Assembly (NCBI GenBank): GCA_040880525.1
Contig: JBBDIG010000024.1
Location: 76,522 to 136,359, forward strand
DNA length: 59,838 nucleotides
From: Bacteroidia bacterium
GTDB taxonomy: Bacteria > Bacteroidota > Bacteroidia > CAILMK01 > JBBDIG01
Direction of reading: 5' to 3'
Shown: positions 1 to 59,838 of the stretch, in pieces
How positions within the stretch are numbered: position 1 is the first letter of the stretch
Layout: the number at the start of each line of letters is the position of its first letter
The notes under the pieces: generated by a model
Database searches by the model: none
Seen by the model: only the letters and a program-made list of their open reading frames with translations
Told to the model about the DNA's origin: nothing
Program-made: the position numbers and the translations under genes

Positions 1-1459
<1,459 letters not shown>

Positions 1460-1570
1460 TTAAAAATAATATTTCCCCGCAACCGGTTTTTTGATAACAG
1501 GTGTAATTCAAAAATTTTTGGATAAAAAACTGGAAGGAAAGAGGAATTCCCGTGCCCACGGGTCGCAAAA

Positions 1571-2329
1571 TTACGAACCTGAGGTGTTTTGTCTCAAAAA
1601 ATCTTCGGCCTTTGCCAAATCTTCAGGCGTATCAATGGCCAGAGAATCTTGAGAAGTCATGGCGGTGTGGATGGAATAGCCATGTTCCAGCCAGCGGAGT
1701 TGTTCGAGAGCTTCGGCTTCCTCTAGTTTGGAGGGCGGCAAATTAACGATCTGCTGCAGTATATGGGAGCGGAAGCCGTAAATGCCCAAATGCCTGAAGT
1801 ATTGAACTTTTTCCATCCAGGCGGCATGTGCCTGGCCACGCACAAAAGGAATAGGAGTCCGGCTGAAATACAGCGCCTCGTTCTTCGCATTTATCACTAC
1901 TTTCACGATGTTGGGATCAGAAAGCAATTTGGGATCTTTTAAGGGCTGGATCAAGGTTGCGATCTTAACAAGTGGATTCTTTAGCAGGGAAGCAAGAAGG
2001 TCAATTTGTTCCGGATCTATAAATGGCTCATCTCCCTGGATGTTGATGACGGCATCGAATTGCTTACCTGATTTAAGGAGAGCTTCCGCACAGCGATCAG
2101 TTCCTGAAAGATGATGCGTACCTGTGAGAACTGCTTCGCCACCGAACTGCCTGACCTGCGCATAAATATCAGCATGATCTGTGGCTACAACAACCGCGTT
2201 TAAAGAAGCTGATCTCTTTGCGGCTTCATAAACCCATTGGATGACGGGCTTTCCGCTTAGGAGTGCCAGGGGCTTTCCTGGGAATCGCGAAGAGCCAAAG
2301 CGTGCCGGAATGATGGCTATAATTTTCAT
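1571..2329 (-). CDS. kdsB: 3-deoxy-manno-octulosonate cytidylyltransferase
   Basis: KdsB activates KDO with CTP to give CMP-KDO for the inner core of LPS in the cytoplasm. The 252-residue protein starts [21 protein letters not shown], the CTP-binding signature of this nucleotidyltransferase family, and has INIQGDEPFI around residue 95 that contributes metal and sugar binding. Length matches the family. Its ATG overlaps the lolD stop by one base (TGATG), so the two are probably translationally coupled on one mRNA. The neighbour lolD is also an envelope gene. Confidence 0.95.
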   Translation of the reverse strand: MKIIAIIPARFGSSRFPGKPLALLSGKPVIQWVYEAAKRSASLNAVVVATDHADIYAQVRQFGGEAVLTGTHHLSGTDRCAEALLKSGKQFDAVINIQGDEPFIDPEQIDLLASLLKNPLVKIATLIQPLKDPKLLSDPNIVKVVINAKNEALYFSRTPIPFVRGQAHAAWMEKVQYFRHLGIYGFRSHILQQIVNLPPSKLEEAEALEQLRWLEHGYSIHTAMTSQDSLAIDTPEDLAKAEDFLRQNTSGS

Positions 2330-2979
2330 CAGGCAAGGTATCCGTCCACCATTGTCAATTGGCGATCTGCCATTTCTGCCAGGCCCAGATTGTGGGTCAC
2401 AATGATAAAGGTCTGGTTGAATTGTTTCCGAAGCTGAAAGAAAAGCTTGTGCAGATCATTCGCAGAGTTGGTGTCCAGGTTTCCTGAAGGCTCATCCGCG
2501 AGTACTACTGCGGGATTATTCATAAGAGCCCTTGCCACGGCCACTCGTTGTTGCTCTCCGCCTGAGAGTTGACCCGGCTTATGTTTTTCCCGCTGAGACA
2601 GTCCCAGCAGTCCCAGCAATTCACGGGCGCGGCCAGACGCCTCGTTTTTGTCCTGCCCGGCAATAAAGGCGGGAATGCAGACATTCTCCAGCGCTGTAAA
2701 TTCCGGTAGCAGATGATGAAACTGAAAGATAAACCCGATATGGTTATTCCTGAAAGCGGCTATTTTCCTAGATGGAAGATTATTGAGCAAAACATTATTG
2801 ATGGTTACATCTCCGCTGTCAGGCTGGTCTATGGTGCCGATAATATGAAGCAATGTGCTTTTCCCTGCGCCTGAAGGTCCTACTATACTCACAACTTCGC
2901 CAGCTTCTACTTTTAGAGACACATCCTTGAGTACTTTCAGGTCTCCATAGCTGCGGGTTACATGGTTTGCAATAATCAT
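2329..2979 (-). CDS. lolD: Lipoprotein-releasing ABC transporter ATP-binding protein
   Basis: This is the ATPase of a LolCDE-type transporter that extracts outer-membrane lipoproteins from the inner membrane. The 216-residue protein has Walker [10 protein letters not shown] near residue 34, the ABC signature [15 protein letters not shown], Walker [10 protein letters not shown] followed by NLDT, and the switch histidine in IVTHN. The MacB/LolD/FtsE group is hard to separate by sequence alone, but the length and Q-loop region ([18 protein letters not shown]) are typical of LolD. The permease genes are not in the window, so the partner is inferred. It lies upstream of kdsB with a one-base overlap. 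Confidence 0.85.
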
Positions 2980-3084
2980 TTGTCATAAAATTTGAAGGGG
3001 CGAAAATATGGAGATGTCTTCGCTTATCCTGATGCTATGCCATAAAGGGCGGAGTTTACAGGAACGGATCAGGCGGAGTATTCT

Positions 3085-6000
3085 TTACCGGATGAGTGTG
3101 AGCGTGCCGCTGTAATTGAAGCGGTCGCGGTTATTTTCCACCTCAATGGAATAGATGTACACGTCTTCGGCTGCAAGCTTATCTTTATGAAAGCCATCCC
3201 AGGCAGGATTTAGTCCAACTTCATTAAAAACCTCCTCACCCCAGCGATTGTATATCTTCATTGAGATATACTTGTGGTTGCTGGAGGTTACCTCAAAAGT
3301 GTCGTTGATAAAATCCCCATCCGGTGAGAATGCTGTGGGAATGTAGACCACCGGTTCAAAGTTCCCGCATATTGTGTTGCTCCAGGAAGCTTCCTGGTCA
3401 GTTCCATTTTCTATTGCCCTTATTCGGTAGCATTGGGTATAGCCATCAAGTCCCACATCCAGTTGCCGAACCGTATCCTGTACGTTTTGCCGGTAAAGTT
3501 TGTACGATGTCTCCTCATTTAGTTTTCTGTGTATTTCATACCGGGCCACGCCTTGTTCCCAGCCATGATAGCCATTCCAGCTAAGATTCATTCCTGCATC
3601 ATCTTGTTTACCTCCATCCAGCAAAATTGAATTGTGGGTACTGGAAAGCAAGGTGCTGTTGCAGAGATTTTCAGTTTTTACGGTGTAATAGTATGGTGTT
3701 TCGGATGTCTGTACATCAGTGTCAATATAATTCAGGGTCATACTATTGAACGTTCCTATACTTTGTTCTTCGCTGCCATTCAATGATCTGCCTAACCGGT
3801 AAGATTTATTAAAGTAATCATCATTATTAATTTCCCATTTAATTTCGATGTCGCGTTCATTATCCTCTAATGTTGTTACAACCTCCATCCTCAGCATGGC
3901 GCCATCCAGCACAAGTGGCAATGAAATAGTATCGCCCTGGCAGCCAAAATCGGAAGTTTCTGATACTTCCAGTAATCCCGGACCATGTTCGTTCCAGTCA
4001 ATGATTACTTCTGCCGAACTGTCTCTGGAAGTTATAGTACCATTCTGTACCCACCAGGTATAAGTGGACGCAGGCATTCCTTCCACCCGGTAAGCCAGGC
4101 CTTGATTGTTTTCAACGCAAACAGTATCCTCACCCAAGATCTCCGTAATTTCCGGAACAGGATGCACCTTTATCACCAATTGTTTTAATGGACCTTCGCA
4201 TCCGTAAAAGCTTTTTTCAATACAAGTGATAGTATAATCTCCATCACTATTCCATGAGGCAGTGATGGTGTCATTACCATCTCCTGAAAAAGCTACGTGA
4301 TCCTTTATCGTCCAATGGAAGGTTGAGCTATCAAAGCCAGAAACGTGATAAGACAAATCCTGACCCTCACATAATGCTACCTCACCGCTTATGCCTGAAG
4401 TTAGAGGATTCGGTTTCAGTGCTACATTTTTCTGAACCGGATCGCCTATGCATGGAAGGCCATTTACCGAATCGTAACTTGTTTCCTGCACGGATAAAAG
4501 CGCATTACCGAAGGTGCCCCAGTCTATATTTATATGGTTTAGTCCATTAGGTGATACAAAAGAACCTCCACTGACATTCCAGGTATAATTGCTGCCGTTT
4601 GTGGGAGATACAAAATAGGGTTCTGATTGAGTCAATTCACAAAGGAGGGAATCACCCATGATCGGCCCGGTTTGTAACCTGTAGCTAATCACGATAGGAA
4701 CATTCAGGGTATCACTCACGCAACCGAGGCTAGTGGTTTCCAGCACTTTGATAGTGCCGAATCCGGAATCCCCCCAATTTATGCGGATGTCAGGACTATT
4801 GCCTCCGCCTGTCTGAATGCCCCGATCAACAAACCAGGAGTAGGTAGAATTTCTTGTATCATCCACCCAATATCTGATCATTCGAGAATTAGGACAAACC
4901 GTTCTGGTTCCAAAGACTGTATCAATGATTATTTTTTGAATATCAACTGCAAAGCGTACTGTTTCACCCGCGCAGCCATGCACATTGGTTTCCACTACCT
5001 CAATTTCACCGGTACCTTCTGAATTCCAATTTATGGTGACGTTGCCGGTTCCCTGCCCGTTTTCAATGGTACCGCCCTTAGCACCCCATTTATAGGTTGA
5101 ACCCGGAGTGTGGCTGATTGAATATGGATAGCTTCCATCAAAGCAAGGCTTGCTGTTGCCGGTAATTGCTTTACCCTGCGGTCTTGGGAAAATAGTTATA
5201 TTGATAGTGTCAAGAGATTCGCACAGTATATTATAAGTCCGGAGCACATATTTTCTGACAGCCGGATTTTGTGTGGAATTAAGCAGTGTGAGTTGTGGGT
5301 TGGAAATGTCTGCCTGAGATAAACCTGCAGTGGTAAGCCATTGATAAGAAAGTGAAGGATCCGGGGAGGCAGGACCAATTAGAATGGTATCACCTGAGCA
5401 AAAAGAGAGATCAGTTCCTGCATCTGCTACAGGAACCGGGATGATCTTTACCTTCTTGAAAAGGGTATCTATTGAACAATTCTTGGGGCCGGTGATTATG
5501 AGCCGCACTTCACCTTGCCCGCTTCCGTTCCAGTTGACATTGATTGCTTCAGAAGTATTTCCGGACGTAATAGTGCCGCCTGTAACGTACCATTCATATT
5601 TAGCTCCGTCTTTGGGAATTTCATAGCGGGCATTTTTTTTAAATTCACAGATACTATCAGGCCCTTCGATCTGATTGGGCGGATAATATTGTTCTACTGT
5701 AATGGTGTATCTAATATTCAGCGTTTTTGACGGGCAGCCTTTATCTGTGGCCTGAGCCGAAAAGAAATAGGGAGCACTTCGGCCATGGCTGCAGTTGGTT
5801 TGCCATCGGAAGCGGCTGGAAAGAGTGTCTTTACCCCTCAGGTTGTTTAGTGTTGCGAGAGGAGGCGGTATTTCCCCAATCTCGAAAATAGACCCGCTAT
5901 AGTTTATGACTACGCTATCAGTATCTGAAACAGTAATATCGAATTCCAGGAGTTCGCCTGCCTGAATGGTGTAATTGGTAACAGGGGATCCTGTTTCTGC

Positions 6001-6897
6001 AATTAATTTCGGTGTGGGATTAGGCGGGCAGGTGATCGCAATAATCTGGACATCGCGTATCGTAGAACCGAGATACTCACCATCACGGTATTCTTTTACC
6101 TCTATTGCCAGAGCATACAAGCCCTGGGTAGGCACCCTCACGGTCGTTATTCCCGTAACAGGATCAATGGATGATGATCCGGAAACTCCGAGAGGATTAC
6201 TAAGGCTATAACCGGGATTGTATGATACCTTAGGTAAAGGGGATGGCAGAATATCTGAAGGAGAAGGAGCCGGATCAAGTGCGGTACCGCCATCCAGAGG
6301 CCAGGATATTTCATATACGAGTGAATCTCCATCCGGATCCGTAGCCTGATTTCCCAGTGCGATCTCATCATTTATGCAGATAAAAGGAGCCGGTATTCCT
6401 GTGAAAACAGGGGAACTGTTTTGCAGCGTGGTAGGTGGAATGAAACTATAGTAAGTCTGCCCCATTTGCGGAAGATTGGTGAGATCGTTCCGGCAACAGC
6501 GGACGTGGCTCAGATGGTAGCCTAGGGCAGAGGCCGGAAGAATGATGGTATCGGTGTAAATACCCTGGCGTAAACAAACGTCAGGTTGAAAAGCGCAGTT
6601 GCTGCCTCCCGCTGGAGGATCAACAGATTTTTCCGATTTGAGTGACATTGACTTAACGCGAAACAGATTTCTGGATCCGTTATTAAGATAGATTCCTACA
6701 CTGAGTACAGGATCAAACGGAGTAGTCGAATTAAAGCAATCCCGGTACATATCAAGATGAATACGATACACGAACTCAGAACCTGACCGGCCAACATATT
6801 CGTACGACATGCTTCCACCCACCAGGTGACTTGCCTGACTATGAGTAAATGAGAAAATCAGCGCTATCACCAGGAGTAATTGCCTCCACCTGATCAT
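3085..6897 (-). CDS. Giant secreted surface protein, PKD-like repeats, type-B T9SS C-terminal domain
   Basis: A cell-surface or secreted protein of about 1270 residues. I place the start at 6897 because it begins directly with a signal peptide (MIRWRQLLLVIALIFSF, cleavage near SQA-SH); an in-frame ATG at 6945 would add 16 residues. After the signal comes a ~390-residue head (SHLVGGSMSYEY, CCRN, DPDGDSLVY, EVKEYRDGEYLGSTIRD). Then follow about seven Ig/PKD-like repeats of 85-100 residues, each with a Cys near the start, a W in a G-T/W-turn and a Cys near the end. Two FN3-like segments come next, and then a C-terminal domain starting PVVYIPTAFSPDGDFINDTF, with IYNRWGEEVF and AWDG. That tail is the gliding-motility-associated (CHU_C, type B) T9SS signal. 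Function is probably adhesion; no catalytic motif is visible. Confidence 0.9.
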   Translation of the reverse strand: MIRWRQLLLVIALIFSFTHSQASHLVGGSMSYEYVGRSGSEFVYRIHLDMYRDCFNSTTPFDPVLSVGIYLNNGSRNLFRVKSMSLKSEKSVDPPAGGSNCAFQPDVCLRQGIYTDTIILPASALGYHLSHVRCCRNDLTNLPQMGQTYYSFIPPTTLQNSSPVFTGIPAPFICINDEIALGNQATDPDGDSLVYEISWPLDGGTALDPAPSPSDILPSPLPKVSYNPGYSLSNPLGVSGSSSIDPVTGITTVRVPTQGLYALAIEVKEYRDGEYLGSTIRDVQIIAITCPPNPTPKLIAETGSPVTNYTIQAGELLEFDITVSDTDSVVINYSGSIFEIGEIPPPLATLNNLRGKDTLSSRFRWQTNCSHGRSAPYFFSAQATDKGCPSKTLNIRYTITVEQYYPPNQIEGPDSICEFKKNARYEIPKDGAKYEWYVTGGTITSGNTSEAINVNWNGSGQGEVRLIITGPKNCSIDTLFKKVKIIPVPVADAGTDLSFCSGDTILIGPASPDPSLSYQWLTTAGLSQADISNPQLTLLNSTQNPAVRKYVLRTYNILCESLDTINITIFPRPQGKAITGNSKPCFDGSYPYSISHTPGSTYKWGAKGGTIENGQGTGNVTINWNSEGTGEIEVVETNVHGCAGETVRFAVDIQKIIIDTVFGTRTVCPNSRMIRYWVDDTRNSTYSWFVDRGIQTGGGNSPDIRINWGDSGFGTIKVLETTSLGCVSDTLNVPIVISYRLQTGPIMGDSLLCELTQSEPYFVSPTNGSNYTWNVSGGSFVSPNGLNHINIDWGTFGNALLSVQETSYDSVNGLPCIGDPVQKNVALKPNPLTSGISGEVALCEGQDLSYHVSGFDSSTFHWTIKDHVAFSGDGNDTITASWNSDGDYTITCIEKSFYGCEGPLKQLVIKVHPVPEITEILGEDTVCVENNQGLAYRVEGMPASTYTWWVQNGTITSRDSSAEVIIDWNEHGPGLLEVSETSDFGCQGDTISLPLVLDGAMLRMEVVTTLEDNERDIEIKWEINNDDYFNKSYRLGRSLNGSEEQSIGTFNSMTLNYIDTDVQTSETPYYYTVKTENLCNSTLLSSTHNSILLDGGKQDDAGMNLSWNGYHGWEQGVARYEIHRKLNEETSYKLYRQNVQDTVRQLDVGLDGYTQCYRIRAIENGTDQEASWSNTICGNFEPVVYIPTAFSPDGDFINDTFEVTSSNHKYISMKIYNRWGEEVFNEVGLNPAWDGFHKDKLAAEDVYIYSIEVENNRDRFNYSGTLTLIR

Positions 6898-7167
6898 GCG
6901 ATCTGGCGTAGGTGAAATGGCCTTATGTGTTGGAGAATGCAACATTTTTACAGCGCTGAAGATAAGGTGTCTTTCCTAAATTATGAAGCAGGTCTTCTTA
7001 AAAAGTCTAAATTGACTACTGTGATCAATGTCTTGATCCTTAACAAAGTTCTACAATTTCTTAAACATTCTATTTTTGATTTCCCGCCATTTATTTTAGT
7101 CCGGATGCTTCGCTTCACAGAATTTTTCCAGCGACAATAACCAGTATTATTACCGAAGGTGGTATGA

Positions 7168-7386
7168 ATGGATATTATTGCTGGATTATTGACCTTTGCT
7201 GCATCACTCCTAAATTTTACAGATGCCATGATATTTAAAAGGATGTTGCACTATTTAAACATATTCAGCAAGGATGAAAACGCCAGGGGCAACATAAACC
7301 TGAAAATGATGCATGGGATAAACCGAATCTCAATATTGCTTTTTCTGATCTGCCTTATTGTCATTATTTATAGATACATTTTTTGA
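7168..7386 (+). CDS. Possible small membrane protein (72 residues)
   Basis: An ATG-started frame of 72 residues lies between the divergent giant surface-protein gene and the zinc peptidase gene. It has a hydrophobic N-terminus (about residues 1-20), a charged middle containing NIFSKDENARGN, and a strong hydrophobic C-terminal segment (about residues 52-71, ISILLFLICLIVIIYRYIF). This suggests two membrane passes. A purine-rich stretch (GAAGGTGG) sits 6-13 bases before the ATG. It ends 61 bases before the zinc peptidase start on the same strand and could be co-transcribed with it. I do not recognise the family, and antisense frames of similar size exist here, so the call is tentative. Confidence 0.4.
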   Translation: MDIIAGLLTFAASLLNFTDAMIFKRMLHYLNIFSKDENARGNINLKMMHGINRISILLFLICLIVIIYRYIF

Positions 7387-7447
7387 CATTGGGATTAGCA
7401 TTTAATTTGATAACGGCACTTTCACAAATACTAAAGAAAATTCAAAC

Positions 7448-8131
7448 ATGGGATACATAGTGCTTTTAGTTCTTATCACCCTGGCAAGTGCAGGTGTAAG
7501 CTGGCGATTCAAGAAAAAATTCAAGCAATACTCGAAGGAGCCCTTGCTTGCAGGGGTCACAGGTGCTGAAGTCGCAAAGCGAATGCTGCATGATAGCGGA
7601 ATTTATGATGTAGAAGTACTCTCAGTCGGGGGCTCGTTAAGCGATCATTATAACCCTATGAAAAAGACCGTGAACCTTAGCCCGGACGTTTATAATGGGC
7701 GCTCGATCGCTGCCGCTGCAGTTGCCGCTCATGAATGCGGACACGCGGTGCAACACGCAAAAGCCTATAGCTGGCTTTACATGAGAAGCGCATTGGTGCC
7801 AATCGTTTCTGTCTCAAATAACTTTGTTCCCTTCCTGCTCATCGCGGGAATTATCGCCATTGCAGTTTTCCAGGTTCCCTGGGTATTGATGGCAGCGCTC
7901 GTCCTTTTTGCATTCAGTACGCTTTTTAGCTTCATTACTCTGCCTGTGGAATTTGATGCCAGCAACCGCGCCTTGTTATGGCTTAATCAGACAAATATCA
8001 CATCGCCAGATGAACACGGACAAGCGAAAGACGCTCTTAAATGGGCTGCTATGACTTACGTAGTGGCCGCCTTAGCTTCTCTGGCAACATTGCTATACTA
8101 TCTTTCCATTTTCCTGGGAAGCCGCGACTAA
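7448..8131 (+). CDS. Membrane-bound zinc metallopeptidase, YugP family
   Basis: A 227-residue integral membrane protein of the neutral zinc metallopeptidase family typified by YugP (PF04298). The N-terminus is a membrane anchor (MGYIVLLVLITLASAGVSW). The zinc-binding HECGHAVQH motif (His95, Glu96, His99) lies on the cytoplasmic-type loop, and further hydrophobic segments follow at roughly 117-160 and 205-222. The downstream LPVEFDASNRA motif, with the third ligand candidate, is conserved in the family. The physiological substrate is unknown. Its stop overlaps the stop of the convergent DUF4296 gene by four bases. Confidence 0.88.
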   Translation: MGYIVLLVLITLASAGVSWRFKKKFKQYSKEPLLAGVTGAEVAKRMLHDSGIYDVEVLSVGGSLSDHYNPMKKTVNLSPDVYNGRSIAAAAVAAHECGHAVQHAKAYSWLYMRSALVPIVSVSNNFVPFLLIAGIIAIAVFQVPWVLMAALVLFAFSTLFSFITLPVEFDASNRALLWLNQTNITSPDEHGQAKDALKWAAMTYVVAALASLATLLYYLSIFLGSRD

Positions 8132-8490
8132 TTATTTGATGGATTCCCTTCATTAAGACGGGAAATTACTTTGGCTTCTATCTTCTCCATCATCTCAGGA
8201 TGGCGCAGATAGAAGCCAAAACTTGTATCAAACTCTTGCTTAGTCACTCCATTTTCTTTATATACTGCTTCATAAAATAAGGGAGCTACCCTGGCAGCAC
8301 TATCGCCATATATATTGTTTGAGGCCATATATGCCTCTGAAAGATGAATGTCCATCATGATGTCTACCATCTTTTCCTGGTTTATCACATATTCAGGTAT
8401 TGTTTCAGAACTATCTGAACATCGCTGAAAAAAAACCATAGTAAACAGTAGAGATACGAGGAGTAAATAAGTTGATCGCAAAATGAGCAT
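8128..8490 (-). CDS. DUF4296 putative lipoprotein
   Basis: A small exported protein of the Bacteroidota family DUF4296, function unknown. Mature part: about 95 residues with IPEYVINQEKMVDIMMDIHLSEA followed by a helical region and FGFYLRHPEMMEKIEAKVISRL, the pattern of the family. The N-terminus is a hydrophobic signal ending in FFQRCSDSS; the cysteine is a likely lipidation site, although Arg at -1 is unusual for a lipobox. The start is uncertain: ATG at 8508, ATG at 8490 and TTG at 8481 are all in frame. The two ATGs overlap the divergent yggS start at 8483; the TTG just avoids it. Confidence 0.75.
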   Translation of the reverse strand: MLILRSTYLLLVSLLFTMVFFQRCSDSSETIPEYVINQEKMVDIMMDIHLSEAYMASNNIYGDSAARVAPLFYEAVYKENGVTKQEFDTSFGFYLRHPEMMEKIEAKVISRLNEGNPSNN

Positions 8491-9142
8491 AGTTGATAAT
8501 CTCCGCAAAATAAAGGAAGAATTGCCTCAGGAAGTAAAGTTGGTTGCGGTGAGCAAAACCCATCCCGCTTCGCTGGTAATGGAAGCCTTCACTGCAGGCC
8601 ACAATATTTTTGGTGAAAATAAAGTGCAGGAAATTGTTGCGAAGCAGGAGGAACTGCTACAGGATTTGGAGTGGCATTTCATCGGCCATTTGCAACGAAA
8701 TAAGGTGAAGTTGCTCATTCCCTTCGTTCATCTCATTCATAGCATAGACAGTCCGCGCTTGCTCCGCGAAGTAGATAAACAGGCTCGGAAAGCAGGGCGC
8801 ACGGTTGATTGCCTTTTGCAGGTACACATCGCGAAAGAGGAAACCAAGTTTGGATTTTCAAAAGAGGAATTGATCAGCCTGGTTGAAAGCGAAGAATTTA
8901 AAAGCCTGAGTTCGGTAAAAATACGGGGCCTTATGGGGATGGCAACTTTTACTGAAAACGATACACAGATAAGGGCAGAATTCCGGAAGCTAAAGAATTT
9001 ATTTGACTGGCTCAGAAAGGAAAAATTCGCGGATGGGGAGTTTGATCAGCTCTCTATGGGCATGAGCAACGACTGGAAAATAGCCGTGGAAGAAGGCAGC
9101 ACCATTGTGCGTATTGGCAGCGCAATTTTTGGCGAACGCTGA
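8483..9142 (+). CDS. yggS: PLP homeostasis protein, YggS/PROSC family
   Basis: A 219-residue pyridoxal-phosphate-binding protein that buffers PLP and affects B6 and amino-acid balance; no enzymatic activity is established for the family. The PLP lysine is Lys25 in VAVSKTHP. Also visible are FGENKVQEI, EWHFIGHLQRNK, IHSIDS, KFGF, IRGLMGM, LSMGMSNDW and the phosphate-binding VRIGSAIFG tail, all family hallmarks. Full-length. The ATG at 8483 lies inside the possible 5' end of the divergent DUF4296 gene, so its promoter must sit in that gene or it is read through from the zinc peptidase gene. Confidence 0.95.
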   Translation: MSIVDNLRKIKEELPQEVKLVAVSKTHPASLVMEAFTAGHNIFGENKVQEIVAKQEELLQDLEWHFIGHLQRNKVKLLIPFVHLIHSIDSPRLLREVDKQARKAGRTVDCLLQVHIAKEETKFGFSKEELISLVESEEFKSLSSVKIRGLMGMATFTENDTQIRAEFRKLKNLFDWLRKEKFADGEFDQLSMGMSNDWKIAVEEGSTIVRIGSAIFGER

Positions 9143-9273
9143 AATAGCAGATTTGAATGGCAGGTTTCCTCTATGCTGCCGCTTGGATAATTCCCGGTGA
9201 AAACAGCACCTTTACCAAAATTGATAGTGAAACAGGATGCCTTGTTCACCAGAGCAGTCACCTTTCGGTTCCG

Positions 9274-9281
9274 TATTTTTG
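9274..9281 (+). promoter_or_regulatory. Candidate -7 promoter element (TATTTTTG) for the paaN-like gene
   Basis: TATTTTTG matches the Bacteroidota sigma-ABfr -7 consensus TAnnTTTG and would give a leader of about 25 bases before the ATG at 9312. No clear -33 TTTG is present at the expected spacing, so this rests on the -7 element and position alone. Confidence 0.3.
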
Positions 9282-9311
9282 CCGATCAATTTCATCCCAA
9301 AAATCAAAAAC

Positions 9312-10967
9312 ATGAATCTTTTCGAAAAGCATAAGGAAACACTTCAGAATGCTATAAAAGCGATACATGAGCGGACATTCTTTGCCGCTTTCCCGGAACA
9401 TCCCAAAGCGTATGGTGAAGATGCTCCCGGCCAGGGAGAGGCTCAATTCCAGCAAACACGAAATAATCATTTTGGGGGACTAAATGATAAAGATGCAACC
9501 GGCTGGATAGGAGAGGAGACCTCACCCTATACACAGGAGAAACTGGGAGTAAAGTATCCGGAAATAGATGTAGCTACCCTGGTAAGAAATGCCGGGAAGG
9601 CAGGAAAAAATTGGAGGAAAGCATCTCCGGCTGAACGGGCAGGCTTGCTCATGGATAGCCTGGATAAAATGAAAGATCGCTTTTTTGAGATCGGTCATGC
9701 CACGCAGCATACCACCGGACAGTCCTTCATCATGTCCTTCCAGGCATCGGGCCCACATGCGGCTGACCGGGCGTTGGAAGCCATTGCATTGGGATATCAT
9801 GAACTTACCCGCTTTCCTGAAAATGCAGAATGGGAAAAGCCAATGGGCAAATTTAATGTGAAGCTCAAAAAGAGCTGGAAACCAGTGCCACGAGGAACAG
9901 GGCTGGTCATCGGCTGTTCCACCTTTCCTGTCTGGAATAGTATTCCTGGAATATATGCAAGCCTCGTCACCGGAAATCCTGTCATTGTAAAACCACATCC
10001 TGGTGCGGTGTATCCCATCGCCATTGTAGTGGCGTGCATTCAGCAGGCGCTGACTGACAATGGATTGGACCCTGATATTTGCCAGCTTGCTGTGGATACG
10101 CATGGCAATCCCGTTACCAAGAAATTGGCAGAGCATAACAACGTAAAACTGATTGACTATACTGGCGGACCCTCTTTCGGAGACTATATTGAAAAGCTGC
10201 CGGGAAAAATCACCTTTACCGAGAAGGCAGGCGTAAACTCCGTTATTCTTGATTCCGTAAATTCACTGGATCCTGTTTTCCAGAATCTCTCATTTGCCAT
10301 CAGCCTCTATTCAGGCCAGATGTGTACAGCTCCGCAAAACATATTCATACCGGAAGGCGGAATAAAAACGGCAGAAGGAAACCTGACATACGAAGAAGTG
10401 GTGCAGAAACTGGCCGCAAACATTAAGGGATTGGTTACACATCCTAAAATGGGCGCTGGCACTTTGGGCGCAATCCAGAATCCTGCAACGCGGGAGCGGG
10501 TCGCACATGCCAAAAACTTAGGCGGCCATGTAGTGCTGGAGCCGGAAGATGTGCAAAATCCTGAGTTTGCCAATGCCCTCATCTCCGCCCCGGTGGTTGT
10601 GGAAGTGGATGCCACTAACAAGGACATATTTTCAGAGGAACGTTTCGGGCCGATTGTGTTGGTGGTAAAAACGAAAGATACAGGACACTCCGTGGAACTG
10701 GCGAGGGATCTGGCGATGGAAAAAGGTGCCATTACCTGTGGAGCCTACACCACGGATGCCGGTACGCGTGAAATGATTGCAGAAGAAATGGAGCAGGCAT
10801 TTACACCTGTTTCCTTCAATATGGTCGGACCTATCTGGATGAATCAGAATGCGGCATTCTCTGATTTCCACGTAACGGGAGGAAATCCTGCCGGCAATGC
10901 TTCCTTCACCAATCCTGAGTATGTAAACAAGCGTTTTGTCTGGGTTGGTCACCGGGAAGTGATTTGA
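9312..10967 (+). CDS. paaN: PaaN-like aldehyde dehydrogenase superfamily protein
   Basis: A 551-residue single-domain aldehyde dehydrogenase of the PaaN type named for phenylacetate degradation. The start at 9312 (MNLFEKHKETL) fits the family; an in-frame upstream ATG at 9237 adds 25 residues with no similarity that I recognise. Catalytic residues are the cysteine at about 338 in YSGQMCTAPQ and the glutamate at about 304 in FTEKAG. NAD(P)-binding segments are IVKPHPGAVYP and DYTGGPSFGDYIE. No C-terminal MaoC hydratase domain is present, unlike the bifunctional PaaZ form. No other paa gene is in the window, so the exact substrate is open; oxidation of a ring-cleavage semialdehyde is the family expectation. 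Confidence 0.85.
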   Translation: MNLFEKHKETLQNAIKAIHERTFFAAFPEHPKAYGEDAPGQGEAQFQQTRNNHFGGLNDKDATGWIGEETSPYTQEKLGVKYPEIDVATLVRNAGKAGKNWRKASPAERAGLLMDSLDKMKDRFFEIGHATQHTTGQSFIMSFQASGPHAADRALEAIALGYHELTRFPENAEWEKPMGKFNVKLKKSWKPVPRGTGLVIGCSTFPVWNSIPGIYASLVTGNPVIVKPHPGAVYPIAIVVACIQQALTDNGLDPDICQLAVDTHGNPVTKKLAEHNNVKLIDYTGGPSFGDYIEKLPGKITFTEKAGVNSVILDSVNSLDPVFQNLSFAISLYSGQMCTAPQNIFIPEGGIKTAEGNLTYEEVVQKLAANIKGLVTHPKMGAGTLGAIQNPATRERVAHAKNLGGHVVLEPEDVQNPEFANALISAPVVVEVDATNKDIFSEERFGPIVLVVKTKDTGHSVELARDLAMEKGAITCGAYTTDAGTREMIAEEMEQAFTPVSFNMVGPIWMNQNAAFSDFHVTGGNPAGNASFTNPEYVNKRFVWVGHREVI

Positions 10968-11037
10968 TGACAGAAAAGTATCCTCACCCATTTCATTTTA
11001 TTGCTTTCGGTGTAATACCAAAAGAAGCAATGCATTA

Positions 11038-11081
11038 AAACAGGAAAGGCTGGAATTTAGAAACTCCAGCCTTTCCTGTTT
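11038..11081. terminator. Bidirectional terminator between paaN and acyl-CoA dehydrogenase
   Basis: A perfect 17-bp inverted repeat (11038-11054 and 11065-11081) with a 10-base loop. An A-tract flanks one side and T-tract bases the other. It sits between two convergent genes and can serve both. Confidence 0.85.
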
Positions 11082-11098
11082 ATCAGTATTCTTAAATG

Positions 11099-12241
11099 TT
11101 ACTGTGTTAAAACTGCACGGGAGATCACCATTCGCTGAATCTCAGAAGTACCTTCATAGATCTGGGTGATTTTGGCATCGCGCATCATTCTTTCCACATG
11201 ATATTCTTTTACGTAGCCATAGCCGCCATGTACCTGAACCGCCTCTGTAGTTACCCACATGGCTGTTTCTGAGGCATATAATTTGGCCATTGCGCTTGCC
11301 GTCCCATACGGCTGGTGCTGGTCTTTCAGCCATGCTGCCTTCAGGCAGAGGAGCCGCGAAATTTCAATCCTGGTGGCCATATCTGCCAGTTTGAATTGGA
11401 TGGCCTGGTGCTGCGATATTTCTTTGCCGAATGCCTTGCGTTCCTTTGAATATTGCAACGCCAGTTCATAGGCTCCGGAGGCAATTCCCAGCGCCTGAGA
11501 TGCAATGCCGATCCGTCCGCCATCCAAGGTTTTCATGGCGAACTTAAACCCGAAACCATCCTCTCCGATGCGGTTCTCCTTTGGCACCTTTACGTCCTGA
11601 AACATGATCGAATGTGTATCCGAAGACCGGATTCCCATCTTTTGTTCTTTCTTTCCAACGGTTACACCATCCCAGGATTTTTCAACGATAAATGCATTGA
11701 TACCACGATGGCCTTTATCTCTGTCAGTCTGCGCAATGACCAGATAAACCGATGCTGAATTTCCATTGGTGATCCAGTTTTTAGTTCCGTTCACGAGATA
11801 ATGGTCGCCCTTATCCTCTGCTGTTGTACGCTGCGAGGTTGCGTCTGAACCGGCTTCAGGCTCTGACAGACAGAAGGCGCCAATCCATTCTCCGCTGGTG
11901 AGTCTGGGAAGATACTTCTGTTTCTGTTCCTCGTTCCCATAAGTTTCAATTCCCCAGCAAACCAGGCTGTTGTTCACTGACATGATTACAGAACAAGAGG
12001 CATCCACTTTGGAAATTTCCTCCATTGCCAGCACATAACTGATCGTATCCAGGCCGCTGCCACCATATTTGGGATCTACCATCATTCCCATGAATCCGAG
12101 GGAAGCCAGCTTTTGAACGTGGCGGGTGGGAAACTTTTGCTCCTCATCCCGTTCTATCACGTCTTTTATAATCTCATTTTGGGCATAATCTCGCGCAGCC
12201 TGAAGAATCAGATTATGCTCTTCGGTAAGTTGAAAATCCAT
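11099..12241 (-). CDS. Acyl-CoA dehydrogenase (short-chain/butyryl-type)
   Basis: A 380-residue FAD-dependent acyl-CoA dehydrogenase that introduces the 2,3-double bond in fatty-acid or branched-chain acyl-CoA oxidation and passes electrons to ETF. Family signatures: GAFCLSEPEAGSDA (FAD/substrate loop), WITNG, RKAFGKEI, QVHGGYGY, and the catalytic base glutamate in QIYEGTSEIQ near residue 365. Length and motif spelling are those of butyryl-CoA dehydrogenase-like enzymes, but chain-length preference cannot be read from sequence. It stands alone, with its own candidate promoter upstream and a terminator downstream. Confidence 0.93.
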   Translation of the reverse strand: MDFQLTEEHNLILQAARDYAQNEIIKDVIERDEEQKFPTRHVQKLASLGFMGMMVDPKYGGSGLDTISYVLAMEEISKVDASCSVIMSVNNSLVCWGIETYGNEEQKQKYLPRLTSGEWIGAFCLSEPEAGSDATSQRTTAEDKGDHYLVNGTKNWITNGNSASVYLVIAQTDRDKGHRGINAFIVEKSWDGVTVGKKEQKMGIRSSDTHSIMFQDVKVPKENRIGEDGFGFKFAMKTLDGGRIGIASQALGIASGAYELALQYSKERKAFGKEISQHQAIQFKLADMATRIEISRLLCLKAAWLKDQHQPYGTASAMAKLYASETAMWVTTEAVQVHGGYGYVKEYHVERMMRDAKITQIYEGTSEIQRMVISRAVLTQ

Positions 12242-12262
12242 TTTTCGATTTTAAAAGTTTTA

Positions 12263-12270
12263 CAAATTTA
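12263..12270 (-). promoter_or_regulatory. Candidate -7 promoter element (TAAATTTG) for the acyl-CoA dehydrogenase
   Basis: On the minus strand TAAATTTG matches TAnnTTTG exactly and lies about 21 bases before the ATG at 12241, giving a short leader. The -33 box is not clear. Confidence 0.33.
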
Positions 12271-12304
12271 AAAAACAACTCCTGAGTGGATTGCCAGCAA
12301 AAAA

Positions 12305-12805
12305 TTATGGCTGATTGCTTTTAATAATTTTTTGCTCAATGGCTGAAGTGGAATATCCCGGTAAAAATGGAAGAATTACTACACTGCCACCACTTTTCAT
12401 AATATGGCTTCCACCCGCAATTTCCCTTACCTGATAGTCGCCTCCCTTCACCATGACATGCGGGGTTATGGCCCGGATCATTTTGGCAGGCGTATCTTCA
12501 TTAAAAATGCAAACAGCATCTGTAAATGCAAGTGCAGACATGATGATAGCCCGGCTGACCTCATCCTGAAGGGGGCGGTGTTCTCCTTTCAGCGCAGATA
12601 CCGACTCGTCTGAATTGAGGCCAATGATGAATTTATCGCCAAGGGCGGCAGCCTTGGATAAGTAATCAATGTGGCCCCGGTGCAACAAATCGAAGCAGCC
12701 GTTGGTAAAAACGACCCTCAGCCCCTCCTCCTTCCATTGGGATACTAAATATTGCAGTGCTCCTAATCCTACAATTTTATCTTTAAGAAAGGTTGGGGAC
12801 TTCAT
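12305..12805 (-). CDS. rfaE2: D-glycero-beta-D-manno-heptose 1-phosphate adenylyltransferase
   Basis: A 166-residue stand-alone nucleotidyltransferase that makes ADP-heptose for LPS core synthesis, equivalent to the C-terminal domain of HldE. It has VVFTNGCFDLLHRGHIDYL, with the HxGH-type motif (HRGH) at about residues 42-45, then GLNSDESV, RAIIMSALAFTDAV and VKGGDYQ. The kinase half (RfaE1) is not in the window. Its start overlaps the end of the flippase-like gene by 23 bases, making it the last gene of the panC-panD-flippase-rfaE2 transcript. Confidence 0.93.
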   Translation of the reverse strand: MKSPTFLKDKIVGLGALQYLVSQWKEEGLRVVFTNGCFDLLHRGHIDYLSKAAALGDKFIIGLNSDESVSALKGEHRPLQDEVSRAIIMSALAFTDAVCIFNEDTPAKMIRAITPHVMVKGGDYQVREIAGGSHIMKSGGSVVILPFLPGYSTSAIEQKIIKSNQP

Positions 12806-13811
12806 TAGCAGCTTTCTTTTTTATTAAATAAATAAAGATGAGGAAGCAAATAGCGCCAAACAATATGATCATAAGTGCCTGAGATGCGTGGATAAGCGTA
12901 CCCAGCACAAGTCCGTCAGTTTTGTCAATGTCATATATCGCAAGCGCCTCGCGTACGGCCCAGTGAAATGTTCCGATCCCGCCCTGCACCGGAAGGATGA
13001 ACCCCAGGCTGCCAATGGCAAGTACGGATAAACCGGCAAGAAGATCAAGATGATCTGTGGCATCCAGGGCAAAAAAGCAGAGGTAGCTCATCAGGAAATA
13101 CATGATCCAGATGAAAACGGTGTGCAGAATGAAGAGCCAGTTATTCTCCATAGCCCGGATGGTTTTGAGGCCGGAAACAAAACCCTCGAACAATGAGCGG
13201 ATCTTGATGATAAAGGCAGGCGGGTTTTTCATCCTGAGTATCATATATAGCAGAAATAAGCCTGCTCCGATTACAAATACCACAATGGAAATATTGAGCG
13301 GAGAAAGGAGCGTAGAAAAGCTATCTCCTTTTTCCTGAACGGATCCCCCTATCTGTTCGCTGAGAAAATTCTTCAGCCGGTCGAATTCCATAATAAATGT
13401 AAATGCTACGATCAGCAGCAACGAAATGAGATCAATGATCCGTTCTACGATCACCGTCCCAAAAAGCTTATTGACCGGGATATTATCGGTGCGGTTCAGC
13501 ACAATGCAGCGCGTTACTTCCCCCATACGTGGCAATGCAAGATTGGCGAGGTAGCCAAGCATAATTGCCGCAAATGCACTTATAAAGCGGGGCCTGAATC
13601 CAAGTGGAGCGATAAGCATATTCCAGCGGAGCGTGCGGCTCACGTGGCTGAGCATTCCTGCACTCAGGGCAATTGCCACCCATATATAGTTGGCGTGGGC
13701 AAAACCGTCTGCGATGGCATCAGGGTCTACTCCCTTAAATACCAGCCACAAAATGAAAATGCCTATCCCCAGCAGGAACAGGTATTTGGCGGCAGAATAA
13801 AACTTCTTCAA
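12783..13811 (-). CDS. Flippase-like membrane protein (lysylphosphatidylglycerol synthase TM / YbhN family)
   Basis: A 342-residue polytopic inner-membrane protein of the PF03706 group. There are about eight hydrophobic segments, beginning [18 protein letters not shown]. Family motifs are [40 protein letters not shown] and a C-terminal [14 protein letters not shown]. Members lacking the synthase domain are thought to move lipids or lipid-linked sugars across the membrane; the substrate here is unknown. It overlaps panD by four bases upstream and rfaE2 by 23 bases downstream, so expression is likely coupled. Confidence 0.87.
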
Positions 13812-14173
13812 CCCTGGGAAATTTTGTTTCCGTTTTCCGGAAATACGATGGAAGGCTTGAATGTCTTAGCTTTCTCAAAATCCATTTGGGCGTAACTCAC
13901 TACGATCAGGATATCGCCCACTTCACCTTTGCGTGCAGCCGGGCCATTGAGGCAAACGGTGCCGGTGGCCCTGCCAGCCTTTATTACGTAGGTTTCAAAG
14001 CGTTCGCCATTATTTAAATTGAGTACCTGCACCTTTTCGTTTTCTATAAGATTGGCGGCATCCATCAGGTCCTCATCCAGTTCTATGCTTCCGATGTAAT
14101 TAAGATCGGCCCCGGTAATCTGTACGCGGTGGATCTTTGATTTCAGAACTTCTATATAAAAGCGATTGTCCAT
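13808..14173 (-). CDS. panD: Aspartate 1-decarboxylase
   Basis: PanD decarboxylates aspartate to beta-alanine for pantothenate synthesis. It is a pyruvoyl enzyme made by self-cleavage between Gly28 and Ser29 (YIGSIELDE). Other family motifs are [10 protein letters not shown], the active-site threonine in GERFETYVI, and LNGPAARK. The 121-residue length is normal. It is transcribed directly after panC (three-base gap) and overlaps the next gene by four bases. Confidence 0.96.
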
Positions 14174-14176
14174 ATT

Positions 14177-15028
14177 TTATTCTAACACAATGTTATCCAA
14201 AAGCCGAATCTCGCCTGCCCTTACGGCTGCTGCGATCAATATTTTCTCTGCTTCAGATTTAGATTTTATATCGTTAAGCGTTTCAGCATTAACGATCTCG
14301 AAGTATTCAGGTTTCAGCAATTCATCCAGGGCCAGGTTCTGCAAAGCCCAGGCCTTTACCTCCTGTATGGCCCTGCCGGCCATCACCATTTCTCCAGCTT
14401 TTGTCAAAGTACGATAAATGGCGGTGGCTGCATCTTGCTGTTCCCGCGTCAGAAGCTGGTTCCGGGAGCTCAGGGCGAGGCCTGCTTCGTTCCGCGTAGT
14501 AGGACATGCTACAATCTCTACATTCGGGTTCCTCTCTTTCGCCAGCTTCCGGATCAAAAGGTATTGCTGGAAGTCCTTCTGGCCAAAATAGGCTCTGTCC
14601 GGGTTTACGATTTCCAGGAACTTATGGACGATTGATGCTACCCCGGCAAAATGGCCCGGCCGGAACTTGCCTTCCATGATCTCTGCGATTTTACCGGCAT
14701 CAAAATCCAGGGTTTCTTCAGCAACAGAATACATTTCCTCTGAAGAAGGTAAAAAAATGAGGTCAATTTGATACCTTTGCAGCGCCTTAACGTCAGCTTC
14801 AGGGTTCCTGGGATAATTTATATAATCCTTGCTGTTGTTGAATTGGGTGGGATTTACGAAAATGCTGCAGACAGTGATATCATTATCCCTTTTGCTCTTT
14901 TCCAATAAAGAAAAATGCCCTTGGTGGAGCGCACCCATTGTAGGAACAAATCCAATCTTCTTCCCCTTCTTTCGAAATTTTTCGAGTTCATTTTTAAGAG
15001 GGAATTTTTGGGTGAAAACCGCTGCCAT
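14177..15028 (-). CDS. panC: Pantothenate synthetase
   Basis: PanC joins pantoate and beta-alanine with ATP to give pantothenate. The ATG at 15028 (MAAVFTQKFPLKNEL) gives 283 residues, the usual family length; an in-frame ATG at 15097 would add 23 residues. Motifs: VPTMGALHQGHFSLL with the HxGH nucleotide-binding site, SIFVNPTQF, GKFRPGHFAGVA, YFGQKDFQQ and a KMSKS-like LALSSRNQL. First gene of the panC-panD-flippase-rfaE2 unit and divergent from the GT5-like gene. On the minus strand TAGCTTTG (15037-15044) could be its -7 box, which would leave almost no leader. Confidence 0.96.
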   Translation of the reverse strand: MAAVFTQKFPLKNELEKFRKKGKKIGFVPTMGALHQGHFSLLEKSKRDNDITVCSIFVNPTQFNNSKDYINYPRNPEADVKALQRYQIDLIFLPSSEEMYSVAEETLDFDAGKIAEIMEGKFRPGHFAGVASIVHKFLEIVNPDRAYFGQKDFQQYLLIRKLAKERNPNVEIVACPTTRNEAGLALSSRNQLLTREQQDAATAIYRTLTKAGEMVMAGRAIQEVKAWALQNLALDELLKPEYFEIVNAETLNDIKSKSEAEKILIAAAVRAGEIRLLDNIVLE

Positions 15029-15052
15029 AGCCGGGGCAAAGCTATTCTTAAA

Positions 15053-15084
15053 TTTCGAATTATACATTAAAAACGGTAATTTTG
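15053..15084 (+). promoter_or_regulatory. Candidate promoter for the GT5-like/DUF4270/aroF/glmS cluster
   Basis: TAATTTTG at 15077-15084 matches the -7 consensus TAnnTTTG. TTTC at 15053-15056 lies 20 bases upstream, the spacing expected for a -33 TTTG box with one mismatch. It would give a leader of about 50 bases before the ATG at 15144. Confidence 0.4.
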
Positions 15085-15143
15085 ACCGATTTTTCAAAAA
15101 GGCAAAATGCCCCTAAAATTGATTGCTAAACAACTAATTAATT

Positions 15144-15962
15144 ATGACAAATAAGAAAAAAATTTTATTTGTAACTCATGAAATGGAGCCTTATGCTAAA
15201 ATTACCCCTTATGCAAAGGTAGCCCGTGCGTTGCCACAGAAGATGCAGGAAGATGGAATGGAGGTGAGGGTTTTTATGCCAAAGTATGGAAAGATCAATG
15301 AGCGCAGGCATCGTCTTCATGAGGTCATCAGGCTGTCAGGTATTAATATTCCTGTGGGAGAAGCTGATAATCCGATGATTATTAAAGTTGCTTCATTGCC
15401 TTCTGCTAAAATGCAGGTTTACTTTTTAGATAATGAGGATTATTTCCATCGTAAAAGTTTTCTCGGAGATGATGATCAGTCTTTCTTTGAAGACAATGAT
15501 GAGCGAATGATCTTCTTTAATAAAGGAGTAATGGAGATTATGAAAAAACTGGGATGGTCTCCTGACGTTATTCATTGCCAGGGCTGGATGACTGCACTGG
15601 TACCGTTTTATGCAAAAACACATTTCAAGAACGAGCCGGTTTTCAAAAACGCAAAATTCATTTTTTCGGTGCTGGATGAAGGATTCAATACAAAGCTTGG
15701 AGATGGCTTTGCTCAAAAGGCGGGTCTCAACGGGGAGATGAAGGATTTTGATGTAATGTTGCAAAATCCTGAGTGTAAGGATCTTTATATGGCCGGAATC
15801 AAATCAGCCGATGCCATCACCACGCTGGCAGAGAAACTGGATCCTGAAGTAGAGGCATACCTTAACGCTACGGATAAACCGGTGTTGAGATCTACTGATA
15901 TGGAAAGTGACGAATTAATGGATAGCTACTCTAAATTTTATGAGGAATTATTTGATGAATAA
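15144..15962 (+). CDS. Stand-alone glycogen/starch synthase N-terminal-like protein (GT5, probably non-catalytic)
   Basis: A 272-residue protein resembling only the N-terminal Rossmann domain of GT5 glycogen synthases: ILFVTHEMEPYAK at the start, VRVFMPKYGKI, VYFLDNEDYF, PDVIHCQGWMTALVPFY and a late ADAITTLAEK. The ADP-glucose-binding K-x-G-G loop near the N-terminus is replaced (YAKITPYAKV), and the whole C-terminal domain with the catalytic Glu region is missing. This makes synthase activity unlikely as it stands. The form recurs in Bacteroidota. It overlaps the DUF4270 gene by eight bases, so the two are probably co-translated. Confidence 0.8.
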   Translation: MTNKKKILFVTHEMEPYAKITPYAKVARALPQKMQEDGMEVRVFMPKYGKINERRHRLHEVIRLSGINIPVGEADNPMIIKVASLPSAKMQVYFLDNEDYFHRKSFLGDDDQSFFEDNDERMIFFNKGVMEIMKKLGWSPDVIHCQGWMTALVPFYAKTHFKNEPVFKNAKFIFSVLDEGFNTKLGDGFAQKAGLNGEMKDFDVMLQNPECKDLYMAGIKSADAITTLAEKLDPEVEAYLNATDKPVLRSTDMESDELMDSYSKFYEELFDE

Positions 15963-17253
15963 ATCCCGGTTCTGCTATGCAGCAATCGCTTTTTTTTCAC
16001 TTCTCTTTTTCAGCACCTGTAAGGATCCGGATTATATTGAATTCCTGGAAGAGGCACCTGAAGAGAACTTTGATATTGATGCAGTAGATACCTTTACTGT
16101 CAGATCCTTTACTGTAAAAGAAGATACGCTGTCAATAGATGAATTCTCAGCAGATCTTTTTGGTGCCTTAAACGATTCGGTTTTTGGCCTCACGCATTAT
16201 TCCATGTTTTTTCAAGTAGAACTCCCCGCAGTGGATTACGATTTCGGGGCAAATCCTGTCGCCACCTCTGCGGTACTGCGGTTACGCCTTAATGAAGATG
16301 GCCGTTCGGTCGGAAATACTTCGTTTCCCCAAACGCTCAATGTGTATAAGCTCAATGAGCGAATTTTCCTGAACAGGAGCTATGTTACAGGAAGGCGCAT
16401 CTCCCATGTTTCGGATGAAGCAGGGGAACTTACCACAGCTTTCAATACTGCGGATTCCGTATTGAATATTCCTTTAAGCCAAAGTTTTGCTTCGTCATTA
16501 CTACCTACAGATCCCACTCAGTATTCTACCAATGAGGATTTTAAGGACTTTATGAATGGGCTTGCAGTAATTCCTGATACTACCGGGATCCCTTCAGGAG
16601 ATGGCGCGATCGTCCAATTTCTTCTTACCAGCCCTTTTTCTGATCTGATATTGAATTATACCAATGATAGTGGCAGCCATTCGGTCGTTTATCCGGTGAA
16701 TTCATCAAGCGCCAGAATTTCAGGTGTAAGCCATAATTACAATGGCACTCCGGTAGCAGATCAGTTGGCAGCGCCACAGCAGCAATTCCATAGGGTATTT
16801 GCTCAGCCTCATGGCAGCGTAAAGATAAAACTGGAATTTCCTGGTTTGAAGGATTTAGTGGATGAATATGAATCCACAAATGTTGCGCTGATGCAGGCGC
16901 AGGTTATCATTCCTGCCATTACCGGCCAGGGAGATACACTTTCACCACCTTCAGAACTGCTGCTATACGGCATTGATCAGAACGGCAGGAGCTTTGTCCT
17001 GCCGGACGCGCTTTTTACATATTACGGTGGAAATTATGACGCTTCAGAAAACCGGTACCAGTTCATCATCACCCAGTATTTGCAGGAAGAATTTATGAAA
17101 ATGCAGTCCGATCCGGCATATAGTTCAAGGGGTGTTTATGTGATCGTTAAATCGGATAATCCGCTTGAGGCCAACCGGTTAATAGCAAGAGCAAAAGGTA
17201 ACAGCAGCCAGCCGGAAATAACGCTCCGGCTCACATTCACCAAACTCAATTAG
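15955..17253 (+). CDS. DUF4270 outer-membrane/secreted lipoprotein
   Basis: A 432-residue Bacteroidota lipoprotein of family DUF4270. ATG at 15955 (MNKSRFCYAAIAFFSLLF) is preferred over an in-frame upstream ATG because it starts the signal peptide directly; the lipidation cysteine is in FFSTCKDP. Family features: TFTVRSFTVKEDTLSIDEF near the mature N-terminus, then beta-rich repeats with LRLRLNE and an L-x-F-P-G-L-K-D segment, and ERLIARAKG-like NRLIARAKGN near the C-terminus. The function is unknown. The start lies inside the preceding gene (eight-base overlap) and aroF follows after two bases. Confidence 0.85.
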   Translation: MNKSRFCYAAIAFFSLLFFSTCKDPDYIEFLEEAPEENFDIDAVDTFTVRSFTVKEDTLSIDEFSADLFGALNDSVFGLTHYSMFFQVELPAVDYDFGANPVATSAVLRLRLNEDGRSVGNTSFPQTLNVYKLNERIFLNRSYVTGRRISHVSDEAGELTTAFNTADSVLNIPLSQSFASSLLPTDPTQYSTNEDFKDFMNGLAVIPDTTGIPSGDGAIVQFLLTSPFSDLILNYTNDSGSHSVVYPVNSSSARISGVSHNYNGTPVADQLAAPQQQFHRVFAQPHGSVKIKLEFPGLKDLVDEYESTNVALMQAQVIIPAITGQGDTLSPPSELLLYGIDQNGRSFVLPDALFTYYGGNYDASENRYQFIITQYLQEEFMKMQSDPAYSSRGVYVIVKSDNPLEANRLIARAKGNSSQPEITLRLTFTKLN

Positions 17254-17255
17254 GT

Positions 17256-18296
17256 GTGATCATTTCGATAGAAAAGGGATTCCCGGAAGCAGGTATTGAG
17301 CATGTAACAGCTTTTTTACAAGCACATAACACTCATTATCATGTTGCCAATCTATACGGCCGGCAGGTGATTGGATTTGAGAAGGAGCTTTCTCCCGCAT
17401 TGGTTGAGGAACTCAGGCTCATGCCCGGAGTAGAGGACGTCATTCCGGTTTCTACTCCCTATAAATTTGCCAGCAGAGAATGGAAAACAGAAAAAACTTC
17501 TTTTCATGTTAAAGGAGAGGAAATAGGGGGCAATGAGCTTACAATAATAGCCGGGCCTTGCGCCATAGAAAGTGAAGAACAGATCTTTACGATTGCAGAA
17601 CACCTGCACCGCAGCGGCATCAAGTTCATTCGCGGTGGAGCGTATAAGCCGCGAACTTCTCCATACTCATTTCAGGGCTTAGGGCTGGAGGGGCTGAAGT
17701 TCATCAGGCAGGCAGCAGATGAATTTGACCTGCGCGTGGTAACGGAAGTAATTGATCTTAACGTACTCGATCAGGTTTACAACTACAGCGATATTTTGCA
17801 GGTAGGCTCCCGCAATATGCACAACTACTATTTTCTCAAAGAATTGGGAAAAATTGATAAGCCAGTGCTGCTCAAAAGGGGCATGTATGCTAAGATCACA
17901 GAATGGCTGCTTTCGGCTGAATATATTCTTACCGGAGGCAATGAGCGAGTCATTCTCTGCGAACGCGGTATCCGTTCTTTTGATGATTCGGTTCGCAACG
18001 TCCTGGATATTTCTGCTATTCCGCTCGTTCAGCAACTTAGCCATCTGCCGGTATTCGTTGATCCCAGCCAGGGTAGCGGGATTCGCTCACTCGTGAATCC
18101 TATCGCTGCGGGAGCTGTAGCTGCAGGATGTGATGGTTTATTGATCGAAATCCACCCAAACCCTTCAACTGCTTTGTCAGATGGTCCACAATCATTATAT
18201 TTAGAGCAGTTTACACACCTCACCCAAAAATTGGCTCCTGTCGCAATGTCTGTCGGCAGGAATCTTAGCCTCAAAACGAAAATTTTCGCTAAATAA
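17256..18296 (+). CDS. aroF: 3-deoxy-7-phosphoheptulonate synthase (type I, with ferredoxin-like N-terminal domain)
   Basis: DAHP synthase condenses phosphoenolpyruvate with erythrose 4-phosphate, the first step of aromatic amino-acid synthesis. Residues 1-75 form the ferredoxin-like regulatory domain (MPGVEDVIPVSTPYKFASREW); from about 90 the TIM barrel carries IIAGPCAIES, IRGGAYKPRTSPYSFQG, TEVIDLN, ILQVGSRNMHN, KPVLLKRGM, ILCERGIR, FVDPSQGSG and IEIHPNP, which supply the PEP and metal ligands. No chorismate mutase domain is fused. The start is GTG at 17256, two bases after the DUF4270 stop. In the T. maritima-type enzymes the N-terminal domain mediates feedback inhibition. Confidence 0.95.
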   Translation: MIISIEKGFPEAGIEHVTAFLQAHNTHYHVANLYGRQVIGFEKELSPALVEELRLMPGVEDVIPVSTPYKFASREWKTEKTSFHVKGEEIGGNELTIIAGPCAIESEEQIFTIAEHLHRSGIKFIRGGAYKPRTSPYSFQGLGLEGLKFIRQAADEFDLRVVTEVIDLNVLDQVYNYSDILQVGSRNMHNYYFLKELGKIDKPVLLKRGMYAKITEWLLSAEYILTGGNERVILCERGIRSFDDSVRNVLDISAIPLVQQLSHLPVFVDPSQGSGIRSLVNPIAAGAVAAGCDGLLIEIHPNPSTALSDGPQSLYLEQFTHLTQKLAPVAMSVGRNLSLKTKIFAK

Positions 18297-18307
18297 AATT
18301 AACTACT

Positions 18308-20146
18308 ATGTGTGGAATTGTTGCGTATATCGGCAACCGCCAGGCGTCCGATATTTTGCTTAAAGGATTACAGCGCCTCGAATATCGTGGCTATGACAGT
18401 GCAGGGATTGCCTTGCTCGAAAATGATCAAATTAAGGTATTTAAAATTGCAGGTAAGGTCCAGGAGCTGAGGGACCATATCGAAGGAAAGGACGTTTCAG
18501 GAAATATTGGTATTGGTCATACCCGTTGGGCTACCCACGGAGAACCTAATGATATAAACGCTCATCCTCATATCACTGAGAATGGCGACCTCGCCATTAT
18601 TCACAATGGAATTATTGAAAATTACAGTTCCCTGAAGAAGGAACTGATAAACCGCGGATATGTATTCCGTTCGGAAACGGATACGGAAGTCCTGCTTCAC
18701 CTCATTGAGGACATCAAGAAAAATGAAAACCTCTCTTTTGAGGAGGCTGTGCGCTTAGCCCTCACAAAGGTGATTGGCGCTTATGCTATTGTGATGCTCT
18801 GCAAGAATGATAAGAATACTGTAATAGCAGCACGCAAGGGAAGTCCGCTGGTCATCGGGATTGGTAATGAAGAATACTTCCTAGCTTCGGATGCCACCCC
18901 GATCGTGGAATATACACGTAACGTCATTTACCTGAACGACAATGATATTGCAGTTATTAAGGGCCAGTCACTTACGCTCAAAACCATTGAGAATAAAATT
19001 CAAACACCTTATGTAAATGTGTTGGATTTTAATCTTGAATCGCTGGAAAAGGGTGGTTACGAGCACTTTATGCTGAAGGAAATCCATGAACAACCCGATG
19101 CGATAAAGGACTGTATGCGGGGGCGGCTGGACGGCCAGACCCATGAGGTGGTTCTGGGAGGGCTTCAGGAATACCAGGAAAAACTTGTAAATGCGAAGCG
19201 GATCATCGTGGTGGCCTGTGGAACCTCATGGCACGCAGGATTAGTAAGCGAATACCTCATTGAGGATCTTGCCAGGATTCCCGTAGAAGTCGAATATGCC
19301 TCAGAATTCCGGTATCGCAATCCTATCATTAATGAGGATGATATAGTAATTGCCATTTCTCAATCGGGTGAAACGGCTGATACGCTTGCTGCAATAGAGC
19401 TTGCTAAAGAAAAGGGGGCAACTATTTTCGGCATCTGCAATGTAGTGGGATCTTCCATCCCGCGCACCACACACGCTGGTGTTTATACCCACGCAGGACC
19501 GGAAATTGGGGTGGCTTCCACCAAAGCTTTTACTGCACAGGTTACGGTGCTGAGCCTGTTAGCGCTTCTGGCCGCGAGAAAGCGAGGAACCCTTTCCCTG
19601 AGCCGCTATCAGGAATTGGTGGCAGAACTGGAGCGCCTGCCACGGAAAGTGGAAGAAGTGCTGGCACTGGATGAGCGCATTAAGTTTATTGCTGATAAAT
19701 TTAAGGATGCCTCAAACTTCCTCTATCTGGGGCGGGGATACAATTTTCCGGTGGCCCTTGAAGGTGCCCTTAAGCTGAAGGAGATCAGCTACATTCATGC
19801 AGAAGGATACCCGGCTGCCGAAATGAAACACGGACCTATCGCACTTATTGATGAGTTTATGCCCGTAGTGGTATTGGCCACAAACCGGGTGAACTACGAT
19901 AAGGTGGCGAGCAACGTCCAGGAAGTGAAAGCCAGGAAAGGCAGGATCATCTCAGTGGTTACTGAGGGCGACACTACCATCAATGAGTTGTCAGATTATA
20001 TCATTGAAATACCTTCAACGGATGAAGTCTTTACTCCGCTGCTGTCTGTCATTCCATTGCAGTTGCTCGCTTATCATATTGCGGTGATGCGCGGTTGCAA
20101 TGTGGATCAGCCCAGGAATTTGGCTAAGTCAGTAACGGTGGAATAG
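18308..20146 (+). CDS. glmS: Glutamine-fructose-6-phosphate aminotransferase (isomerizing)
   Basis: GlmS makes glucosamine 6-phosphate for peptidoglycan and LPS. The 612-residue protein starts MCGIVAYIGN; Cys2 is the Ntn amidotransferase nucleophile after removal of Met. GHTRWATHGEP and HNGIIEN complete the glutaminase site. Two SIS domains follow, with ACGTSWHAG, ISQSGETADTL, ASTKAFTAQ and GRGYNFPVALEGALKLKEISYIHAEGYPAAEMKHGPIAL. It ends with the conserved NLAKSVTVE. Last gene before a strong terminator, 11 bases after aroF. No ribozyme-like leader is visible. Confidence 0.97.
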   Translation: MCGIVAYIGNRQASDILLKGLQRLEYRGYDSAGIALLENDQIKVFKIAGKVQELRDHIEGKDVSGNIGIGHTRWATHGEPNDINAHPHITENGDLAIIHNGIIENYSSLKKELINRGYVFRSETDTEVLLHLIEDIKKNENLSFEEAVRLALTKVIGAYAIVMLCKNDKNTVIAARKGSPLVIGIGNEEYFLASDATPIVEYTRNVIYLNDNDIAVIKGQSLTLKTIENKIQTPYVNVLDFNLESLEKGGYEHFMLKEIHEQPDAIKDCMRGRLDGQTHEVVLGGLQEYQEKLVNAKRIIVVACGTSWHAGLVSEYLIEDLARIPVEVEYASEFRYRNPIINEDDIVIAISQSGETADTLAAIELAKEKGATIFGICNVVGSSIPRTTHAGVYTHAGPEIGVASTKAFTAQVTVLSLLALLAARKRGTLSLSRYQELVAELERLPRKVEEVLALDERIKFIADKFKDASNFLYLGRGYNFPVALEGALKLKEISYIHAEGYPAAEMKHGPIALIDEFMPVVVLATNRVNYDKVASNVQEVKARKGRIISVVTEGDTTINELSDYIIEIPSTDEVFTPLLSVIPLQLLAYHIAVMRGCNVDQPRNLAKSVTVE

Positions 20147-20167
20147 CTATCTGAGAATTAATCATTT

Positions 20168-20199
20168 AAAAAAAGCCTTCATGCGTGGAGGCTTTTTTT
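20168..20199 (+). terminator. Rho-independent terminator after glmS
   Basis: An 11-bp stem of A-tract plus GCCT (20168-20178) pairs with AGGC plus a T7 run (20189-20199) around a 10-base loop. Confidence 0.85.
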
Positions 20200-20251
20200 G
20201 TGTCCAAAATTTTTGAATATAGAAGCTTAAAAGTGGGGCTGATCAAAAATC

Positions 20252-20259
20252 TACCTTTG
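20252..20259 (+). promoter_or_regulatory. Candidate -7 promoter element (TACCTTTG) for the TIGR03032 gene
   Basis: TACCTTTG matches TAnnTTTG and lies 35 bases before the ATG at 20295, just after the glmS terminator. The -33 box is not evident. Confidence 0.33.
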
Positions 20260-20294
20260 TTCCCAAGTTTTTCGTCAATTTTTTACCAAATATT

Positions 20295-21398
20295 ATGTCA
20301 GAAGAAACCGAAAAAGAAGCTCCTGTTAAAAAGAAAATAAGGCTTAGCTATTCTGAAAATGTTCCGGAGCTGCTTCATAAGCTCAACTGTTCAATTGCCA
20401 TCAGTACTTACCAGGCCGGGAAGCTCATATTCCTTACAGCAATTACGCCTAATAAAATAACGCAGATACCAAAGAGCTATAAGAAGCCTATGGGCATTGC
20501 CATAGATGGAAACCGGCTGGCCATTGCTACGCTGAATTATGTAGAGGTGTTGAAAAATGTTCCGGAGCTGGCGCGGTCCTTTCCGATGCGGCCTGGATTG
20601 TATGATTCCATGTTCCTGCCCAGGGCCAGCTACTATTCCGGGTTGCTGGATCTGCACGATTTGCACTGGACCAACCAGGGACTTATTGCAGTCAATACCA
20701 TGTTTTCCTGCATTTCGAGGATTGATCAGGAATATAGTTTCACACCGCTCTGGCAGCCACCTTTCATCTCAGAACTCAGGCCGGAGGATCGTTGCCACCT
20801 GAATGGACTTGCCGTAAAGGATGGAGAGCCGATGTACGTTTCAGCGCTGGGAACCAATGACTACAAGGACAGTTGGCGTGAAAATATTGCCACGGATGGC
20901 GTTGTGATGCATATTCCTACTTCCAAAATAATATTGGACGGACTACCGATGCCGCATTCTCCGCGCGTTTACGGAGACGATTTGTATGTGCTTCTTTCTG
21001 CTACAGGCCAGCTCCTGATCCACAATCTCATCACAGGTAAGGAAAAAATAATGGATTTGCCGGGTTTTGTAAGAGGCATGTGTGAGTATAACGAGTACAT
21101 TTTTATTGGACTTTCACAAATCCGGAAAGGCAGCAAAAGCTTTAATAAATTGCCGGTTAAGGAAAAGGCTGAAAAAGCGGGCGTGATCATTATATTCAAG
21201 CCAACTTCGTCCATTATCGGCCATCTCACGTATGATGAAGGTGTGGAGGAAATATATGATGTGCAGGTGATTCCCGGAGTTCGCGTGCCGGGGATATTAA
21301 GTGCTGAGAATGAGATACATTTATCTTCAATTGCAGCACCGGGAATGAATTACTGGAAAAAAGAAAGGAAGCAGGAAAAAGAATCAGAAAATAACTAA
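20295..21398 (+). CDS. TIGR03032 / DUF4915 family protein
   Basis: A 367-residue protein with no signal peptide, of the TIGR03032 family whose role is unknown. Characteristic pieces: CSIAISTYQAGKLIFL near residue 32, PMGIAIDGNRLAIAT, LDLHDLHWTNQGLIAVNTMFSCIS, RCHLNGLAVKDGEPMYVSALG, MPHSPRVYGDDLYVLLSATGQL and GFVRGMCEYNEYIFIGLS. The repeated short strands ending in a turn suggest a beta-propeller-like fold, which is inference. It lies alone between the glmS terminator and a lipoprotein gene. Some family members occur near surface-polysaccharide or calcium-binding-repeat genes; nothing of that kind is beside it here. Confidence 0.85.
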   Translation: MSEETEKEAPVKKKIRLSYSENVPELLHKLNCSIAISTYQAGKLIFLTAITPNKITQIPKSYKKPMGIAIDGNRLAIATLNYVEVLKNVPELARSFPMRPGLYDSMFLPRASYYSGLLDLHDLHWTNQGLIAVNTMFSCISRIDQEYSFTPLWQPPFISELRPEDRCHLNGLAVKDGEPMYVSALGTNDYKDSWRENIATDGVVMHIPTSKIILDGLPMPHSPRVYGDDLYVLLSATGQLLIHNLITGKEKIMDLPGFVRGMCEYNEYIFIGLSQIRKGSKSFNKLPVKEKAEKAGVIIIFKPTSSIIGHLTYDEGVEEIYDVQVIPGVRVPGILSAENEIHLSSIAAPGMNYWKKERKQEKESENN

Positions 21399-21407
21399 AA
21401 CTAAAAC

Positions 21408-21415
21408 TACTTTTG
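21408..21415 (+). promoter_or_regulatory. Candidate -7 promoter element (TACTTTTG) for the lipoprotein gene
   Basis: TACTTTTG matches TAnnTTTG and lies 27 bases before the ATG at 21442, immediately after the TIGR03032 stop, so this gene may have its own promoter. Confidence 0.33.
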
Positions 21416-21441
21416 CGGTCAATTCTAAACTGTTATTTTAT

Positions 21442-21864
21442 ATGAAAATCAATCTGCAAAGGAAAGTTTCGCTGGCTTCTATAGCCACGGCTGCCATCTT
21501 GTTCAATTTCCAGGCATGTAAAAAGTATGAAGAAGGGCCTGGCTTTACCCTGAAAACACCAAAGGGTAGATTAACCGGAGACTGGGAGTTGGTTGCCACA
21601 GATCCACCTTCTGGGGCTGACTTACCTGATCTCTCCATGGAATTTGAGAAGGATGGCGATTTCACCATGCGCGGCAGTATCTCCTATTATGGAATGCCAT
21701 TCCCGTTTTCCGTAAATGGCGAATGGGAGTTTGACGACAAAAAAGAAACGCTGTTATTGGAAGTTGATAGTGAGGAAACGGAATGGCAAATAAATAAGCT
21801 GACAAGTGACGAGCTTTGGGTGGAAGATGAGGATGGGTATGAATATGAATTCGAGAAAGAATAA
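21442..21864 (+). CDS. Small lipoprotein with lipocalin-like domain
   Basis: A 140-residue exported lipoprotein. The signal (residues 1-25) ends in FNFQACKKYEEG with Cys26 as the lipidation site. The mature part begins LTGDWELVAT, the strand typical of Bacteroidota lipocalin-like (Lipocalin_4/5-type) domains, followed by alternating strands and a strongly acidic tail (VEDEDGYEYEFEKE). The ligand and role are unknown. A Rho-independent terminator follows. Confidence 0.7.
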   Translation: MKINLQRKVSLASIATAAILFNFQACKKYEEGPGFTLKTPKGRLTGDWELVATDPPSGADLPDLSMEFEKDGDFTMRGSISYYGMPFPFSVNGEWEFDDKKETLLLEVDSEETEWQINKLTSDELWVEDEDGYEYEFEKE

Positions 21865-21886
21865 CTCTTCCGGTTATTTATCATTT

Positions 21887-21918
21887 AAAACCTCTGATGT
21901 TCAGTCAGGGGTTTTTTT
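21887..21918 (+). terminator. Rho-independent terminator after the lipocalin-like gene
   Basis: The 11-base arm 21887-21897 pairs with 21905-21915 across a 7-base loop, with one G-T pair, and the right arm runs into a T7 tract. It lies between convergent genes and, with A residues on the left arm, may also act on the toxin-antitoxin side. Confidence 0.75.
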
Positions 21919-21956
21919 ATGCCTGGTAACAAAATGATGAGAATTCGAATTGGAGA

Positions 21957-22537
21957 CTACAAAAGGGTGTGGAGATAATTAGCTGAATCTGTTAGCCCTC
22001 TCTTTCTCAGGATGTCCAATGCTTCATATTCATCCAGATCCGGATTTGTTCTGTTAATGACCATTTCACGAAAAGCAAGTATGGCTTTTTGGGGGTTCAA
22101 GTCAATAATATCTGTGATAAATTCATCAGCCGATTTTGCAGACAAGCCAAATGTAGAAAGGTAATCTTCTGGAAAATCTTTGAGATTGTTGGTGACAATA
22201 ATATTTGCATTGATCTTAATGGCAGCTGCCAATACGTGACAGTCCTTACCATCGGGAAGTTCTAAGGTCTTAATTAGCCCTTCGTAGTTCTGAACCAACG
22301 CATCGGGGAATGCTAACTGGGCCATTTCCAGTGCTTTGATGATTCTCTCCCGGGGAAACTTCTTTTTTGGATCAGAGCTTCCCATTCATCAAAGATGTGT
22401 CTGCTCCATTTAGGGGTGAATAGGTCGTAATGGGCAAACCAGAATAAAATATCTCTGACATCCACAGGGTAAAGAATGTTTGTATCCAAAACACAGGTAA
22501 AGCGAATGCTATGAATCATACAGTCCGGCTTCTTCAT
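21957..22537 (-). pseudogene. PIN-domain toxin (VapC-like), interrupted by a one-base frameshift
   Basis: Two overlapping frames together make one PIN ribonuclease. The upstream part (start 22537, or 22519) gives FTCVLDTNILYP with the first acidic residue and ends sensibly at SRHIFDEWEAL. The downstream frame supplies RERIIKALEMAQLAFPDALV, DGKDCHVLAAAI and IIVTNNLKDFP, the remaining acidic/Asn site. The switch falls in a run of six A on the coding strand (plus-strand T6 at 22363-22368). One added A restores a 193-residue reading through IQKKKFPRER. As written, translation would stop soon after the first part. It overlaps the antitoxin gene, as is usual for type II toxin-antitoxin pairs. A sequencing error, true decay or slippage are all possible. 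Confidence 0.8.
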
Positions 22538-22964
22538 CTGACTTGATGATATTGATTAGAAGTTTCTTCTGTTTCTTCTTTAGGTTCTTTTTGTATTTCT
22601 CCATGTCATCATATTTAATGCGCCTGTGCTTCCCTACTTTGGTGTAAGGAATTTGCCCTTCTTCAAGCAGTTTTACAAGATGGGGTCTGGAGCAGCCTAA
22701 CATCTCAGCGGCAGCCTGAGTGGTCATTTCTGTTGCAATGGGAACAATCGAAATAGGTTTTCCCTGGCTGGTGGCTTTAAGAATTTCTGCTAAAAGCTTA
22801 AGGGCTTTAAGTGGAATCTTAATCTTTTCTTCTGTTTCTTCAATTTCAATTTCAGGGTTTTCCGTCCTGAGTGCTGCTATAGTGGCTGCAAGTGCGTCAT
22901 AAGACTCCATTGCAGTCTTGCGCTCTTCTTTGGAAGGCTTTTGTATATCGAGGTGATGTGCCAT
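22509..22964 (-). CDS. Antitoxin with excisionase-type helix-turn-helix
   Basis: A 151-residue DNA-binding protein. The C-terminal half (about residues 78-125) holds an excisionase/MerR-like HTH: MTTQAAAEMLGCSRPHLVKLLEEGQIP followed by the wing YTKVGKHRRI. The N-terminal 70 residues are helical and acidic (EIEIEETEEKIKIPLKAL). The last 40 residues are Lys-rich and then acidic, and could bind the toxin. It is upstream of and overlaps the PIN gene by about 28 bases (or 10 from the second Met), the standard antitoxin-first order. Autorepression through the inverted repeat upstream is likely but inferred. Confidence 0.8.
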   Translation of the reverse strand: MAHHLDIQKPSKEERKTAMESYDALAATIAALRTENPEIEIEETEEKIKIPLKALKLLAEILKATSQGKPISIVPIATEMTTQAAAEMLGCSRPHLVKLLEEGQIPYTKVGKHRRIKYDDMEKYKKNLKKKQKKLLINIIKSDEEAGLYDS

Positions 22965-23013
22965 AACAAGGTGTATTTGTTTGCAAATTAAACGAAATAA
23001 TCGAAACGATGTT

Positions 23014-23052
23014 TTCGGTTTGAAGTTTTGTTTCTAAATGTCCGAAACCGAA
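23014..23052. promoter_or_regulatory. Possible operator: inverted repeat upstream of the antitoxin gene
   Basis: TTCGGTTT (23014-23021) and AAACCGAA (23045-23052) are perfect 8-base inverted arms 23 bases apart, 50-88 bases upstream of the antitoxin ATG. Further CGAAA/TTTCG words lie nearer the gene. The position suits autoregulation by the HTH antitoxin. Confidence 0.4.
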
Positions 23053-23190
23053 TATTGATATTAAAGAGGGTTTCAATCTGAAGAGCAGGGCTGTCAAGTC
23101 CAGATCGGTGATCAGCAGAGAAAATATCTTTTGGGAAGATTCTTTTCGAATAGTAAGCATTCCGGCATGAGCTTCAAAAAGAATTCAATA

Positions 23191-23222
23191 AAAAAAGCCC
23201 CGGCATTCATGCCGGGGCTTTT
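23191..23222 (-). terminator. Rho-independent terminator of the nqr operon
   Basis: A 14-bp GC-rich stem (left arm 23193-23206, right arm 23209-23222) with a two-base gap that opens to a small loop. On the minus strand it is followed by T6. It lies 25 bases past the nqrF stop. Confidence 0.88.
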
Positions 23223-23246
23223 ACCCTTTAGATCAATGATCAGAGA

Positions 23247-24512
23247 TCAGTTCCCGAAATCATCAAATGCTATATTTTCTGGCGGAACACCGAGATCGTC
23301 CAGCATTTTCATTACGGCCTGGAGCATCATTGGCGGGCCGCAGAGATAATATTCTATTTCCTCCGGCTCAGGGTGTTTGCTAAGGTATTCTTCCAGGACG
23401 ACTTTATGGATGAAGCCCACGGATCCGGTCCAGTTATCTTCAGGCAGCGGCTCTGAAAGTGCAATATGATAACTGAAGTTGGGATGCTCTTTTTCCAGTT
23501 CCCTGAATTCTTCGGTGTAAAACAATTCTCGCAATGACCTGCCGCCATACCAGTAAGATATCTTTCGCTTTGAATTCTTGCTCATCAGCAGATCAAAAAC
23601 GTGCGAACGAAGCGGAGCCATACCGGCACCTCCTCCAATGTAGCACATTTCCTTTTCTGTTGGCTTCACGAAAAACTCTCCGTACGGACCCGAAACGGTG
23701 ACTTTATCACCTGGCTTCAGCGCAAAAATATAGGAAGACGCGATGCCCGGAGGCACATCCATGAAGCCGTTCTTTTTATTGTCCCAGGGTGGTGAAGCAA
23801 TTCGTACGTTTAGCTTTATGATATTTCCTTCAGCGGGATGGTTCGCCATTGAGTATGCCCGGAATATCTCCTCATCATTGCTGGCATTTAAATCCCATAA
23901 ATTGAACTTATCCCAGTCTTCCCGGAACCTTTCCTCTACTTCAATATCTTTTCTGAACTTAATTTTATATGAAGGAATATATATTTGGATATAACCGCCT
24001 GCCTCAAATTCCAGGTGTTCGCCTTCCGGCAGTTTTACGATGAAATCCTTAATAAAGGTAGCCACATTCTCATTGCTCACCACTTCACATTCCCATTTCT
24101 GTATCCCGAAAATTTCTTCAGGAACTTTTATCTGCATATCCTCCCGCACCTTCACCTGGCAGGCCAGCCGCCAGTGTTCATTTTGCTCCTTGCGGGTCAG
24201 GTGGTTTTTTTCGGTAGGTAATACGTCTCCGCCTCCTTCTATAATCTGGCACTTGCACATGGCGCAGGTTCCGCCACCGCCACAGGCTGAGGGCAGAAAT
24301 AGCTTGGATTCTGACAAGGTGCTAAGCAGATTGGTGCCGGGCTGCGTAATGATGGGTTTTTCACTATCGCCATTCACAACGATGGAGACGCTCCCGCTTG
24401 GCGTCAGTTTGGTCTTGGCATAAACGATCATCAATGCCAATGACAGAATGAGGAAAAGAATGACGGCTACACTGGAAAGTATAACCGGTAACATCTCAGC
24501 GACTAATAACAT
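23247..24512 (-). CDS. nqrF: Na+-translocating NADH:quinone reductase subunit F
   Basis: NqrF is the NADH-oxidising entry subunit of the sodium-pumping Na+-NQR. It has 421 residues: an N-terminal membrane helix (about 7-30), a 2Fe-2S ferredoxin domain with [12 protein letters not shown] and a later RLAC cysteine, then a ferredoxin-reductase module with FAD motif RAYSMAN, the NADH-binding [12 protein letters not shown], and C-terminal YLCGPPMM and FDDFGN. It is the last gene of nqrABCDEF, 12 bases after nqrE, and ends at a strong terminator. All cofactor ligands are present. Confidence 0.97.
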
Positions 24513-24524
24513 AAGCGATAAGTA

Positions 24525-25142
24525 TTAAAGACTGATTCCTTGAAAACTCATGAATGCCAGACCCATCAGGCCGGTGATAATAAACGTTATCCCCAGGCCA
24601 CGAAGCGGTGGCGGAACATTAGAGTATTGAATTTTTTCGCGGATGGCTGCGATGCCCACAATGGCCAGAAACCATCCAATACCTGAACCCAGGCTGAACG
24701 CGATGGATTCAGTAAACGCATAACCTCTCTCGCCCATAAAAAGCGAACCCCCAAGAATGGAGCAATTCACAGCAATAAGCGGAAGGAAAATTCCTAATGC
24801 ACCATACAGGGCAGGTGAAAACTTTTCCACGACCATCTCTACTAGCTGAACCACGGATGCGATCACAGCGATATAAAGAATAAAGCTGAGAAAGCTAAGA
24901 TCAACCGCAGCAAGTGCCTCTATTCCTGTCCATCGAAGTGCTCCGGGATTCAAAAAGAACTTCTGAATAGCCCAGTTTGCCGGTACCGTCAACAGCAGCA
25001 CAAAGATGACGGCTGCACCAAGTCCTACTGCTGTTTTCACGTTTTTAGAAACCGCGAGATAGGAACACATCCCGAGGAAATAGGCGAAAATCATGTTTTC
25101 TGCAAAAATCGCCTTGACGAAAATATCTGCCAGATCTACCAT
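24525..25142 (-). CDS. nqrE: Na+-translocating NADH:quinone reductase subunit E
   Basis: A 205-residue inner-membrane subunit with six hydrophobic segments. Family motifs include [23 protein letters not shown] near the N-terminus (the helix with a conserved Cys that, with NqrD, holds the intramembrane iron centre) and [20 protein letters not shown] with the second Cys. NqrE and NqrD are paralogues that form a pseudosymmetric pair in the complex. Spacing to nqrD and nqrF is 12 bases each. Confidence 0.96.
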
Positions 25143-25154
25143 TGTATTTTGCTC

Positions 25155-25835
25155 TTAATGTGTTTCGTATTGTTTGTTCCATGCCCGTTGAGCCCAGATA
25201 ATAAGGCCAACGGTAAAGAGGGCGCCTACCGGAAATACCATCAATCCATTGTTTGTATATCCGGCCTCGTAAGCCCATTGAGGGATGATTTGAAAATCGA
25301 AGACGCTGCCGGAACCCAGAACTTCCCGGAAAAGGGCCACGATTATAAGGATTGCTCCGTAACCCAGTCCGTTTCCAATGCCATCAAGAAATGACGGCCA
25401 GGGCTTGTTTCCCATTGCGAAAGCTTCCAGGCGGCCCATGATGATACAGTTCGTAATGATAAGCCCAACAAAAACAGAAAGCTGCTTGCTTACGTCATAG
25501 TAATAGGCTTTCAGGATCTGATCTACAATAATTACGAGAGAAGCTACCACCACCAATTGTACAATGATCCGTACGCGGGATGGAATGGCATTTCTCATCA
25601 GTGAAATAATGACATTTGAACATGCTATGACGGCCAATACCGCCAGTGCCATTACAAAGGCCGGCTCCAGTTTAATAGTAATGGCCAGCGCAGAACAAAT
25701 ACCCAATACCTGTACGGTTATCGGGTTGTTCTCGTTCATCGGATCTGAAAGCAGCCGCTTGTTCTTCTTTGAGAAAAGCGGTTCACTGGTTTTTACTTCA
25801 GGCGCTTTTACATCGGTTGTTGCAGTATCGCTCAT
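25155..25835 (-). CDS. nqrD: Na+-translocating NADH:quinone reductase subunit D
   Basis: A 226-residue six-helix membrane subunit, paralogous to NqrE. Hallmarks: NENNPITVQVLGICSALAIT near residue 35 with the iron-ligand Cys, PSRVRIIVQLVVVASLVIIVDQ, and VGLIITNCIIMGRLEAFAM with the second Cys. It carries about 30 extra polar N-terminal residues before the first helix (SDTATTDVKAPEVKTSEP), slightly longer than the classical Vibrio form. Its start overlaps the nqrC stop by four bases. Confidence 0.96.
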   Translation of the reverse strand: MSDTATTDVKAPEVKTSEPLFSKKNKRLLSDPMNENNPITVQVLGICSALAITIKLEPAFVMALAVLAVIACSNVIISLMRNAIPSRVRIIVQLVVVASLVIIVDQILKAYYYDVSKQLSVFVGLIITNCIIMGRLEAFAMGNKPWPSFLDGIGNGLGYGAILIIVALFREVLGSGSVFDFQIIPQWAYEAGYTNNGLMVFPVGALFTVGLIIWAQRAWNKQYETH

Positions 25836-26566
25836 TCTCCTTTGTTTTTATTCAACTTAATAAAGTAGGGCTCGTATTTCTTTAAATCGCGGAAAAGCAT
25901 TTCAGAAACGCCATTCGCGGTAATAGTTGCTCCGGAAATTCCATCCACACTATGTTCATCTACTTTGTTGCCCGTCCCTTTCAATACGGTAACGGCAACC
26001 AGTTCTTGATCCTCATCGTAGATTTTCTTGTTAATGAAATTATCGCGAAAAACATCGCCTCCGATTTCAGCACCCAGGCCAGGCGTCTCGCCCTTGTGAT
26101 CAAACTGGGCACCCAAAACCGATTCGTATTTTTCATCTACCGCAATGTAGCCCCAGATCGGACCCCAAAGCCCTTTCCCATTCACAGGAATAATGTAGGC
26201 GGTAGTGCCATCTTCACCTTTATACTGGTATAGCGGGAATTTGGCTTGTGCTGAAGGATTCTCGGCAAGGATTGTATTTTGCTCCACAGGGTTTATTGTG
26301 AATGCATCTTCGCCTTCCACTACTTGACCATTATTATCCACCACTATACCTGTAATGTACTTGGCGTAAGCTTCTTCGTAAGCAGAATCGGTGTCTTCAG
26401 CCGGTTTAAAATTAATGGCAGAAAGAATGAATTTTTTCTTTTCAAGCGCTACGTTCTTATCCTGTGCAGGCTTCAGATACGTAGCCGTTATTGCCAGGGT
26501 TACTCCTGCTACGAGCGTTACCATCGCAGCGAAGAATATCAGGTATGCTGTGCTATTTCGTGACAC
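25832..26566 (-). CDS. nqrC: Na+-translocating NADH:quinone reductase subunit C
   Basis: A 244-residue periplasmic flavoprotein with one N-terminal membrane helix (about 7-28) and an FMN-binding domain. The FMN is attached through phosphoester linkage to the last Thr of the SGATIT motif near residue 220. GLWGPIWGYIAV and ETPGLGAEI are also conserved. It accepts electrons on the path from NqrF through the NqrD/E iron centre toward NqrB. The start lies 14 bases inside nqrB and the stop overlaps nqrD. Confidence 0.96.
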   Translation of the reverse strand: MSRNSTAYLIFFAAMVTLVAGVTLAITATYLKPAQDKNVALEKKKFILSAINFKPAEDTDSAYEEAYAKYITGIVVDNNGQVVEGEDAFTINPVEQNTILAENPSAQAKFPLYQYKGEDGTTAYIIPVNGKGLWGPIWGYIAVDEKYESVLGAQFDHKGETPGLGAEIGGDVFRDNFINKKIYDEDQELVAVTVLKGTGNKVDEHSVDGISGATITANGVSEMLFRDLKKYEPYFIKLNKNKGE

Positions 26567-27731
26567 GGACTAACCTCCTTTTTATGTTTTGTTGAACAAC
26601 AATATAATCAATGAGAGGTGCGAAAACGTTCATAAGCAAAATGGCTAACATGGTACCTTCAGGGTAAGCCGGATTTACCACCCGGATAAGAACCGTTAGG
26701 ATACCGATAAAAAAGCCGTACCACCATTTTCCCTGGTCTGTTTGAGCGGCCGTAACAGGATCGGTGGCCATATACACCAGGCCAAAAGCCAGCCCTCCCA
26801 TTACCAGGTGCTCATAAAATGGAACCTCCCGCATAAAGATAATCCCCAGCGATTCGGTATCCGGAAATTGTGCTCCGATCACGTTAAAGAGCGCTCCCAT
26901 AAACAAGGCGCCTAAAACCACCGAAAGCATGATCCTCCAACTCCCGATTCCGGTAAAAATGAGAAGCGCGGCACCGATCAGACACATTAAAGTGGAGGTC
27001 TCTCCAATAGAGCCCGGAACCACGCCCAGGAACATTTCCCAGAACGAATAGGTTACTTCGCCTCCGTATGCTGCCTGAGCAAGTGCTGTGGCACCTGACC
27101 ATCCATCGGGCGTTTCCGATACCCAAACTGTATCTCCCGACATATAAGCGGGATAAGCAAAAAAGACAAATGCACGGGCCATCAGCGCCACGTTGAGGAT
27201 GTTCATCCCTGTTCCGCCAAACACTTCTTTGCCAATTACCACCGCAAAAATTACCGCTACGGCTACCATCCAAAGCGGAACGGTGGAAGGCATCACCAAA
27301 GGAATGAGCATCCCGGTTACCAGGTACCCCTCATTCACCTGATGGCCACGAATGGTGGCAAAAAGAAATTCCACACCAAGCCCTACTCCGTACGATACTA
27401 TTACGATGGGAAGCACCTCAATGGCTCCGAACAGCATTTTATCCAGAAAGCCTTCTCCATAACCGGTAAGTTCTCCGATTGCCAGAAAATGCTGGTGCCC
27501 TGTATTCCACATGCCGAAAAGCAAAGCCGGGATCATCGCAATTACTACGGTGATCATTGTACGTTTCAGGTCTATTCCATCCCGGATGTGTGCGCCAGAG
27601 CGGGCGGTATGGCCGGGAGCAAAGAGAAAAGTATACATTGCATCGTAGGTAGTATGCAATTGCGAATACTTTCCGTCTTTTTCAAATAGATGCCCGTACT
27701 CTTCAGTAAGCTGTTTGAGTTTTTTGATCAT
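26553..27731 (-). CDS. nqrB: Na+-translocating NADH:quinone reductase subunit B
   Basis: The 392-residue large membrane subunit that carries covalent FMN (Thr in GWSGATALAQ), riboflavin and the quinone/Na+ path. Several motifs match the family: HIRDGIDLKRTMITVVIAMIPALLFGMWN, VNEGYLVTGMLIPLVMPSTVP, GGTGMNILNVALMARAFVFFAYP and MATDPVTAAQT. An extra ~50-residue N-terminal cytoplasmic stretch (QLTEEYGHLFEKDGKYS) precedes the first helix, as is usual. It follows nqrA after 22 bases. Confidence 0.97.
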   Translation of the reverse strand: MIKKLKQLTEEYGHLFEKDGKYSQLHTTYDAMYTFLFAPGHTARSGAHIRDGIDLKRTMITVVIAMIPALLFGMWNTGHQHFLAIGELTGYGEGFLDKMLFGAIEVLPIVIVSYGVGLGVEFLFATIRGHQVNEGYLVTGMLIPLVMPSTVPLWMVAVAVIFAVVIGKEVFGGTGMNILNVALMARAFVFFAYPAYMSGDTVWVSETPDGWSGATALAQAAYGGEVTYSFWEMFLGVVPGSIGETSTLMCLIGAALLIFTGIGSWRIMLSVVLGALFMGALFNVIGAQFPDTESLGIIFMREVPFYEHLVMGGLAFGLVYMATDPVTAAQTDQGKWWYGFFIGILTVLIRVVNPAYPEGTMLAILLMNVFAPLIDYIVVQQNIKRRLVRVTK

Positions 27732-27753
27732 GATATTTTAAAAAATGTCCTGA

Positions 27754-29103
27754 TTAACCTTCTTTTTCCATAAGGTCCAAGCCGTCCCGGATGATTGACT
27801 GAATCGGCAGTTTGGAAGTATCCATAAATTCTACCAGCGCAAAGTCCTCCTCGTCTACTTCATAGAGGCCAAGACCTTCCATTGCGTCCAGATCTTCCGT
27901 GAGGCACGCCTTCAGCAACTGGAGCGGTAAAATATCCATCGGCATTACTTTTTCGAATTTTCCGGTTATCACGAACGGACGTTCTTCCCCGTGCATATTG
28001 GTATTTACCACATACTTTTTGTCCTCCATAAAAGCCCAGGGAAAAGTACGGGACAGCGTGGGGCGCGGGTAAGATGGGAAGAGCCATCCCATAAATTCCG
28101 GTTCATCGCCCTCCGGAATGATGGTGAGCTGGTAATCATAAAATCCGAGATAGCTGTTGGCCGCTACTGCAGTGCCGGTAAGTACATTGCCGCTGATATG
28201 CCTGATTCGCTTTTCTTCCTTTTCTTCAGCCGAAAAAGGTGCGATAGCGGTTCCCAGGGTTGTGCGGAAATATTTCCTGTTGGGAGCTTCCGAGCCGGTG
28301 ATAGCAATGATGCGTTCTCCGTTAAAGCGGCCTTCATTGAAAAGCTTTCCGATCGTGATCAGATCCAGCGGATTAATATACCAAACCATCTCGCCTTTCC
28401 CCAATGGCGCCAGGTGATGGATCTGAACGCCTACGTTACCCGAAGGATGAGGCCCGGAAAAATAATTGATCTCCACTCCGTCCGCGTTCACGAAAGCCGC
28501 AGGATTTTCCTTACCGGCAGGCAAACTGAGGTACACCTTGCCGTCCGTAAGTTTTTTTATCGCATCCAGGCCGGTCTTAAAATCGGGGCCGTAGTCCTTG
28601 AGGATGTAAGCGTAGTCCGGGGCAAGGGGTGCTGAATTGAAGCCGCTGATGAAAATATCGCGCGGCACCTCATCTGATTTGGCAATTTTTGAAAATGGCC
28701 GCTGCCGCAAAAAAGGCCAAACACCACTCGCCAGCATTTTATCCTTGATCTCTTCCCGAGACAGATGGGCCGGATCACCACTCCCGAAATCTATGAAGTC
28801 ATTGTTGGAATCGGCCAGGATCTTTATCTCCAGGATCTTTCGCTTTGCTCCGCGTTTGATCTCAGCCACTTCTCCGCTCACCGGTGCGGTAAACTGCACC
28901 CGCTCATTATATTTGTCATAAAATAATGGCGAACCCGCTTTTACTTCCTCGCCTTCCTTCACAAGAAGTTTGGGGACGATGCCCCGGAAATCCGGGGGTT
29001 TAATTGCGAAAGTTGTAGGCCTCGGGGCTTGTTCGATGAACTTGTAGGCTTCTCCGACCAGCCTTATATCGTGGCCTTTCTTCAACCTTATTGTTTTCGG
29101 CAT
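27754..29103 (-). CDS. nqrA: Na+-translocating NADH:quinone reductase subunit A
   Basis: The 449-residue cytoplasmic subunit of Na+-NQR, first gene of the operon. The start at 29103 (MPKTIRLKKGHDIRLVG) is the family N-terminus; a longer frame reaching 29199 is not supported. Visible motifs: VKEGEEVKAGSPLFYDK, FTAPVSGEVAEIKRGAKR (biotinyl/lipoyl-like fold), VQIHHLAPLGKGEMVWYINPLDLITIG and LFPSYPRPTLSRTFPW. It has no redox cofactor and is needed for complex assembly. A candidate promoter sits about 56 bases upstream. Confidence 0.96.
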   Translation of the reverse strand: MPKTIRLKKGHDIRLVGEAYKFIEQAPRPTTFAIKPPDFRGIVPKLLVKEGEEVKAGSPLFYDKYNERVQFTAPVSGEVAEIKRGAKRKILEIKILADSNNDFIDFGSGDPAHLSREEIKDKMLASGVWPFLRQRPFSKIAKSDEVPRDIFISGFNSAPLAPDYAYILKDYGPDFKTGLDAIKKLTDGKVYLSLPAGKENPAAFVNADGVEINYFSGPHPSGNVGVQIHHLAPLGKGEMVWYINPLDLITIGKLFNEGRFNGERIIAITGSEAPNRKYFRTTLGTAIAPFSAEEKEEKRIRHISGNVLTGTAVAANSYLGFYDYQLTIIPEGDEPEFMGWLFPSYPRPTLSRTFPWAFMEDKKYVVNTNMHGEERPFVITGKFEKVMPMDILPLQLLKACLTEDLDAMEGLGLYEVDEEDFALVEFMDTSKLPIQSIIRDGLDLMEKEG

Positions 29104-29158
29104 TCTATCCGTGTTTGCTCTGTAATGAGGTTTTACGACCCATTCGTAAAAATCGGTG

Positions 29159-29166
29159 CAAAAGTA
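29159..29166 (-). promoter_or_regulatory. Candidate -7 promoter element (TACTTTTG) for the nqr operon
   Basis: On the minus strand TACTTTTG matches TAnnTTTG and lies about 55 bases before the nqrA ATG. TTTC/TTTG words 21-25 bases further upstream could be the -33 box, at slightly long spacing. Confidence 0.38.
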
Positions 29167-29341
29167 GAAAAGAGCGGGGAAGTATTGGAAACAAATCAAT
29201 TAATTTCCGGCACTTCCTGTTTTGGCGCCCGGATGCCGTGTAAGAATTTGCCTTCTTTGCAGTCAATTCCTGTTTCGTTCGTTGGTTGCGGCTGCATGGT
29301 CAGCCATTTGCCAATACCCCTGAGCCTGATAAACGAAATCT

Positions 29342-30637
29342 ATGAAATATACTTCCTGCCTGCTTTCCCTGCTGCTGAGCCTGCCGTTTGGTTTGCTCTC
29401 ACAAGTAAATCCTGATCCTGAATTTTCTGATCATGTATTTGATGAAAATATACATACCGTGATGCTCCGACAAAAGGGAATACCAGACTCTTATCCAATA
29501 TTAATTCTGAATGCGGGCGACCGGCTGGAACTCTCATTCGATGAAATGGGAACGGAACAGCGCAATTTTGAATATACGCTTATCCATTGCGACTACAATT
29601 GGTATCCCAGCAATATTTCGGAGAATCAATATATTGATGGTTTGATCTCCGATTATATCATCAACATCAGTCCTTCCTTTAATACGTATGTAAAGTATAC
29701 AAACTATGAAGTAGCAATTCCCAGCGAGCAGATGGTGCCGAAGCTTGCCGGCAACTATATAATAAAGGTATATGAATCCGGCTCTCCGGAAGAGGTGGTG
29801 CTGACGAGGCGGTTCTATGTGGTTGCCCAGCAGGTAGGCATCAGAGGAAACGTGCATCAGCCGCTGGATCCTAAATACAGGAAGCGAATGCAGGAAGTGG
29901 ATTTTGAGGTAGACCTAAAGAATCTGTCCGTATCCAATCCTTATGGAGACATACGCATCGTGGTGCAGCAGAATGGCCGGCCCGATAGCGAGCTGCGCAA
30001 CCTGCAGCCAAAGTTTGTAAGGGATAACCTCCTTATATATGATTATGAATTCGAGAATTTATTTGAGGCAGGCAATGAATTCCGGGCGGTGGATTTGCGG
30101 TCGGTTCGCTTTAAAGGCACGGGCGTGGAGCAGCTTACGCTTGATTCCCTGTTCGTGGCGCGGCTGCATGTGGATGAGGACCGTTCATACTTCTCCTTTT
30201 CCAGCCGGGCAGACCTGAACGGAAAGCGCATCATAGACGCGAAGGAAGCTTCCAATCCCGCGGTGGAAGGCGATTACGTGCTCACCTATTTCCGCTTCAA
30301 GAATCCATATCCTGAAGAGGAACCGGATATGTACCTCTATGGAGAGCTGAGCGGCTGGAAAACGCAGCCACCCTACAAACTGCACTATGACAGTGCTTCA
30401 GGATACTATTTTTCCGAGCAGTTGCTGAAGCAGGGATACTATAACTATATATATGTATTGGCCCGGCCCTCCGCGCCTCCCGGCACCCCCGGCAGGTTGC
30501 CAGCGATAGACCAAACCTATTTTGAAGGCAGCTATTGGGAAACCGAAAACGATTACACCATCTACGTCTACCACCGCTCCCTGTCCCTCAATACAGACGA
30601 ATTAGCCGGCATCCTCCGCCTAAACACCGGAATGTGA
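29342..30637 (+). CDS. Type IX secretion system plug protein (DUF5103)
   Basis: A 431-residue exported protein of the DUF5103 family, whose N-terminal part is now called the T9SS plug domain. In Flavobacterium the plug closes the SprA translocon from the periplasmic side. Signal peptide MKYTSCLLSLLLSLPFGLLSQ, mature start VNPDPEF. Motifs: GDRLELSFDEMG, YEYTLIHCDYNWYPS-type FEYTLIHCDYNW, YTNYEVAIPSE, AGNYIIKVYE and, in the C-terminal half, NPYPEEEPDMYLYGELSGW and QGYYNYIYV. It fits with the three T9SS cargo proteins nearby, although no gld/spr core gene is in the window. Confidence 0.87.
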   Translation: MKYTSCLLSLLLSLPFGLLSQVNPDPEFSDHVFDENIHTVMLRQKGIPDSYPILILNAGDRLELSFDEMGTEQRNFEYTLIHCDYNWYPSNISENQYIDGLISDYIINISPSFNTYVKYTNYEVAIPSEQMVPKLAGNYIIKVYESGSPEEVVLTRRFYVVAQQVGIRGNVHQPLDPKYRKRMQEVDFEVDLKNLSVSNPYGDIRIVVQQNGRPDSELRNLQPKFVRDNLLIYDYEFENLFEAGNEFRAVDLRSVRFKGTGVEQLTLDSLFVARLHVDEDRSYFSFSSRADLNGKRIIDAKEASNPAVEGDYVLTYFRFKNPYPEEEPDMYLYGELSGWKTQPPYKLHYDSASGYYFSEQLLKQGYYNYIYVLARPSAPPGTPGRLPAIDQTYFEGSYWETENDYTIYVYHRSLSLNTDELAGILRLNTGM

Positions 30638-30647
30638 GCTGCGTGTC

Positions 30648-30682
30648 GGGTTCTGGGTTCTGGGTTCCGGGTTCTGGGTTCT
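30648..30682. repeat. Tandem 7-bp repeat, five units
   Basis: Five consecutive units of GGGTTCT, the third being GGGTTCC, followed by a degenerate sixth (GCGTTGA). It lies 10 bases after the stop of the plug gene, in non-coding DNA. Confidence 0.9.
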
Positions 30683-31061
30683 GCGTTGAACTCTGAACTT
30701 TGCCAAATGTCAAATTCTATCATTTTTTCCCAAACTATATTATTATTTTTTTGAAATATACCAAGAGTTTAGAAACATTTTAGGGCCCATCCGGGCAGGG
30801 AAAAGGGTTCTTCAGGCCGGCATATCTTTTCTTCGTTAAAATTATTGACGTTCTAAATTTTCATACAATTGAATTGGTAAACATCTTAAATATAGTTTAT
30901 TATAAATTAAAATGATGGTTGTATTCTTAACATTTAGTGCTTCAAGGTTTGATAAAAATGGGATAAGGACAAAATCGGATCAAATGGAAATGAGAGATTA
31001 TTTGCAACTATCCCCAAAAAATTTCATTTGTAAGATAGTGGTTAAAAGTATTTGATTTTTA

Positions 31062-31069
31062 TATCTTTG
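31062..31069 (+). promoter_or_regulatory. Promoter -7 element (TATCTTTG) for the 31186 cargo gene
   Basis: TATCTTTG is an exact match to the Bacteroidota -7 consensus. It predicts transcription starting near 31076 and a ~110-base leader that opens with a stem-loop. No good -33 TTTG lies at the usual spacing; a nearer TTTG is at 31051. Confidence 0.5.
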
Positions 31070-31073
31070 CCGT

Positions 31074-31098
31074 GAAGAAGGGAAAACTTCCGTTCTTC
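31074..31098 (+). ncRNA. 5'-leader stem-loop at the predicted transcription start
   Basis: Left arm 31074-31084 and right arm 31088-31098 pair at 10 of 11 positions around a three-base loop. The structure would be at or within a few bases of the 5' end of the mRNA. There is no following T-tract, so it is not a terminator. A role in mRNA stability or translation control is inference. Confidence 0.45.
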
Positions 31099-31185
31099 TT
31101 TGTCTGAAGCAGGCATGAAAACATATTCCTGGCAGGCGGAAAAGAACACTATCAAAAATTTTTTAACACACAAAGTAAATTTTTA

Positions 31186-33435
31186 ATGAAAACAATTATG
31201 GAAAAGGTAAAACATTACATTCAGTTAGTTTTAATGGCGGTGCTGATGGCAGTGCCGGTTTGGGGATTTGGGCAGAGTTCACTGTCTTCTGACATTGCTG
31301 GAAATGGAGATAATGAGAGTGTTATTTGTGGTGCGGCTTGGAATAATGCATCTGGAGCGACTCAATCCGGTAATGGACAAATCGCTCAGGTTAATCTACC
31401 AGGTGGGTCGTGCAATGGAAATGCAAGGGACAATTCGCAATATTTATTGTTAAAGAATTTTAACACAGCAGATGAGTTCAAGGATATCCCGTCAAATGCC
31501 GTGATCACGGGCATTCAGGTTGAAATCCTTGCGGGAAATGGAGCTAATACCTATGATTCAGCTATTACTCTCGCTAGATCGCAAAGTTTTGTCGGTACAA
31601 GTAAGCAGATAAGTGGAGAGTGGAATACACAAGCTTTCCCTGCTGTTACACGCACCTATGGGGGATCTTCTGATTTATGGGGTACTACATGGACCGCAGC
31701 TGATTTTAAAAGTAGTAATTTTGGAATAGGTATTTCTGTGCGTGCTGATACTACCGGAGGAAAGACGGCAAGTCCTTATGTGGACGGAGTTGAGATTACG
31801 GTTTATTTTTCTCCAATAGATTATTATTATGATGGAACAGGAGATGTTCAAGATACATCCAATTGGGACACAAATCCGGATACCGCAGTTGTGGGTATCC
31901 GCCCTTCAGGTTTTGGCGAATCTAATGTGCGGTTCAATTTAGTGAATACTTACTCGACAACGCCTGATACAGTTGTCCTGGACAGTGCATGGTCAATTAC
32001 AGGAGCTGGCTCCACACTTCAAATAGGCTCACAAGATCCTCTTATTGCTACCGGTTGGCAGATGTTGACCGTACATGATGGGATTATCCTTAATGCGGAT
32101 GTAAGGATTAATAACAGGGGCACGTTAAACTCCGAGCAAATTGGGGCCGGAACTTTTACGCTGCTAAATATGCGTCCTCTTGGAAGACTGCAATATACAG
32201 GAGCCGGGAATCAGTCAATACCCTCACTTGATACCATCTATAATCTTACAATTGGAGGCTCTGGCATTAAAACGTTTGAAGCAACAGGCGAGATCATTTT
32301 TAAGGAAGATTTCACTTTTGCCGGAACAGCCAAAGCGCGTTTGAGCTCTAATCAGGTTCTGATTGCACCTAATAGTTCCTCTGAATTTATTGGTTATGGC
32401 CCTGACAATTACATTATTACGGGCCAAACAGGTTATCTAAGGCAACAAGTAGTGCAAAATGCAGATTCTGTGATTTATCCATTAGGAACGAGTACCGGGT
32501 TTACTCCGATTTACATAACAGTAGGCTCGAATGGTCAAACAAATCATTACGAAGCCCGTGTAATTGGAGATGTTTACAACGACTATAATAATGGCCAGCC
32601 AACAGGAAGTGCAATTGGTTCTAATACAGTTCTCCGTTCCTGGATCGTGAACAGAACAAATACTGATAACACGGATGATACACGTGTAACACTGCTATGG
32701 AATGACACGGATGAGAGGGGAGATTTTAATCGCGATTCGGCTAATATCGCTTTCTTCTTTAGCGGAGGCTGGAATATTCCTGCTGGCCCTGAAGCGGCAG
32801 TTGCGGGTCCGTATCCAGATACTTACATGCTTTCAAGAGATTCATTGGGTATATTCGACAATACCCCCTTTGGCGTAGGTGACATGCAGTCTCCACTCCC
32901 TGTGGAACTCACCTCTTTCACTGCTGTAAAAGTTGAAGATCATGTCCAACTGGATTGGAATACCGCTTCTGAACTTAACAACAAGGGCTTTGAAGTGCAG
33001 CGCAGTCGCGACCTGAAGGAATGGAGCAAGCTGGGTTTTGTAGAAGGCACCGGTACCACAATGGTTCCCCAGAGCTATCGCTTCCATGACGATGCGCCAA
33101 TGTCCGGCATTAACTATTATCGCCTCAGGCAAGTTGACTACAATGGTGAGTATGCTTATTCCGGAGTAGTGGCAGTTGATTTTGCCGGCAGCTTTGTCAT
33201 TGATATTTTCCCGAATCCTGCCAAAGGCGGAAGCGTGAACATCAACATGAACAACCGCGACAATGAGAAGATGGACGTGCGGTTGATCAATATTCACGGA
33301 CAAGAGGTGTTGAATCAGTCAACGTATGACACCAACATGAAACTGAATGTGGAAAGTATTCCTAACGGAAATTACATCCTGACGGTGAGAGCCGGAAACC
33401 AGATAGAGAACAGAAAGATCAGCATCATTCGCTAA
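31186..33435 (+). CDS. Secreted protein with type-A T9SS sorting domain
   Basis: A 749-residue secreted protein. Signal peptide to about residue 31 (VLMAVPVWGFGQ-SS). Residues ~32-215 form a beta-sandwich-like region seen in Bacteroidota surface proteins (VITGIQVEI, FGIGISV, VDGVEITVYFS). The middle carries strand-rich repeats (YNLTIGGSGIKTFEATGEI). Residues ~565-660 are the common PVELTSFTA module with LDWNTASELNNKGFEVQRS and INYYRLRQVDYNGEY. The last ~80 residues are a type-A sorting domain (IDIFPNPAKGGSVNI, NIHGQEV, IPNGNYILTV, KISIIR). Expected fate is export by T9SS and anchoring to surface LPS; no enzyme motif is visible. A long leader and a strong terminator show it is monocistronic. 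Confidence 0.88.
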   Translation: MKTIMEKVKHYIQLVLMAVLMAVPVWGFGQSSLSSDIAGNGDNESVICGAAWNNASGATQSGNGQIAQVNLPGGSCNGNARDNSQYLLLKNFNTADEFKDIPSNAVITGIQVEILAGNGANTYDSAITLARSQSFVGTSKQISGEWNTQAFPAVTRTYGGSSDLWGTTWTAADFKSSNFGIGISVRADTTGGKTASPYVDGVEITVYFSPIDYYYDGTGDVQDTSNWDTNPDTAVVGIRPSGFGESNVRFNLVNTYSTTPDTVVLDSAWSITGAGSTLQIGSQDPLIATGWQMLTVHDGIILNADVRINNRGTLNSEQIGAGTFTLLNMRPLGRLQYTGAGNQSIPSLDTIYNLTIGGSGIKTFEATGEIIFKEDFTFAGTAKARLSSNQVLIAPNSSSEFIGYGPDNYIITGQTGYLRQQVVQNADSVIYPLGTSTGFTPIYITVGSNGQTNHYEARVIGDVYNDYNNGQPTGSAIGSNTVLRSWIVNRTNTDNTDDTRVTLLWNDTDERGDFNRDSANIAFFFSGGWNIPAGPEAAVAGPYPDTYMLSRDSLGIFDNTPFGVGDMQSPLPVELTSFTAVKVEDHVQLDWNTASELNNKGFEVQRSRDLKEWSKLGFVEGTGTTMVPQSYRFHDDAPMSGINYYRLRQVDYNGEYAYSGVVAVDFAGSFVIDIFPNPAKGGSVNINMNNRDNEKMDVRLINIHGQEVLNQSTYDTNMKLNVESIPNGNYILTVRAGNQIENRKISIIR

Positions 33436-33449
33436 CCGATCTTTTCTTG

Positions 33450-33497
33450 AACATGAAAAAGCCCGGACTGATTATTCAGTCCGGGCTTTTTCATGTT
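33450..33497 (+). terminator. Rho-independent terminator after the 31186 cargo gene
   Basis: A perfect 22-bp inverted repeat (33450-33471 and 33476-33497) with a four-base loop, containing a GC core and T5 on the descending arm; A5 on the rising arm makes it possibly bidirectional. Confidence 0.9.
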
Positions 33498-33542
33498 TGC
33501 CCGATTATGTTACAAAAGAAAAGCATCTTTAGCCGCACTTGA

Positions 33543-34403
33543 ATGAAGAAGATCGGGGAACTCCGTACATATTATATCCAGGCCCTTTCTGCCCTTTACC
33601 CTGAGGCAGAAGCAGGAAGCATTACGAACTGGGTATTCCGCGAAGTATTGGACAAAACAACCACCGAAGTCCTGCTAGGGGCCGAAGAGATCATCCCTCC
33701 CGAACGGCTGGAGCAGTTGATGAAGATGCTGGAAAGACTGAAGAAATATGAACCGGTGCAATACATTTTAGGCTATACCTGGTTCCATGATCTCAAACTC
33801 AGTGTTTCGCCAGATGTGCTCATCCCTCGGCCAGAAACCGAGGAATTGGTGGAGCAGGTCATTAGAGAGCATCAGGATCAAAAGATCCGCATCCTCGATA
33901 TTGGAACCGGCACTGGCTGCATTGCCATAGCGCTAAAACGGGCCATGCCGCACGCAGAAGTTCATGCGCTTGATGTTTCCCCCGCAGCGCTGAAGGTGGC
34001 CCGGGAAAATGCAGGCACGCTGGGAGTTGAAATCAATTTCGCAGAGGCTGACATTCTGCAAACTTCACAGATCAGCCATCTTCCGCAGTATGATGTAGTT
34101 GTGAGCAATCCTCCTTACGTAACCCTGGCGGAACAGGAGAATATGCTGTCAAATGTTGCGGAATACGAACCGCGCCTGGCGCTGTTTGTTCCGAATGAAG
34201 ATCCTTTCCTTTTCTACAAAGCAATATGCCGGTTTTCTAACTCTCACCTCAAAGCAGGAGGGGCAATCTGGTTTGAGGTAAATGAGCATTTGGCCGGAGA
34301 ACTGGCGCAGGAACTCCGAAGCAGTTCTGAATTCAATAACATAGAAATCAGGAAGGATCTTTCGGGCAAGCAACGTTTTTTAAAATTGGTAAAACAGGAA
34401 TAA
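33543..34403 (+). CDS. prmC: Release factor glutamine N5-methyltransferase
   Basis: PrmC methylates the glutamine of the GGQ motif in release factors RF1 and RF2. The 286-residue protein has an N-terminal helical domain (about 1-85, including GYTWFHDLKLSVSPDVLIPRPETEELVE), the SAM-binding ILDIGTGTGCIAIAL near residue 117, DVSPAALKVARENA and the catalytic NPPY in VVSNPPYVT. Length is standard. The stop overlaps the ATG of the next gene by one base (TAATG), so the SDR is probably coupled. Confidence 0.95.
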   Translation: MKKIGELRTYYIQALSALYPEAEAGSITNWVFREVLDKTTTEVLLGAEEIIPPERLEQLMKMLERLKKYEPVQYILGYTWFHDLKLSVSPDVLIPRPETEELVEQVIREHQDQKIRILDIGTGTGCIAIALKRAMPHAEVHALDVSPAALKVARENAGTLGVEINFAEADILQTSQISHLPQYDVVVSNPPYVTLAEQENMLSNVAEYEPRLALFVPNEDPFLFYKAICRFSNSHLKAGGAIWFEVNEHLAGELAQELRSSSEFNNIEIRKDLSGKQRFLKLVKQE

Positions 34404-35104
34404 TGGAAATAAAGGATAAAGTAGCTTTCGTAACGGGGGTGAGCAAAGGAATAGGACAGGCAGTGGTCAGCCAACTGCTGGAAAAAGGTGCTCATGTTTG
34501 CGGCCTGGGCAAGACTCGTCCCGGCTACAGCCATGAGCGTTTCAGCTTTTATGAAACCAACGTCCGGGAATCCGGATCTGTGAAGCGATCCGTTGCGGAG
34601 GCGCTTGCCCGCCATGATGGCCGGGTGGATATCCTGATCAATAATGCCGGGCTTGGATATTTCGGCCCGCTGGAAGAAATGCCCCTGGAGCAATGGCATG
34701 AGATATTCGAGGTGAACGTAAACGGTACTTTTTTTACCTGCCGGGAAACGATACCCGTCATGAAGAAGCACGGACGTGGTCATATCATCAATGTTTCTTC
34801 CATAGCCGGGCTGCAAGGGCAGGCCCAGGGCGCAGCATATTGCGGAGCCAAACATGCCGTGCGCGGCATTTCCGATTCGCTCTTCCGGGAACTCCGTGAC
34901 TTCAATATAAAGGTGACGGCTATTTTTCCCGGGTCCACCAAAACGAACTTTTTTGACAATGCTCAGGGTATTGATGCGCATGATAACATGATGATGCCGG
35001 AGGACGTAGCCGGGCAAATTCTCAGGATTATTGAAACACCGGATAATTTCGTTATCAACTCGTTGGAGTTCCGCCCACTGCAACCCAGGCCGGCAAAGAA
35101 GTAG
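34403..35104 (+). CDS. Short-chain dehydrogenase/reductase (SDR)
   Basis: A 233-residue classical SDR oxidoreductase. NAD(P)-binding TGVSKGIG at the N-terminus, NNAG near 80, catalytic Ser in NVSSIAG and Tyr-x3-Lys in AYCGAKHA, and a PGSTKTNFF segment after strand 6. The closest resemblance is to the 3-oxoacyl-ACP reductase/YdfG-like subgroup, but the substrate cannot be read. It is translationally joined to prmC by a one-base overlap. Confidence 0.88.
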   Translation: MEIKDKVAFVTGVSKGIGQAVVSQLLEKGAHVCGLGKTRPGYSHERFSFYETNVRESGSVKRSVAEALARHDGRVDILINNAGLGYFGPLEEMPLEQWHEIFEVNVNGTFFTCRETIPVMKKHGRGHIINVSSIAGLQGQAQGAAYCGAKHAVRGISDSLFRELRDFNIKVTAIFPGSTKTNFFDNAQGIDAHDNMMMPEDVAGQILRIIETPDNFVINSLEFRPLQPRPAKK

Positions 35105-35194
35105 GTTTCTGTTGCGGAAACACTCCCTTTTGTTGGATTGTAAGAGAATCTTATTACCTTAATCGGATTATTTTGATATAACTGAATAGAAAAA

Positions 35195-35602
35195 ATGGCT
35201 AACCAACTTGACAATGAACTTGGCGTCTGCCTGCACGTAGTACGGCACAATGAAAAATGGGCCGTAAAAGCAGGAGAATTTTCGCTGCCTTCCTTTATTT
35301 TCGATTCCAGGGATGAGGCCATCCGCAAGGCGCGGGAGCTATCTCTTACGGATGAGGGGGAGGTAATTGTTCACTCCCTTGAGCAGGGTGAATCAGACCA
35401 TAAAACAGCCCCTGTGAATGGCTCCCCTCCGGATGACGATAATTTCAAAATATTCCGGCATCCTAAGGGTTGGGCTGTGAGCAACGGATCTGTGGAGCAT
35501 CCTTTATTTATTTACCCGGAAGCCTCTGATGCGATTTCTAAGGCAAAAGAACTAAGCCAATTGTATTCAAAGCCTTTTAGTTTCAGAAGTCGAATGGCAT
35601 AA
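35195..35602 (+). CDS. Tandem DUF2188-like protein
   Basis: A 135-residue protein of two DUF2188-like units. Unit 1 (about 12-62): LHVVRHNEKWAVKAG, FDSRDEAIRKARELS, GEVIVHS. Unit 2 (about 83-133): FKIFRHPKGWAVSNG, YPEASDAISKAKELS, PFSFRS. The first unit keeps the full His/Trp/Ala-Val and EAI-x-K-A core; the second is more divergent. A polar linker joins them (NGSPPDDDNF). Function is unknown. ribD follows on the same strand within 12 bases. Confidence 0.72.
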   Translation: MANQLDNELGVCLHVVRHNEKWAVKAGEFSLPSFIFDSRDEAIRKARELSLTDEGEVIVHSLEQGESDHKTAPVNGSPPDDDNFKIFRHPKGWAVSNGSVEHPLFIYPEASDAISKAKELSQLYSKPFSFRSRMA

Positions 35603-35614
35603 TTGCGCGCCCAT

Positions 35615-36664
35615 TTGGAAGCTGATGAAGTATTCATGTCGCGTTGCCTTCAATTGGCAGCTTTAGGCGCAGGAAATGTGGCACCGAATCCTATGGTGGG
35701 GTGTGTGATCACCATCGGGGATGAAGCCGCACCTTATGGCCAAAGGATCATTGGCGAAGGCTATCATCAGCAGTTTGGTGGTCCTCATGCCGAGGTGAAT
35801 GCAGTGGCAGCGGTCAGAGATCCCAACTTGCTTAGAAAAGCGCGGGTTTATGTAAATCTTGAACCTTGCAGCCATCTTGGGAAAACGCCTCCCTGCACAC
35901 GGCTCCTGATTGAGAAGGAAATTCCAGAGGTTGTGATTGGATGCGAGGATCCCCATAAGCTCGTAGCCGGAAGCGGGATCAGCGCCCTTCAAAAGGCAGG
36001 ATGCACGGTGAAAACGGGTGTGCTGGAAAAGCAATCCATTTACCTGAATCGCAGATTTTTTACCTGGCACCAGAAACAGCGGCCCTATATTCTGTTGAAA
36101 TGGGCGCAAACCAGCGATGGATTCATTGCAAGGAAAGATTATTCTTCGAAATGGATAAGCAACCAGTATAGCCGGGCTTTCGTCCATAAATTCAGAAGCA
36201 CGGAAAGCGCAATAATGGTGGGTACCAGAACTGCACTTTTTGATGATCCGGCATTAAACGTCCGGAACTGGTCTGGAAAAGATCCTCTAAGAATTGTAAT
36301 TGACCGGCAGCTTAAAATCCCTGCTTCTGCTCAAATTTTTGCTAAAACAGGAAAAATTGTGATTTTCAATGAACATAAAAATGGCGAGGAACGGAATGTG
36401 AGTTTCCGGAAGATCGCGTTCGGAGAGGATGGATTGGCGGCAATGCTGAATGAGCTATTCAATATGAAGGTATTGTCAGTATTAGTTGAAGGAGGTGCCG
36501 CGCTCTTAAATTCCTTCATTGAAAAGGATCTGTGGGATGAGGCAAGGGTTTTTACCGCCCCGGTTTATTTTACAGAAGGTATTCCTGCTCCCGTTCTCAG
36601 CAAGACCCCTGTTGCCCGGCATTCCATTGATCATGATGTAATGAACCACTACCTTAATTTATAA
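35615..36664 (+). CDS. ribD: Bifunctional riboflavin biosynthesis deaminase/reductase
   Basis: RibD deaminates and then reduces the pyrimidine intermediate of riboflavin synthesis. The N-terminal deaminase domain has the zinc site HAEVNAV plus EPCSHLGKTPPC; the C-terminal reductase has LLKWAQTSDGFIA, VGTRTALFDDPALNVR and LVEGGAALLNSFI. The start is unsettled. TTG at 35615 gives MEADEVFMSRCLQLA, the expected family N-terminus; TTG at 35603 adds four residues and the first ATG, at 35636, would cut the conserved DE-x-F-M. About 349 residues, normal length. Confidence 0.93.
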   Translation: MEADEVFMSRCLQLAALGAGNVAPNPMVGCVITIGDEAAPYGQRIIGEGYHQQFGGPHAEVNAVAAVRDPNLLRKARVYVNLEPCSHLGKTPPCTRLLIEKEIPEVVIGCEDPHKLVAGSGISALQKAGCTVKTGVLEKQSIYLNRRFFTWHQKQRPYILLKWAQTSDGFIARKDYSSKWISNQYSRAFVHKFRSTESAIMVGTRTALFDDPALNVRNWSGKDPLRIVIDRQLKIPASAQIFAKTGKIVIFNEHKNGEERNVSFRKIAFGEDGLAAMLNELFNMKVLSVLVEGGAALLNSFIEKDLWDEARVFTAPVYFTEGIPAPVLSKTPVARHSIDHDVMNHYLNL

Positions 36665-36749
36665 ATGTGAATTATGTGGAGTTATAAGGGCAACGGCATA
36701 AATATTGGCCCGCCTGCCCATAATTCTCACAAACCTAAAACAATCAATC

Positions 36750-37841
36750 ATGAAGAGAATTTTGATAACCTTAATTCCGGCCCTCCTCATTTATTTTGCG
36801 GCTGATGCACAAAAAATGGGGATCCTCGATTTTGAAGAAACCAGCTTCGACTTTGGCGTTTTTGCTGAAGACGGGCCGATGATGTCTTATACTTTCTATT
36901 TTGTGAACAAGGGAAAGGCCCCGGTGAAGCTTGAAACTGTAAAAGCGGAATGTGGCTGCACTACTCCAAAATGGACAAAAGAGGAAGTTCTGCCCAAGGA
37001 TACCGGAAAAGTTTCAGTGATTTTTGACCCTATGAACCGTCCGGGCAAATTCAACAAATCCATCACTGTTACTACTAACGGTTTTCCTCAGCAGGTGATG
37101 CTTTATATTTCAGGGAACGTTACTCCACGGGTAAAGACGGCAAAAGACCTCTACCCCACTGAGCTCGGAAATCTTCGGGTGCTGATCAATCATATTAATC
37201 TGGGTGAAATCTATACCAACGAAGAGGACAGTGTTCACATGGCGTTTTACAACGATGGAGAAGAGACCATCGTTTTTGCTGAGATAGAAACGCCTCCACA
37301 CCTGAAAATTCATGCAGACCCTAAATTTTTGCCGCCAGGAGAAAAAGGCCGCTTCATCATCTATTTTGATGGTGCGAAGCAAGAAGATCTCGGTTTTGTC
37401 CATGAAAAGGTGATGGTTAAGACAAATGATAAGGCCCAGCCGGAAAAGGAGCTTATTGTAATGGCTACCGTAAAGCAGTATTTCTCACCCCTGGACGAAG
37501 AAGAAATGGCAAATGCTCCGAAACTGGAGTTTAAGCAGGATGTGATTGATTACGGAAATATCCCGCTTGATAGAACATCAGAGGTGACATTTGAATATAA
37601 GAATACCGGAAAGCAACCGCTCGTGCTCTACAAGGTAAAAACCAGTTGCGGATGCACGGCATCGCAGCCTGAGAAGGAGAAGCTGGAGCCAGGTGAATCC
37701 AGTAAATTGCGTGTAACATTTACCCCACCCGGAAAAGTAGGATACGAGGAGAAAACTATTACAGTATGGTCCAATGACCCTTTAACTCCTCAACAAACAT
37801 TAACGATCAAAGCAAATGTAGTGGCAACTTCAGCCAATTAG
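36750..37841 (+). CDS. DUF1573 secreted protein, two ASH-like domains
   Basis: A 363-residue exported protein of the DUF1573 family, common and uncharacterised in Bacteroidota. ATG at 36750 opens a clean signal peptide (MKRILITLIPALLIYFAADA-Q); an in-frame ATG at 36705 adds 15 residues without one. Two Ig-like DUF1573 units are visible. The first (about 28-120) contains FDFGVFAEDGPMMSYTFYFVN and AECGCTTPKW. The second (about 255-355) contains IDYGNIPLDRTSEVTFEYKNTG and TSCGCTASQPEK. The paired CGC cysteines may form disulfides. A terminator follows. Confidence 0.88.
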   Translation: MKRILITLIPALLIYFAADAQKMGILDFEETSFDFGVFAEDGPMMSYTFYFVNKGKAPVKLETVKAECGCTTPKWTKEEVLPKDTGKVSVIFDPMNRPGKFNKSITVTTNGFPQQVMLYISGNVTPRVKTAKDLYPTELGNLRVLINHINLGEIYTNEEDSVHMAFYNDGEETIVFAEIETPPHLKIHADPKFLPPGEKGRFIIYFDGAKQEDLGFVHEKVMVKTNDKAQPEKELIVMATVKQYFSPLDEEEMANAPKLEFKQDVIDYGNIPLDRTSEVTFEYKNTGKQPLVLYKVKTSCGCTASQPEKEKLEPGESSKLRVTFTPPGKVGYEEKTITVWSNDPLTPQQTLTIKANVVATSAN

Positions 37842-37866
37842 ATTTTTGCTCTTATATAAATTCAAG

Positions 37867-37892
37867 TAAAGGCCGGCATGTTCCGGCCTTTA
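37867..37892 (+). terminator. Terminator after the DUF1573 gene
   Basis: A perfect 10-bp stem (37867-37876 and 37883-37892) with a six-base loop, followed by a modest T-rich stretch. Confidence 0.7.
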
Positions 37893-38063
37893 TTGTTTCA
37901 GGAGCTACATCTCTAAATTGGGCTTATAGCTTGAGTACAAAAATTATCTTGATTTTATTTGATTCTTACAAAAGTAAAGGCAGGCGCAGGTTTCAGTAGT
38001 TATTCACATTTTTTTGTGGATAAATTTGAAAAGTGTATTATTAACTGTAATTATGTAACGCTT

Positions 38064-38603
38064 ATGCAACTACTTGAAAAGAATGAAATAGCACAAATGA
38101 TCGGAAATCTCGGACTGTTTCACCAGGTAAAGCTGATGAATAAATTAAGCTATATCTCAGGTGTGGAACCTTTTGACCGGCTGGTGCAGGAGAAAAAAAC
38201 ATTTAGCCCAAAGCTCACTACCAACCTGTTGATGCGAAAGGGAGGACTGGAAATACAGATCAGTAATGGTTCGCAACAATTCTATGCGGCTATTCCCTTT
38301 CAAAATCTTAATGATATAGTTCTCGAAGACAAGGAGCAGATCCTCCTGAGAAAGGAGCGATCAGTACTTGGGAAGGCCATGCTTCGGGGTAACCTCCTGG
38401 ATCCATTAGGCAGGCTGCAGAATATTTTTACGGACCTGATTCCACACAAAGGAGGAATAAAGGCTCCGGACCTTTATCTGTCCTTCTCTTTCCAGGATGA
38501 CAATAATTGCAACAGAATGATCATTTTATCCTGCATGTATAAGAATAAGCTGCATGTCAGCAACTTTCTTTGCAGCCATCTTTGTGAATATTACAAGGTG
38601 TAA
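38064..38603 (+). CDS. Unrecognised protein (179 residues)
   Basis: I do not recognise this protein. ATG at 38064 (MQLLEKNEIAQMIGNLGLFHQV) looks a better start than the in-frame ATG at 37959, whose extra 35 residues have no pattern. No signal peptide or membrane segment. The middle reads as strands with basic patches (LEIQISNGSQQFYAAIPFQNLNDIV, ILLRKERSVLG), and the C-terminus contains four cysteines in the last 35 residues (ILSCMYK, NFLCSHLCEYY). It stands between two terminators, so it is its own transcription unit. Confidence 0.6.
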   Translation: MQLLEKNEIAQMIGNLGLFHQVKLMNKLSYISGVEPFDRLVQEKKTFSPKLTTNLLMRKGGLEIQISNGSQQFYAAIPFQNLNDIVLEDKEQILLRKERSVLGKAMLRGNLLDPLGRLQNIFTDLIPHKGGIKAPDLYLSFSFQDDNNCNRMIILSCMYKNKLHVSNFLCSHLCEYYKV

Positions 38604-38648
38604 CTATTTGATAGTCGTCAATTCCGGTTCTAATACATTTTTTGATAG

Positions 38649-38683
38649 AAAGCCCTCGTAGTTTTAACTGCCGGGGCTTTTTT
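38649..38683 (+). terminator. Rho-independent terminator after the unrecognised gene
   Basis: AAAGCCC (38649-38655) pairs with GGGCTTT (38674-38680) around an 18-base partly structured loop, followed by more T; T6 in total. Confidence 0.7.
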
Positions 38684-38790
38684 CTTGCTATAGTGCGTCC
38701 GGTTCTGGTGAACTATTTTGATCCTAAAACCGGTTTCTTGATTAAACCCTTCTTAAACCGGATTTTTACATCTTACTTTTACATACGCCT

Positions 38791-41661
38791 ATGAGGATAA
38801 TTTATACATTCCTGATCTCGCTTTTCTGCATTATTTTCCTTCCGGCTAACTCTTGGGGCTATTCGCTTTCCGGAGCAGAAATATCATATCGCCATATTGG
38901 TTCAGATTCGTTTGAGGTCACCGCCCTGTATTTTGTGGATTGTTCCCAAACGCATTTTCAGTTTAACATATCAGTTACAGCCGCTCCTGTAAATTGTAAT
39001 TCTGCCACAAAATATGCTCAGCTTACCTTAACTAATACTACTGATGTTTCACCCCTTTGCCCAAGTGCCTGCAATCGATGCAACAGTTCCTGCAGTCATG
39101 GTGTGGGATATAAACTTGAGACTTTTAAGGGAATCATTGACCTGGGGAGTATCTGCGATACCTGGCGGCTGAATATTGACAGGTGCTGCCGGAACTCCAC
39201 TGTCAGTACAGGAACAGGTTTTTATCAGGGCATCTCTGCATATATTGACAAGAGCATGAATCCTGTCAACAGGCCTCCTGTATTTGACCGGGTAGAACCA
39301 TTTTCTTTTTGTGCTTCTACCTGCAACACTGTGAATATGGGTGGTGTTGACCCGGACGGAGATTCGCTGGTTTATTCATTTGTTCCACCTTCTGCGGGAG
39401 CATTTGCCGGCAATTTTTCATATACAGGTTCCTACACTTATGAAAGACCCTTTGCATTCAACGGGTTTCCTTCAACCAGTCTTCCTTATAACTACAGCGC
39501 TTGCCGGGGATTGCATCTGGACCGCCAAACGGGCCTGCTCCAGTTTAAGGGAATGCAAAACCAAACTTCAGTCCTGGCAATTAAGGTAGAGGAATATAGA
39601 AATGGAGTTCTGGTGGGCTATACCATCAGGGACCGGGTCATCACTTTCAGACAGTGTGATGCGAATAACCAGCCCAGGCTTACCGGGCTGGATTCAACCG
39701 GTGATTTTCGATTGCTCGCCTGTAAAGGTGATACAATTGATTTGCCGGTATTTACACGTGATAACGATGCATCTGATTCCACGAAAATTTGGATGGAGCG
39801 CTCACCCCCCGGGGCCGTTTTTACCACTTTTAGCAGCGGGCGCAGAATGCACGGGAATCTTTACTGGGTTGTTCCGGATACCAATACCCAACCCGTGGAT
39901 TATCATTTCATAATTACGGTTTCTGATAATAACTGCCCCTTTCCTGCGCGGATGACCCGTGATTTTATAATTCATGTAGTACCTGAATTAGAGAAAAAAC
40001 ATACAGTATCTGTGGGTTCGTGTGGGCTTGCCACTTTCAACTATCCTTCGGATTATATCCAGGAATTTATTTGGGCTGGTACGCCTTCCTTTGCTGATAC
40101 CGGCCAAACCGTTCAGTATCTTTATGAGGCGAGGGGAGAATTTCCCTTCAGCCTGAAGGTTTCCACACTTTCCGGATGTAGCCGCGTGTTTAATGATACC
40201 GTGGATATAGGTTCAAATGTCTCATTCGTTGAGATTGATCTGGTTACCGATACTATGATTTGCGAAGGAGAAAGCCTGGATTTAATAGTTTCAGCAAGCA
40301 ATGGCCAAAGTCCATACAGCTACAAGTGGTCTGACGGTCTCGGTAATAATGATACGCTTCACCTTACTCCTTCCACCTCAGTTAAATACTACGTGGAGGC
40401 AGAGGACAAGAGCGGGTGTAAAAACAATGATTCTGTTCTAATTACTGTGAACCCGTTGCCGGTGGCCTTTGCAGGGGTTGATTTTGAGCTATGCGCCAAT
40501 GAAGGTTCGCAGGCGCTGTCAGGTATTCCGGCAGGAGGTAGCTGGTCAGGAACAGGTTTGTCAGGAAATACTTTCGATCCCGCCATTTCCGGTGCAGGTG
40601 ATTTTAAACTCAAATATGAATTTACAGATTTTAATCAATGCTCCTCAGAAGATTCGCTTCAGGTCCGGGTCCATCCGGTTCCCACTACTTCGGCTGGAAA
40701 TGATATTGACGTCTGCATAGAAGAAGCACCCGTCACGCTTACCCCTGTGCCTGCCGGTGGTATATGGACCGGTGCCGGGGTGACTTCCGGTGTTTTTGAT
40801 CCCATTGCCGCAGGCGCTGGTACATACTATCTTCGCTATACTTATGTGGACTCGAACAACTGCGAAACGCAGGATTCGCTACGGGCAAATGTGCGCGAAA
40901 ATCCGGCTACCGTTGATGCCGGTGCTTCGCAGGAAATCTGTGGAAGCAATGAATTGGTGAACCTTTTCGGGATGCCTGCCGGTGGAATCTGGACAGGTAC
41001 TGGTATTACCCAGCAAAGCGGCAGCTATTTGTTTGATCCAGTTGCCTCCGGAGCCGGAGCACATATTCTCACCTACAAGTATATTTTAAATGGCTGTGCA
41101 AAACAGGATAGCACTTCTGTAACGGTGCATGCCAACCCTGAAGCTCAATTCACAGCAACGCCCGAAACCGGGAAAGCGCCACTACAAGTTCAGTTTAATA
41201 ATTCCACGGATGTCCCCACGGATGAATGGTATTGGGTTTTTGGAAATAACCTGGCTACTTCTACTTTCAGGAATCCAAATTTTACCTTCAGCGATACCGG
41301 CTTGTACTCCGTTTATCTTTATGTGAAAAATACTTCAACGGGTTGTGAGGACAGCATCCTGAAAACAGATCATATCCGCGTGGGAAGTCCGGTTGGGATC
41401 CTTGAGCAGGTGTTTGCCGGGCAGGAGGTAAAGGTATATCCAGTTCCTGCAACGGAGCAGGTTGTGCTGGTGGCAGACGCTTCCGGTCAGCAACTGCAAC
41501 TGACGATATATGACAGCCACGGAAAGCTGGTCAAAGCGATGCAGGTACTTTCAGGCAATCGTATTGTTGTAGAAAGAGAACAACTGAAGCCGGGGCTCTA
41601 TCTTTTCCGCCTTGCCGGTCCGCATGGATATCTCCAAACCGGAAAGATTATCTTCAGGTAG
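38791..41661 (+). CDS. Large secreted modular surface protein, type-A T9SS domain
   Basis: A 956-residue secreted protein. Signal peptide to about residue 23 (NSWGYS). The ~390-residue N-terminal head shares spaced motifs with the protein at 3085-6897: a G-x3-SYRH start, Y-F-V-DC, RCCRN, PPVF then PFSFC, DPDGDSLVYSF, VEEYRNGVLVGYTIRD and a DNNCP near its end. Then come an Ig-like unit and three ~76-residue repeats with PAGG-x-WSGTG, FDP, AGAG and CxxxDS. A true PKD domain follows (about 790-865, WVFGN, FSDTGLYSV), and then a type-A sorting domain (VKVYPVPATEQV, YDSHGKLVK, LKPGLYLFRL, GKIIF). Probably an adhesin; no catalytic motif. Confidence 0.88.
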   Translation: MRIIYTFLISLFCIIFLPANSWGYSLSGAEISYRHIGSDSFEVTALYFVDCSQTHFQFNISVTAAPVNCNSATKYAQLTLTNTTDVSPLCPSACNRCNSSCSHGVGYKLETFKGIIDLGSICDTWRLNIDRCCRNSTVSTGTGFYQGISAYIDKSMNPVNRPPVFDRVEPFSFCASTCNTVNMGGVDPDGDSLVYSFVPPSAGAFAGNFSYTGSYTYERPFAFNGFPSTSLPYNYSACRGLHLDRQTGLLQFKGMQNQTSVLAIKVEEYRNGVLVGYTIRDRVITFRQCDANNQPRLTGLDSTGDFRLLACKGDTIDLPVFTRDNDASDSTKIWMERSPPGAVFTTFSSGRRMHGNLYWVVPDTNTQPVDYHFIITVSDNNCPFPARMTRDFIIHVVPELEKKHTVSVGSCGLATFNYPSDYIQEFIWAGTPSFADTGQTVQYLYEARGEFPFSLKVSTLSGCSRVFNDTVDIGSNVSFVEIDLVTDTMICEGESLDLIVSASNGQSPYSYKWSDGLGNNDTLHLTPSTSVKYYVEAEDKSGCKNNDSVLITVNPLPVAFAGVDFELCANEGSQALSGIPAGGSWSGTGLSGNTFDPAISGAGDFKLKYEFTDFNQCSSEDSLQVRVHPVPTTSAGNDIDVCIEEAPVTLTPVPAGGIWTGAGVTSGVFDPIAAGAGTYYLRYTYVDSNNCETQDSLRANVRENPATVDAGASQEICGSNELVNLFGMPAGGIWTGTGITQQSGSYLFDPVASGAGAHILTYKYILNGCAKQDSTSVTVHANPEAQFTATPETGKAPLQVQFNNSTDVPTDEWYWVFGNNLATSTFRNPNFTFSDTGLYSVYLYVKNTSTGCEDSILKTDHIRVGSPVGILEQVFAGQEVKVYPVPATEQVVLVADASGQQLQLTIYDSHGKLVKAMQVLSGNRIVVEREQLKPGLYLFRLAGPHGYLQTGKIIFR

Positions 41662-41668
41662 AAAAAGT

Positions 41669-41710
41669 TTCCCGCAGATCACACAGATTTACGCAGAAAT
41701 ATAATCTGCG
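41669..41710. repeat. Short intergenic repeat of CGCAGA-type units
   Basis: Imperfect copies of a CGCAGAT-like word (at about 41673, 41684 and 41692, and inverted at 41705) lie between convergent genes. CGCAGA at 41692-41697 and TCTGCG at 41705-41710 form a 6-bp hairpin. Similar CGCAGATTTACGCAGA strings occur as dispersed intergenic repeats in other Bacteroidota, from memory; not testable here. Confidence 0.5.
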
Positions 41711-41721
41711 AGCAAAAGAGT

Positions 41722-42273
41722 TCACTTTTCCGGCATAATGAAGAAGCTCATGATGCACTGGCCAAATGCACGTTCTTCATGAAAGTGTTGAACTTCAGAT
41801 AGCGAGACATTTGACGGATGTTCCATAACGAGCCATCCTTCAGGTTTCAGGACCTGGCGCTCAAAGATTAGTTCTGCTAATTCCTGGTACTGGCCGGGTT
41901 TAAACTTCGAAAAAGGGGGATCGGCATAAACGAAATCATAGCTTCGGTACTCATTCCTCAGGTGCCGGAATACCTCATTTCGCAGTACTTCAATCATTTC
42001 AAACTCAAGTTGCTTTGCCTGAGTACTTATGAATTTGGTGCAACCGGGATGCGAATCAACTGCGACTATGGACCGCGCACCCCGTGATGCAAACTCATAG
42101 CTTACGTTTCCCGTCCCCGCAAAAAGATCCAGCACATCCATCTCTTCAAAATGGAAATAATTGTGAAGGATATTGAAAAGGCTCTCCTTGTTTTTGTCCA
42201 TTGTAGGCCGAACAGGGAGATTTTTCGGAGCACGTATCACCGCTCCTTTCTTGCTGCCACTGATTATTCGCAT
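41722..42273 (-). CDS. rsmD: 16S rRNA (guanine966-N2)-methyltransferase
   Basis: RsmD methylates G966 in 16S rRNA. The 183-residue protein starts MRIISGSKKGAVIRAP and has VRPTMDKNKESLFNIL, the SAM loop VLDLFAGTGNVSYEF, and the catalytic motif YADPPFSKF. Length is standard. It follows the DUF3822 gene with a 10-base overlap, an arrangement typical of Bacteroidota. Confidence 0.94.
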   Translation of the reverse strand: MRIISGSKKGAVIRAPKNLPVRPTMDKNKESLFNILHNYFHFEEMDVLDLFAGTGNVSYEFASRGARSIVAVDSHPGCTKFISTQAKQLEFEMIEVLRNEVFRHLRNEYRSYDFVYADPPFSKFKPGQYQELAELIFERQVLKPEGWLVMEHPSNVSLSEVQHFHEERAFGQCIMSFFIMPEK

Positions 42274-43145
42274 AGCGGAAGAGAAAATACAGTTGCGTAA
42301 AAATGCGCGGGAATGGCATTAAAGCGATAACTGTAATGAAACGAGTTTGGCAAAGGAGTGAATTCTATATTCCTGAAATATTCAAACAGCAAATCAAAGG
42401 TTTCAGAATTTTTATACAGGAAGCCGGAAAAATAATAGGTGTCTTTATCAGGATTGAGTTGAGCCTGATCGCTGACAAATAGCAGATAATAGAGCAGGTC
42501 CGTTTTGGTTTTGTACTGAAACGTGTTGTAGAGTTCCAGCGTATCGCCTCTTTTTACGGCTATTCTGAAATGCGTTTGGTCTACATCCACAAATGCCAGG
42601 GGAGCTTTTTCATTTTTGGATCGTGCCATTGTGTTTTCCAGAAATGGTGCTGCGGCATGGATGATCTTCGCATTGGGAAAATGCTTCCTGATTCCCTGGC
42701 TCATATATCGTTCGACAGCATAAACGAGTTCGGCCTGCGATTTTTTCAAAGAAGCTGAATTCAATTCCTCGGCTGGAGTATAGGGATGATTGAGCTCGTA
42801 ATAATTTTTAAGGAGTTCCGGCAGAAACAAGGATTGCGGAACCAGTGTGGCTTTGCGATGGGAAATGCAAAATGTGATGGTCTTGTAGTGGTAACTCAAC
42901 TCTTCGTGAAGGGCTTTGAGCTGCGTTATTTCCCTGACGTAGTCGAAGATGATGCGGGAATTACGCGGGTAAGATTTCAGAAGCAGGAATTTCTGCGCAT
43001 ATCCGTCAAAGGCCGCGTGGATCCACTGATCGTCTGCCAACATCAGATATAGATTGCACTGGGAGCTGGTTTCCCGGTTAAAGGAATCATCACGAATGTT
43101 ATGTTCTATAGGAATTTTACTTCCAGTTTCCGGAATAGTTGGCAT
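42264..43145 (-). CDS. DUF3822 family protein
   Basis: A 293-residue cytoplasmic protein of family DUF3822, function unknown. The start shows the usual pattern: EHNIRDDSF, LMLADDQWIHAAFDG, KFLLLKSY. Mid-protein there is KATLVPQSLFLP, and in the second half AFVDVDQTHFRIAVKRGDTLELYNTFQYKTKTDLLYYLLFV and YYFSGF, alternating strand/helix blocks that recall the actin-ATPase fold (inference). Overlaps rsmD by 10 bases and the upstream gene by 29, so the three are one unit. Confidence 0.85.
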   Translation of the reverse strand: MPTIPETGSKIPIEHNIRDDSFNRETSSQCNLYLMLADDQWIHAAFDGYAQKFLLLKSYPRNSRIIFDYVREITQLKALHEELSYHYKTITFCISHRKATLVPQSLFLPELLKNYYELNHPYTPAEELNSASLKKSQAELVYAVERYMSQGIRKHFPNAKIIHAAAPFLENTMARSKNEKAPLAFVDVDQTHFRIAVKRGDTLELYNTFQYKTKTDLLYYLLFVSDQAQLNPDKDTYYFSGFLYKNSETFDLLFEYFRNIEFTPLPNSFHYSYRFNAIPAHFYATVFSLPLCE

Positions 43146-43656
43146 CTCTCATTGAACCTACTTGTAGTGTAAAATCGCTGCGGTAGGGCTTCGTATCCCT
43201 CACGCGGAAAACTTCCAGTGTTATGCCGCTACGGCTTATCTGGCCTGCTTCAATGCTCCATTTTGCGCCAGCACCTTCAGGAATATAAGGCAAGGAATCG
43301 GGCGGAAACGGATTGACCATTCCTGAATAAAAGGAATCCCGAACGGCCACGTAGGAAGTATCACTGATCACGGTTTCCATTGTATCCTGCGCATGGGGGT
43401 CGCCAATGGTCCGTATTACGGGCATTTGATCTTCTTTGATCATCGTTATGAGGCTGTCCCAGTTATCTGAAAACTCACCATTCAGATCACGGTAAATGAT
43501 CTGGGCCTCGCGTATCTTTTCCAGGCGGGCTACCCGTTTATCTTTTATCCTGTCCCATTCCTGTTGTTGAAGGATCGGATCTCTTACAATCTTGTACAGG
43601 TAGAAGGAAAGGCCAATGATGGCAAGGGCCAGCACTATTTTAATGATCTTGTTCAT
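43117..43656 (-). CDS. Membrane-anchored protein of unknown function
   Basis: A 179-residue protein with one N-terminal membrane helix (IIKIVLALAIIGLSFYLYKIV) and a periplasmic domain. After the helix a long charged helix runs into REAQIIYRDLNGEFSDNWDSLI, a pattern that recalls pseudopilin-type proteins, though the prepilin cleavage site is missing. Then comes TSYVAVRDSFYSG, NPFPPDSLPYIP and a strand-rich end. I know of no function. It is the first gene of a unit with DUF3822 and rsmD (29-base overlap). Confidence 0.7.
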   Translation of the reverse strand: MNKIIKIVLALAIIGLSFYLYKIVRDPILQQQEWDRIKDKRVARLEKIREAQIIYRDLNGEFSDNWDSLITMIKEDQMPVIRTIGDPHAQDTMETVISDTSYVAVRDSFYSGMVNPFPPDSLPYIPEGAGAKWSIEAGQISRSGITLEVFRVRDTKPYRSDFTLQVGSMRDANYSGNWK

Positions 43657-43756
43657 GGGATGGACTATAGCTTTTAAAGAAACCTCGCAAAACTAAAAAT
43701 TTCAGACTGATTGTTTCCCTTGGTTTTCTTTAAATTCAATGGTGGATGAATGTTTA

Positions 43757-45316
43757 TCAATAATTAGTATCCTCAGTATCCCGGTATTTTATTTTTCTCA
43801 TTCGTTTTTGCTTGTGCAATGCTTTCCAGGCTTTGCCCAATGAATGGATTACATCGCCAGCAGTTAAGGATTCATATCCGGAGCGGCTGGCGGCAATATT
43901 TCCGGCAAGGCCGTGGAGATAAACTCCCAGCAATGCTGCCTCTGCGGGTTCATAACGCTGCGAAATCAGACCTGTGATGACTCCGGTAAGCACGTCTCCT
44001 GTTCCGCCAGTTGCCATTCCGGGGTTGCCGGTACTGTTAAACCAAAGGGTTCCATCAGGTAGTGCAATGGCCGTGGCCGAAGTTTTTAACAACATGATGC
44101 AATTATATTTTTTGGATAAATCTGACAACATATTTATTTGCTCAAAGTCATTATCTGCTTTTCCGGCTAATCTGCTGAACTCTCCCGGGTGCGGGGTCAG
44201 AACAGAATTTTTGGGTAAGTCCCCGAAATATTCCTTGTTTTCAGCCAGTATGTTCAGGGCATCCGCGTCTATCACCAAAGGCTCGTCCCGGTTTCTGAAT
44301 AACTGTAGCAGAGCGGTCCTGGTCTCTTTGCTTTTGCCTAATCCCGGGCCAACTCCCACTACTGAGAAGGCGGAGAGCGCAGGAATATCTGACAGAAATT
44401 GCTCATGTTCATCTGTAATAACCATAGCCTCCGGAACTGCGGATTGCATAATGCTGTAGCCGCATTTGGGCAAATATGCTGTTACCAGCCCGACTCCGGT
44501 TCGCAGACATGCTTTGGTGGTAAGTACAGCCGCCCCAATTTTTCCATAGCTGCCCGCCATGATCAGAGTGTGACCATACATGTTCTTATAGCTGAACTGT
44601 GGCCGTTCCTTCACTATGGGAAGCACATCATCCATCATAAGATAGTGGTAGCGGGATTCCGTTTTTTGGATAAACTCCCTGCTCAGTCCAATATCCAGGA
44701 TCTTCCATTTCCCCACAAACTGCTCGTTTGCGGGCATCATAAAAGCAAGTTTCGGAAGCTGAAATGAGTAAGTATAGTCCGCTTTAAATATAGGATCTTC
44801 CTCTGCGTTGGCTTTGTCAGCGAACAGGCCGGAGGGCATATCCACCGCCACTCTAACGGCCTGCAACTTATTAAGCCTCTTAACGATTTCGCTGGGAAGT
44901 CCATTGAGCGCCCGGCTCAGGCCCATTCCGAAAACGGCATCAATCACTACGGCATTTTCAGGAATGACGGGCGTGTCAGAAATTTCTGTTATGTAAAGGA
45001 TCGGTACTTCCTTCATTTCCTGGAGCCGGCCCAGGTTTATCCTGAAATCTACAGAATAATTATCAGTGATCTGAAGGATTGCGGCAAAAACTTCATAGCC
45101 GTGGCCTTTTAATAAACGACATATAGCAAGGCCGTCTCCACCATTATTGCCGGGGCCACAAAAAACAATGACTGGCAGATGGGGCCTGAAATGGCGGATA
45201 AATTCATTGGTAAATGCTGAAGCCGCCCGCTCCATTAAATCAATGGAAGAAACACCTTCGTTTGCAATCGTGAATTTATCAGCCTCCTGAATCTGGCCGC
45301 TGCTGAAGATTTTCAT
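43757..45316 (-). CDS. nnr: Bifunctional NAD(P)H-hydrate epimerase / ADP-dependent dehydratase
   Basis: Repairs damaged NAD(P)HX. The 519-residue protein fuses the epimerase (about 1-215; FCGPGNNGGDGLAICRLL, VVIDAVFGMGLSR, VAVDMPSG) with the ADP-dependent dehydratase (about 230-495; GSYGKIGAAVLTTKACLRTG, VGPGLGK, VIDADALNIL, LTPHPGEFSRL, GNPGMATGGTGDVLTG). All catalytic motifs look intact. An inverted repeat lies about 60 bases upstream of the start. Confidence 0.95.
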   Translation of the reverse strand: MKIFSSGQIQEADKFTIANEGVSSIDLMERAASAFTNEFIRHFRPHLPVIVFCGPGNNGGDGLAICRLLKGHGYEVFAAILQITDNYSVDFRINLGRLQEMKEVPILYITEISDTPVIPENAVVIDAVFGMGLSRALNGLPSEIVKRLNKLQAVRVAVDMPSGLFADKANAEEDPIFKADYTYSFQLPKLAFMMPANEQFVGKWKILDIGLSREFIQKTESRYHYLMMDDVLPIVKERPQFSYKNMYGHTLIMAGSYGKIGAAVLTTKACLRTGVGLVTAYLPKCGYSIMQSAVPEAMVITDEHEQFLSDIPALSAFSVVGVGPGLGKSKETRTALLQLFRNRDEPLVIDADALNILAENKEYFGDLPKNSVLTPHPGEFSRLAGKADNDFEQINMLSDLSKKYNCIMLLKTSATAIALPDGTLWFNSTGNPGMATGGTGDVLTGVITGLISQRYEPAEAALLGVYLHGLAGNIAASRSGYESLTAGDVIHSLGKAWKALHKQKRMRKIKYRDTEDTNY

Positions 45317-45374
45317 TGTTCATTAATTTGAAAAAGGAACAGACACAGCGCGCGTAAGTTTAGCGGGAATAAAT

Positions 45375-45394
45375 GGTTTGTACCGAAACAAACC
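45375..45394. repeat. Inverted repeat upstream of nnr
   Basis: GGTTTGT (45375-45381) and ACAAACC (45388-45394) are perfect 7-base arms with a six-base spacer, about 60 bases before the nnr start. It could be an operator or a leader hairpin; the surrounding 246-base gap otherwise holds nothing recognised. Confidence 0.45.
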
Positions 45395-45562
45395 CGGCTC
45401 TCTGACTTGCACAATGTTTTTTCGAAGACTATCCAATGGCAGCCCGGTGGTGTTTTCGTTTAAATTTTAAAGCTAAAGATGGAATGACTATGAAACATTC
45501 CTCAATTCGTCAAACGGAAACTTTGACGCGCGGCTAGCCGGAACTCACTCTTCAGGATGGAG

Positions 45563-46492
45563 CTATTCCTCTACCAGGTCAATATCAAACTGTACCAGGT
45601 CAATGAAATCCTTGATGCGCAATTCTATTTCCTGCGGGGTCAGGTTTTCGATGCGCTGCGTTCCGAATTTTTCCACACAGAAGGAGGCCATGGCCGAGCC
45701 GCAGATCACAGCGCGCTTCATGCTCTCGAATGAAATATCCTCAGCTTTGGCGAGGTATCCCATGAATCCTCCGGCAAAAGTGTCGCCTGCACCTGTGGGG
45801 TCAAATACCTCCTCAAGAGGCAGGGCCGGGGCAAAGAACACATGGTTGTCGTGGAAAAGCAGCGCTCCGTGTTCTCCCTTCTTGATGACGAGGTAGCTCG
45901 GGCCCATTTCCAGGATTTTGTGTGCGGCTTTTACCAGGGAATATTCGTGTGTGAGCTGCCGGGCCTCTTCATCGTTTATGATCAGCACATCCACCAACTC
46001 TATCGTATCCATCAGGTCCTGGAGCGCATTATCCATCCAGAAGTTCATGGTATCCATGGCGATGAGCGTAGGATTTTCCTTCATTCTATGGATCACCTGC
46101 CGCTGCACAGAAGGGCTGAGATTGCCGAGCATCAGGTATTTGCAGTCCTGATAGCTCTCCGGGATGATGGGATCGAAATCAGCCAGCACGTTCAATTCCG
46201 TTACGAGAGTATCCCGGCTGTTCAGGTCTATCTGGTACTTGCCTTTCCAGTAGAAGCTCTTTTCACCTTTCCTGATCTGGATTCCTTCTGTTCCAATATC
46301 TTTCTTTCGGAACTGCTCCAACTGCTCCGGTGGAAAATCCTCGCCCACAACGGATACTACTTTTACTGCCGGGGCAAAATTGGTGGCAGACAGACTGATG
46401 TAAGTGGCTGCACCGCCTATGATGCGGCCAGTTTTTCCAAACGGAGTTTCAATTTCGTCAAAGGCCATAGAGCCCACTACAAGAAGAGACAT
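45563..46492 (-). CDS. PfkB-family carbohydrate/nucleoside kinase
   Basis: A 309-residue ribokinase-like kinase. The N-terminal VVGSMAFDEIETPFG and GGAATYISLSATNF match the sugar-binding GG switch; DVLIINDEEARQL is the second PfkB element, and DPTGAGDTFAGGFMGYL near residue 235 contains the catalytic Asp of the anion hole. Adenosine-kinase-like and sugar-kinase members share these, so the substrate is unassigned. The downstream C-terminal stretch is Asp/Glu-rich (FIDLVQFDIDLVEE). It starts 71 bases from the tRNA-Asn gene, which is on the same strand. Confidence 0.88.
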   Translation of the reverse strand: MSLLVVGSMAFDEIETPFGKTGRIIGGAATYISLSATNFAPAVKVVSVVGEDFPPEQLEQFRKKDIGTEGIQIRKGEKSFYWKGKYQIDLNSRDTLVTELNVLADFDPIIPESYQDCKYLMLGNLSPSVQRQVIHRMKENPTLIAMDTMNFWMDNALQDLMDTIELVDVLIINDEEARQLTHEYSLVKAAHKILEMGPSYLVIKKGEHGALLFHDNHVFFAPALPLEEVFDPTGAGDTFAGGFMGYLAKAEDISFESMKRAVICGSAMASFCVEKFGTQRIENLTPQEIELRIKDFIDLVQFDIDLVEE

Positions 46493-46562
46493 GTGTTGTT
46501 TTTTGATTGCAAAGAAACCGGATATAAACTAAAAGGGCCGACATTTCTGTCAGCCCTTTGTC

Positions 46563-46639
46563 TGGCTCCCCCACCTGGACTTGAACCAGGGACCTACTGA
46601 TTAACAGTCAGCCGCTCTAACCAACTGAGCTATGGAGGA
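46563..46639 (-). tRNA. tRNA-Asn (GTT)
   Basis: On the minus strand a complete cloverleaf: acceptor TCCTCCA pairing with TGGGGGA, D-arm with AGCTCAGTTGGTTAGAGC, anticodon loop CTGTTAA with GTT at 46605-46603, T-arm with GGTTCAAGTCC, discriminator G73 and an encoded CCA at 46565-46563. G73 is the expected asparagine identity base. Confidence 0.97.
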
Positions 46640-46966
46640 GTATTATTTTCGAGGCGCAAAGATAGAATATTCAATATCTATCCCCCAAGCTCAAACCCGC
46701 AAAAATTTTACCCCGGCTCTCTTTGCCTGTTCCTCATAGGATTGAAAAATCAGAATGACAGATACAGCCGTGGTGCGCAGGAGATGAACGGTTATTCCAT
46801 TTAGCAGATGATTCATCACGCACACACAACAGTTTCTTTTTTAAGAATGAATCTTTGATCGCGATCCGGAACGCGGGAATCACCAATTGTCGGGACTTTG
46901 GTGAAACAGGAATTGGGATAGCCGACCCGATATTTCGGGGTCAGGGGACTCTTTAAATGGTGAAAT
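46640..46966. other. Non-coding interval between tRNA-Asn and the small-protein terminator
   Basis: About 330 bases with no supported gene. An imperfect hairpin (GACCCGA near 46923-46929 against TCGGGGTC near 46935-46942, one extra G) lies in it. No promoter for the tRNA could be singled out. Confidence 0.5.
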
Positions 46967-46968
46967 AA

Positions 46969-47005
46969 AAAAAGGGCCGATGCTTCTAAAGCACCAGCCC
47001 TTTTT
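46969..47005 (-). terminator. Rho-independent terminator of the 36-residue small gene
   Basis: Arms 46969-46985 and 46989-47005 pair with two mismatches around a three-base loop; on the minus strand it ends in T7. It lies 28 bases past the stop of the small frame at 47033. Confidence 0.8.
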
Positions 47006-47032
47006 CAATTGCATACTAAAAAGGAAATCAGC

Positions 47033-47143
47033 TTATTTTTTAGGCTGTTCTTTTTTTGTTTGCTCTTGTTTGGGCTTTTGAGGTCCTTTGTGGCCTTCTT
47101 GAGGCCTGCCCGGCTGCGGTTTGTTTTGATCTTTCTCAGGCAT
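47033..47143 (-). CDS. Small basic Pro/Lys/Gln-rich protein (36 residues)
   Basis: ATG at 47143 opens a 36-codon frame starting MPEKDQNKPQPGRPQEGHKG and ending in KKEQPKK, stop TAA at 47033-47035. It has 10 Lys, 7 Pro and 7 Gln, no hydrophobic stretch, and is predicted disordered and basic. A Rho-independent terminator on the same strand sits 28 bases beyond the stop, which is why I think it is a real transcript with a gene. No family recognised. It may be an RNA- or membrane-surface-binding peptide, but that is a guess. Confidence 0.55.
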   Translation of the reverse strand: MPEKDQNKPQPGRPQEGHKGPQKPKQEQTKKEQPKK

Positions 47144-47733
47144 AGCTGAATTATTTAAAAGTTAAAATAATAACAATCCCATATTCAAGAGGTTCACGAA
47201 GGAGGACGAAATTTAGTACTTATAGAAGTATTCTGATCATTTCTTTATCGGACTCAATCATCTGAGGGTAAGTGTCCGGTTGACTTATCTACCTTTTTAC
47301 TTTATAAATGGAACGATAGTGCGTTGAAACGACTCCTGCAGTGTCATCATAAAACATGGTTGAACCGGCAGATGAAAGACTGTTTGGAAATGACGACTTA
47401 TGATCATCCTTATTTCAATTTTTCAGTATCAATCGTTGCAAATCCTTTCTGCTAATTTTTATTGCTAAACCTTACGAATAGATACCAAAGATGAGCAGGC
47501 GATGAACCGGAGTGGCATTCTCATTCTTTTTTTCCTTTTTCTTGCAAAATGCTGAGTTGTATTTATAAATGACGCTTTAATGCAGGTTTTTATTAAACTA
47601 CTTCTTTCCTGCCCTTATCTTGACATTTTCAATTTTAAACTATTTTTTCAATTCACTGAAGATCAGAGATTTTAATTACTATTTTATCTAAATTTCATGC
47701 GTGAATTTTACCACCCAGTTAAATTAAAATAGA
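47144..47733. other. Non-coding interval upstream of the 47734 operon
   Basis: 590 AT-rich bases with no credible gene. It should hold the promoter for the four-gene operon on the plus strand and that of the small gene on the minus strand; I cannot identify a clear -7/-33 pair for either. A 17-codon frame at 47502 was considered and rejected. Confidence 0.5.
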
Positions 47734-49152
47734 ATGAAAGTAACATTTACCGCTCTCTTTTGGATGGCAGCAATGACAGGTGTATTTGCGCAACCGTCCA
47801 TCGTATCCTTAGCGCCAGCCTCTGCCATACCGGGGCAACAACTGAACATTATAATAATGGGAGTAAATACCCATTTCCAGCAGGGGCTCACGCAGGTGCA
47901 GCTTGGTGACGGGATAAGTGTTCAGAGCATCCAGGTGCAGGCACCCGATCGACTTTCCGCCCTGGTGGAGATTGATGCATCAGCGGCCGATGGCTTCAGG
48001 CAGGTAGTGGTCACGACTGCTAGCGAACGTGCGGAAATGGATGCGGCCTTTGAGATTTTTGATGCGTCATCCGGAGCAAGAGCTATTCTGACTTTGCTTC
48101 CGGCAGATGTAATGTATCTCAGCGACTTTGCTGCGGATAATCTGCAAGCCGCTCCTATTCTTTTTAACATCTCAGTAATAAATGGCGCTGTGGAGGAGGC
48201 ATTAAAGCTGCGGCTGGAAGTTTATCACAGTGACTATAATAAGATCCTTACCGCTTCAAAAAACCTGGGAACTATTCAGCCCAACCAGGTAGTGCTTCTG
48301 GATAACCGGGATCTTGAGGATTACACCACGACAGGCGGGAGCAAAGCACTATTGGATGAAGCCAATAAAACGGGCGTTTTGCCTCCGGGAGCATATACGT
48401 ACAAACTGATCCTGATGGATGGCAGGGGAAACGTAATAGCAGAAGATGAAGCATTCAATACTATAACCAATACCCTAACGGGCCTTGAACTGATTGGGCC
48501 GGGAACTCCGCTCAGCGAATCTCCGGAAGTGATTTTCAATAATTTTCCAATGTTCCAGTGGTTTTCTGCCAGCAATGAATTTTCCCTTCAGCTTTTTGAG
48601 GTCAGGCCCCAACAATCCTCACCAGATGATATTGCGGATAACTTTCCTGTATATGAGCAGCAGGGAATCTTCAACTCATTTTTTCAATATCCAAATAGTG
48701 CAGAAATTCTTGAAGAAGGGAAAACTTATGCCTGGCGTATAACGGCTACATTCTTTGACAGCCGCGGAAAGCAAACTAAAAGCAGTGAACTTTTCTGGTT
48801 CAGCTACAAATCGGCATCGGGCGAGCACCTGCAGGCCGAAAGGATAGAAATAGCGCCTGCAAATCAAACTATGAAAATAGGCCAGGCCCGGCAGTTTAGC
48901 GCAACCGGATTTGACAAGGAAGGCAATGAAGTTCCGCTACAGGTGAAATGGCAGGTGATCCCGGCAGATGGTGGGACCATTGACGCTAACGGACTTTTCA
49001 GAGCCGGTACCCAACCAAAGCCGGTAGCGATAGTAGCCGAATATGGTGGTATAAAAGAACATACTTCGGTCATACTGGAATGGAATCCTGAATGGCTGGA
49101 GAACCAGTTTATGGATAAATTTTTAAAGGAAGTTTTTGGACTTCAACATTGA
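47734..49152 (+). CDS. Secreted IPT/TIG- and Big-like domain protein (operon gene 1)
   Basis: A 472-residue secreted protein with signal MKVTFTALFWMAAMTGVFA-Q. Residues ~20-105 form an IPT/TIG-like Ig unit (PSIVSLAPASAIPGQQLNI, then VQLGDGISVQSIQV and a GFRQVVVTT end). A ~130-residue strand-rich part follows (LEVYHSDYNKILTAS, PGAYTYKLILMDGRGNVI). A third domain, about 250-365, has FPMFQWFSAS and YAWRITATFFDSRGKQT, like fibronectin-type units that measure carbohydrate-like or peptide ligands. Residues ~375-455 are Big_2-like (ERIEIAPANQTMKIGQARQFSATGFDKEG). It ends at residue 472 without a T9SS sorting domain. First gene of a four-gene operon; the next gene starts within nine bases of its stop. 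Confidence 0.7.
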   Translation: MKVTFTALFWMAAMTGVFAQPSIVSLAPASAIPGQQLNIIIMGVNTHFQQGLTQVQLGDGISVQSIQVQAPDRLSALVEIDASAADGFRQVVVTTASERAEMDAAFEIFDASSGARAILTLLPADVMYLSDFAADNLQAAPILFNISVINGAVEEALKLRLEVYHSDYNKILTASKNLGTIQPNQVVLLDNRDLEDYTTTGGSKALLDEANKTGVLPPGAYTYKLILMDGRGNVIAEDEAFNTITNTLTGLELIGPGTPLSESPEVIFNNFPMFQWFSASNEFSLQLFEVRPQQSSPDDIADNFPVYEQQGIFNSFFQYPNSAEILEEGKTYAWRITATFFDSRGKQTKSSELFWFSYKSASGEHLQAERIEIAPANQTMKIGQARQFSATGFDKEGNEVPLQVKWQVIPADGGTIDANGLFRAGTQPKPVAIVAEYGGIKEHTSVILEWNPEWLENQFMDKFLKEVFGLQH

Positions 49153-49157
49153 AAATC

Positions 49158-50894
49158 ATGACAATGAGAAAACACTTACAATTCATTTTAATGACATTTC
49201 TGGCCACGATGCCAGGTCAGCTTCTTGCCCAGGTAAATGACGGGCAAACGATGCTTTACGTAAGCAAGCAAACCGGTGAGTTCAGTAAACTTAACGGAAG
49301 CAACGAAAAGACGACAGATCAATATGAAAGCGGGCAGGTAACGCTTTCCACTGATGGTCCCATCTCGTATAGCATGGACCCAGATGAAACTTCCATTGGA
49401 CCCAACGAGACCAAGACCTGGAATGGTGAACTCTTCCCGAACATTGCGCAGGCTCCGGCTGCAGGAACTTCCGTGGACGCGCAAGTTAGTGGCGACTGGG
49501 ACGTTGAGTTCAGTCGGCCTGTCGGGGCCGGTTCCGGTGGAACTGTGCTCAGCACTTATACCTGCAGCGGCTGTGCATATCACGGAACCGACAATCCGGG
49601 AGAACATGAAATTGTGAATAAACTGGGTACGGAGGTCGTACCCGTGACGATATACAGCATCAAGGCTACCATTCCCGATATTGATACTTTTTGTGCTGGT
49701 GAGGTGGGCAGCCCTTTTACCGTGGAGACTTTTCCTCCGCATGGTGGTGATTTTTTATGGACCACCAACAACCCGGCAGTTACCCTCATGGATGCGGACA
49801 AGCAAACCGTGAAAGTTGCGCTGACCGGAGTTCCCGGAATGGCGTTGCTCAACGTAAAGTGGACGATAGAGGGGGTTTCTTACACAGATCAGCGTAACAT
49901 ATTTATTTGCGGAAGCCTTGATGACATTACGGTGGCGGATGGCGATCGCACAGTAAACGCAGGCGGCACGCTCGAAGTAGTGCCTCCACTCATCGGTAAA
50001 AATATTGACCTTACTGCTTCTCCGGGCGGTGTAACCCGCTATTGCAATCCTGATCCGCTATGGAATGTAACCGGATACTGGACCAGCACACTCAGCGGCC
50101 CGTCTACGGGTTTCAGCGCGCACGGTGCGAATGCTGAAGCTGCCGTTTTCTGGCTTTTTAATTACGTACCCAAATCATATTCAATTGATGTTGGAGACCG
50201 GTGTGGCGGTACGCAGACGGCAACTATTAAAGCCTATCCGGTCAATCAGGTGAGCGCAGTCTGGAAAGTTGGAAAATATTTTAGTAAAGCGGAGGAGATG
50301 TGGAATGCGCTTCCTCCGACCGGTTGTGAGCCTAAGTTTCCGAAAGAAAACTCCAGTGTTTCTTTTGCTAATGCATGGAAAGAAAAATCTGCTTCGCCAG
50401 AGGCTTACCTGTGGTGGCAGGCCAATGCAGGATTTAATCCGCTCATTGGCATTGACTGCAAAATACGGCTGGCACCTGGCGCTATTCCCCTCCCAACATG
50501 GATCACAAATTATGTGGATCTGGGCGTCTATCTTACTTTGGATGGTGCTGTGAATTTCAATTTAGGAATGGAGCACGGAGAGAATGGCGTGACGGGTACT
50601 GGCGAATGTGCGGGAGCAGTAGGTGGCGGTTTGCTGGGCGTAGTGAGAGCGGGTGATGTAATAAGCGTGAACGTATCCGGCCACATGAATTTTATTGAAG
50701 CCAGCCTGAAAGTGGCAGGCAAAACCGGATGGATAGTATATTCAGTTGATTTGGGTTCAGGTAAGCTGGAAGCCAACGTTTCCATTGAAACCTGGGGCGG
50801 CTGGATAGAATGGCAACGGACGTGGCTGATATGGGACGGTGTGAAATGGTATGAGCTAAAAGATCAGCAGCTTTATCAATACGCAAAAGGATAA
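49158..50894 (+). CDS. Secreted cysteine-containing protein (operon gene 2)
   Basis: A 578-residue secreted protein I cannot assign. ATG at 49158 (or 49164) begins the signal MTMRKHLQFILMTFLATMPG, mature from about AQVNDG; a TTG at 49149 in the same frame overlaps the preceding stop. The mature part contains ten cysteines, including a CSGC pair, which suggests disulfides. An Ig/PKD-like unit spans about 155-245 (FLWTTNNPAVTLMDADKQTVKV). The C-terminal third is glycine-rich with regularly alternating strands (AVGGGLLGVVRAG, VNVSGHMNFIEASLKV, VDLGSGKLEANVSIE) and ends in WDGVKWYELKDQQLYQY. No T9SS domain and no enzyme motif. Confidence 0.68.
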   Translation: MTMRKHLQFILMTFLATMPGQLLAQVNDGQTMLYVSKQTGEFSKLNGSNEKTTDQYESGQVTLSTDGPISYSMDPDETSIGPNETKTWNGELFPNIAQAPAAGTSVDAQVSGDWDVEFSRPVGAGSGGTVLSTYTCSGCAYHGTDNPGEHEIVNKLGTEVVPVTIYSIKATIPDIDTFCAGEVGSPFTVETFPPHGGDFLWTTNNPAVTLMDADKQTVKVALTGVPGMALLNVKWTIEGVSYTDQRNIFICGSLDDITVADGDRTVNAGGTLEVVPPLIGKNIDLTASPGGVTRYCNPDPLWNVTGYWTSTLSGPSTGFSAHGANAEAAVFWLFNYVPKSYSIDVGDRCGGTQTATIKAYPVNQVSAVWKVGKYFSKAEEMWNALPPTGCEPKFPKENSSVSFANAWKEKSASPEAYLWWQANAGFNPLIGIDCKIRLAPGAIPLPTWITNYVDLGVYLTLDGAVNFNLGMEHGENGVTGTGECAGAVGGGLLGVVRAGDVISVNVSGHMNFIEASLKVAGKTGWIVYSVDLGSGKLEANVSIETWGGWIEWQRTWLIWDGVKWYELKDQQLYQYAKG

Positions 50895-50897
50895 CCC

Positions 50898-52091
50898 ATG
50901 ATTTCCAACAACATGAAATTTAATATCAAAACCTTTTTCTATTGCTTTCTGGCGGCTGGACTATTTTTTCCTGCCTCACTTTTTGGTCAGAAGAGGACAG
51001 TAACTACTAAGCTGGAAGGCCGGGAATACGTTTACTCTATCGAGGTTTATGCGCAGCCACGTCCCATAGAAATGGGAGTCACGAAAAAGCTGAAGCTAAA
51101 TAAACCGGAGCGGGCACTGAATGCAAACTTCAGCCTGATGAATGCCGGAGAAGTTGCTCAGTGGAAAAATCTATGGGTTGACTATAGTGCGAATCATAAT
51201 TTCAATTCCCATGATTCATCGTTTCAAAAAGCATGGGAGCGCGTGCTGTCGGTCCCCCATTTTTCCTATTTCAGAGTGGAATACAAGGACCAGGTGATAT
51301 TTATGACCGGACCGGAGGACAGGCAGGATAAATATAAGCAGATGAAATGGGCGTATAAAAAAACCAAAGACGGGTGGAAACTGAACCGTGATCTGATGGA
51401 TGATGCGCTGATGCGCTATATCAACAGCCCCACGTTTGATCCGCTTTCGGGCGAATTATCTCCTCAATGGGGTGGTATTTATCATTTTGAGCAAAGCGGA
51501 GACTCCATCCGGGATGCAGGGGAATATAAAAACACCGCTACAAATCATGGAGCTACAGCCACGGCAGGATTGACCGGGAATGCCCTGGCATTTGAGCCTG
51601 GCGATTACCTTGAGGTTCCCACAAGTTTTTCTCTTGCATTTATGAAAAACCAGATGACCGTTGAGATGGACCTGTGGGTAGAAGAAGTACCAACCGCACC
51701 TGAGAATGCGAATGGGAGAGGCGGATATCTCAGCACAGTATTCTCCAAAAATAATCCTGAGGAAAAAGAATTCATAAACTTTCAGTTGTTGCGGATGAAT
51801 GAGGAAACTGTCAGGTTTTTCGTGAATCTGGGAACAGATGCGAATCGTGTGGCAGTATCAGCTTTGGAGGTGCCGCTGAAGCAGTGGATAAAGGTGAAAG
51901 TAACATATAACGGGGAGACATTGCGCCTGTTAATTGACGGAGTGCTGGCAGCCGAGGAAACAAAGAAGGTTCAGATTGCGGGCGTTGGCCAGAATTTTTT
52001 CATCGGAAAGCAGCCGGGAAGCCAGCCATATTTTTTCTCGGGAAAAATGGATGAACTGAAGATCTCGTATGAAACCGTGAATCAGGAGTAA
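50898..52091 (+). CDS. Secreted LamG-domain protein (operon gene 3)
   Basis: A 397-residue secreted protein. The signal starts at ATG 50898 or, more likely, 50913 (MKFNIKTFFYCFLAAGLFFPASLFGQ). Residues ~30-185 are an unassigned domain with VTTKLEGREYVYSIEV and an acidic/aromatic run. Residues ~190-395 are a concanavalin/LamG-like sandwich: GIYHFEQSGDSIRDAGEYKNTA, LTGNALAFEPGDYLEVP, MTVEMDLWVEEV, QWIKVKVTYNGETLRLLIDGVLAA and FSGKMDELKISYE. LamG domains usually bind glycans or proteins. It starts three bases after the stop of gene 2 and is followed by the barrel gene after four bases. Confidence 0.78.
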   Translation: MISNNMKFNIKTFFYCFLAAGLFFPASLFGQKRTVTTKLEGREYVYSIEVYAQPRPIEMGVTKKLKLNKPERALNANFSLMNAGEVAQWKNLWVDYSANHNFNSHDSSFQKAWERVLSVPHFSYFRVEYKDQVIFMTGPEDRQDKYKQMKWAYKKTKDGWKLNRDLMDDALMRYINSPTFDPLSGELSPQWGGIYHFEQSGDSIRDAGEYKNTATNHGATATAGLTGNALAFEPGDYLEVPTSFSLAFMKNQMTVEMDLWVEEVPTAPENANGRGGYLSTVFSKNNPEEKEFINFQLLRMNEETVRFFVNLGTDANRVAVSALEVPLKQWIKVKVTYNGETLRLLIDGVLAAEETKKVQIAGVGQNFFIGKQPGSQPYFFSGKMDELKISYETVNQE

Positions 52092-52095
52092 TTTC

Positions 52096-54177
52096 ATGGC
52101 GGGCATAAAGATTTATACCTGGTTTTGTCTCCTGATATTAATGGCTGCTCCTGCCGGCAGCCAACCGCTGGGAAAGCTGCTTTCACCATCTCCGAGTGAT
52201 ACCGTGAAAAACGGGGAACTCTTCATTCTGGTGGAGTTAGATCCGGCTCTTGATATTGACAGGAACACAGTACAATTCAGACTGGATGGAGATGAGATGT
52301 CAATGCTGGTACAGGTGACTGACAACCGGGCCAGCGTGTTGATTACTCAAAGCCTGAAGCCAGGCCAACACACCTTCGACATGATTGGGAGGGGAGTGGG
52401 CAAGGTTTATTATGAAGTGAAAGGAGATTTTTTTATACTTAATTCAAAAGCATTTAATGAGCAGGCAGCCCTGTCTGAAGATGCTGAGAATAAAAAACAG
52501 AAAACTTCATTTGGCGGAAATCTCAATGCCGAAGCAATGGGGACGCGGCTTTCAGGCCCCGGACAAGAACTGAGACAGGAACCGCCATTCACCCAAAATG
52601 TGGCTTTTGAAGGAAAAGTGATCCGGGAGAAGTTTCAAATACCGATGAAGTTCTTTGTTACGAATCTCAACTATCCTGGAGTGCAGTCACGTAACCGCTA
52701 CAGCATCGGGTTCCGGAGCAAGTATTTTGATTCAGATCTTGGCGATGTGTATCCCGTATTCGACCGGTTTAGCCTCAACGGAGTTCAGACAAGAGGCACG
52801 CGGGCTGAATTGAAATTCCGCAGCATAAGCCTGACCCTGGTGCATGGAAGCATAGCTAATGCGAGGGAGGGATCATCAGAAAAATATAACATCAAACAGG
52901 GAATTCCTCCGTCTACTTTGCAAGAAGATTCCACTTACTATATTTATGGTACCTACCGCAGAAGGTTGAACGCTGCCAAATTCGCCATATCTTCTTTTGA
53001 CCGTCAGTCAACATTTTATATCAGCATGGTGCAGGCCACTGATATAGCAAACTCGATCGAAATTGGAGGTACGCCTGCACAAAACCTGGTAGGAAGCTCA
53101 GGTATGGATTTTAAAACCAAAAATGACAAATTACATCTTCAGGCTGGCGTTGCAATGAGCCTCACCACAAATGATATTTCGGCAGGAGCCCTTTCAAAAG
53201 ACGAAATTGATGAGTATTATAAAACGGACATTCCGTTCGATCCCTTGTCATATTCCGGATTGATCGCCATAAATACCACCACCACTCCCATTCTTATCCA
53301 GAAGCGAAGTTCAATGTCCTGGTTCGTTCAAAGCGTACTAAACCTGAAGCACCAGCGGATAGAGGCGCGCTACGAAAGCGTGGGGGCAGCCTATCAGTCC
53401 TTTGCAAATCCATTTTTTCTTTCTGACCGCAGGGTTATCAGCTTGTCAGACCGGTTCTTTTTCTGGAAGCGCAGAATTAATTTCAGCCTTCAGGCCAATA
53501 CCTACAAAAGCAATCTTTCGGAAATTTCTTTGCTCACAAATGAAACGCATCAGCTTACGGGCAGGCTTTCGCTGCGTCCTCATGTGAAGTTGCCGTTTCT
53601 TTTTGGGAATTACAGCTACTATATCCGGACGGCAAAAAATATGAAGACAGCGGAGACAGCATCAGAATATCACCTGAACAACCTTGTTGCGGGAGCGAAT
53701 TATATCTTTAAAACCGGCAAGCAAAGCCACACCATTCTCTTTACCTATAATCTTGTTGAAAACAACAACCAGCTCACCGCAAGTCTTTTACAGCAAACGG
53801 AAGTGGTGAGTTTTGGCCTGACGGAACTCTTCCCCTTCCGGCTTTCGCTCAATGTTCAGTTGCAGCAAATCACCACCCGGAACGATACACTGATATTTAA
53901 TGATCAAAGCGCCATCAGCGGCTTTGTAACATATTATACGAAAAGCAAAAATTGGAATTTGACAGGAAGCTTTACTACTTCAAAAGTAAAGCAGACCTTC
54001 TTTACTCCGGAATCTCTGCGGTTAAGAAATGCTATTGGAATTCAAAGACAGGTGATGAAAGGAATGCGGGTGGGATTGGAAGGAGGTTATGCGGACTTTT
54101 CAGAACCTACAAGCGAGGCGCGGGCATACAATGAATTATTTTTAACAGGGCGATTGAACTACAGGTTTTTACATTGA
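52096..54177 (+). CDS. Outer-membrane beta-barrel protein with N-terminal Ig-like domain (operon gene 4)
   Basis: A 693-residue protein with signal to about residue 22 (LMAAPAGS-Q). Residues ~23-118 are an Ig-like unit (LLSPSPSDTVKNGELFILVELD, LKPGQHTFDMIGRG). From about 140 to the end are repeated amphipathic strands of 9-12 residues with aromatic girdle residues (for example NYSYYIRTAKNM, KQSHTILFTYNLVENN, WNLTGSFTTSKV) and a final strand FLTGRLNYRFLH, close to a C-terminal outer-membrane beta-signal. It is not TonB-like: no plug domain or TonB box. I propose a surface anchor, channel or export barrel for the three proteins encoded just upstream. Confidence 0.75.
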   Translation: MAGIKIYTWFCLLILMAAPAGSQPLGKLLSPSPSDTVKNGELFILVELDPALDIDRNTVQFRLDGDEMSMLVQVTDNRASVLITQSLKPGQHTFDMIGRGVGKVYYEVKGDFFILNSKAFNEQAALSEDAENKKQKTSFGGNLNAEAMGTRLSGPGQELRQEPPFTQNVAFEGKVIREKFQIPMKFFVTNLNYPGVQSRNRYSIGFRSKYFDSDLGDVYPVFDRFSLNGVQTRGTRAELKFRSISLTLVHGSIANAREGSSEKYNIKQGIPPSTLQEDSTYYIYGTYRRRLNAAKFAISSFDRQSTFYISMVQATDIANSIEIGGTPAQNLVGSSGMDFKTKNDKLHLQAGVAMSLTTNDISAGALSKDEIDEYYKTDIPFDPLSYSGLIAINTTTTPILIQKRSSMSWFVQSVLNLKHQRIEARYESVGAAYQSFANPFFLSDRRVISLSDRFFFWKRRINFSLQANTYKSNLSEISLLTNETHQLTGRLSLRPHVKLPFLFGNYSYYIRTAKNMKTAETASEYHLNNLVAGANYIFKTGKQSHTILFTYNLVENNNQLTASLLQQTEVVSFGLTELFPFRLSLNVQLQQITTRNDTLIFNDQSAISGFVTYYTKSKNWNLTGSFTTSKVKQTFFTPESLRLRNAIGIQRQVMKGMRVGLEGGYADFSEPTSEARAYNELFLTGRLNYRFLH

Positions 54178-54217
54178 GATAAAAGGGATTTGAAGCGCGG
54201 CAAGAGCCAGCGTTTAA

Positions 54218-54955
54218 TCAGCGCACATTTAATTTTTGCATGGCTTCGGCTGCGGCCCTTTGTTCAGCCTTCTTTTTTCTGCGGCTTTCTCCTTTTCCCT
54301 GCTCTTCCTTATCCACAAGGACGCGCACTACATACAGTCGCGATTCGCCATTTGGACTGCTGACTACATCAAAGCCTACTTCTTTCTGCTCCTTTTGTGC
54401 CCATTCCAGCAACCTGCTTTTGAAATTCAGGTTTTGAAGTAGCACTTCTTTCACCTGAATATGCTTGTGAAGAAGCCGCTGATAAAAGAATTTGCGGGTA
54501 AATTTAAATCCCTGATCAATAAAGATGGCACCCATTAACGCTTCCACGGCATTCCCATAAATGGAATGACTTTGATCAGCCGGGGCATTTTCCACTTTAT
54601 GATCGAGCCATTCCGTTATCTGGAGAGAAAAAGCCAGCCGGTTCAGATATTCTCGGCTGGTAAGGCGTGAGCGCATTTCAGAAAGAAAACCTTCGCTGGC
54701 TTTGGGAAACTTCCGCCACAGGTATTCGCCTACCAATAAACTCAGTACGGCATCTCCCAGATATTCCAGTCGCTCATTGCTTTTTACTCTTGTTTTTTGG
54801 TCTTCTGCAATGGCAGAGCTATGCCGCATGGCCTTTCGGTAGTAGCGAAGTTTTCGGGGCGCTTTGCCCGTGAGCGACTTAATGTAATAATATAATTCCC
54901 TGTCGGCAGTATTTCGATAGCGATACCTGATCCAGAGTGTATTGAAAAATGTCAA
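54218..54955 (-). CDS. rnc: Ribonuclease III
   Basis: RNase III cuts double-stranded RNA in rRNA processing and mRNA turnover. The 245-residue protein has the signature NERLEYLGDAVLSLLVGEYL near residue 60, the second acidic box (YGNAVEALMGAIFID), and a C-terminal double-stranded RNA-binding domain (NFKSRLLEWAQKEQ, GESRRKKKAEQRAAAEAMQKL). A ~25-residue N-terminal extension contains basic/aromatic residues. It is the last gene of acpP-fabF-rnc, with a 28-base gap to fabF. Confidence 0.95.
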   Translation of the reverse strand: MTFFNTLWIRYRYRNTADRELYYYIKSLTGKAPRKLRYYRKAMRHSSAIAEDQKTRVKSNERLEYLGDAVLSLLVGEYLWRKFPKASEGFLSEMRSRLTSREYLNRLAFSLQITEWLDHKVENAPADQSHSIYGNAVEALMGAIFIDQGFKFTRKFFYQRLLHKHIQVKEVLLQNLNFKSRLLEWAQKEQKEVGFDVVSSPNGESRLYVVRVLVDKEEQGKGESRRKKKAEQRAAAEAMQKLNVR

Positions 54956-54983
54956 TATATAACCAGCTTTACAGCGCCCGTAA

Positions 54984-56237
54984 TCAGTCAGTTAACTTTT
55001 GAAATACCAGAGACACGTTGTGGCCTCCAAATCCAAAAGCGTTGCTTAGCGCCACTTTAACTTCCCTTTCCTGCGCCTCATTAAACGTGAGGTTAAATGA
55101 TGGGTCAATTTCGGGGTCGTCTTCGAAGTGGTTGATTGTAGGAGGGATAATATTGTGCTGTATAGAAAGAATAGAAACCAGTGCTTCGGCAGCACCCGCA
55201 GCCCCTAAAAGATGGCCGGTCATGGATTTGGAGGAACTGATATTAAGCTTAAACGCGTCATCTCCAAAAACTTTCCTTATGGCCTTTAATTCACTGACGT
55301 CTCCCAGCGGAGTGGAGGTACCATGAACATTTATGTAATCAATATCAGAAGTTTTGAGACTTGCATCGGCCAGGGCATTTTCCATCACCTTTTTTGCACC
55401 GAGACCTTCCGGGTGCGGGGCCGTCAAATGGTATGCGTCAGCCGACACGCCAAATCCGGTCATTTCTGCATAGATGGTAGCGCCCCGTTTTTTGGCATGT
55501 TCATAATCTTCGAGCACCAGGGTAGCCGCGCCTTCGCCCATAACGAAACCATCGCGGTTTTTATCAAAAGGCCTTGAAGCGGTTTTGGGATCATCATTTC
55601 GCTCGGAAAGAGCACGCATAGCGTTAAATCCGCCAATGGCAGCCTGATTAATAACCGCTTCTGACCCACCGGCCAAAATAACATCAGCTTTGTTCTGCTG
55701 AATGTAGAAGTAAGCATCAGCAATAGCGTTGGCAGAAGAAGCACAAGCGGAGACCGTGGCGAAATTGGGTCCGGTAAAACCATACTTCATTGAAATATGG
55801 CCTGCGGCAATGTCCACGATCATTTTAGGAATAAAAAACGGATTGAAGCGTGGTGTGCCGTCACCTTTGGCAAAAGCACTCACTTCATCATAAAAGGTAG
55901 AAAGGCCACCGATACCCGAAGCGTAAATGACTCCAACGCGCTCCTTGTTTACATTATCCTCCTCCAGTCCGCTGTCTCTCACGGCCTCCTGGGCACAGAT
56001 AAGTGCGTATTGCGCAAACGGATCCATTTTCCGCATCTCTTTACGCGGAATAAAATCTTCGGCATTAAAATTCTTGAGTTGGCAGGCAAATCGTGTTCTG
56101 AATTTGCTTGCGTCATACCTGGTGATATCATCGGCTCCGCTTACACCTCTTACCAATCCATCCCAAAACTCCTTAACAGTGTTTCCGATTGGTGTAAGGG
56201 CACCTAAGCCTGTAATTACTACCCTTCTTCTTGTCAT
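54984..56237 (-). CDS. fabF: 3-oxoacyl-ACP synthase II
   Basis: FabF elongates acyl-ACP in fatty-acid synthesis. The 417-residue protein starts MTRRRVVITGLGALTPIGN and has the active-site Cys in TVSACASSANAI, the two catalytic histidines in NVHGTSTPLGD and MTGHLLGAAG, the Lys in SSSKSMTG and the terminal SNAFGFGGHNVSLVF. Standard length. It lies between acpP and rnc, the usual order in this phylum. Confidence 0.97.
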   Translation of the reverse strand: MTRRRVVITGLGALTPIGNTVKEFWDGLVRGVSGADDITRYDASKFRTRFACQLKNFNAEDFIPRKEMRKMDPFAQYALICAQEAVRDSGLEEDNVNKERVGVIYASGIGGLSTFYDEVSAFAKGDGTPRFNPFFIPKMIVDIAAGHISMKYGFTGPNFATVSACASSANAIADAYFYIQQNKADVILAGGSEAVINQAAIGGFNAMRALSERNDDPKTASRPFDKNRDGFVMGEGAATLVLEDYEHAKKRGATIYAEMTGFGVSADAYHLTAPHPEGLGAKKVMENALADASLKTSDIDYINVHGTSTPLGDVSELKAIRKVFGDDAFKLNISSSKSMTGHLLGAAGAAEALVSILSIQHNIIPPTINHFEDDPEIDPSFNLTFNEAQEREVKVALSNAFGFGGHNVSLVFQKLTD

Positions 56238-56259
56238 TAATTCTGCGTTCCGGAATAGG

Positions 56260-56499
56260 TCAATTAGTAACCTGTTCTTCCAGATAACTTATTGCTTGTC
56301 CTACTGTATTGATGTTCTCAGCTTGTTCATCAGGGATGGATACATTAAATTCCTTCTCAAGCTCCATAATAAGTTCAACAGTATCCAGTGAATCTGCCCC
56401 TAAGTCATTAGTGAAACTTGCTTCCGGGGTTACTTCGCTTTCATCAACGCCCAACTTCTCAACAATTATTGCTTTTACTCTAGAGGCAATATCAGACAT
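56260..56499 (-). CDS. acpP: Acyl carrier protein
   Basis: The 79-residue acidic carrier of fatty-acid intermediates. Ser37 in [12 protein letters not shown] takes the 4'-phosphopantetheine arm. The protein is otherwise a canonical four-helix ACP ([21 protein letters not shown]). First gene of the acpP-fabF-rnc unit, 22 bases from fabF, with a candidate promoter 26-57 bases upstream. Confidence 0.97.
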
Positions 56500-56524
56500 G
56501 TTTTTCAGGTTTTAAATTTTGCTA

Positions 56525-56556
56525 CAAATAACTTCCTTTTTAGCCAAAACACCAAA
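56525..56556 (-). promoter_or_regulatory. Candidate promoter of acpP-fabF-rnc
   Basis: On the minus strand TTTG (56556-56553) is followed after 20 bases by GTTATTTG (56532-56525), which matches the Bacteroidota -33 TTTG / -7 TAnnTTTG arrangement at correct spacing but lacks the TA of the -7 box. Confidence 0.4.
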
Positions 56557-56646
56557 CATGCAAATTTTTTGAATCAAGTTGCCAATGGCTTTTCCAGTTC
56601 CCAAAGATGTACTAATATTAGCCGCTGATAAGCTTATGCTGTTTTG

Positions 56647-57066
56647 ATGAAAAAAGTGAAGTTTCCTGAACCCGAACCAGGATTTATCCTGCTTGGTGTC
56701 GTTTCCTCTGAACGAGATTACCGCCTATGTTTTCAAATAAACAAAACGGGCCTCCTGCATCTTTCTAAAACTGATGCCATTAAAATTCCTGTTGCAGATG
56801 AATGCATCATGACCTTTAACAGGTTTGGGCCAACTACAGATGAGGGAGCAGAGAATGCCGTTTACCTCGTGAATAACAGGCAGGAAGGGCATTTACTTTT
56901 TCCCAATTTCAAAAACTTAGATTATGTACTTGTCATTAATGGGCCTGGTAAAAAAGAAAAGGCAGCCGAACTTAAGGCGGGCTTAACCTCCATTCCTTCC
57001 ATTCAGGCTATTTTTGCCCTTGAAGTTGACAAGTTGAAATCAAAAAACTACCTGTACCTTGATTAA
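56647..57066 (+). CDS. IPExxxVDY family protein
   Basis: A 139-residue protein of the Bacteroidota IPExxxVDY family of unknown function. The hallmark is degenerate here: FPNFKNLDYVLVI, where the usual Ile-Pro-Glu is Phe-Pro-Asn and VDY is LDY. The N-terminal half (PGFILLGVVSSERDYRLCFQINK) and the SIPSIQAIFALEVDKLKSKNYLYLD end match the expected pattern. ATG at 56647 preferred over TTG at 56644. The 3' end overlaps the pyk start by eight bases, so the two genes are probably co-translated. Confidence 0.75.
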   Translation: MKKVKFPEPEPGFILLGVVSSERDYRLCFQINKTGLLHLSKTDAIKIPVADECIMTFNRFGPTTDEGAENAVYLVNNRQEGHLLFPNFKNLDYVLVINGPGKKEKAAELKAGLTSIPSIQAIFALEVDKLKSKNYLYLD

Positions 57067-58492
57067 TTCGAAATTTAACAGAACCAAGATTATTGCGACC
57101 ATTGGTCCAGCCACAAACAGTAGCGAAGCCCTGCAGAAGATCATCAATGCAGGAGTGGATGTGTGCCGCCTCAATTTTTCTCACGGAACCCATGAGGAGC
57201 ATCTTGATGTGATCAAAAAGGTGAGAAAGATCAATTCAGTGTACGGGTTGCCTATATGCCTCCTTGCTGATCTTCAGGGCCCTAAAATCAGGATTGGCAC
57301 GGTGAAAGACAATGAACAATTTCTGGTACAGGGAAATACCCTTATCCTTACCACAGATGAAGTAGAAGGAACTGCTGAAAAAATTACCATCAATTATAAA
57401 GATTTCCCCAGGGATATAAAGCCGGGAGCCAGGGTGTTGCTGGACGATGGAAAACTGGAGCTTGAGGTTTTGGAAACCAACGGAAAGAATGAAGTAAAAA
57501 CCAAGGTGATCTATGGCGGAAAGGTAAGTTCAAAGAAAGGTGTGAATCTGCCGAATACCAAAATTTCTCTCCCAAGCCTTACTGAGAAAGATCTTCGGGA
57601 TCTTGATTTTGCCCTGGAGCATGATGCTGAGTGGATCGCGCTTTCATTTGTGAGGGATGTTCAGGATATACGGCATCTAAAGAAGGAGATCCTGGCAAAG
57701 GGAAAATCACCTAAGATCATTGCCAAGATTGAAAAACCGGAGGCACTGGAAAATATTGATGCTATCATCGAAGAGGCTGATGGTATCATGATCGCGCGGG
57801 GCGATTTGGGTGTGGAGGTGCCGCTGGAGGATTTGCCCATCATTCAGAAAAGCATTGTGAACAAGAGCATTGCGATGGCTAAACCGGTAATCATTGCCAC
57901 GCAGATAATGGAAAGCATGATTCATAATCCCCGGCCTACAAGAGCGGAAACAAACGATGTGGCAAATGCGGTAATGGATGGTGCGGACGCGCTCATGCTA
58001 AGCGGTGAAACATCAGTTGGCGGCTATCCCGAAGAAGTTATCCAGCACATGAAGCGCATCATTCAGCGCGTTGAAATCGAAAACACAATTTATGTGAAGC
58101 GGCATCCTATCAATCAAAATTCTGTAACCTTTATTTCAGATGCAATCTGCTATAATTCTGTTCTTATCTCCGAAGAATTGGATGCTAAGGCCATTATAGG
58201 AATGACCAAATCTGGCTATACAGCCTTTAAGATTTCAAGCTTCAGACCGCGAGCCCGGACAATTGTCTTCTCCAGTAATATTCCCTTGCTCAATACGCTT
58301 TCGCTGGTTTGGGGAGTGGAAGGATATTACTACAACAAGTTCGTCAGCACTGATGAAACGTTCAATGATGTGCAGGAAATCATAAAAAAGAAAGGGTTGG
58401 TGGAACCGGGCGACATTGTTATCAACCTGGCCAGCATGCCGATCCATGAGAAAAAGCGCACCAATGCAATCAAGGTGAGCCGGGTGGAATGA
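57059..58492 (+). CDS. pyk: Pyruvate kinase
   Basis: Pyruvate kinase transfers phosphate from PEP to ADP in glycolysis. The 477-residue protein begins at TTG 57059 (INSKFNRTKIIATIGPATNS; no ATG is available nearby). Motifs: VCRLNFSHG, LLADLQGPKIR, the active-site Lys in IIAKIEKPEAL, MIARGDLGVEVP, RAETNDVANAVMDGADALMLSGETS and the C-terminal FRPRARTIVF. Full length. It overlaps the IPExxxVDY gene, a pairing common in this phylum. Confidence 0.96.
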   Translation: MINSKFNRTKIIATIGPATNSSEALQKIINAGVDVCRLNFSHGTHEEHLDVIKKVRKINSVYGLPICLLADLQGPKIRIGTVKDNEQFLVQGNTLILTTDEVEGTAEKITINYKDFPRDIKPGARVLLDDGKLELEVLETNGKNEVKTKVIYGGKVSSKKGVNLPNTKISLPSLTEKDLRDLDFALEHDAEWIALSFVRDVQDIRHLKKEILAKGKSPKIIAKIEKPEALENIDAIIEEADGIMIARGDLGVEVPLEDLPIIQKSIVNKSIAMAKPVIIATQIMESMIHNPRPTRAETNDVANAVMDGADALMLSGETSVGGYPEEVIQHMKRIIQRVEIENTIYVKRHPINQNSVTFISDAICYNSVLISEELDAKAIIGMTKSGYTAFKISSFRPRARTIVFSSNIPLLNTLSLVWGVEGYYYNKFVSTDETFNDVQEIIKKKGLVEPGDIVINLASMPIHEKKRTNAIKVSRVE

Positions 58493-58629
58493 TTTTCCTC
58501 TCGTACTGCTTGAAAAACGTGAAGGCTTCGACATATCAGCTCCTGCGTTTTCCTCCAGGGCACCCTCGTTTTGTATTGTCGCTTAATTTTCAGAATTATG
58601 TTGTCACATTATAAAGATCCCATTCAACT

Positions 58630-59715
58630 ATGGCGCAGCTAAACATTCCACTTTTTAAGGAAATAAGTGAAACTCCGGGGGCACCGGGATATGAAAACCG
58701 CATACGCGAAGTAGTGCTGCGCGAGGTTTCTCCGCTGGCGGACCACGTATCAGTAGATAACCTGGGAAATGTGGTGGCATTGAAAAAGGGAACTGCATCC
58801 GGCACCGAAAACAGGAAACGGGTGATGGCCGCTGCGCATATGGATGAGATCGGGTTTATTGTAAAACATATTGATAGCAACGGTTTTATTCGGTTTCACC
58901 TGCTTGGCGGTTTCGACCCTAAAACGCTGACAGCGCAACGGGTAATCATCCACGGGAAGAAGGATGTAGTGGGCGTGATGGGAAGCAAACCCATCCATGT
59001 GATGAATGAGGAAGAGCGCAAGAGACTGCCAAAAGCCACCGATTACTTCATTGATTGCGGAATGCCCCGCGAGGAAGTGGAGCAATTTATTTCTGTGGGA
59101 AATCCTATTACGAGGGATCGCGAGTTCATCCAGATGGGGCATTGCGTAAACGGAAAATCCATTGACAACCGGGTGGCGGTTTTCCTGCTCATTGAGGCAT
59201 TGCGCGAACTCAAGGATATACCTTACGATTTTTACGCGGTTTTTACCGTGCAGGAGGAGGTGGGCATTCGGGGTGCTTCTGTAGCCGCGCACACTATTGA
59301 CCCGGACTTCGGGATCGGGATTGATACTACTGTGGCGTATGACCTGCCGGGCGCCAGTGACCATGAAATGGTAACAAGCCTGGGAAAAGGAGCAGGAATA
59401 AAGGTGCTGGATGGATCCGTGATCAGCGACTCGCGCATGGTGGAATTTATGAAGCACGTGGCTGAGAAGAACAATATCGCCTACCAGATGGAAGTGCTGC
59501 CTGCCGGAGGTACGGATACCGCTGGAGTGCAGCGGATGGGAAAGCGCGGTGCAATAGCCGGAGCCATTTCTATTCCGACACGCCACCTCCACCAGGTCAT
59601 AGAAATGGCCCACACGGACGACATACGGGCGGCTATTGATCTATTGAAGGAGTGCCTGTATTCAATGGATCAATACGATTGGGGTTTTCCAATGAGAGAA
59701 GGAGAGAAGGAATGA
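58630..59715 (+). CDS. M42 family metallopeptidase (glutamyl aminopeptidase-like)
   Basis: A 361-residue cytoplasmic aminopeptidase of the M42 (TET-type) family. Metal ligands and catalytic residues are visible: AAHMDEIGF (His and base Asp), SIDNRVAVFLLIEAL (bridging Asp), QEEVGIRGA (catalytic Glu-Glu), GIDTTVAYD (Asp) and PTRHLHQV (His). N-terminal ISETPGAPGYENRIR is the family opening. Usual length, and usually a dodecamer. No obvious operon partner; 137 bases separate it from pyk. Confidence 0.93.
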   Translation: MAQLNIPLFKEISETPGAPGYENRIREVVLREVSPLADHVSVDNLGNVVALKKGTASGTENRKRVMAAAHMDEIGFIVKHIDSNGFIRFHLLGGFDPKTLTAQRVIIHGKKDVVGVMGSKPIHVMNEEERKRLPKATDYFIDCGMPREEVEQFISVGNPITRDREFIQMGHCVNGKSIDNRVAVFLLIEALRELKDIPYDFYAVFTVQEEVGIRGASVAAHTIDPDFGIGIDTTVAYDLPGASDHEMVTSLGKGAGIKVLDGSVISDSRMVEFMKHVAEKNNIAYQMEVLPAGGTDTAGVQRMGKRGAIAGAISIPTRHLHQVIEMAHTDDIRAAIDLLKECLYSMDQYDWGFPMREGEKE

Positions 59716-59838
59716 TGGTTGATTTAATTTGTTTTTTAATTTTAATTTGCAATTTTACAATATTATTTTATTGCTTAATAAAATTATAGGTATAGGCTTT
59801 TAGATCGCAATTCTAAAGTGCTGATTTAATTCGTTTTG
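59716..59838. other. AT-rich window end
   Basis: About 120 very AT-rich bases after the M42 stop; no gene or clear terminator is seen. Confidence 0.4.

What the first reader, a model, noticed from the sequence alone, without database searches (positions are those of the whole stretch)
47734..54177. Four-gene secreted/outer-membrane operon with no T9SS sorting domain
Seen: four same-strand genes packed with 3-9 base gaps, three with clear signal peptides and strand-rich Ig/IPT/Big and LamG-like domains, the fourth an outer-membrane beta-barrel with an N-terminal Ig-like unit and a C-terminal aromatic strand. None ends in a T9SS domain, although three nearby surface proteins do. Inferred: the barrel anchors or exports the three partners, giving a surface appendage, adhesin or glycan-capture complex. 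I know of no named system with this gene set.
Basis: partly seen in the sequence, partly recalled or inferred. Interest (0 to 1): 0.68.

Follow-up and report, generated by a model that had tools for sequence, protein, structure and literature searches.

The report
Outer-membrane barrel with dedicated TANFOR partner
Four neighbouring genes encode a large outer-membrane pore and three exported proteins; the pore and its main partner are distant relatives of a pair found here beside a known class of bacterial toxins whose exit route is unknown, so this locus points to a testable candidate for that exit route.

Summary
In detail: four packed + strand genes (A 47734-49152, B 49158-50894, C 50898-52091, D 52096-54177), all with signal peptides, none with a T9SS tail, in a T9SS genome. 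D is predicted as an Ig-like unit plus a ~26-strand barrel of no Pfam or NCBIfam family. A and D form a conserved pair: full-length A and D occur in the same 13 of 395 Bacteroidia genomes, adjacent in all but one broken assembly. In two genomes A, the B N-terminal domain and D are one polypeptide. B has a constant N-terminal domain, found only in A/D genomes, with at least five unrelated C-terminal bodies. C is peculiar to this window. By profile comparison, A residues 114-369 are homologous to the TANFOR N-terminus of Bacteroidetes polymorphic toxins, and D to an unnamed barrel family beside 21 of 29 TANFOR genes. TANFOR export has been guessed to use T9SS; this barrel is a better-linked candidate. 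Best reading: a toxin-free branch of a TANFOR-barrel export-and-display system, with B as cargo. Pairing is well supported; direction and mechanism of transport are inferred. An SprF-like anchoring role is the main rival.

The parts
47734..49152 (+). Gene A, 472 aa: signal peptide, IPT-like, TANFOR-like, fn3-like and Big_2-like domains, C-terminal helix with a conserved FGL(P) motif
48073..48813 (+). A residues 114-360: region homologous to the TANFOR domain plus the next fn3-like domain of TANFOR giants
   Evidence: hhalign 98.5-99.7% probability, E 1e-15 to 1e-25, 242-263 columns; unrelated fn3-rich controls at most 6.7%
48832..49086 (+). A residues 367-451: Big_2-like domain
   Evidence: profile hit to LigA structures 8gyr, E 7e-7
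49158..50894 (+). Gene B, 578 aa from ATG 49158: signal peptide, constant N-terminal domain, variable C-terminal body
49245..49898 (+). B constant N-terminal domain (LYVSKQTGEFS...KTTDQYESG...IYSIKA)
   Evidence: alignment A10; strong hits only in genomes with A and D; present inside the A-B-D fusions
49899..50891 (+). B C-terminal body, unique to this window among the B proteins found
   Evidence: no BLASTP match among the B bodies, no Pfam hit
50898..52091 (+). Gene C, 397 aa: signal peptide, unknown N-terminal half, LamG/concanavalin-like domain (51606-52085); not conserved with the system
   Evidence: PF13385 2.1e-16; no homologue in related loci
52096..54177 (+). Gene D, 693 aa: outer-membrane barrel with N-terminal Ig-like unit
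52171..52440 (+). D residues 26-115: Ig-like unit
   Evidence: predicted strands; conserved in the family alignment
52504..54171 (+). D residues 137-692: about 26 transmembrane strands
   Evidence: DSSP of the AlphaFold2 model
53170..53313 (+). D residues 359-406: conserved 48-residue loop with short helices between strands 11 and 12, possible plug or docking loop

Best explanation
D is a dedicated outer-membrane port, and A is its obligate TANFOR-type partner. All four proteins reach the periplasm by Sec. A and the constant N-terminal domain of B dock on D, and B's variable body is passed through or held at D so that it ends up on the cell surface. C is a lineage-specific LamG surface protein added to the operon. 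The locus is a small, toxin-free branch of a wider system in which the same barrel family stands next to giant TANFOR polymorphic toxins. Shown: the A-D pairing, the fusion of A + B-NTD + D, the variable bodies behind a constant B domain, homology of A to TANFOR regions and of D to the TANFOR-adjacent barrels. Inferred: that D carries out export rather than only anchoring, the route through the barrel, and what B does outside.
For: Full-length A and D occur in the same 13 of 395 genomes and lie within 6 kb of each other in 12; the 13th assembly is fragmented. Internal control: A-core loci lie within 10 kb of a barrel hit in 35 of 78 cases, loci matching only the IPT or Big part of A in 0 of 45. 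In G004 and G010 A, B-NTD and D are one open frame of ~1390 aa (sequence). B-NTD: 11 genomes with strong hits, all among the 13; bodies fall in at least five unrelated groups. A against TANFOR N-termini: hhalign up to 99.7%, controls at most 6.7%. D against TANFOR-adjacent barrels: 99.9%, 523 columns, E 4e-31. TIGR02542 loci: 21 of 29 with a D-family barrel next door. Of 20 further barrel loci that had no A hit nearby and were not used to build the TANFOR profile, 13 have a TANFOR gene (E below 1e-16) beside the barrel. Three type I loci also share an fn3-tandem third gene with the TANFOR loci (99.8%). About 26 strands is wider than FimD (24), a proven protein-translocating pore (structure matches; strand number of FimD from general knowledge). 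Jana et al. report TANFOR loci in which the toxin is a separate gene downstream of a TANFOR protein (PMC7073777), the same split as A and B.
Against: No experiment and no sequence feature proves transport. Only pLDDT and secondary structure were available, so interfaces and pore width were not seen. The most conserved part of D is its extracellular-side loops, which also fits an anchor or carrier. B is unlinked from A-D in G218 and G290 and absent or only weakly matched in G005 and G008. Seven of 29 TIGR02542 genes (about 490-1345 aa) have no barrel next to them, one more sits at a contig end.
Confidence: 0.47

Rival explanations
1. D is a dedicated surface anchor or carrier, not a translocon: A and B cross the membrane through T9SS (SprA) or another route and are then held by the extracellular loops of D, as SprF/PorP hold type B CTD proteins.
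For: Extracellular-side loops of the N-terminal half of D are its best conserved part, 17 of 38 invariant residues against 1 in periplasmic turns. Precedent: PorP-like barrels anchor type B CTD proteins and sit next to them (PMC9143113). 53 of 54 genomes with the system have SprA. Jana et al. proposed T9SS for TANFOR proteins (PMC7073777).
Against: None of A-D nor four TANFOR-locus giants tested carries a T9SS tail. SprA is found in 153 of 159 genomes of the class anyway, so its presence tells nothing. D is nearly twice as wide (26 against 14 strands) and unrelated by profile to PorP (no NCBIfam hit). The A-B-D fusions put A at the N-terminal, normally periplasmic, end of the barrel.
Confidence: 0.3
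2. A-D is an envelope-spanning sensor or gate: A and B-NTD form a periplasmic plug on D and the complex reports on or regulates the outer membrane, with no protein export.
For: In Marinimicrobia the pair sits in an operon with a FecR protein and a CHASE2-cyclase. In the fusions A and B-NTD lie N-terminal to the barrel, hence by default in the periplasm.
Against: No signalling gene of this kind accompanies the pair in the Bacteroidota loci examined; there the constant neighbours are large secreted proteins. The B bodies are far more variable than a gate would need.
Confidence: 0.12
3. D is a nutrient porin or polysaccharide channel and A-C are glycan-binding surface proteins, a SusCD-like uptake set.
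For: C has a LamG domain; AlgE and OprD-type porins appear high in the structure list, as expected for any barrel.
Against: No TonB-dependent receptor, SusD or carbohydrate-enzyme match; C is not conserved; A and B have no sugar-binding family; partners of the D family elsewhere are TANFOR proteins and other giants.
Confidence: 0.06

Closest known systems
TANFOR-domain polymorphic toxins of Bacteroidetes (TIGR02542; Jana, Salomon and Bosis 2020, PMC7073777)
   Same: A residues 114-369 align with the TANFOR plus fn3 N-terminus over 242-263 columns; Sec signal; D-family barrel next door; a split TANFOR protein plus separate cargo gene is described there too
   Different: A is 472 aa, scores nothing with TIGR02542 itself, has IPT and Big domains instead of a long fn3 body, no toxin domain and no immunity gene; the barrel is not described in that paper (its text holds no 'barrel' or 'porin')
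T9SS type B cargo with PorP/SprF-like anchor barrel (PMC9143113)
   Same: barrel encoded beside a large secreted partner in Bacteroidota; conserved extracellular loops fit partner binding
   Different: no CTD on the partners; ~26 strands instead of 14; no family match; N-terminal Ig-like unit
Two-partner secretion (type Vb, FhaC/FhaB, CdiB/CdiA)
   Same: barrel with an N-terminal periplasmic unit encoded next to a large exported partner whose N-terminal domain is constant and whose C-terminus is polymorphic
   Different: no POTRA, ShlB or TPS-domain match; 26 against 16 strands; not homologous by any search here
Chaperone-usher pore FimD/PapC and MtrB
   Same: among the closest wide barrels by structure comparison (MtrB 6r2q Foldseek E 3e-11, VIA Z 17.5, rmsd 5.2 over 448; FimD 3rfz Z 15.2, rmsd 4.4 over 379)
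   Different: TM-scores at or below 0.47 and ~10% identity: shared barrel architecture only; no pilin, chaperone or cytochrome genes

Membership tests
TANFOR polymorphic toxin (TIGR02542) | N-terminal Sec signal | tested here: met
   A begins MKVTFTALFWMAAMTGVFAQ; read by eye, no predictor run
TANFOR polymorphic toxin (TIGR02542) | TANFOR domain above the model's cut-off | tested here: not met
   no TIGR02542 hit in A or anywhere in the genome; only profile-profile homology. In 390 genomes none of the 29 hits reaches the 67-bit cut-off either
TANFOR polymorphic toxin (TIGR02542) | long fn3-rich body with C-terminal toxin domain and immunity gene | tested here: not met
   A is 472 aa with Big_2 and a helix at its end; B, C, D have no toxin family; next gene downstream is on the other strand
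T9SS substrate | type A or B C-terminal sorting domain | tested here: not met
   no TIGR04183/TIGR04131 match in A-D although neighbours match
PorP/SprF-like anchor barrel | sequence match to the family and 14 strands | tested here: not met
   no NCBIfam or Pfam match; ~26 predicted strands
Two-partner secretion (type Vb) | POTRA plus FhaC/ShlB barrel and a TPS domain on the partner | tested here: not met
   no Pfam match for D family members or for A and B; only an insignificant CdiB hit for B (0.039)
Chaperone-usher | usher family match, pilin and chaperone genes | tested here: not met
   no Pfam usher match; no such genes seen in the loci
Chaperone-usher | usher fold with Ig-like plug | tested here: inconclusive
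   FimD Z 15.2, rmsd 4.4 over 379 residues, but many barrels score similarly
D barrel family (unnamed, TANFOR-associated) | homology to barrels beside TANFOR genes and a TANFOR-type partner next door | tested here: met
   hhalign 99.9% over 523 columns; A in the same operon

The most novel reading that the evidence does not exclude
The D family with its TANFOR-type partner is an undescribed outer-membrane protein export system of the FCB bacteria, independent of T9SS, which delivers TANFOR polymorphic toxins in some species and displays non-toxic surface proteins with interchangeable bodies (B) in others, including this one.
Probability: 0.33. Interest if true: 0.9.

Novelty: new variant of a known kind. 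Interest (0 to 1): 0.7.

Why it matters
How TANFOR polymorphic toxins leave the cell is open; T9SS was proposed from neighbourhood enrichment and from co-occurrence with T9SS genes. In the class sampled here SprA is present in 96% of genomes anyway, so co-occurrence carries little weight. A barrel family without any Pfam or NCBIfam model, and so invisible to domain-based neighbourhood analysis, stands beside most TANFOR genes and in two genomes is fused to the TANFOR-type partner. That makes the question directly testable by deleting one gene. The window's locus is a small, toxin-free version of the system, convenient for biochemistry.

Tried and rejected
DUF928 (PF06051): A scores below the cut-off, no other relative carries it, literature empty; set aside in favour of TANFOR. 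Structure search of A gives only generic Ig/fn3 strings. Structures by sequence: no solved homologue of D or B. T9SS dependence by genome co-occurrence: 53 of 54 against a baseline of 153 of 159, uninformative. C with the third gene of G001: not homologous. B long body with the ~975 aa proteins beside other D-family barrels: not homologous. A full fn3-tandem gene of the kind seen beside other A-D loci was not identified in this genome; only generic fn3 hits. Folding the A-B-D fusion was not done: 1396 aa exceeds the limit, B rows misaligned, and interfaces are not reported. Promoter and terminator scans gave no more than chance.

Full report
What is there. Window positions 47734-54177 hold four packed + strand genes. 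B is listed from a TTG that overlaps the end of A; the ATG at 49158 gives the same frame and a clean signal peptide, so the gaps are 5, 3 and 4 bases. All four proteins start with a signal-peptide-like segment (read by eye). A shows a weak IPT-like start and a Big_2 domain near its end; C has a LamG domain (2e-16); B and D match nothing in Pfam or NCBIfam. None ends in a T9SS tail, while three window proteins do, in a genome with SprA and about 150 tail matches.

The barrel. AlphaFold2 on D with 12 relatives (alignment A8) gives mean pLDDT 78 and pTM 0.63: an Ig-like unit (26-115), a short helix, then about 26 strands whose loops alternate short and long as expected for a barrel with both ends in the periplasm. 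Foldseek and VIA rank wide barrels such as MtrB (E 3e-11; Z 17.5) and FimD (Z 15.2, rmsd 4.4 over 379 residues), but many porins score alike, so this shows architecture, not descent. Conservation is highest in the long, extracellular-side loops of the N-terminal half (all outer loops 0.505 on average, against 0.424 in turns and 0.416 in strands; 17 of 38 invariant residues against 1 in periplasmic turns), unlike an ordinary porin. The topology rests on the predicted model.

A and D are a pair. With profiles of A and D, 395 genomes of the class were searched. Full-length A and full-length D occur in the same 13 genomes (hypergeometric 1e-24) and lie close together in 12, the 13th being a fragmented assembly. 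Matches to only the IPT or only the Big part of A serve as internal controls: 0 of 45 lie within 10 kb of a barrel hit, against 35 of 78 for the A core (Fisher 3e-9). In G004 and G010, which are about 62% identical in the compared stretch, A, the B N-terminal domain and D are one uninterrupted frame of about 1390 codons (sequence). The order A-B-x-D recurs in G001 with an unrelated third gene; other genomes have A-D alone, a tandem A-D-A-D (G008), or A-D with a long B and an fn3-tandem gene.

B has a constant head and variable bodies. Its N-terminal domain (about 220 aa) has strong matches in 11 genomes, all of which carry A and D, even where B sits elsewhere in the genome (G218, G290). Behind it lie at least five unrelated bodies: a 280 aa type, a 700 aa type, the window's own, and two singletons in G087 and G290; the fusions have none. 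The 280 aa type is accompanied by its own ~305-315 aa secreted neighbour. This is the layout of cargo with a fixed docking domain. C has no homologue in the related loci and looks like a local addition.

Relation to TANFOR. The giants next to more distant D relatives match TIGR02542, the TANFOR domain, below its curated cut-off. Profile comparison aligns A 114-369 with the TANFOR plus fn3 N-terminus at 98.5-99.7% (E 1e-15 to 1e-25), while fn3-rich controls from the same loci stay at or below 6.7%. D aligns with the TANFOR-adjacent barrels at 99.9% over 523 columns. Of 29 TIGR02542 genes in 390 genomes, 21 have a D-family barrel within about 3 kb; one of the rest starts at a contig end. Of 20 further barrel loci, which had no A hit nearby and were not used to build the TANFOR profile, 13 have a TANFOR gene beside the barrel, the others a different 980-1200 aa secreted protein in most cases. 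Three type I loci share an fn3-tandem gene with TANFOR loci as well. Jana and colleagues described TANFOR proteins as polymorphic toxins, noted cases where the toxin is a separate downstream gene, and proposed T9SS as exporter; their main text mentions no barrel (PMC7073777).

Mechanism. I take D to be a dedicated port for TANFOR-type proteins, with A as its fixed partner and B as cargo. The pairing, fusion, homology and variable bodies are shown; export through D is inferred. The strongest rival is an SprF-like anchor (PMC9143113), which the conserved outer loops would fit and which would leave transport to T9SS. Presence of T9SS does not decide: SprA occurs in 53 of 54 genomes with the system and in 153 of 159 genomes of the class. 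The fusion is also ambiguous: A lies N-terminal to the barrel, so it is periplasmic unless the chain is threaded outward as in autotransporters.

Novelty. A is not filed as a TANFOR toxin: it fails the model cut-off and has no toxin or immunity gene. D belongs to a barrel family without a name in the libraries searched. I call the locus a new variant of a known kind, with a one-in-three chance that the barrel-TANFOR pair is a new export system. Limits: many genomes are MAGs, several loci end at contig borders, hhalign E-values are for single targets, and the paper library holds open-licence papers only, so an unseen description of this barrel cannot be excluded.

Noticed in passing
L105-L107, L109, L110, L112, L116-L118, L123 (and L091, L098, L101, L102): A second conserved layout across Bacteroidota: D-family barrel of 660-970 aa, 360-400 aa A-core protein, often an OmpH/Skp-like chaperone (PF03938), a ~200 aa lipoprotein and a 1900-2540 aa giant beginning ...ALTGGPSQPE with no Pfam domain over its cut-off. 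The giant's function is unknown.
   Followed up: partly
L090, L092, L094-L097, L103: Marinimicrobia operon: A-core protein, FecR protein, 930 aa barrel with an extra N-terminal domain, CHASE2-cyclase. The pair may be wired to second-messenger signalling there.
   Followed up: partly
L158, L160-L162, L164: TANFOR proteins of about 1250-1340 aa without an adjacent barrel; they look like stand-alone cassettes that would need a barrel in trans.
   Followed up: partly
L176, L180, L182-L184, L189: D-family barrels of ~577 aa next to a different set of ~975-1200 aa secreted proteins, not TANFOR by profile.
   Followed up: partly
L015 6690-7265, L016 6857-7426, L017 11367-11951: A ~190 aa cysteine-rich protein (CDLPNCxGxCC) lies directly beside D in three genomes.
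   Followed up: no
G000 and class sample: SprA is present in 153 of 159 genomes of the class sampled, so co-occurrence with T9SS is weak evidence for any claim about T9SS substrates in this class.
   Followed up: yes
window 46563-46639: tRNA-Asn on the - strand, about 1.1 kb upstream of gene A.
   Followed up: no
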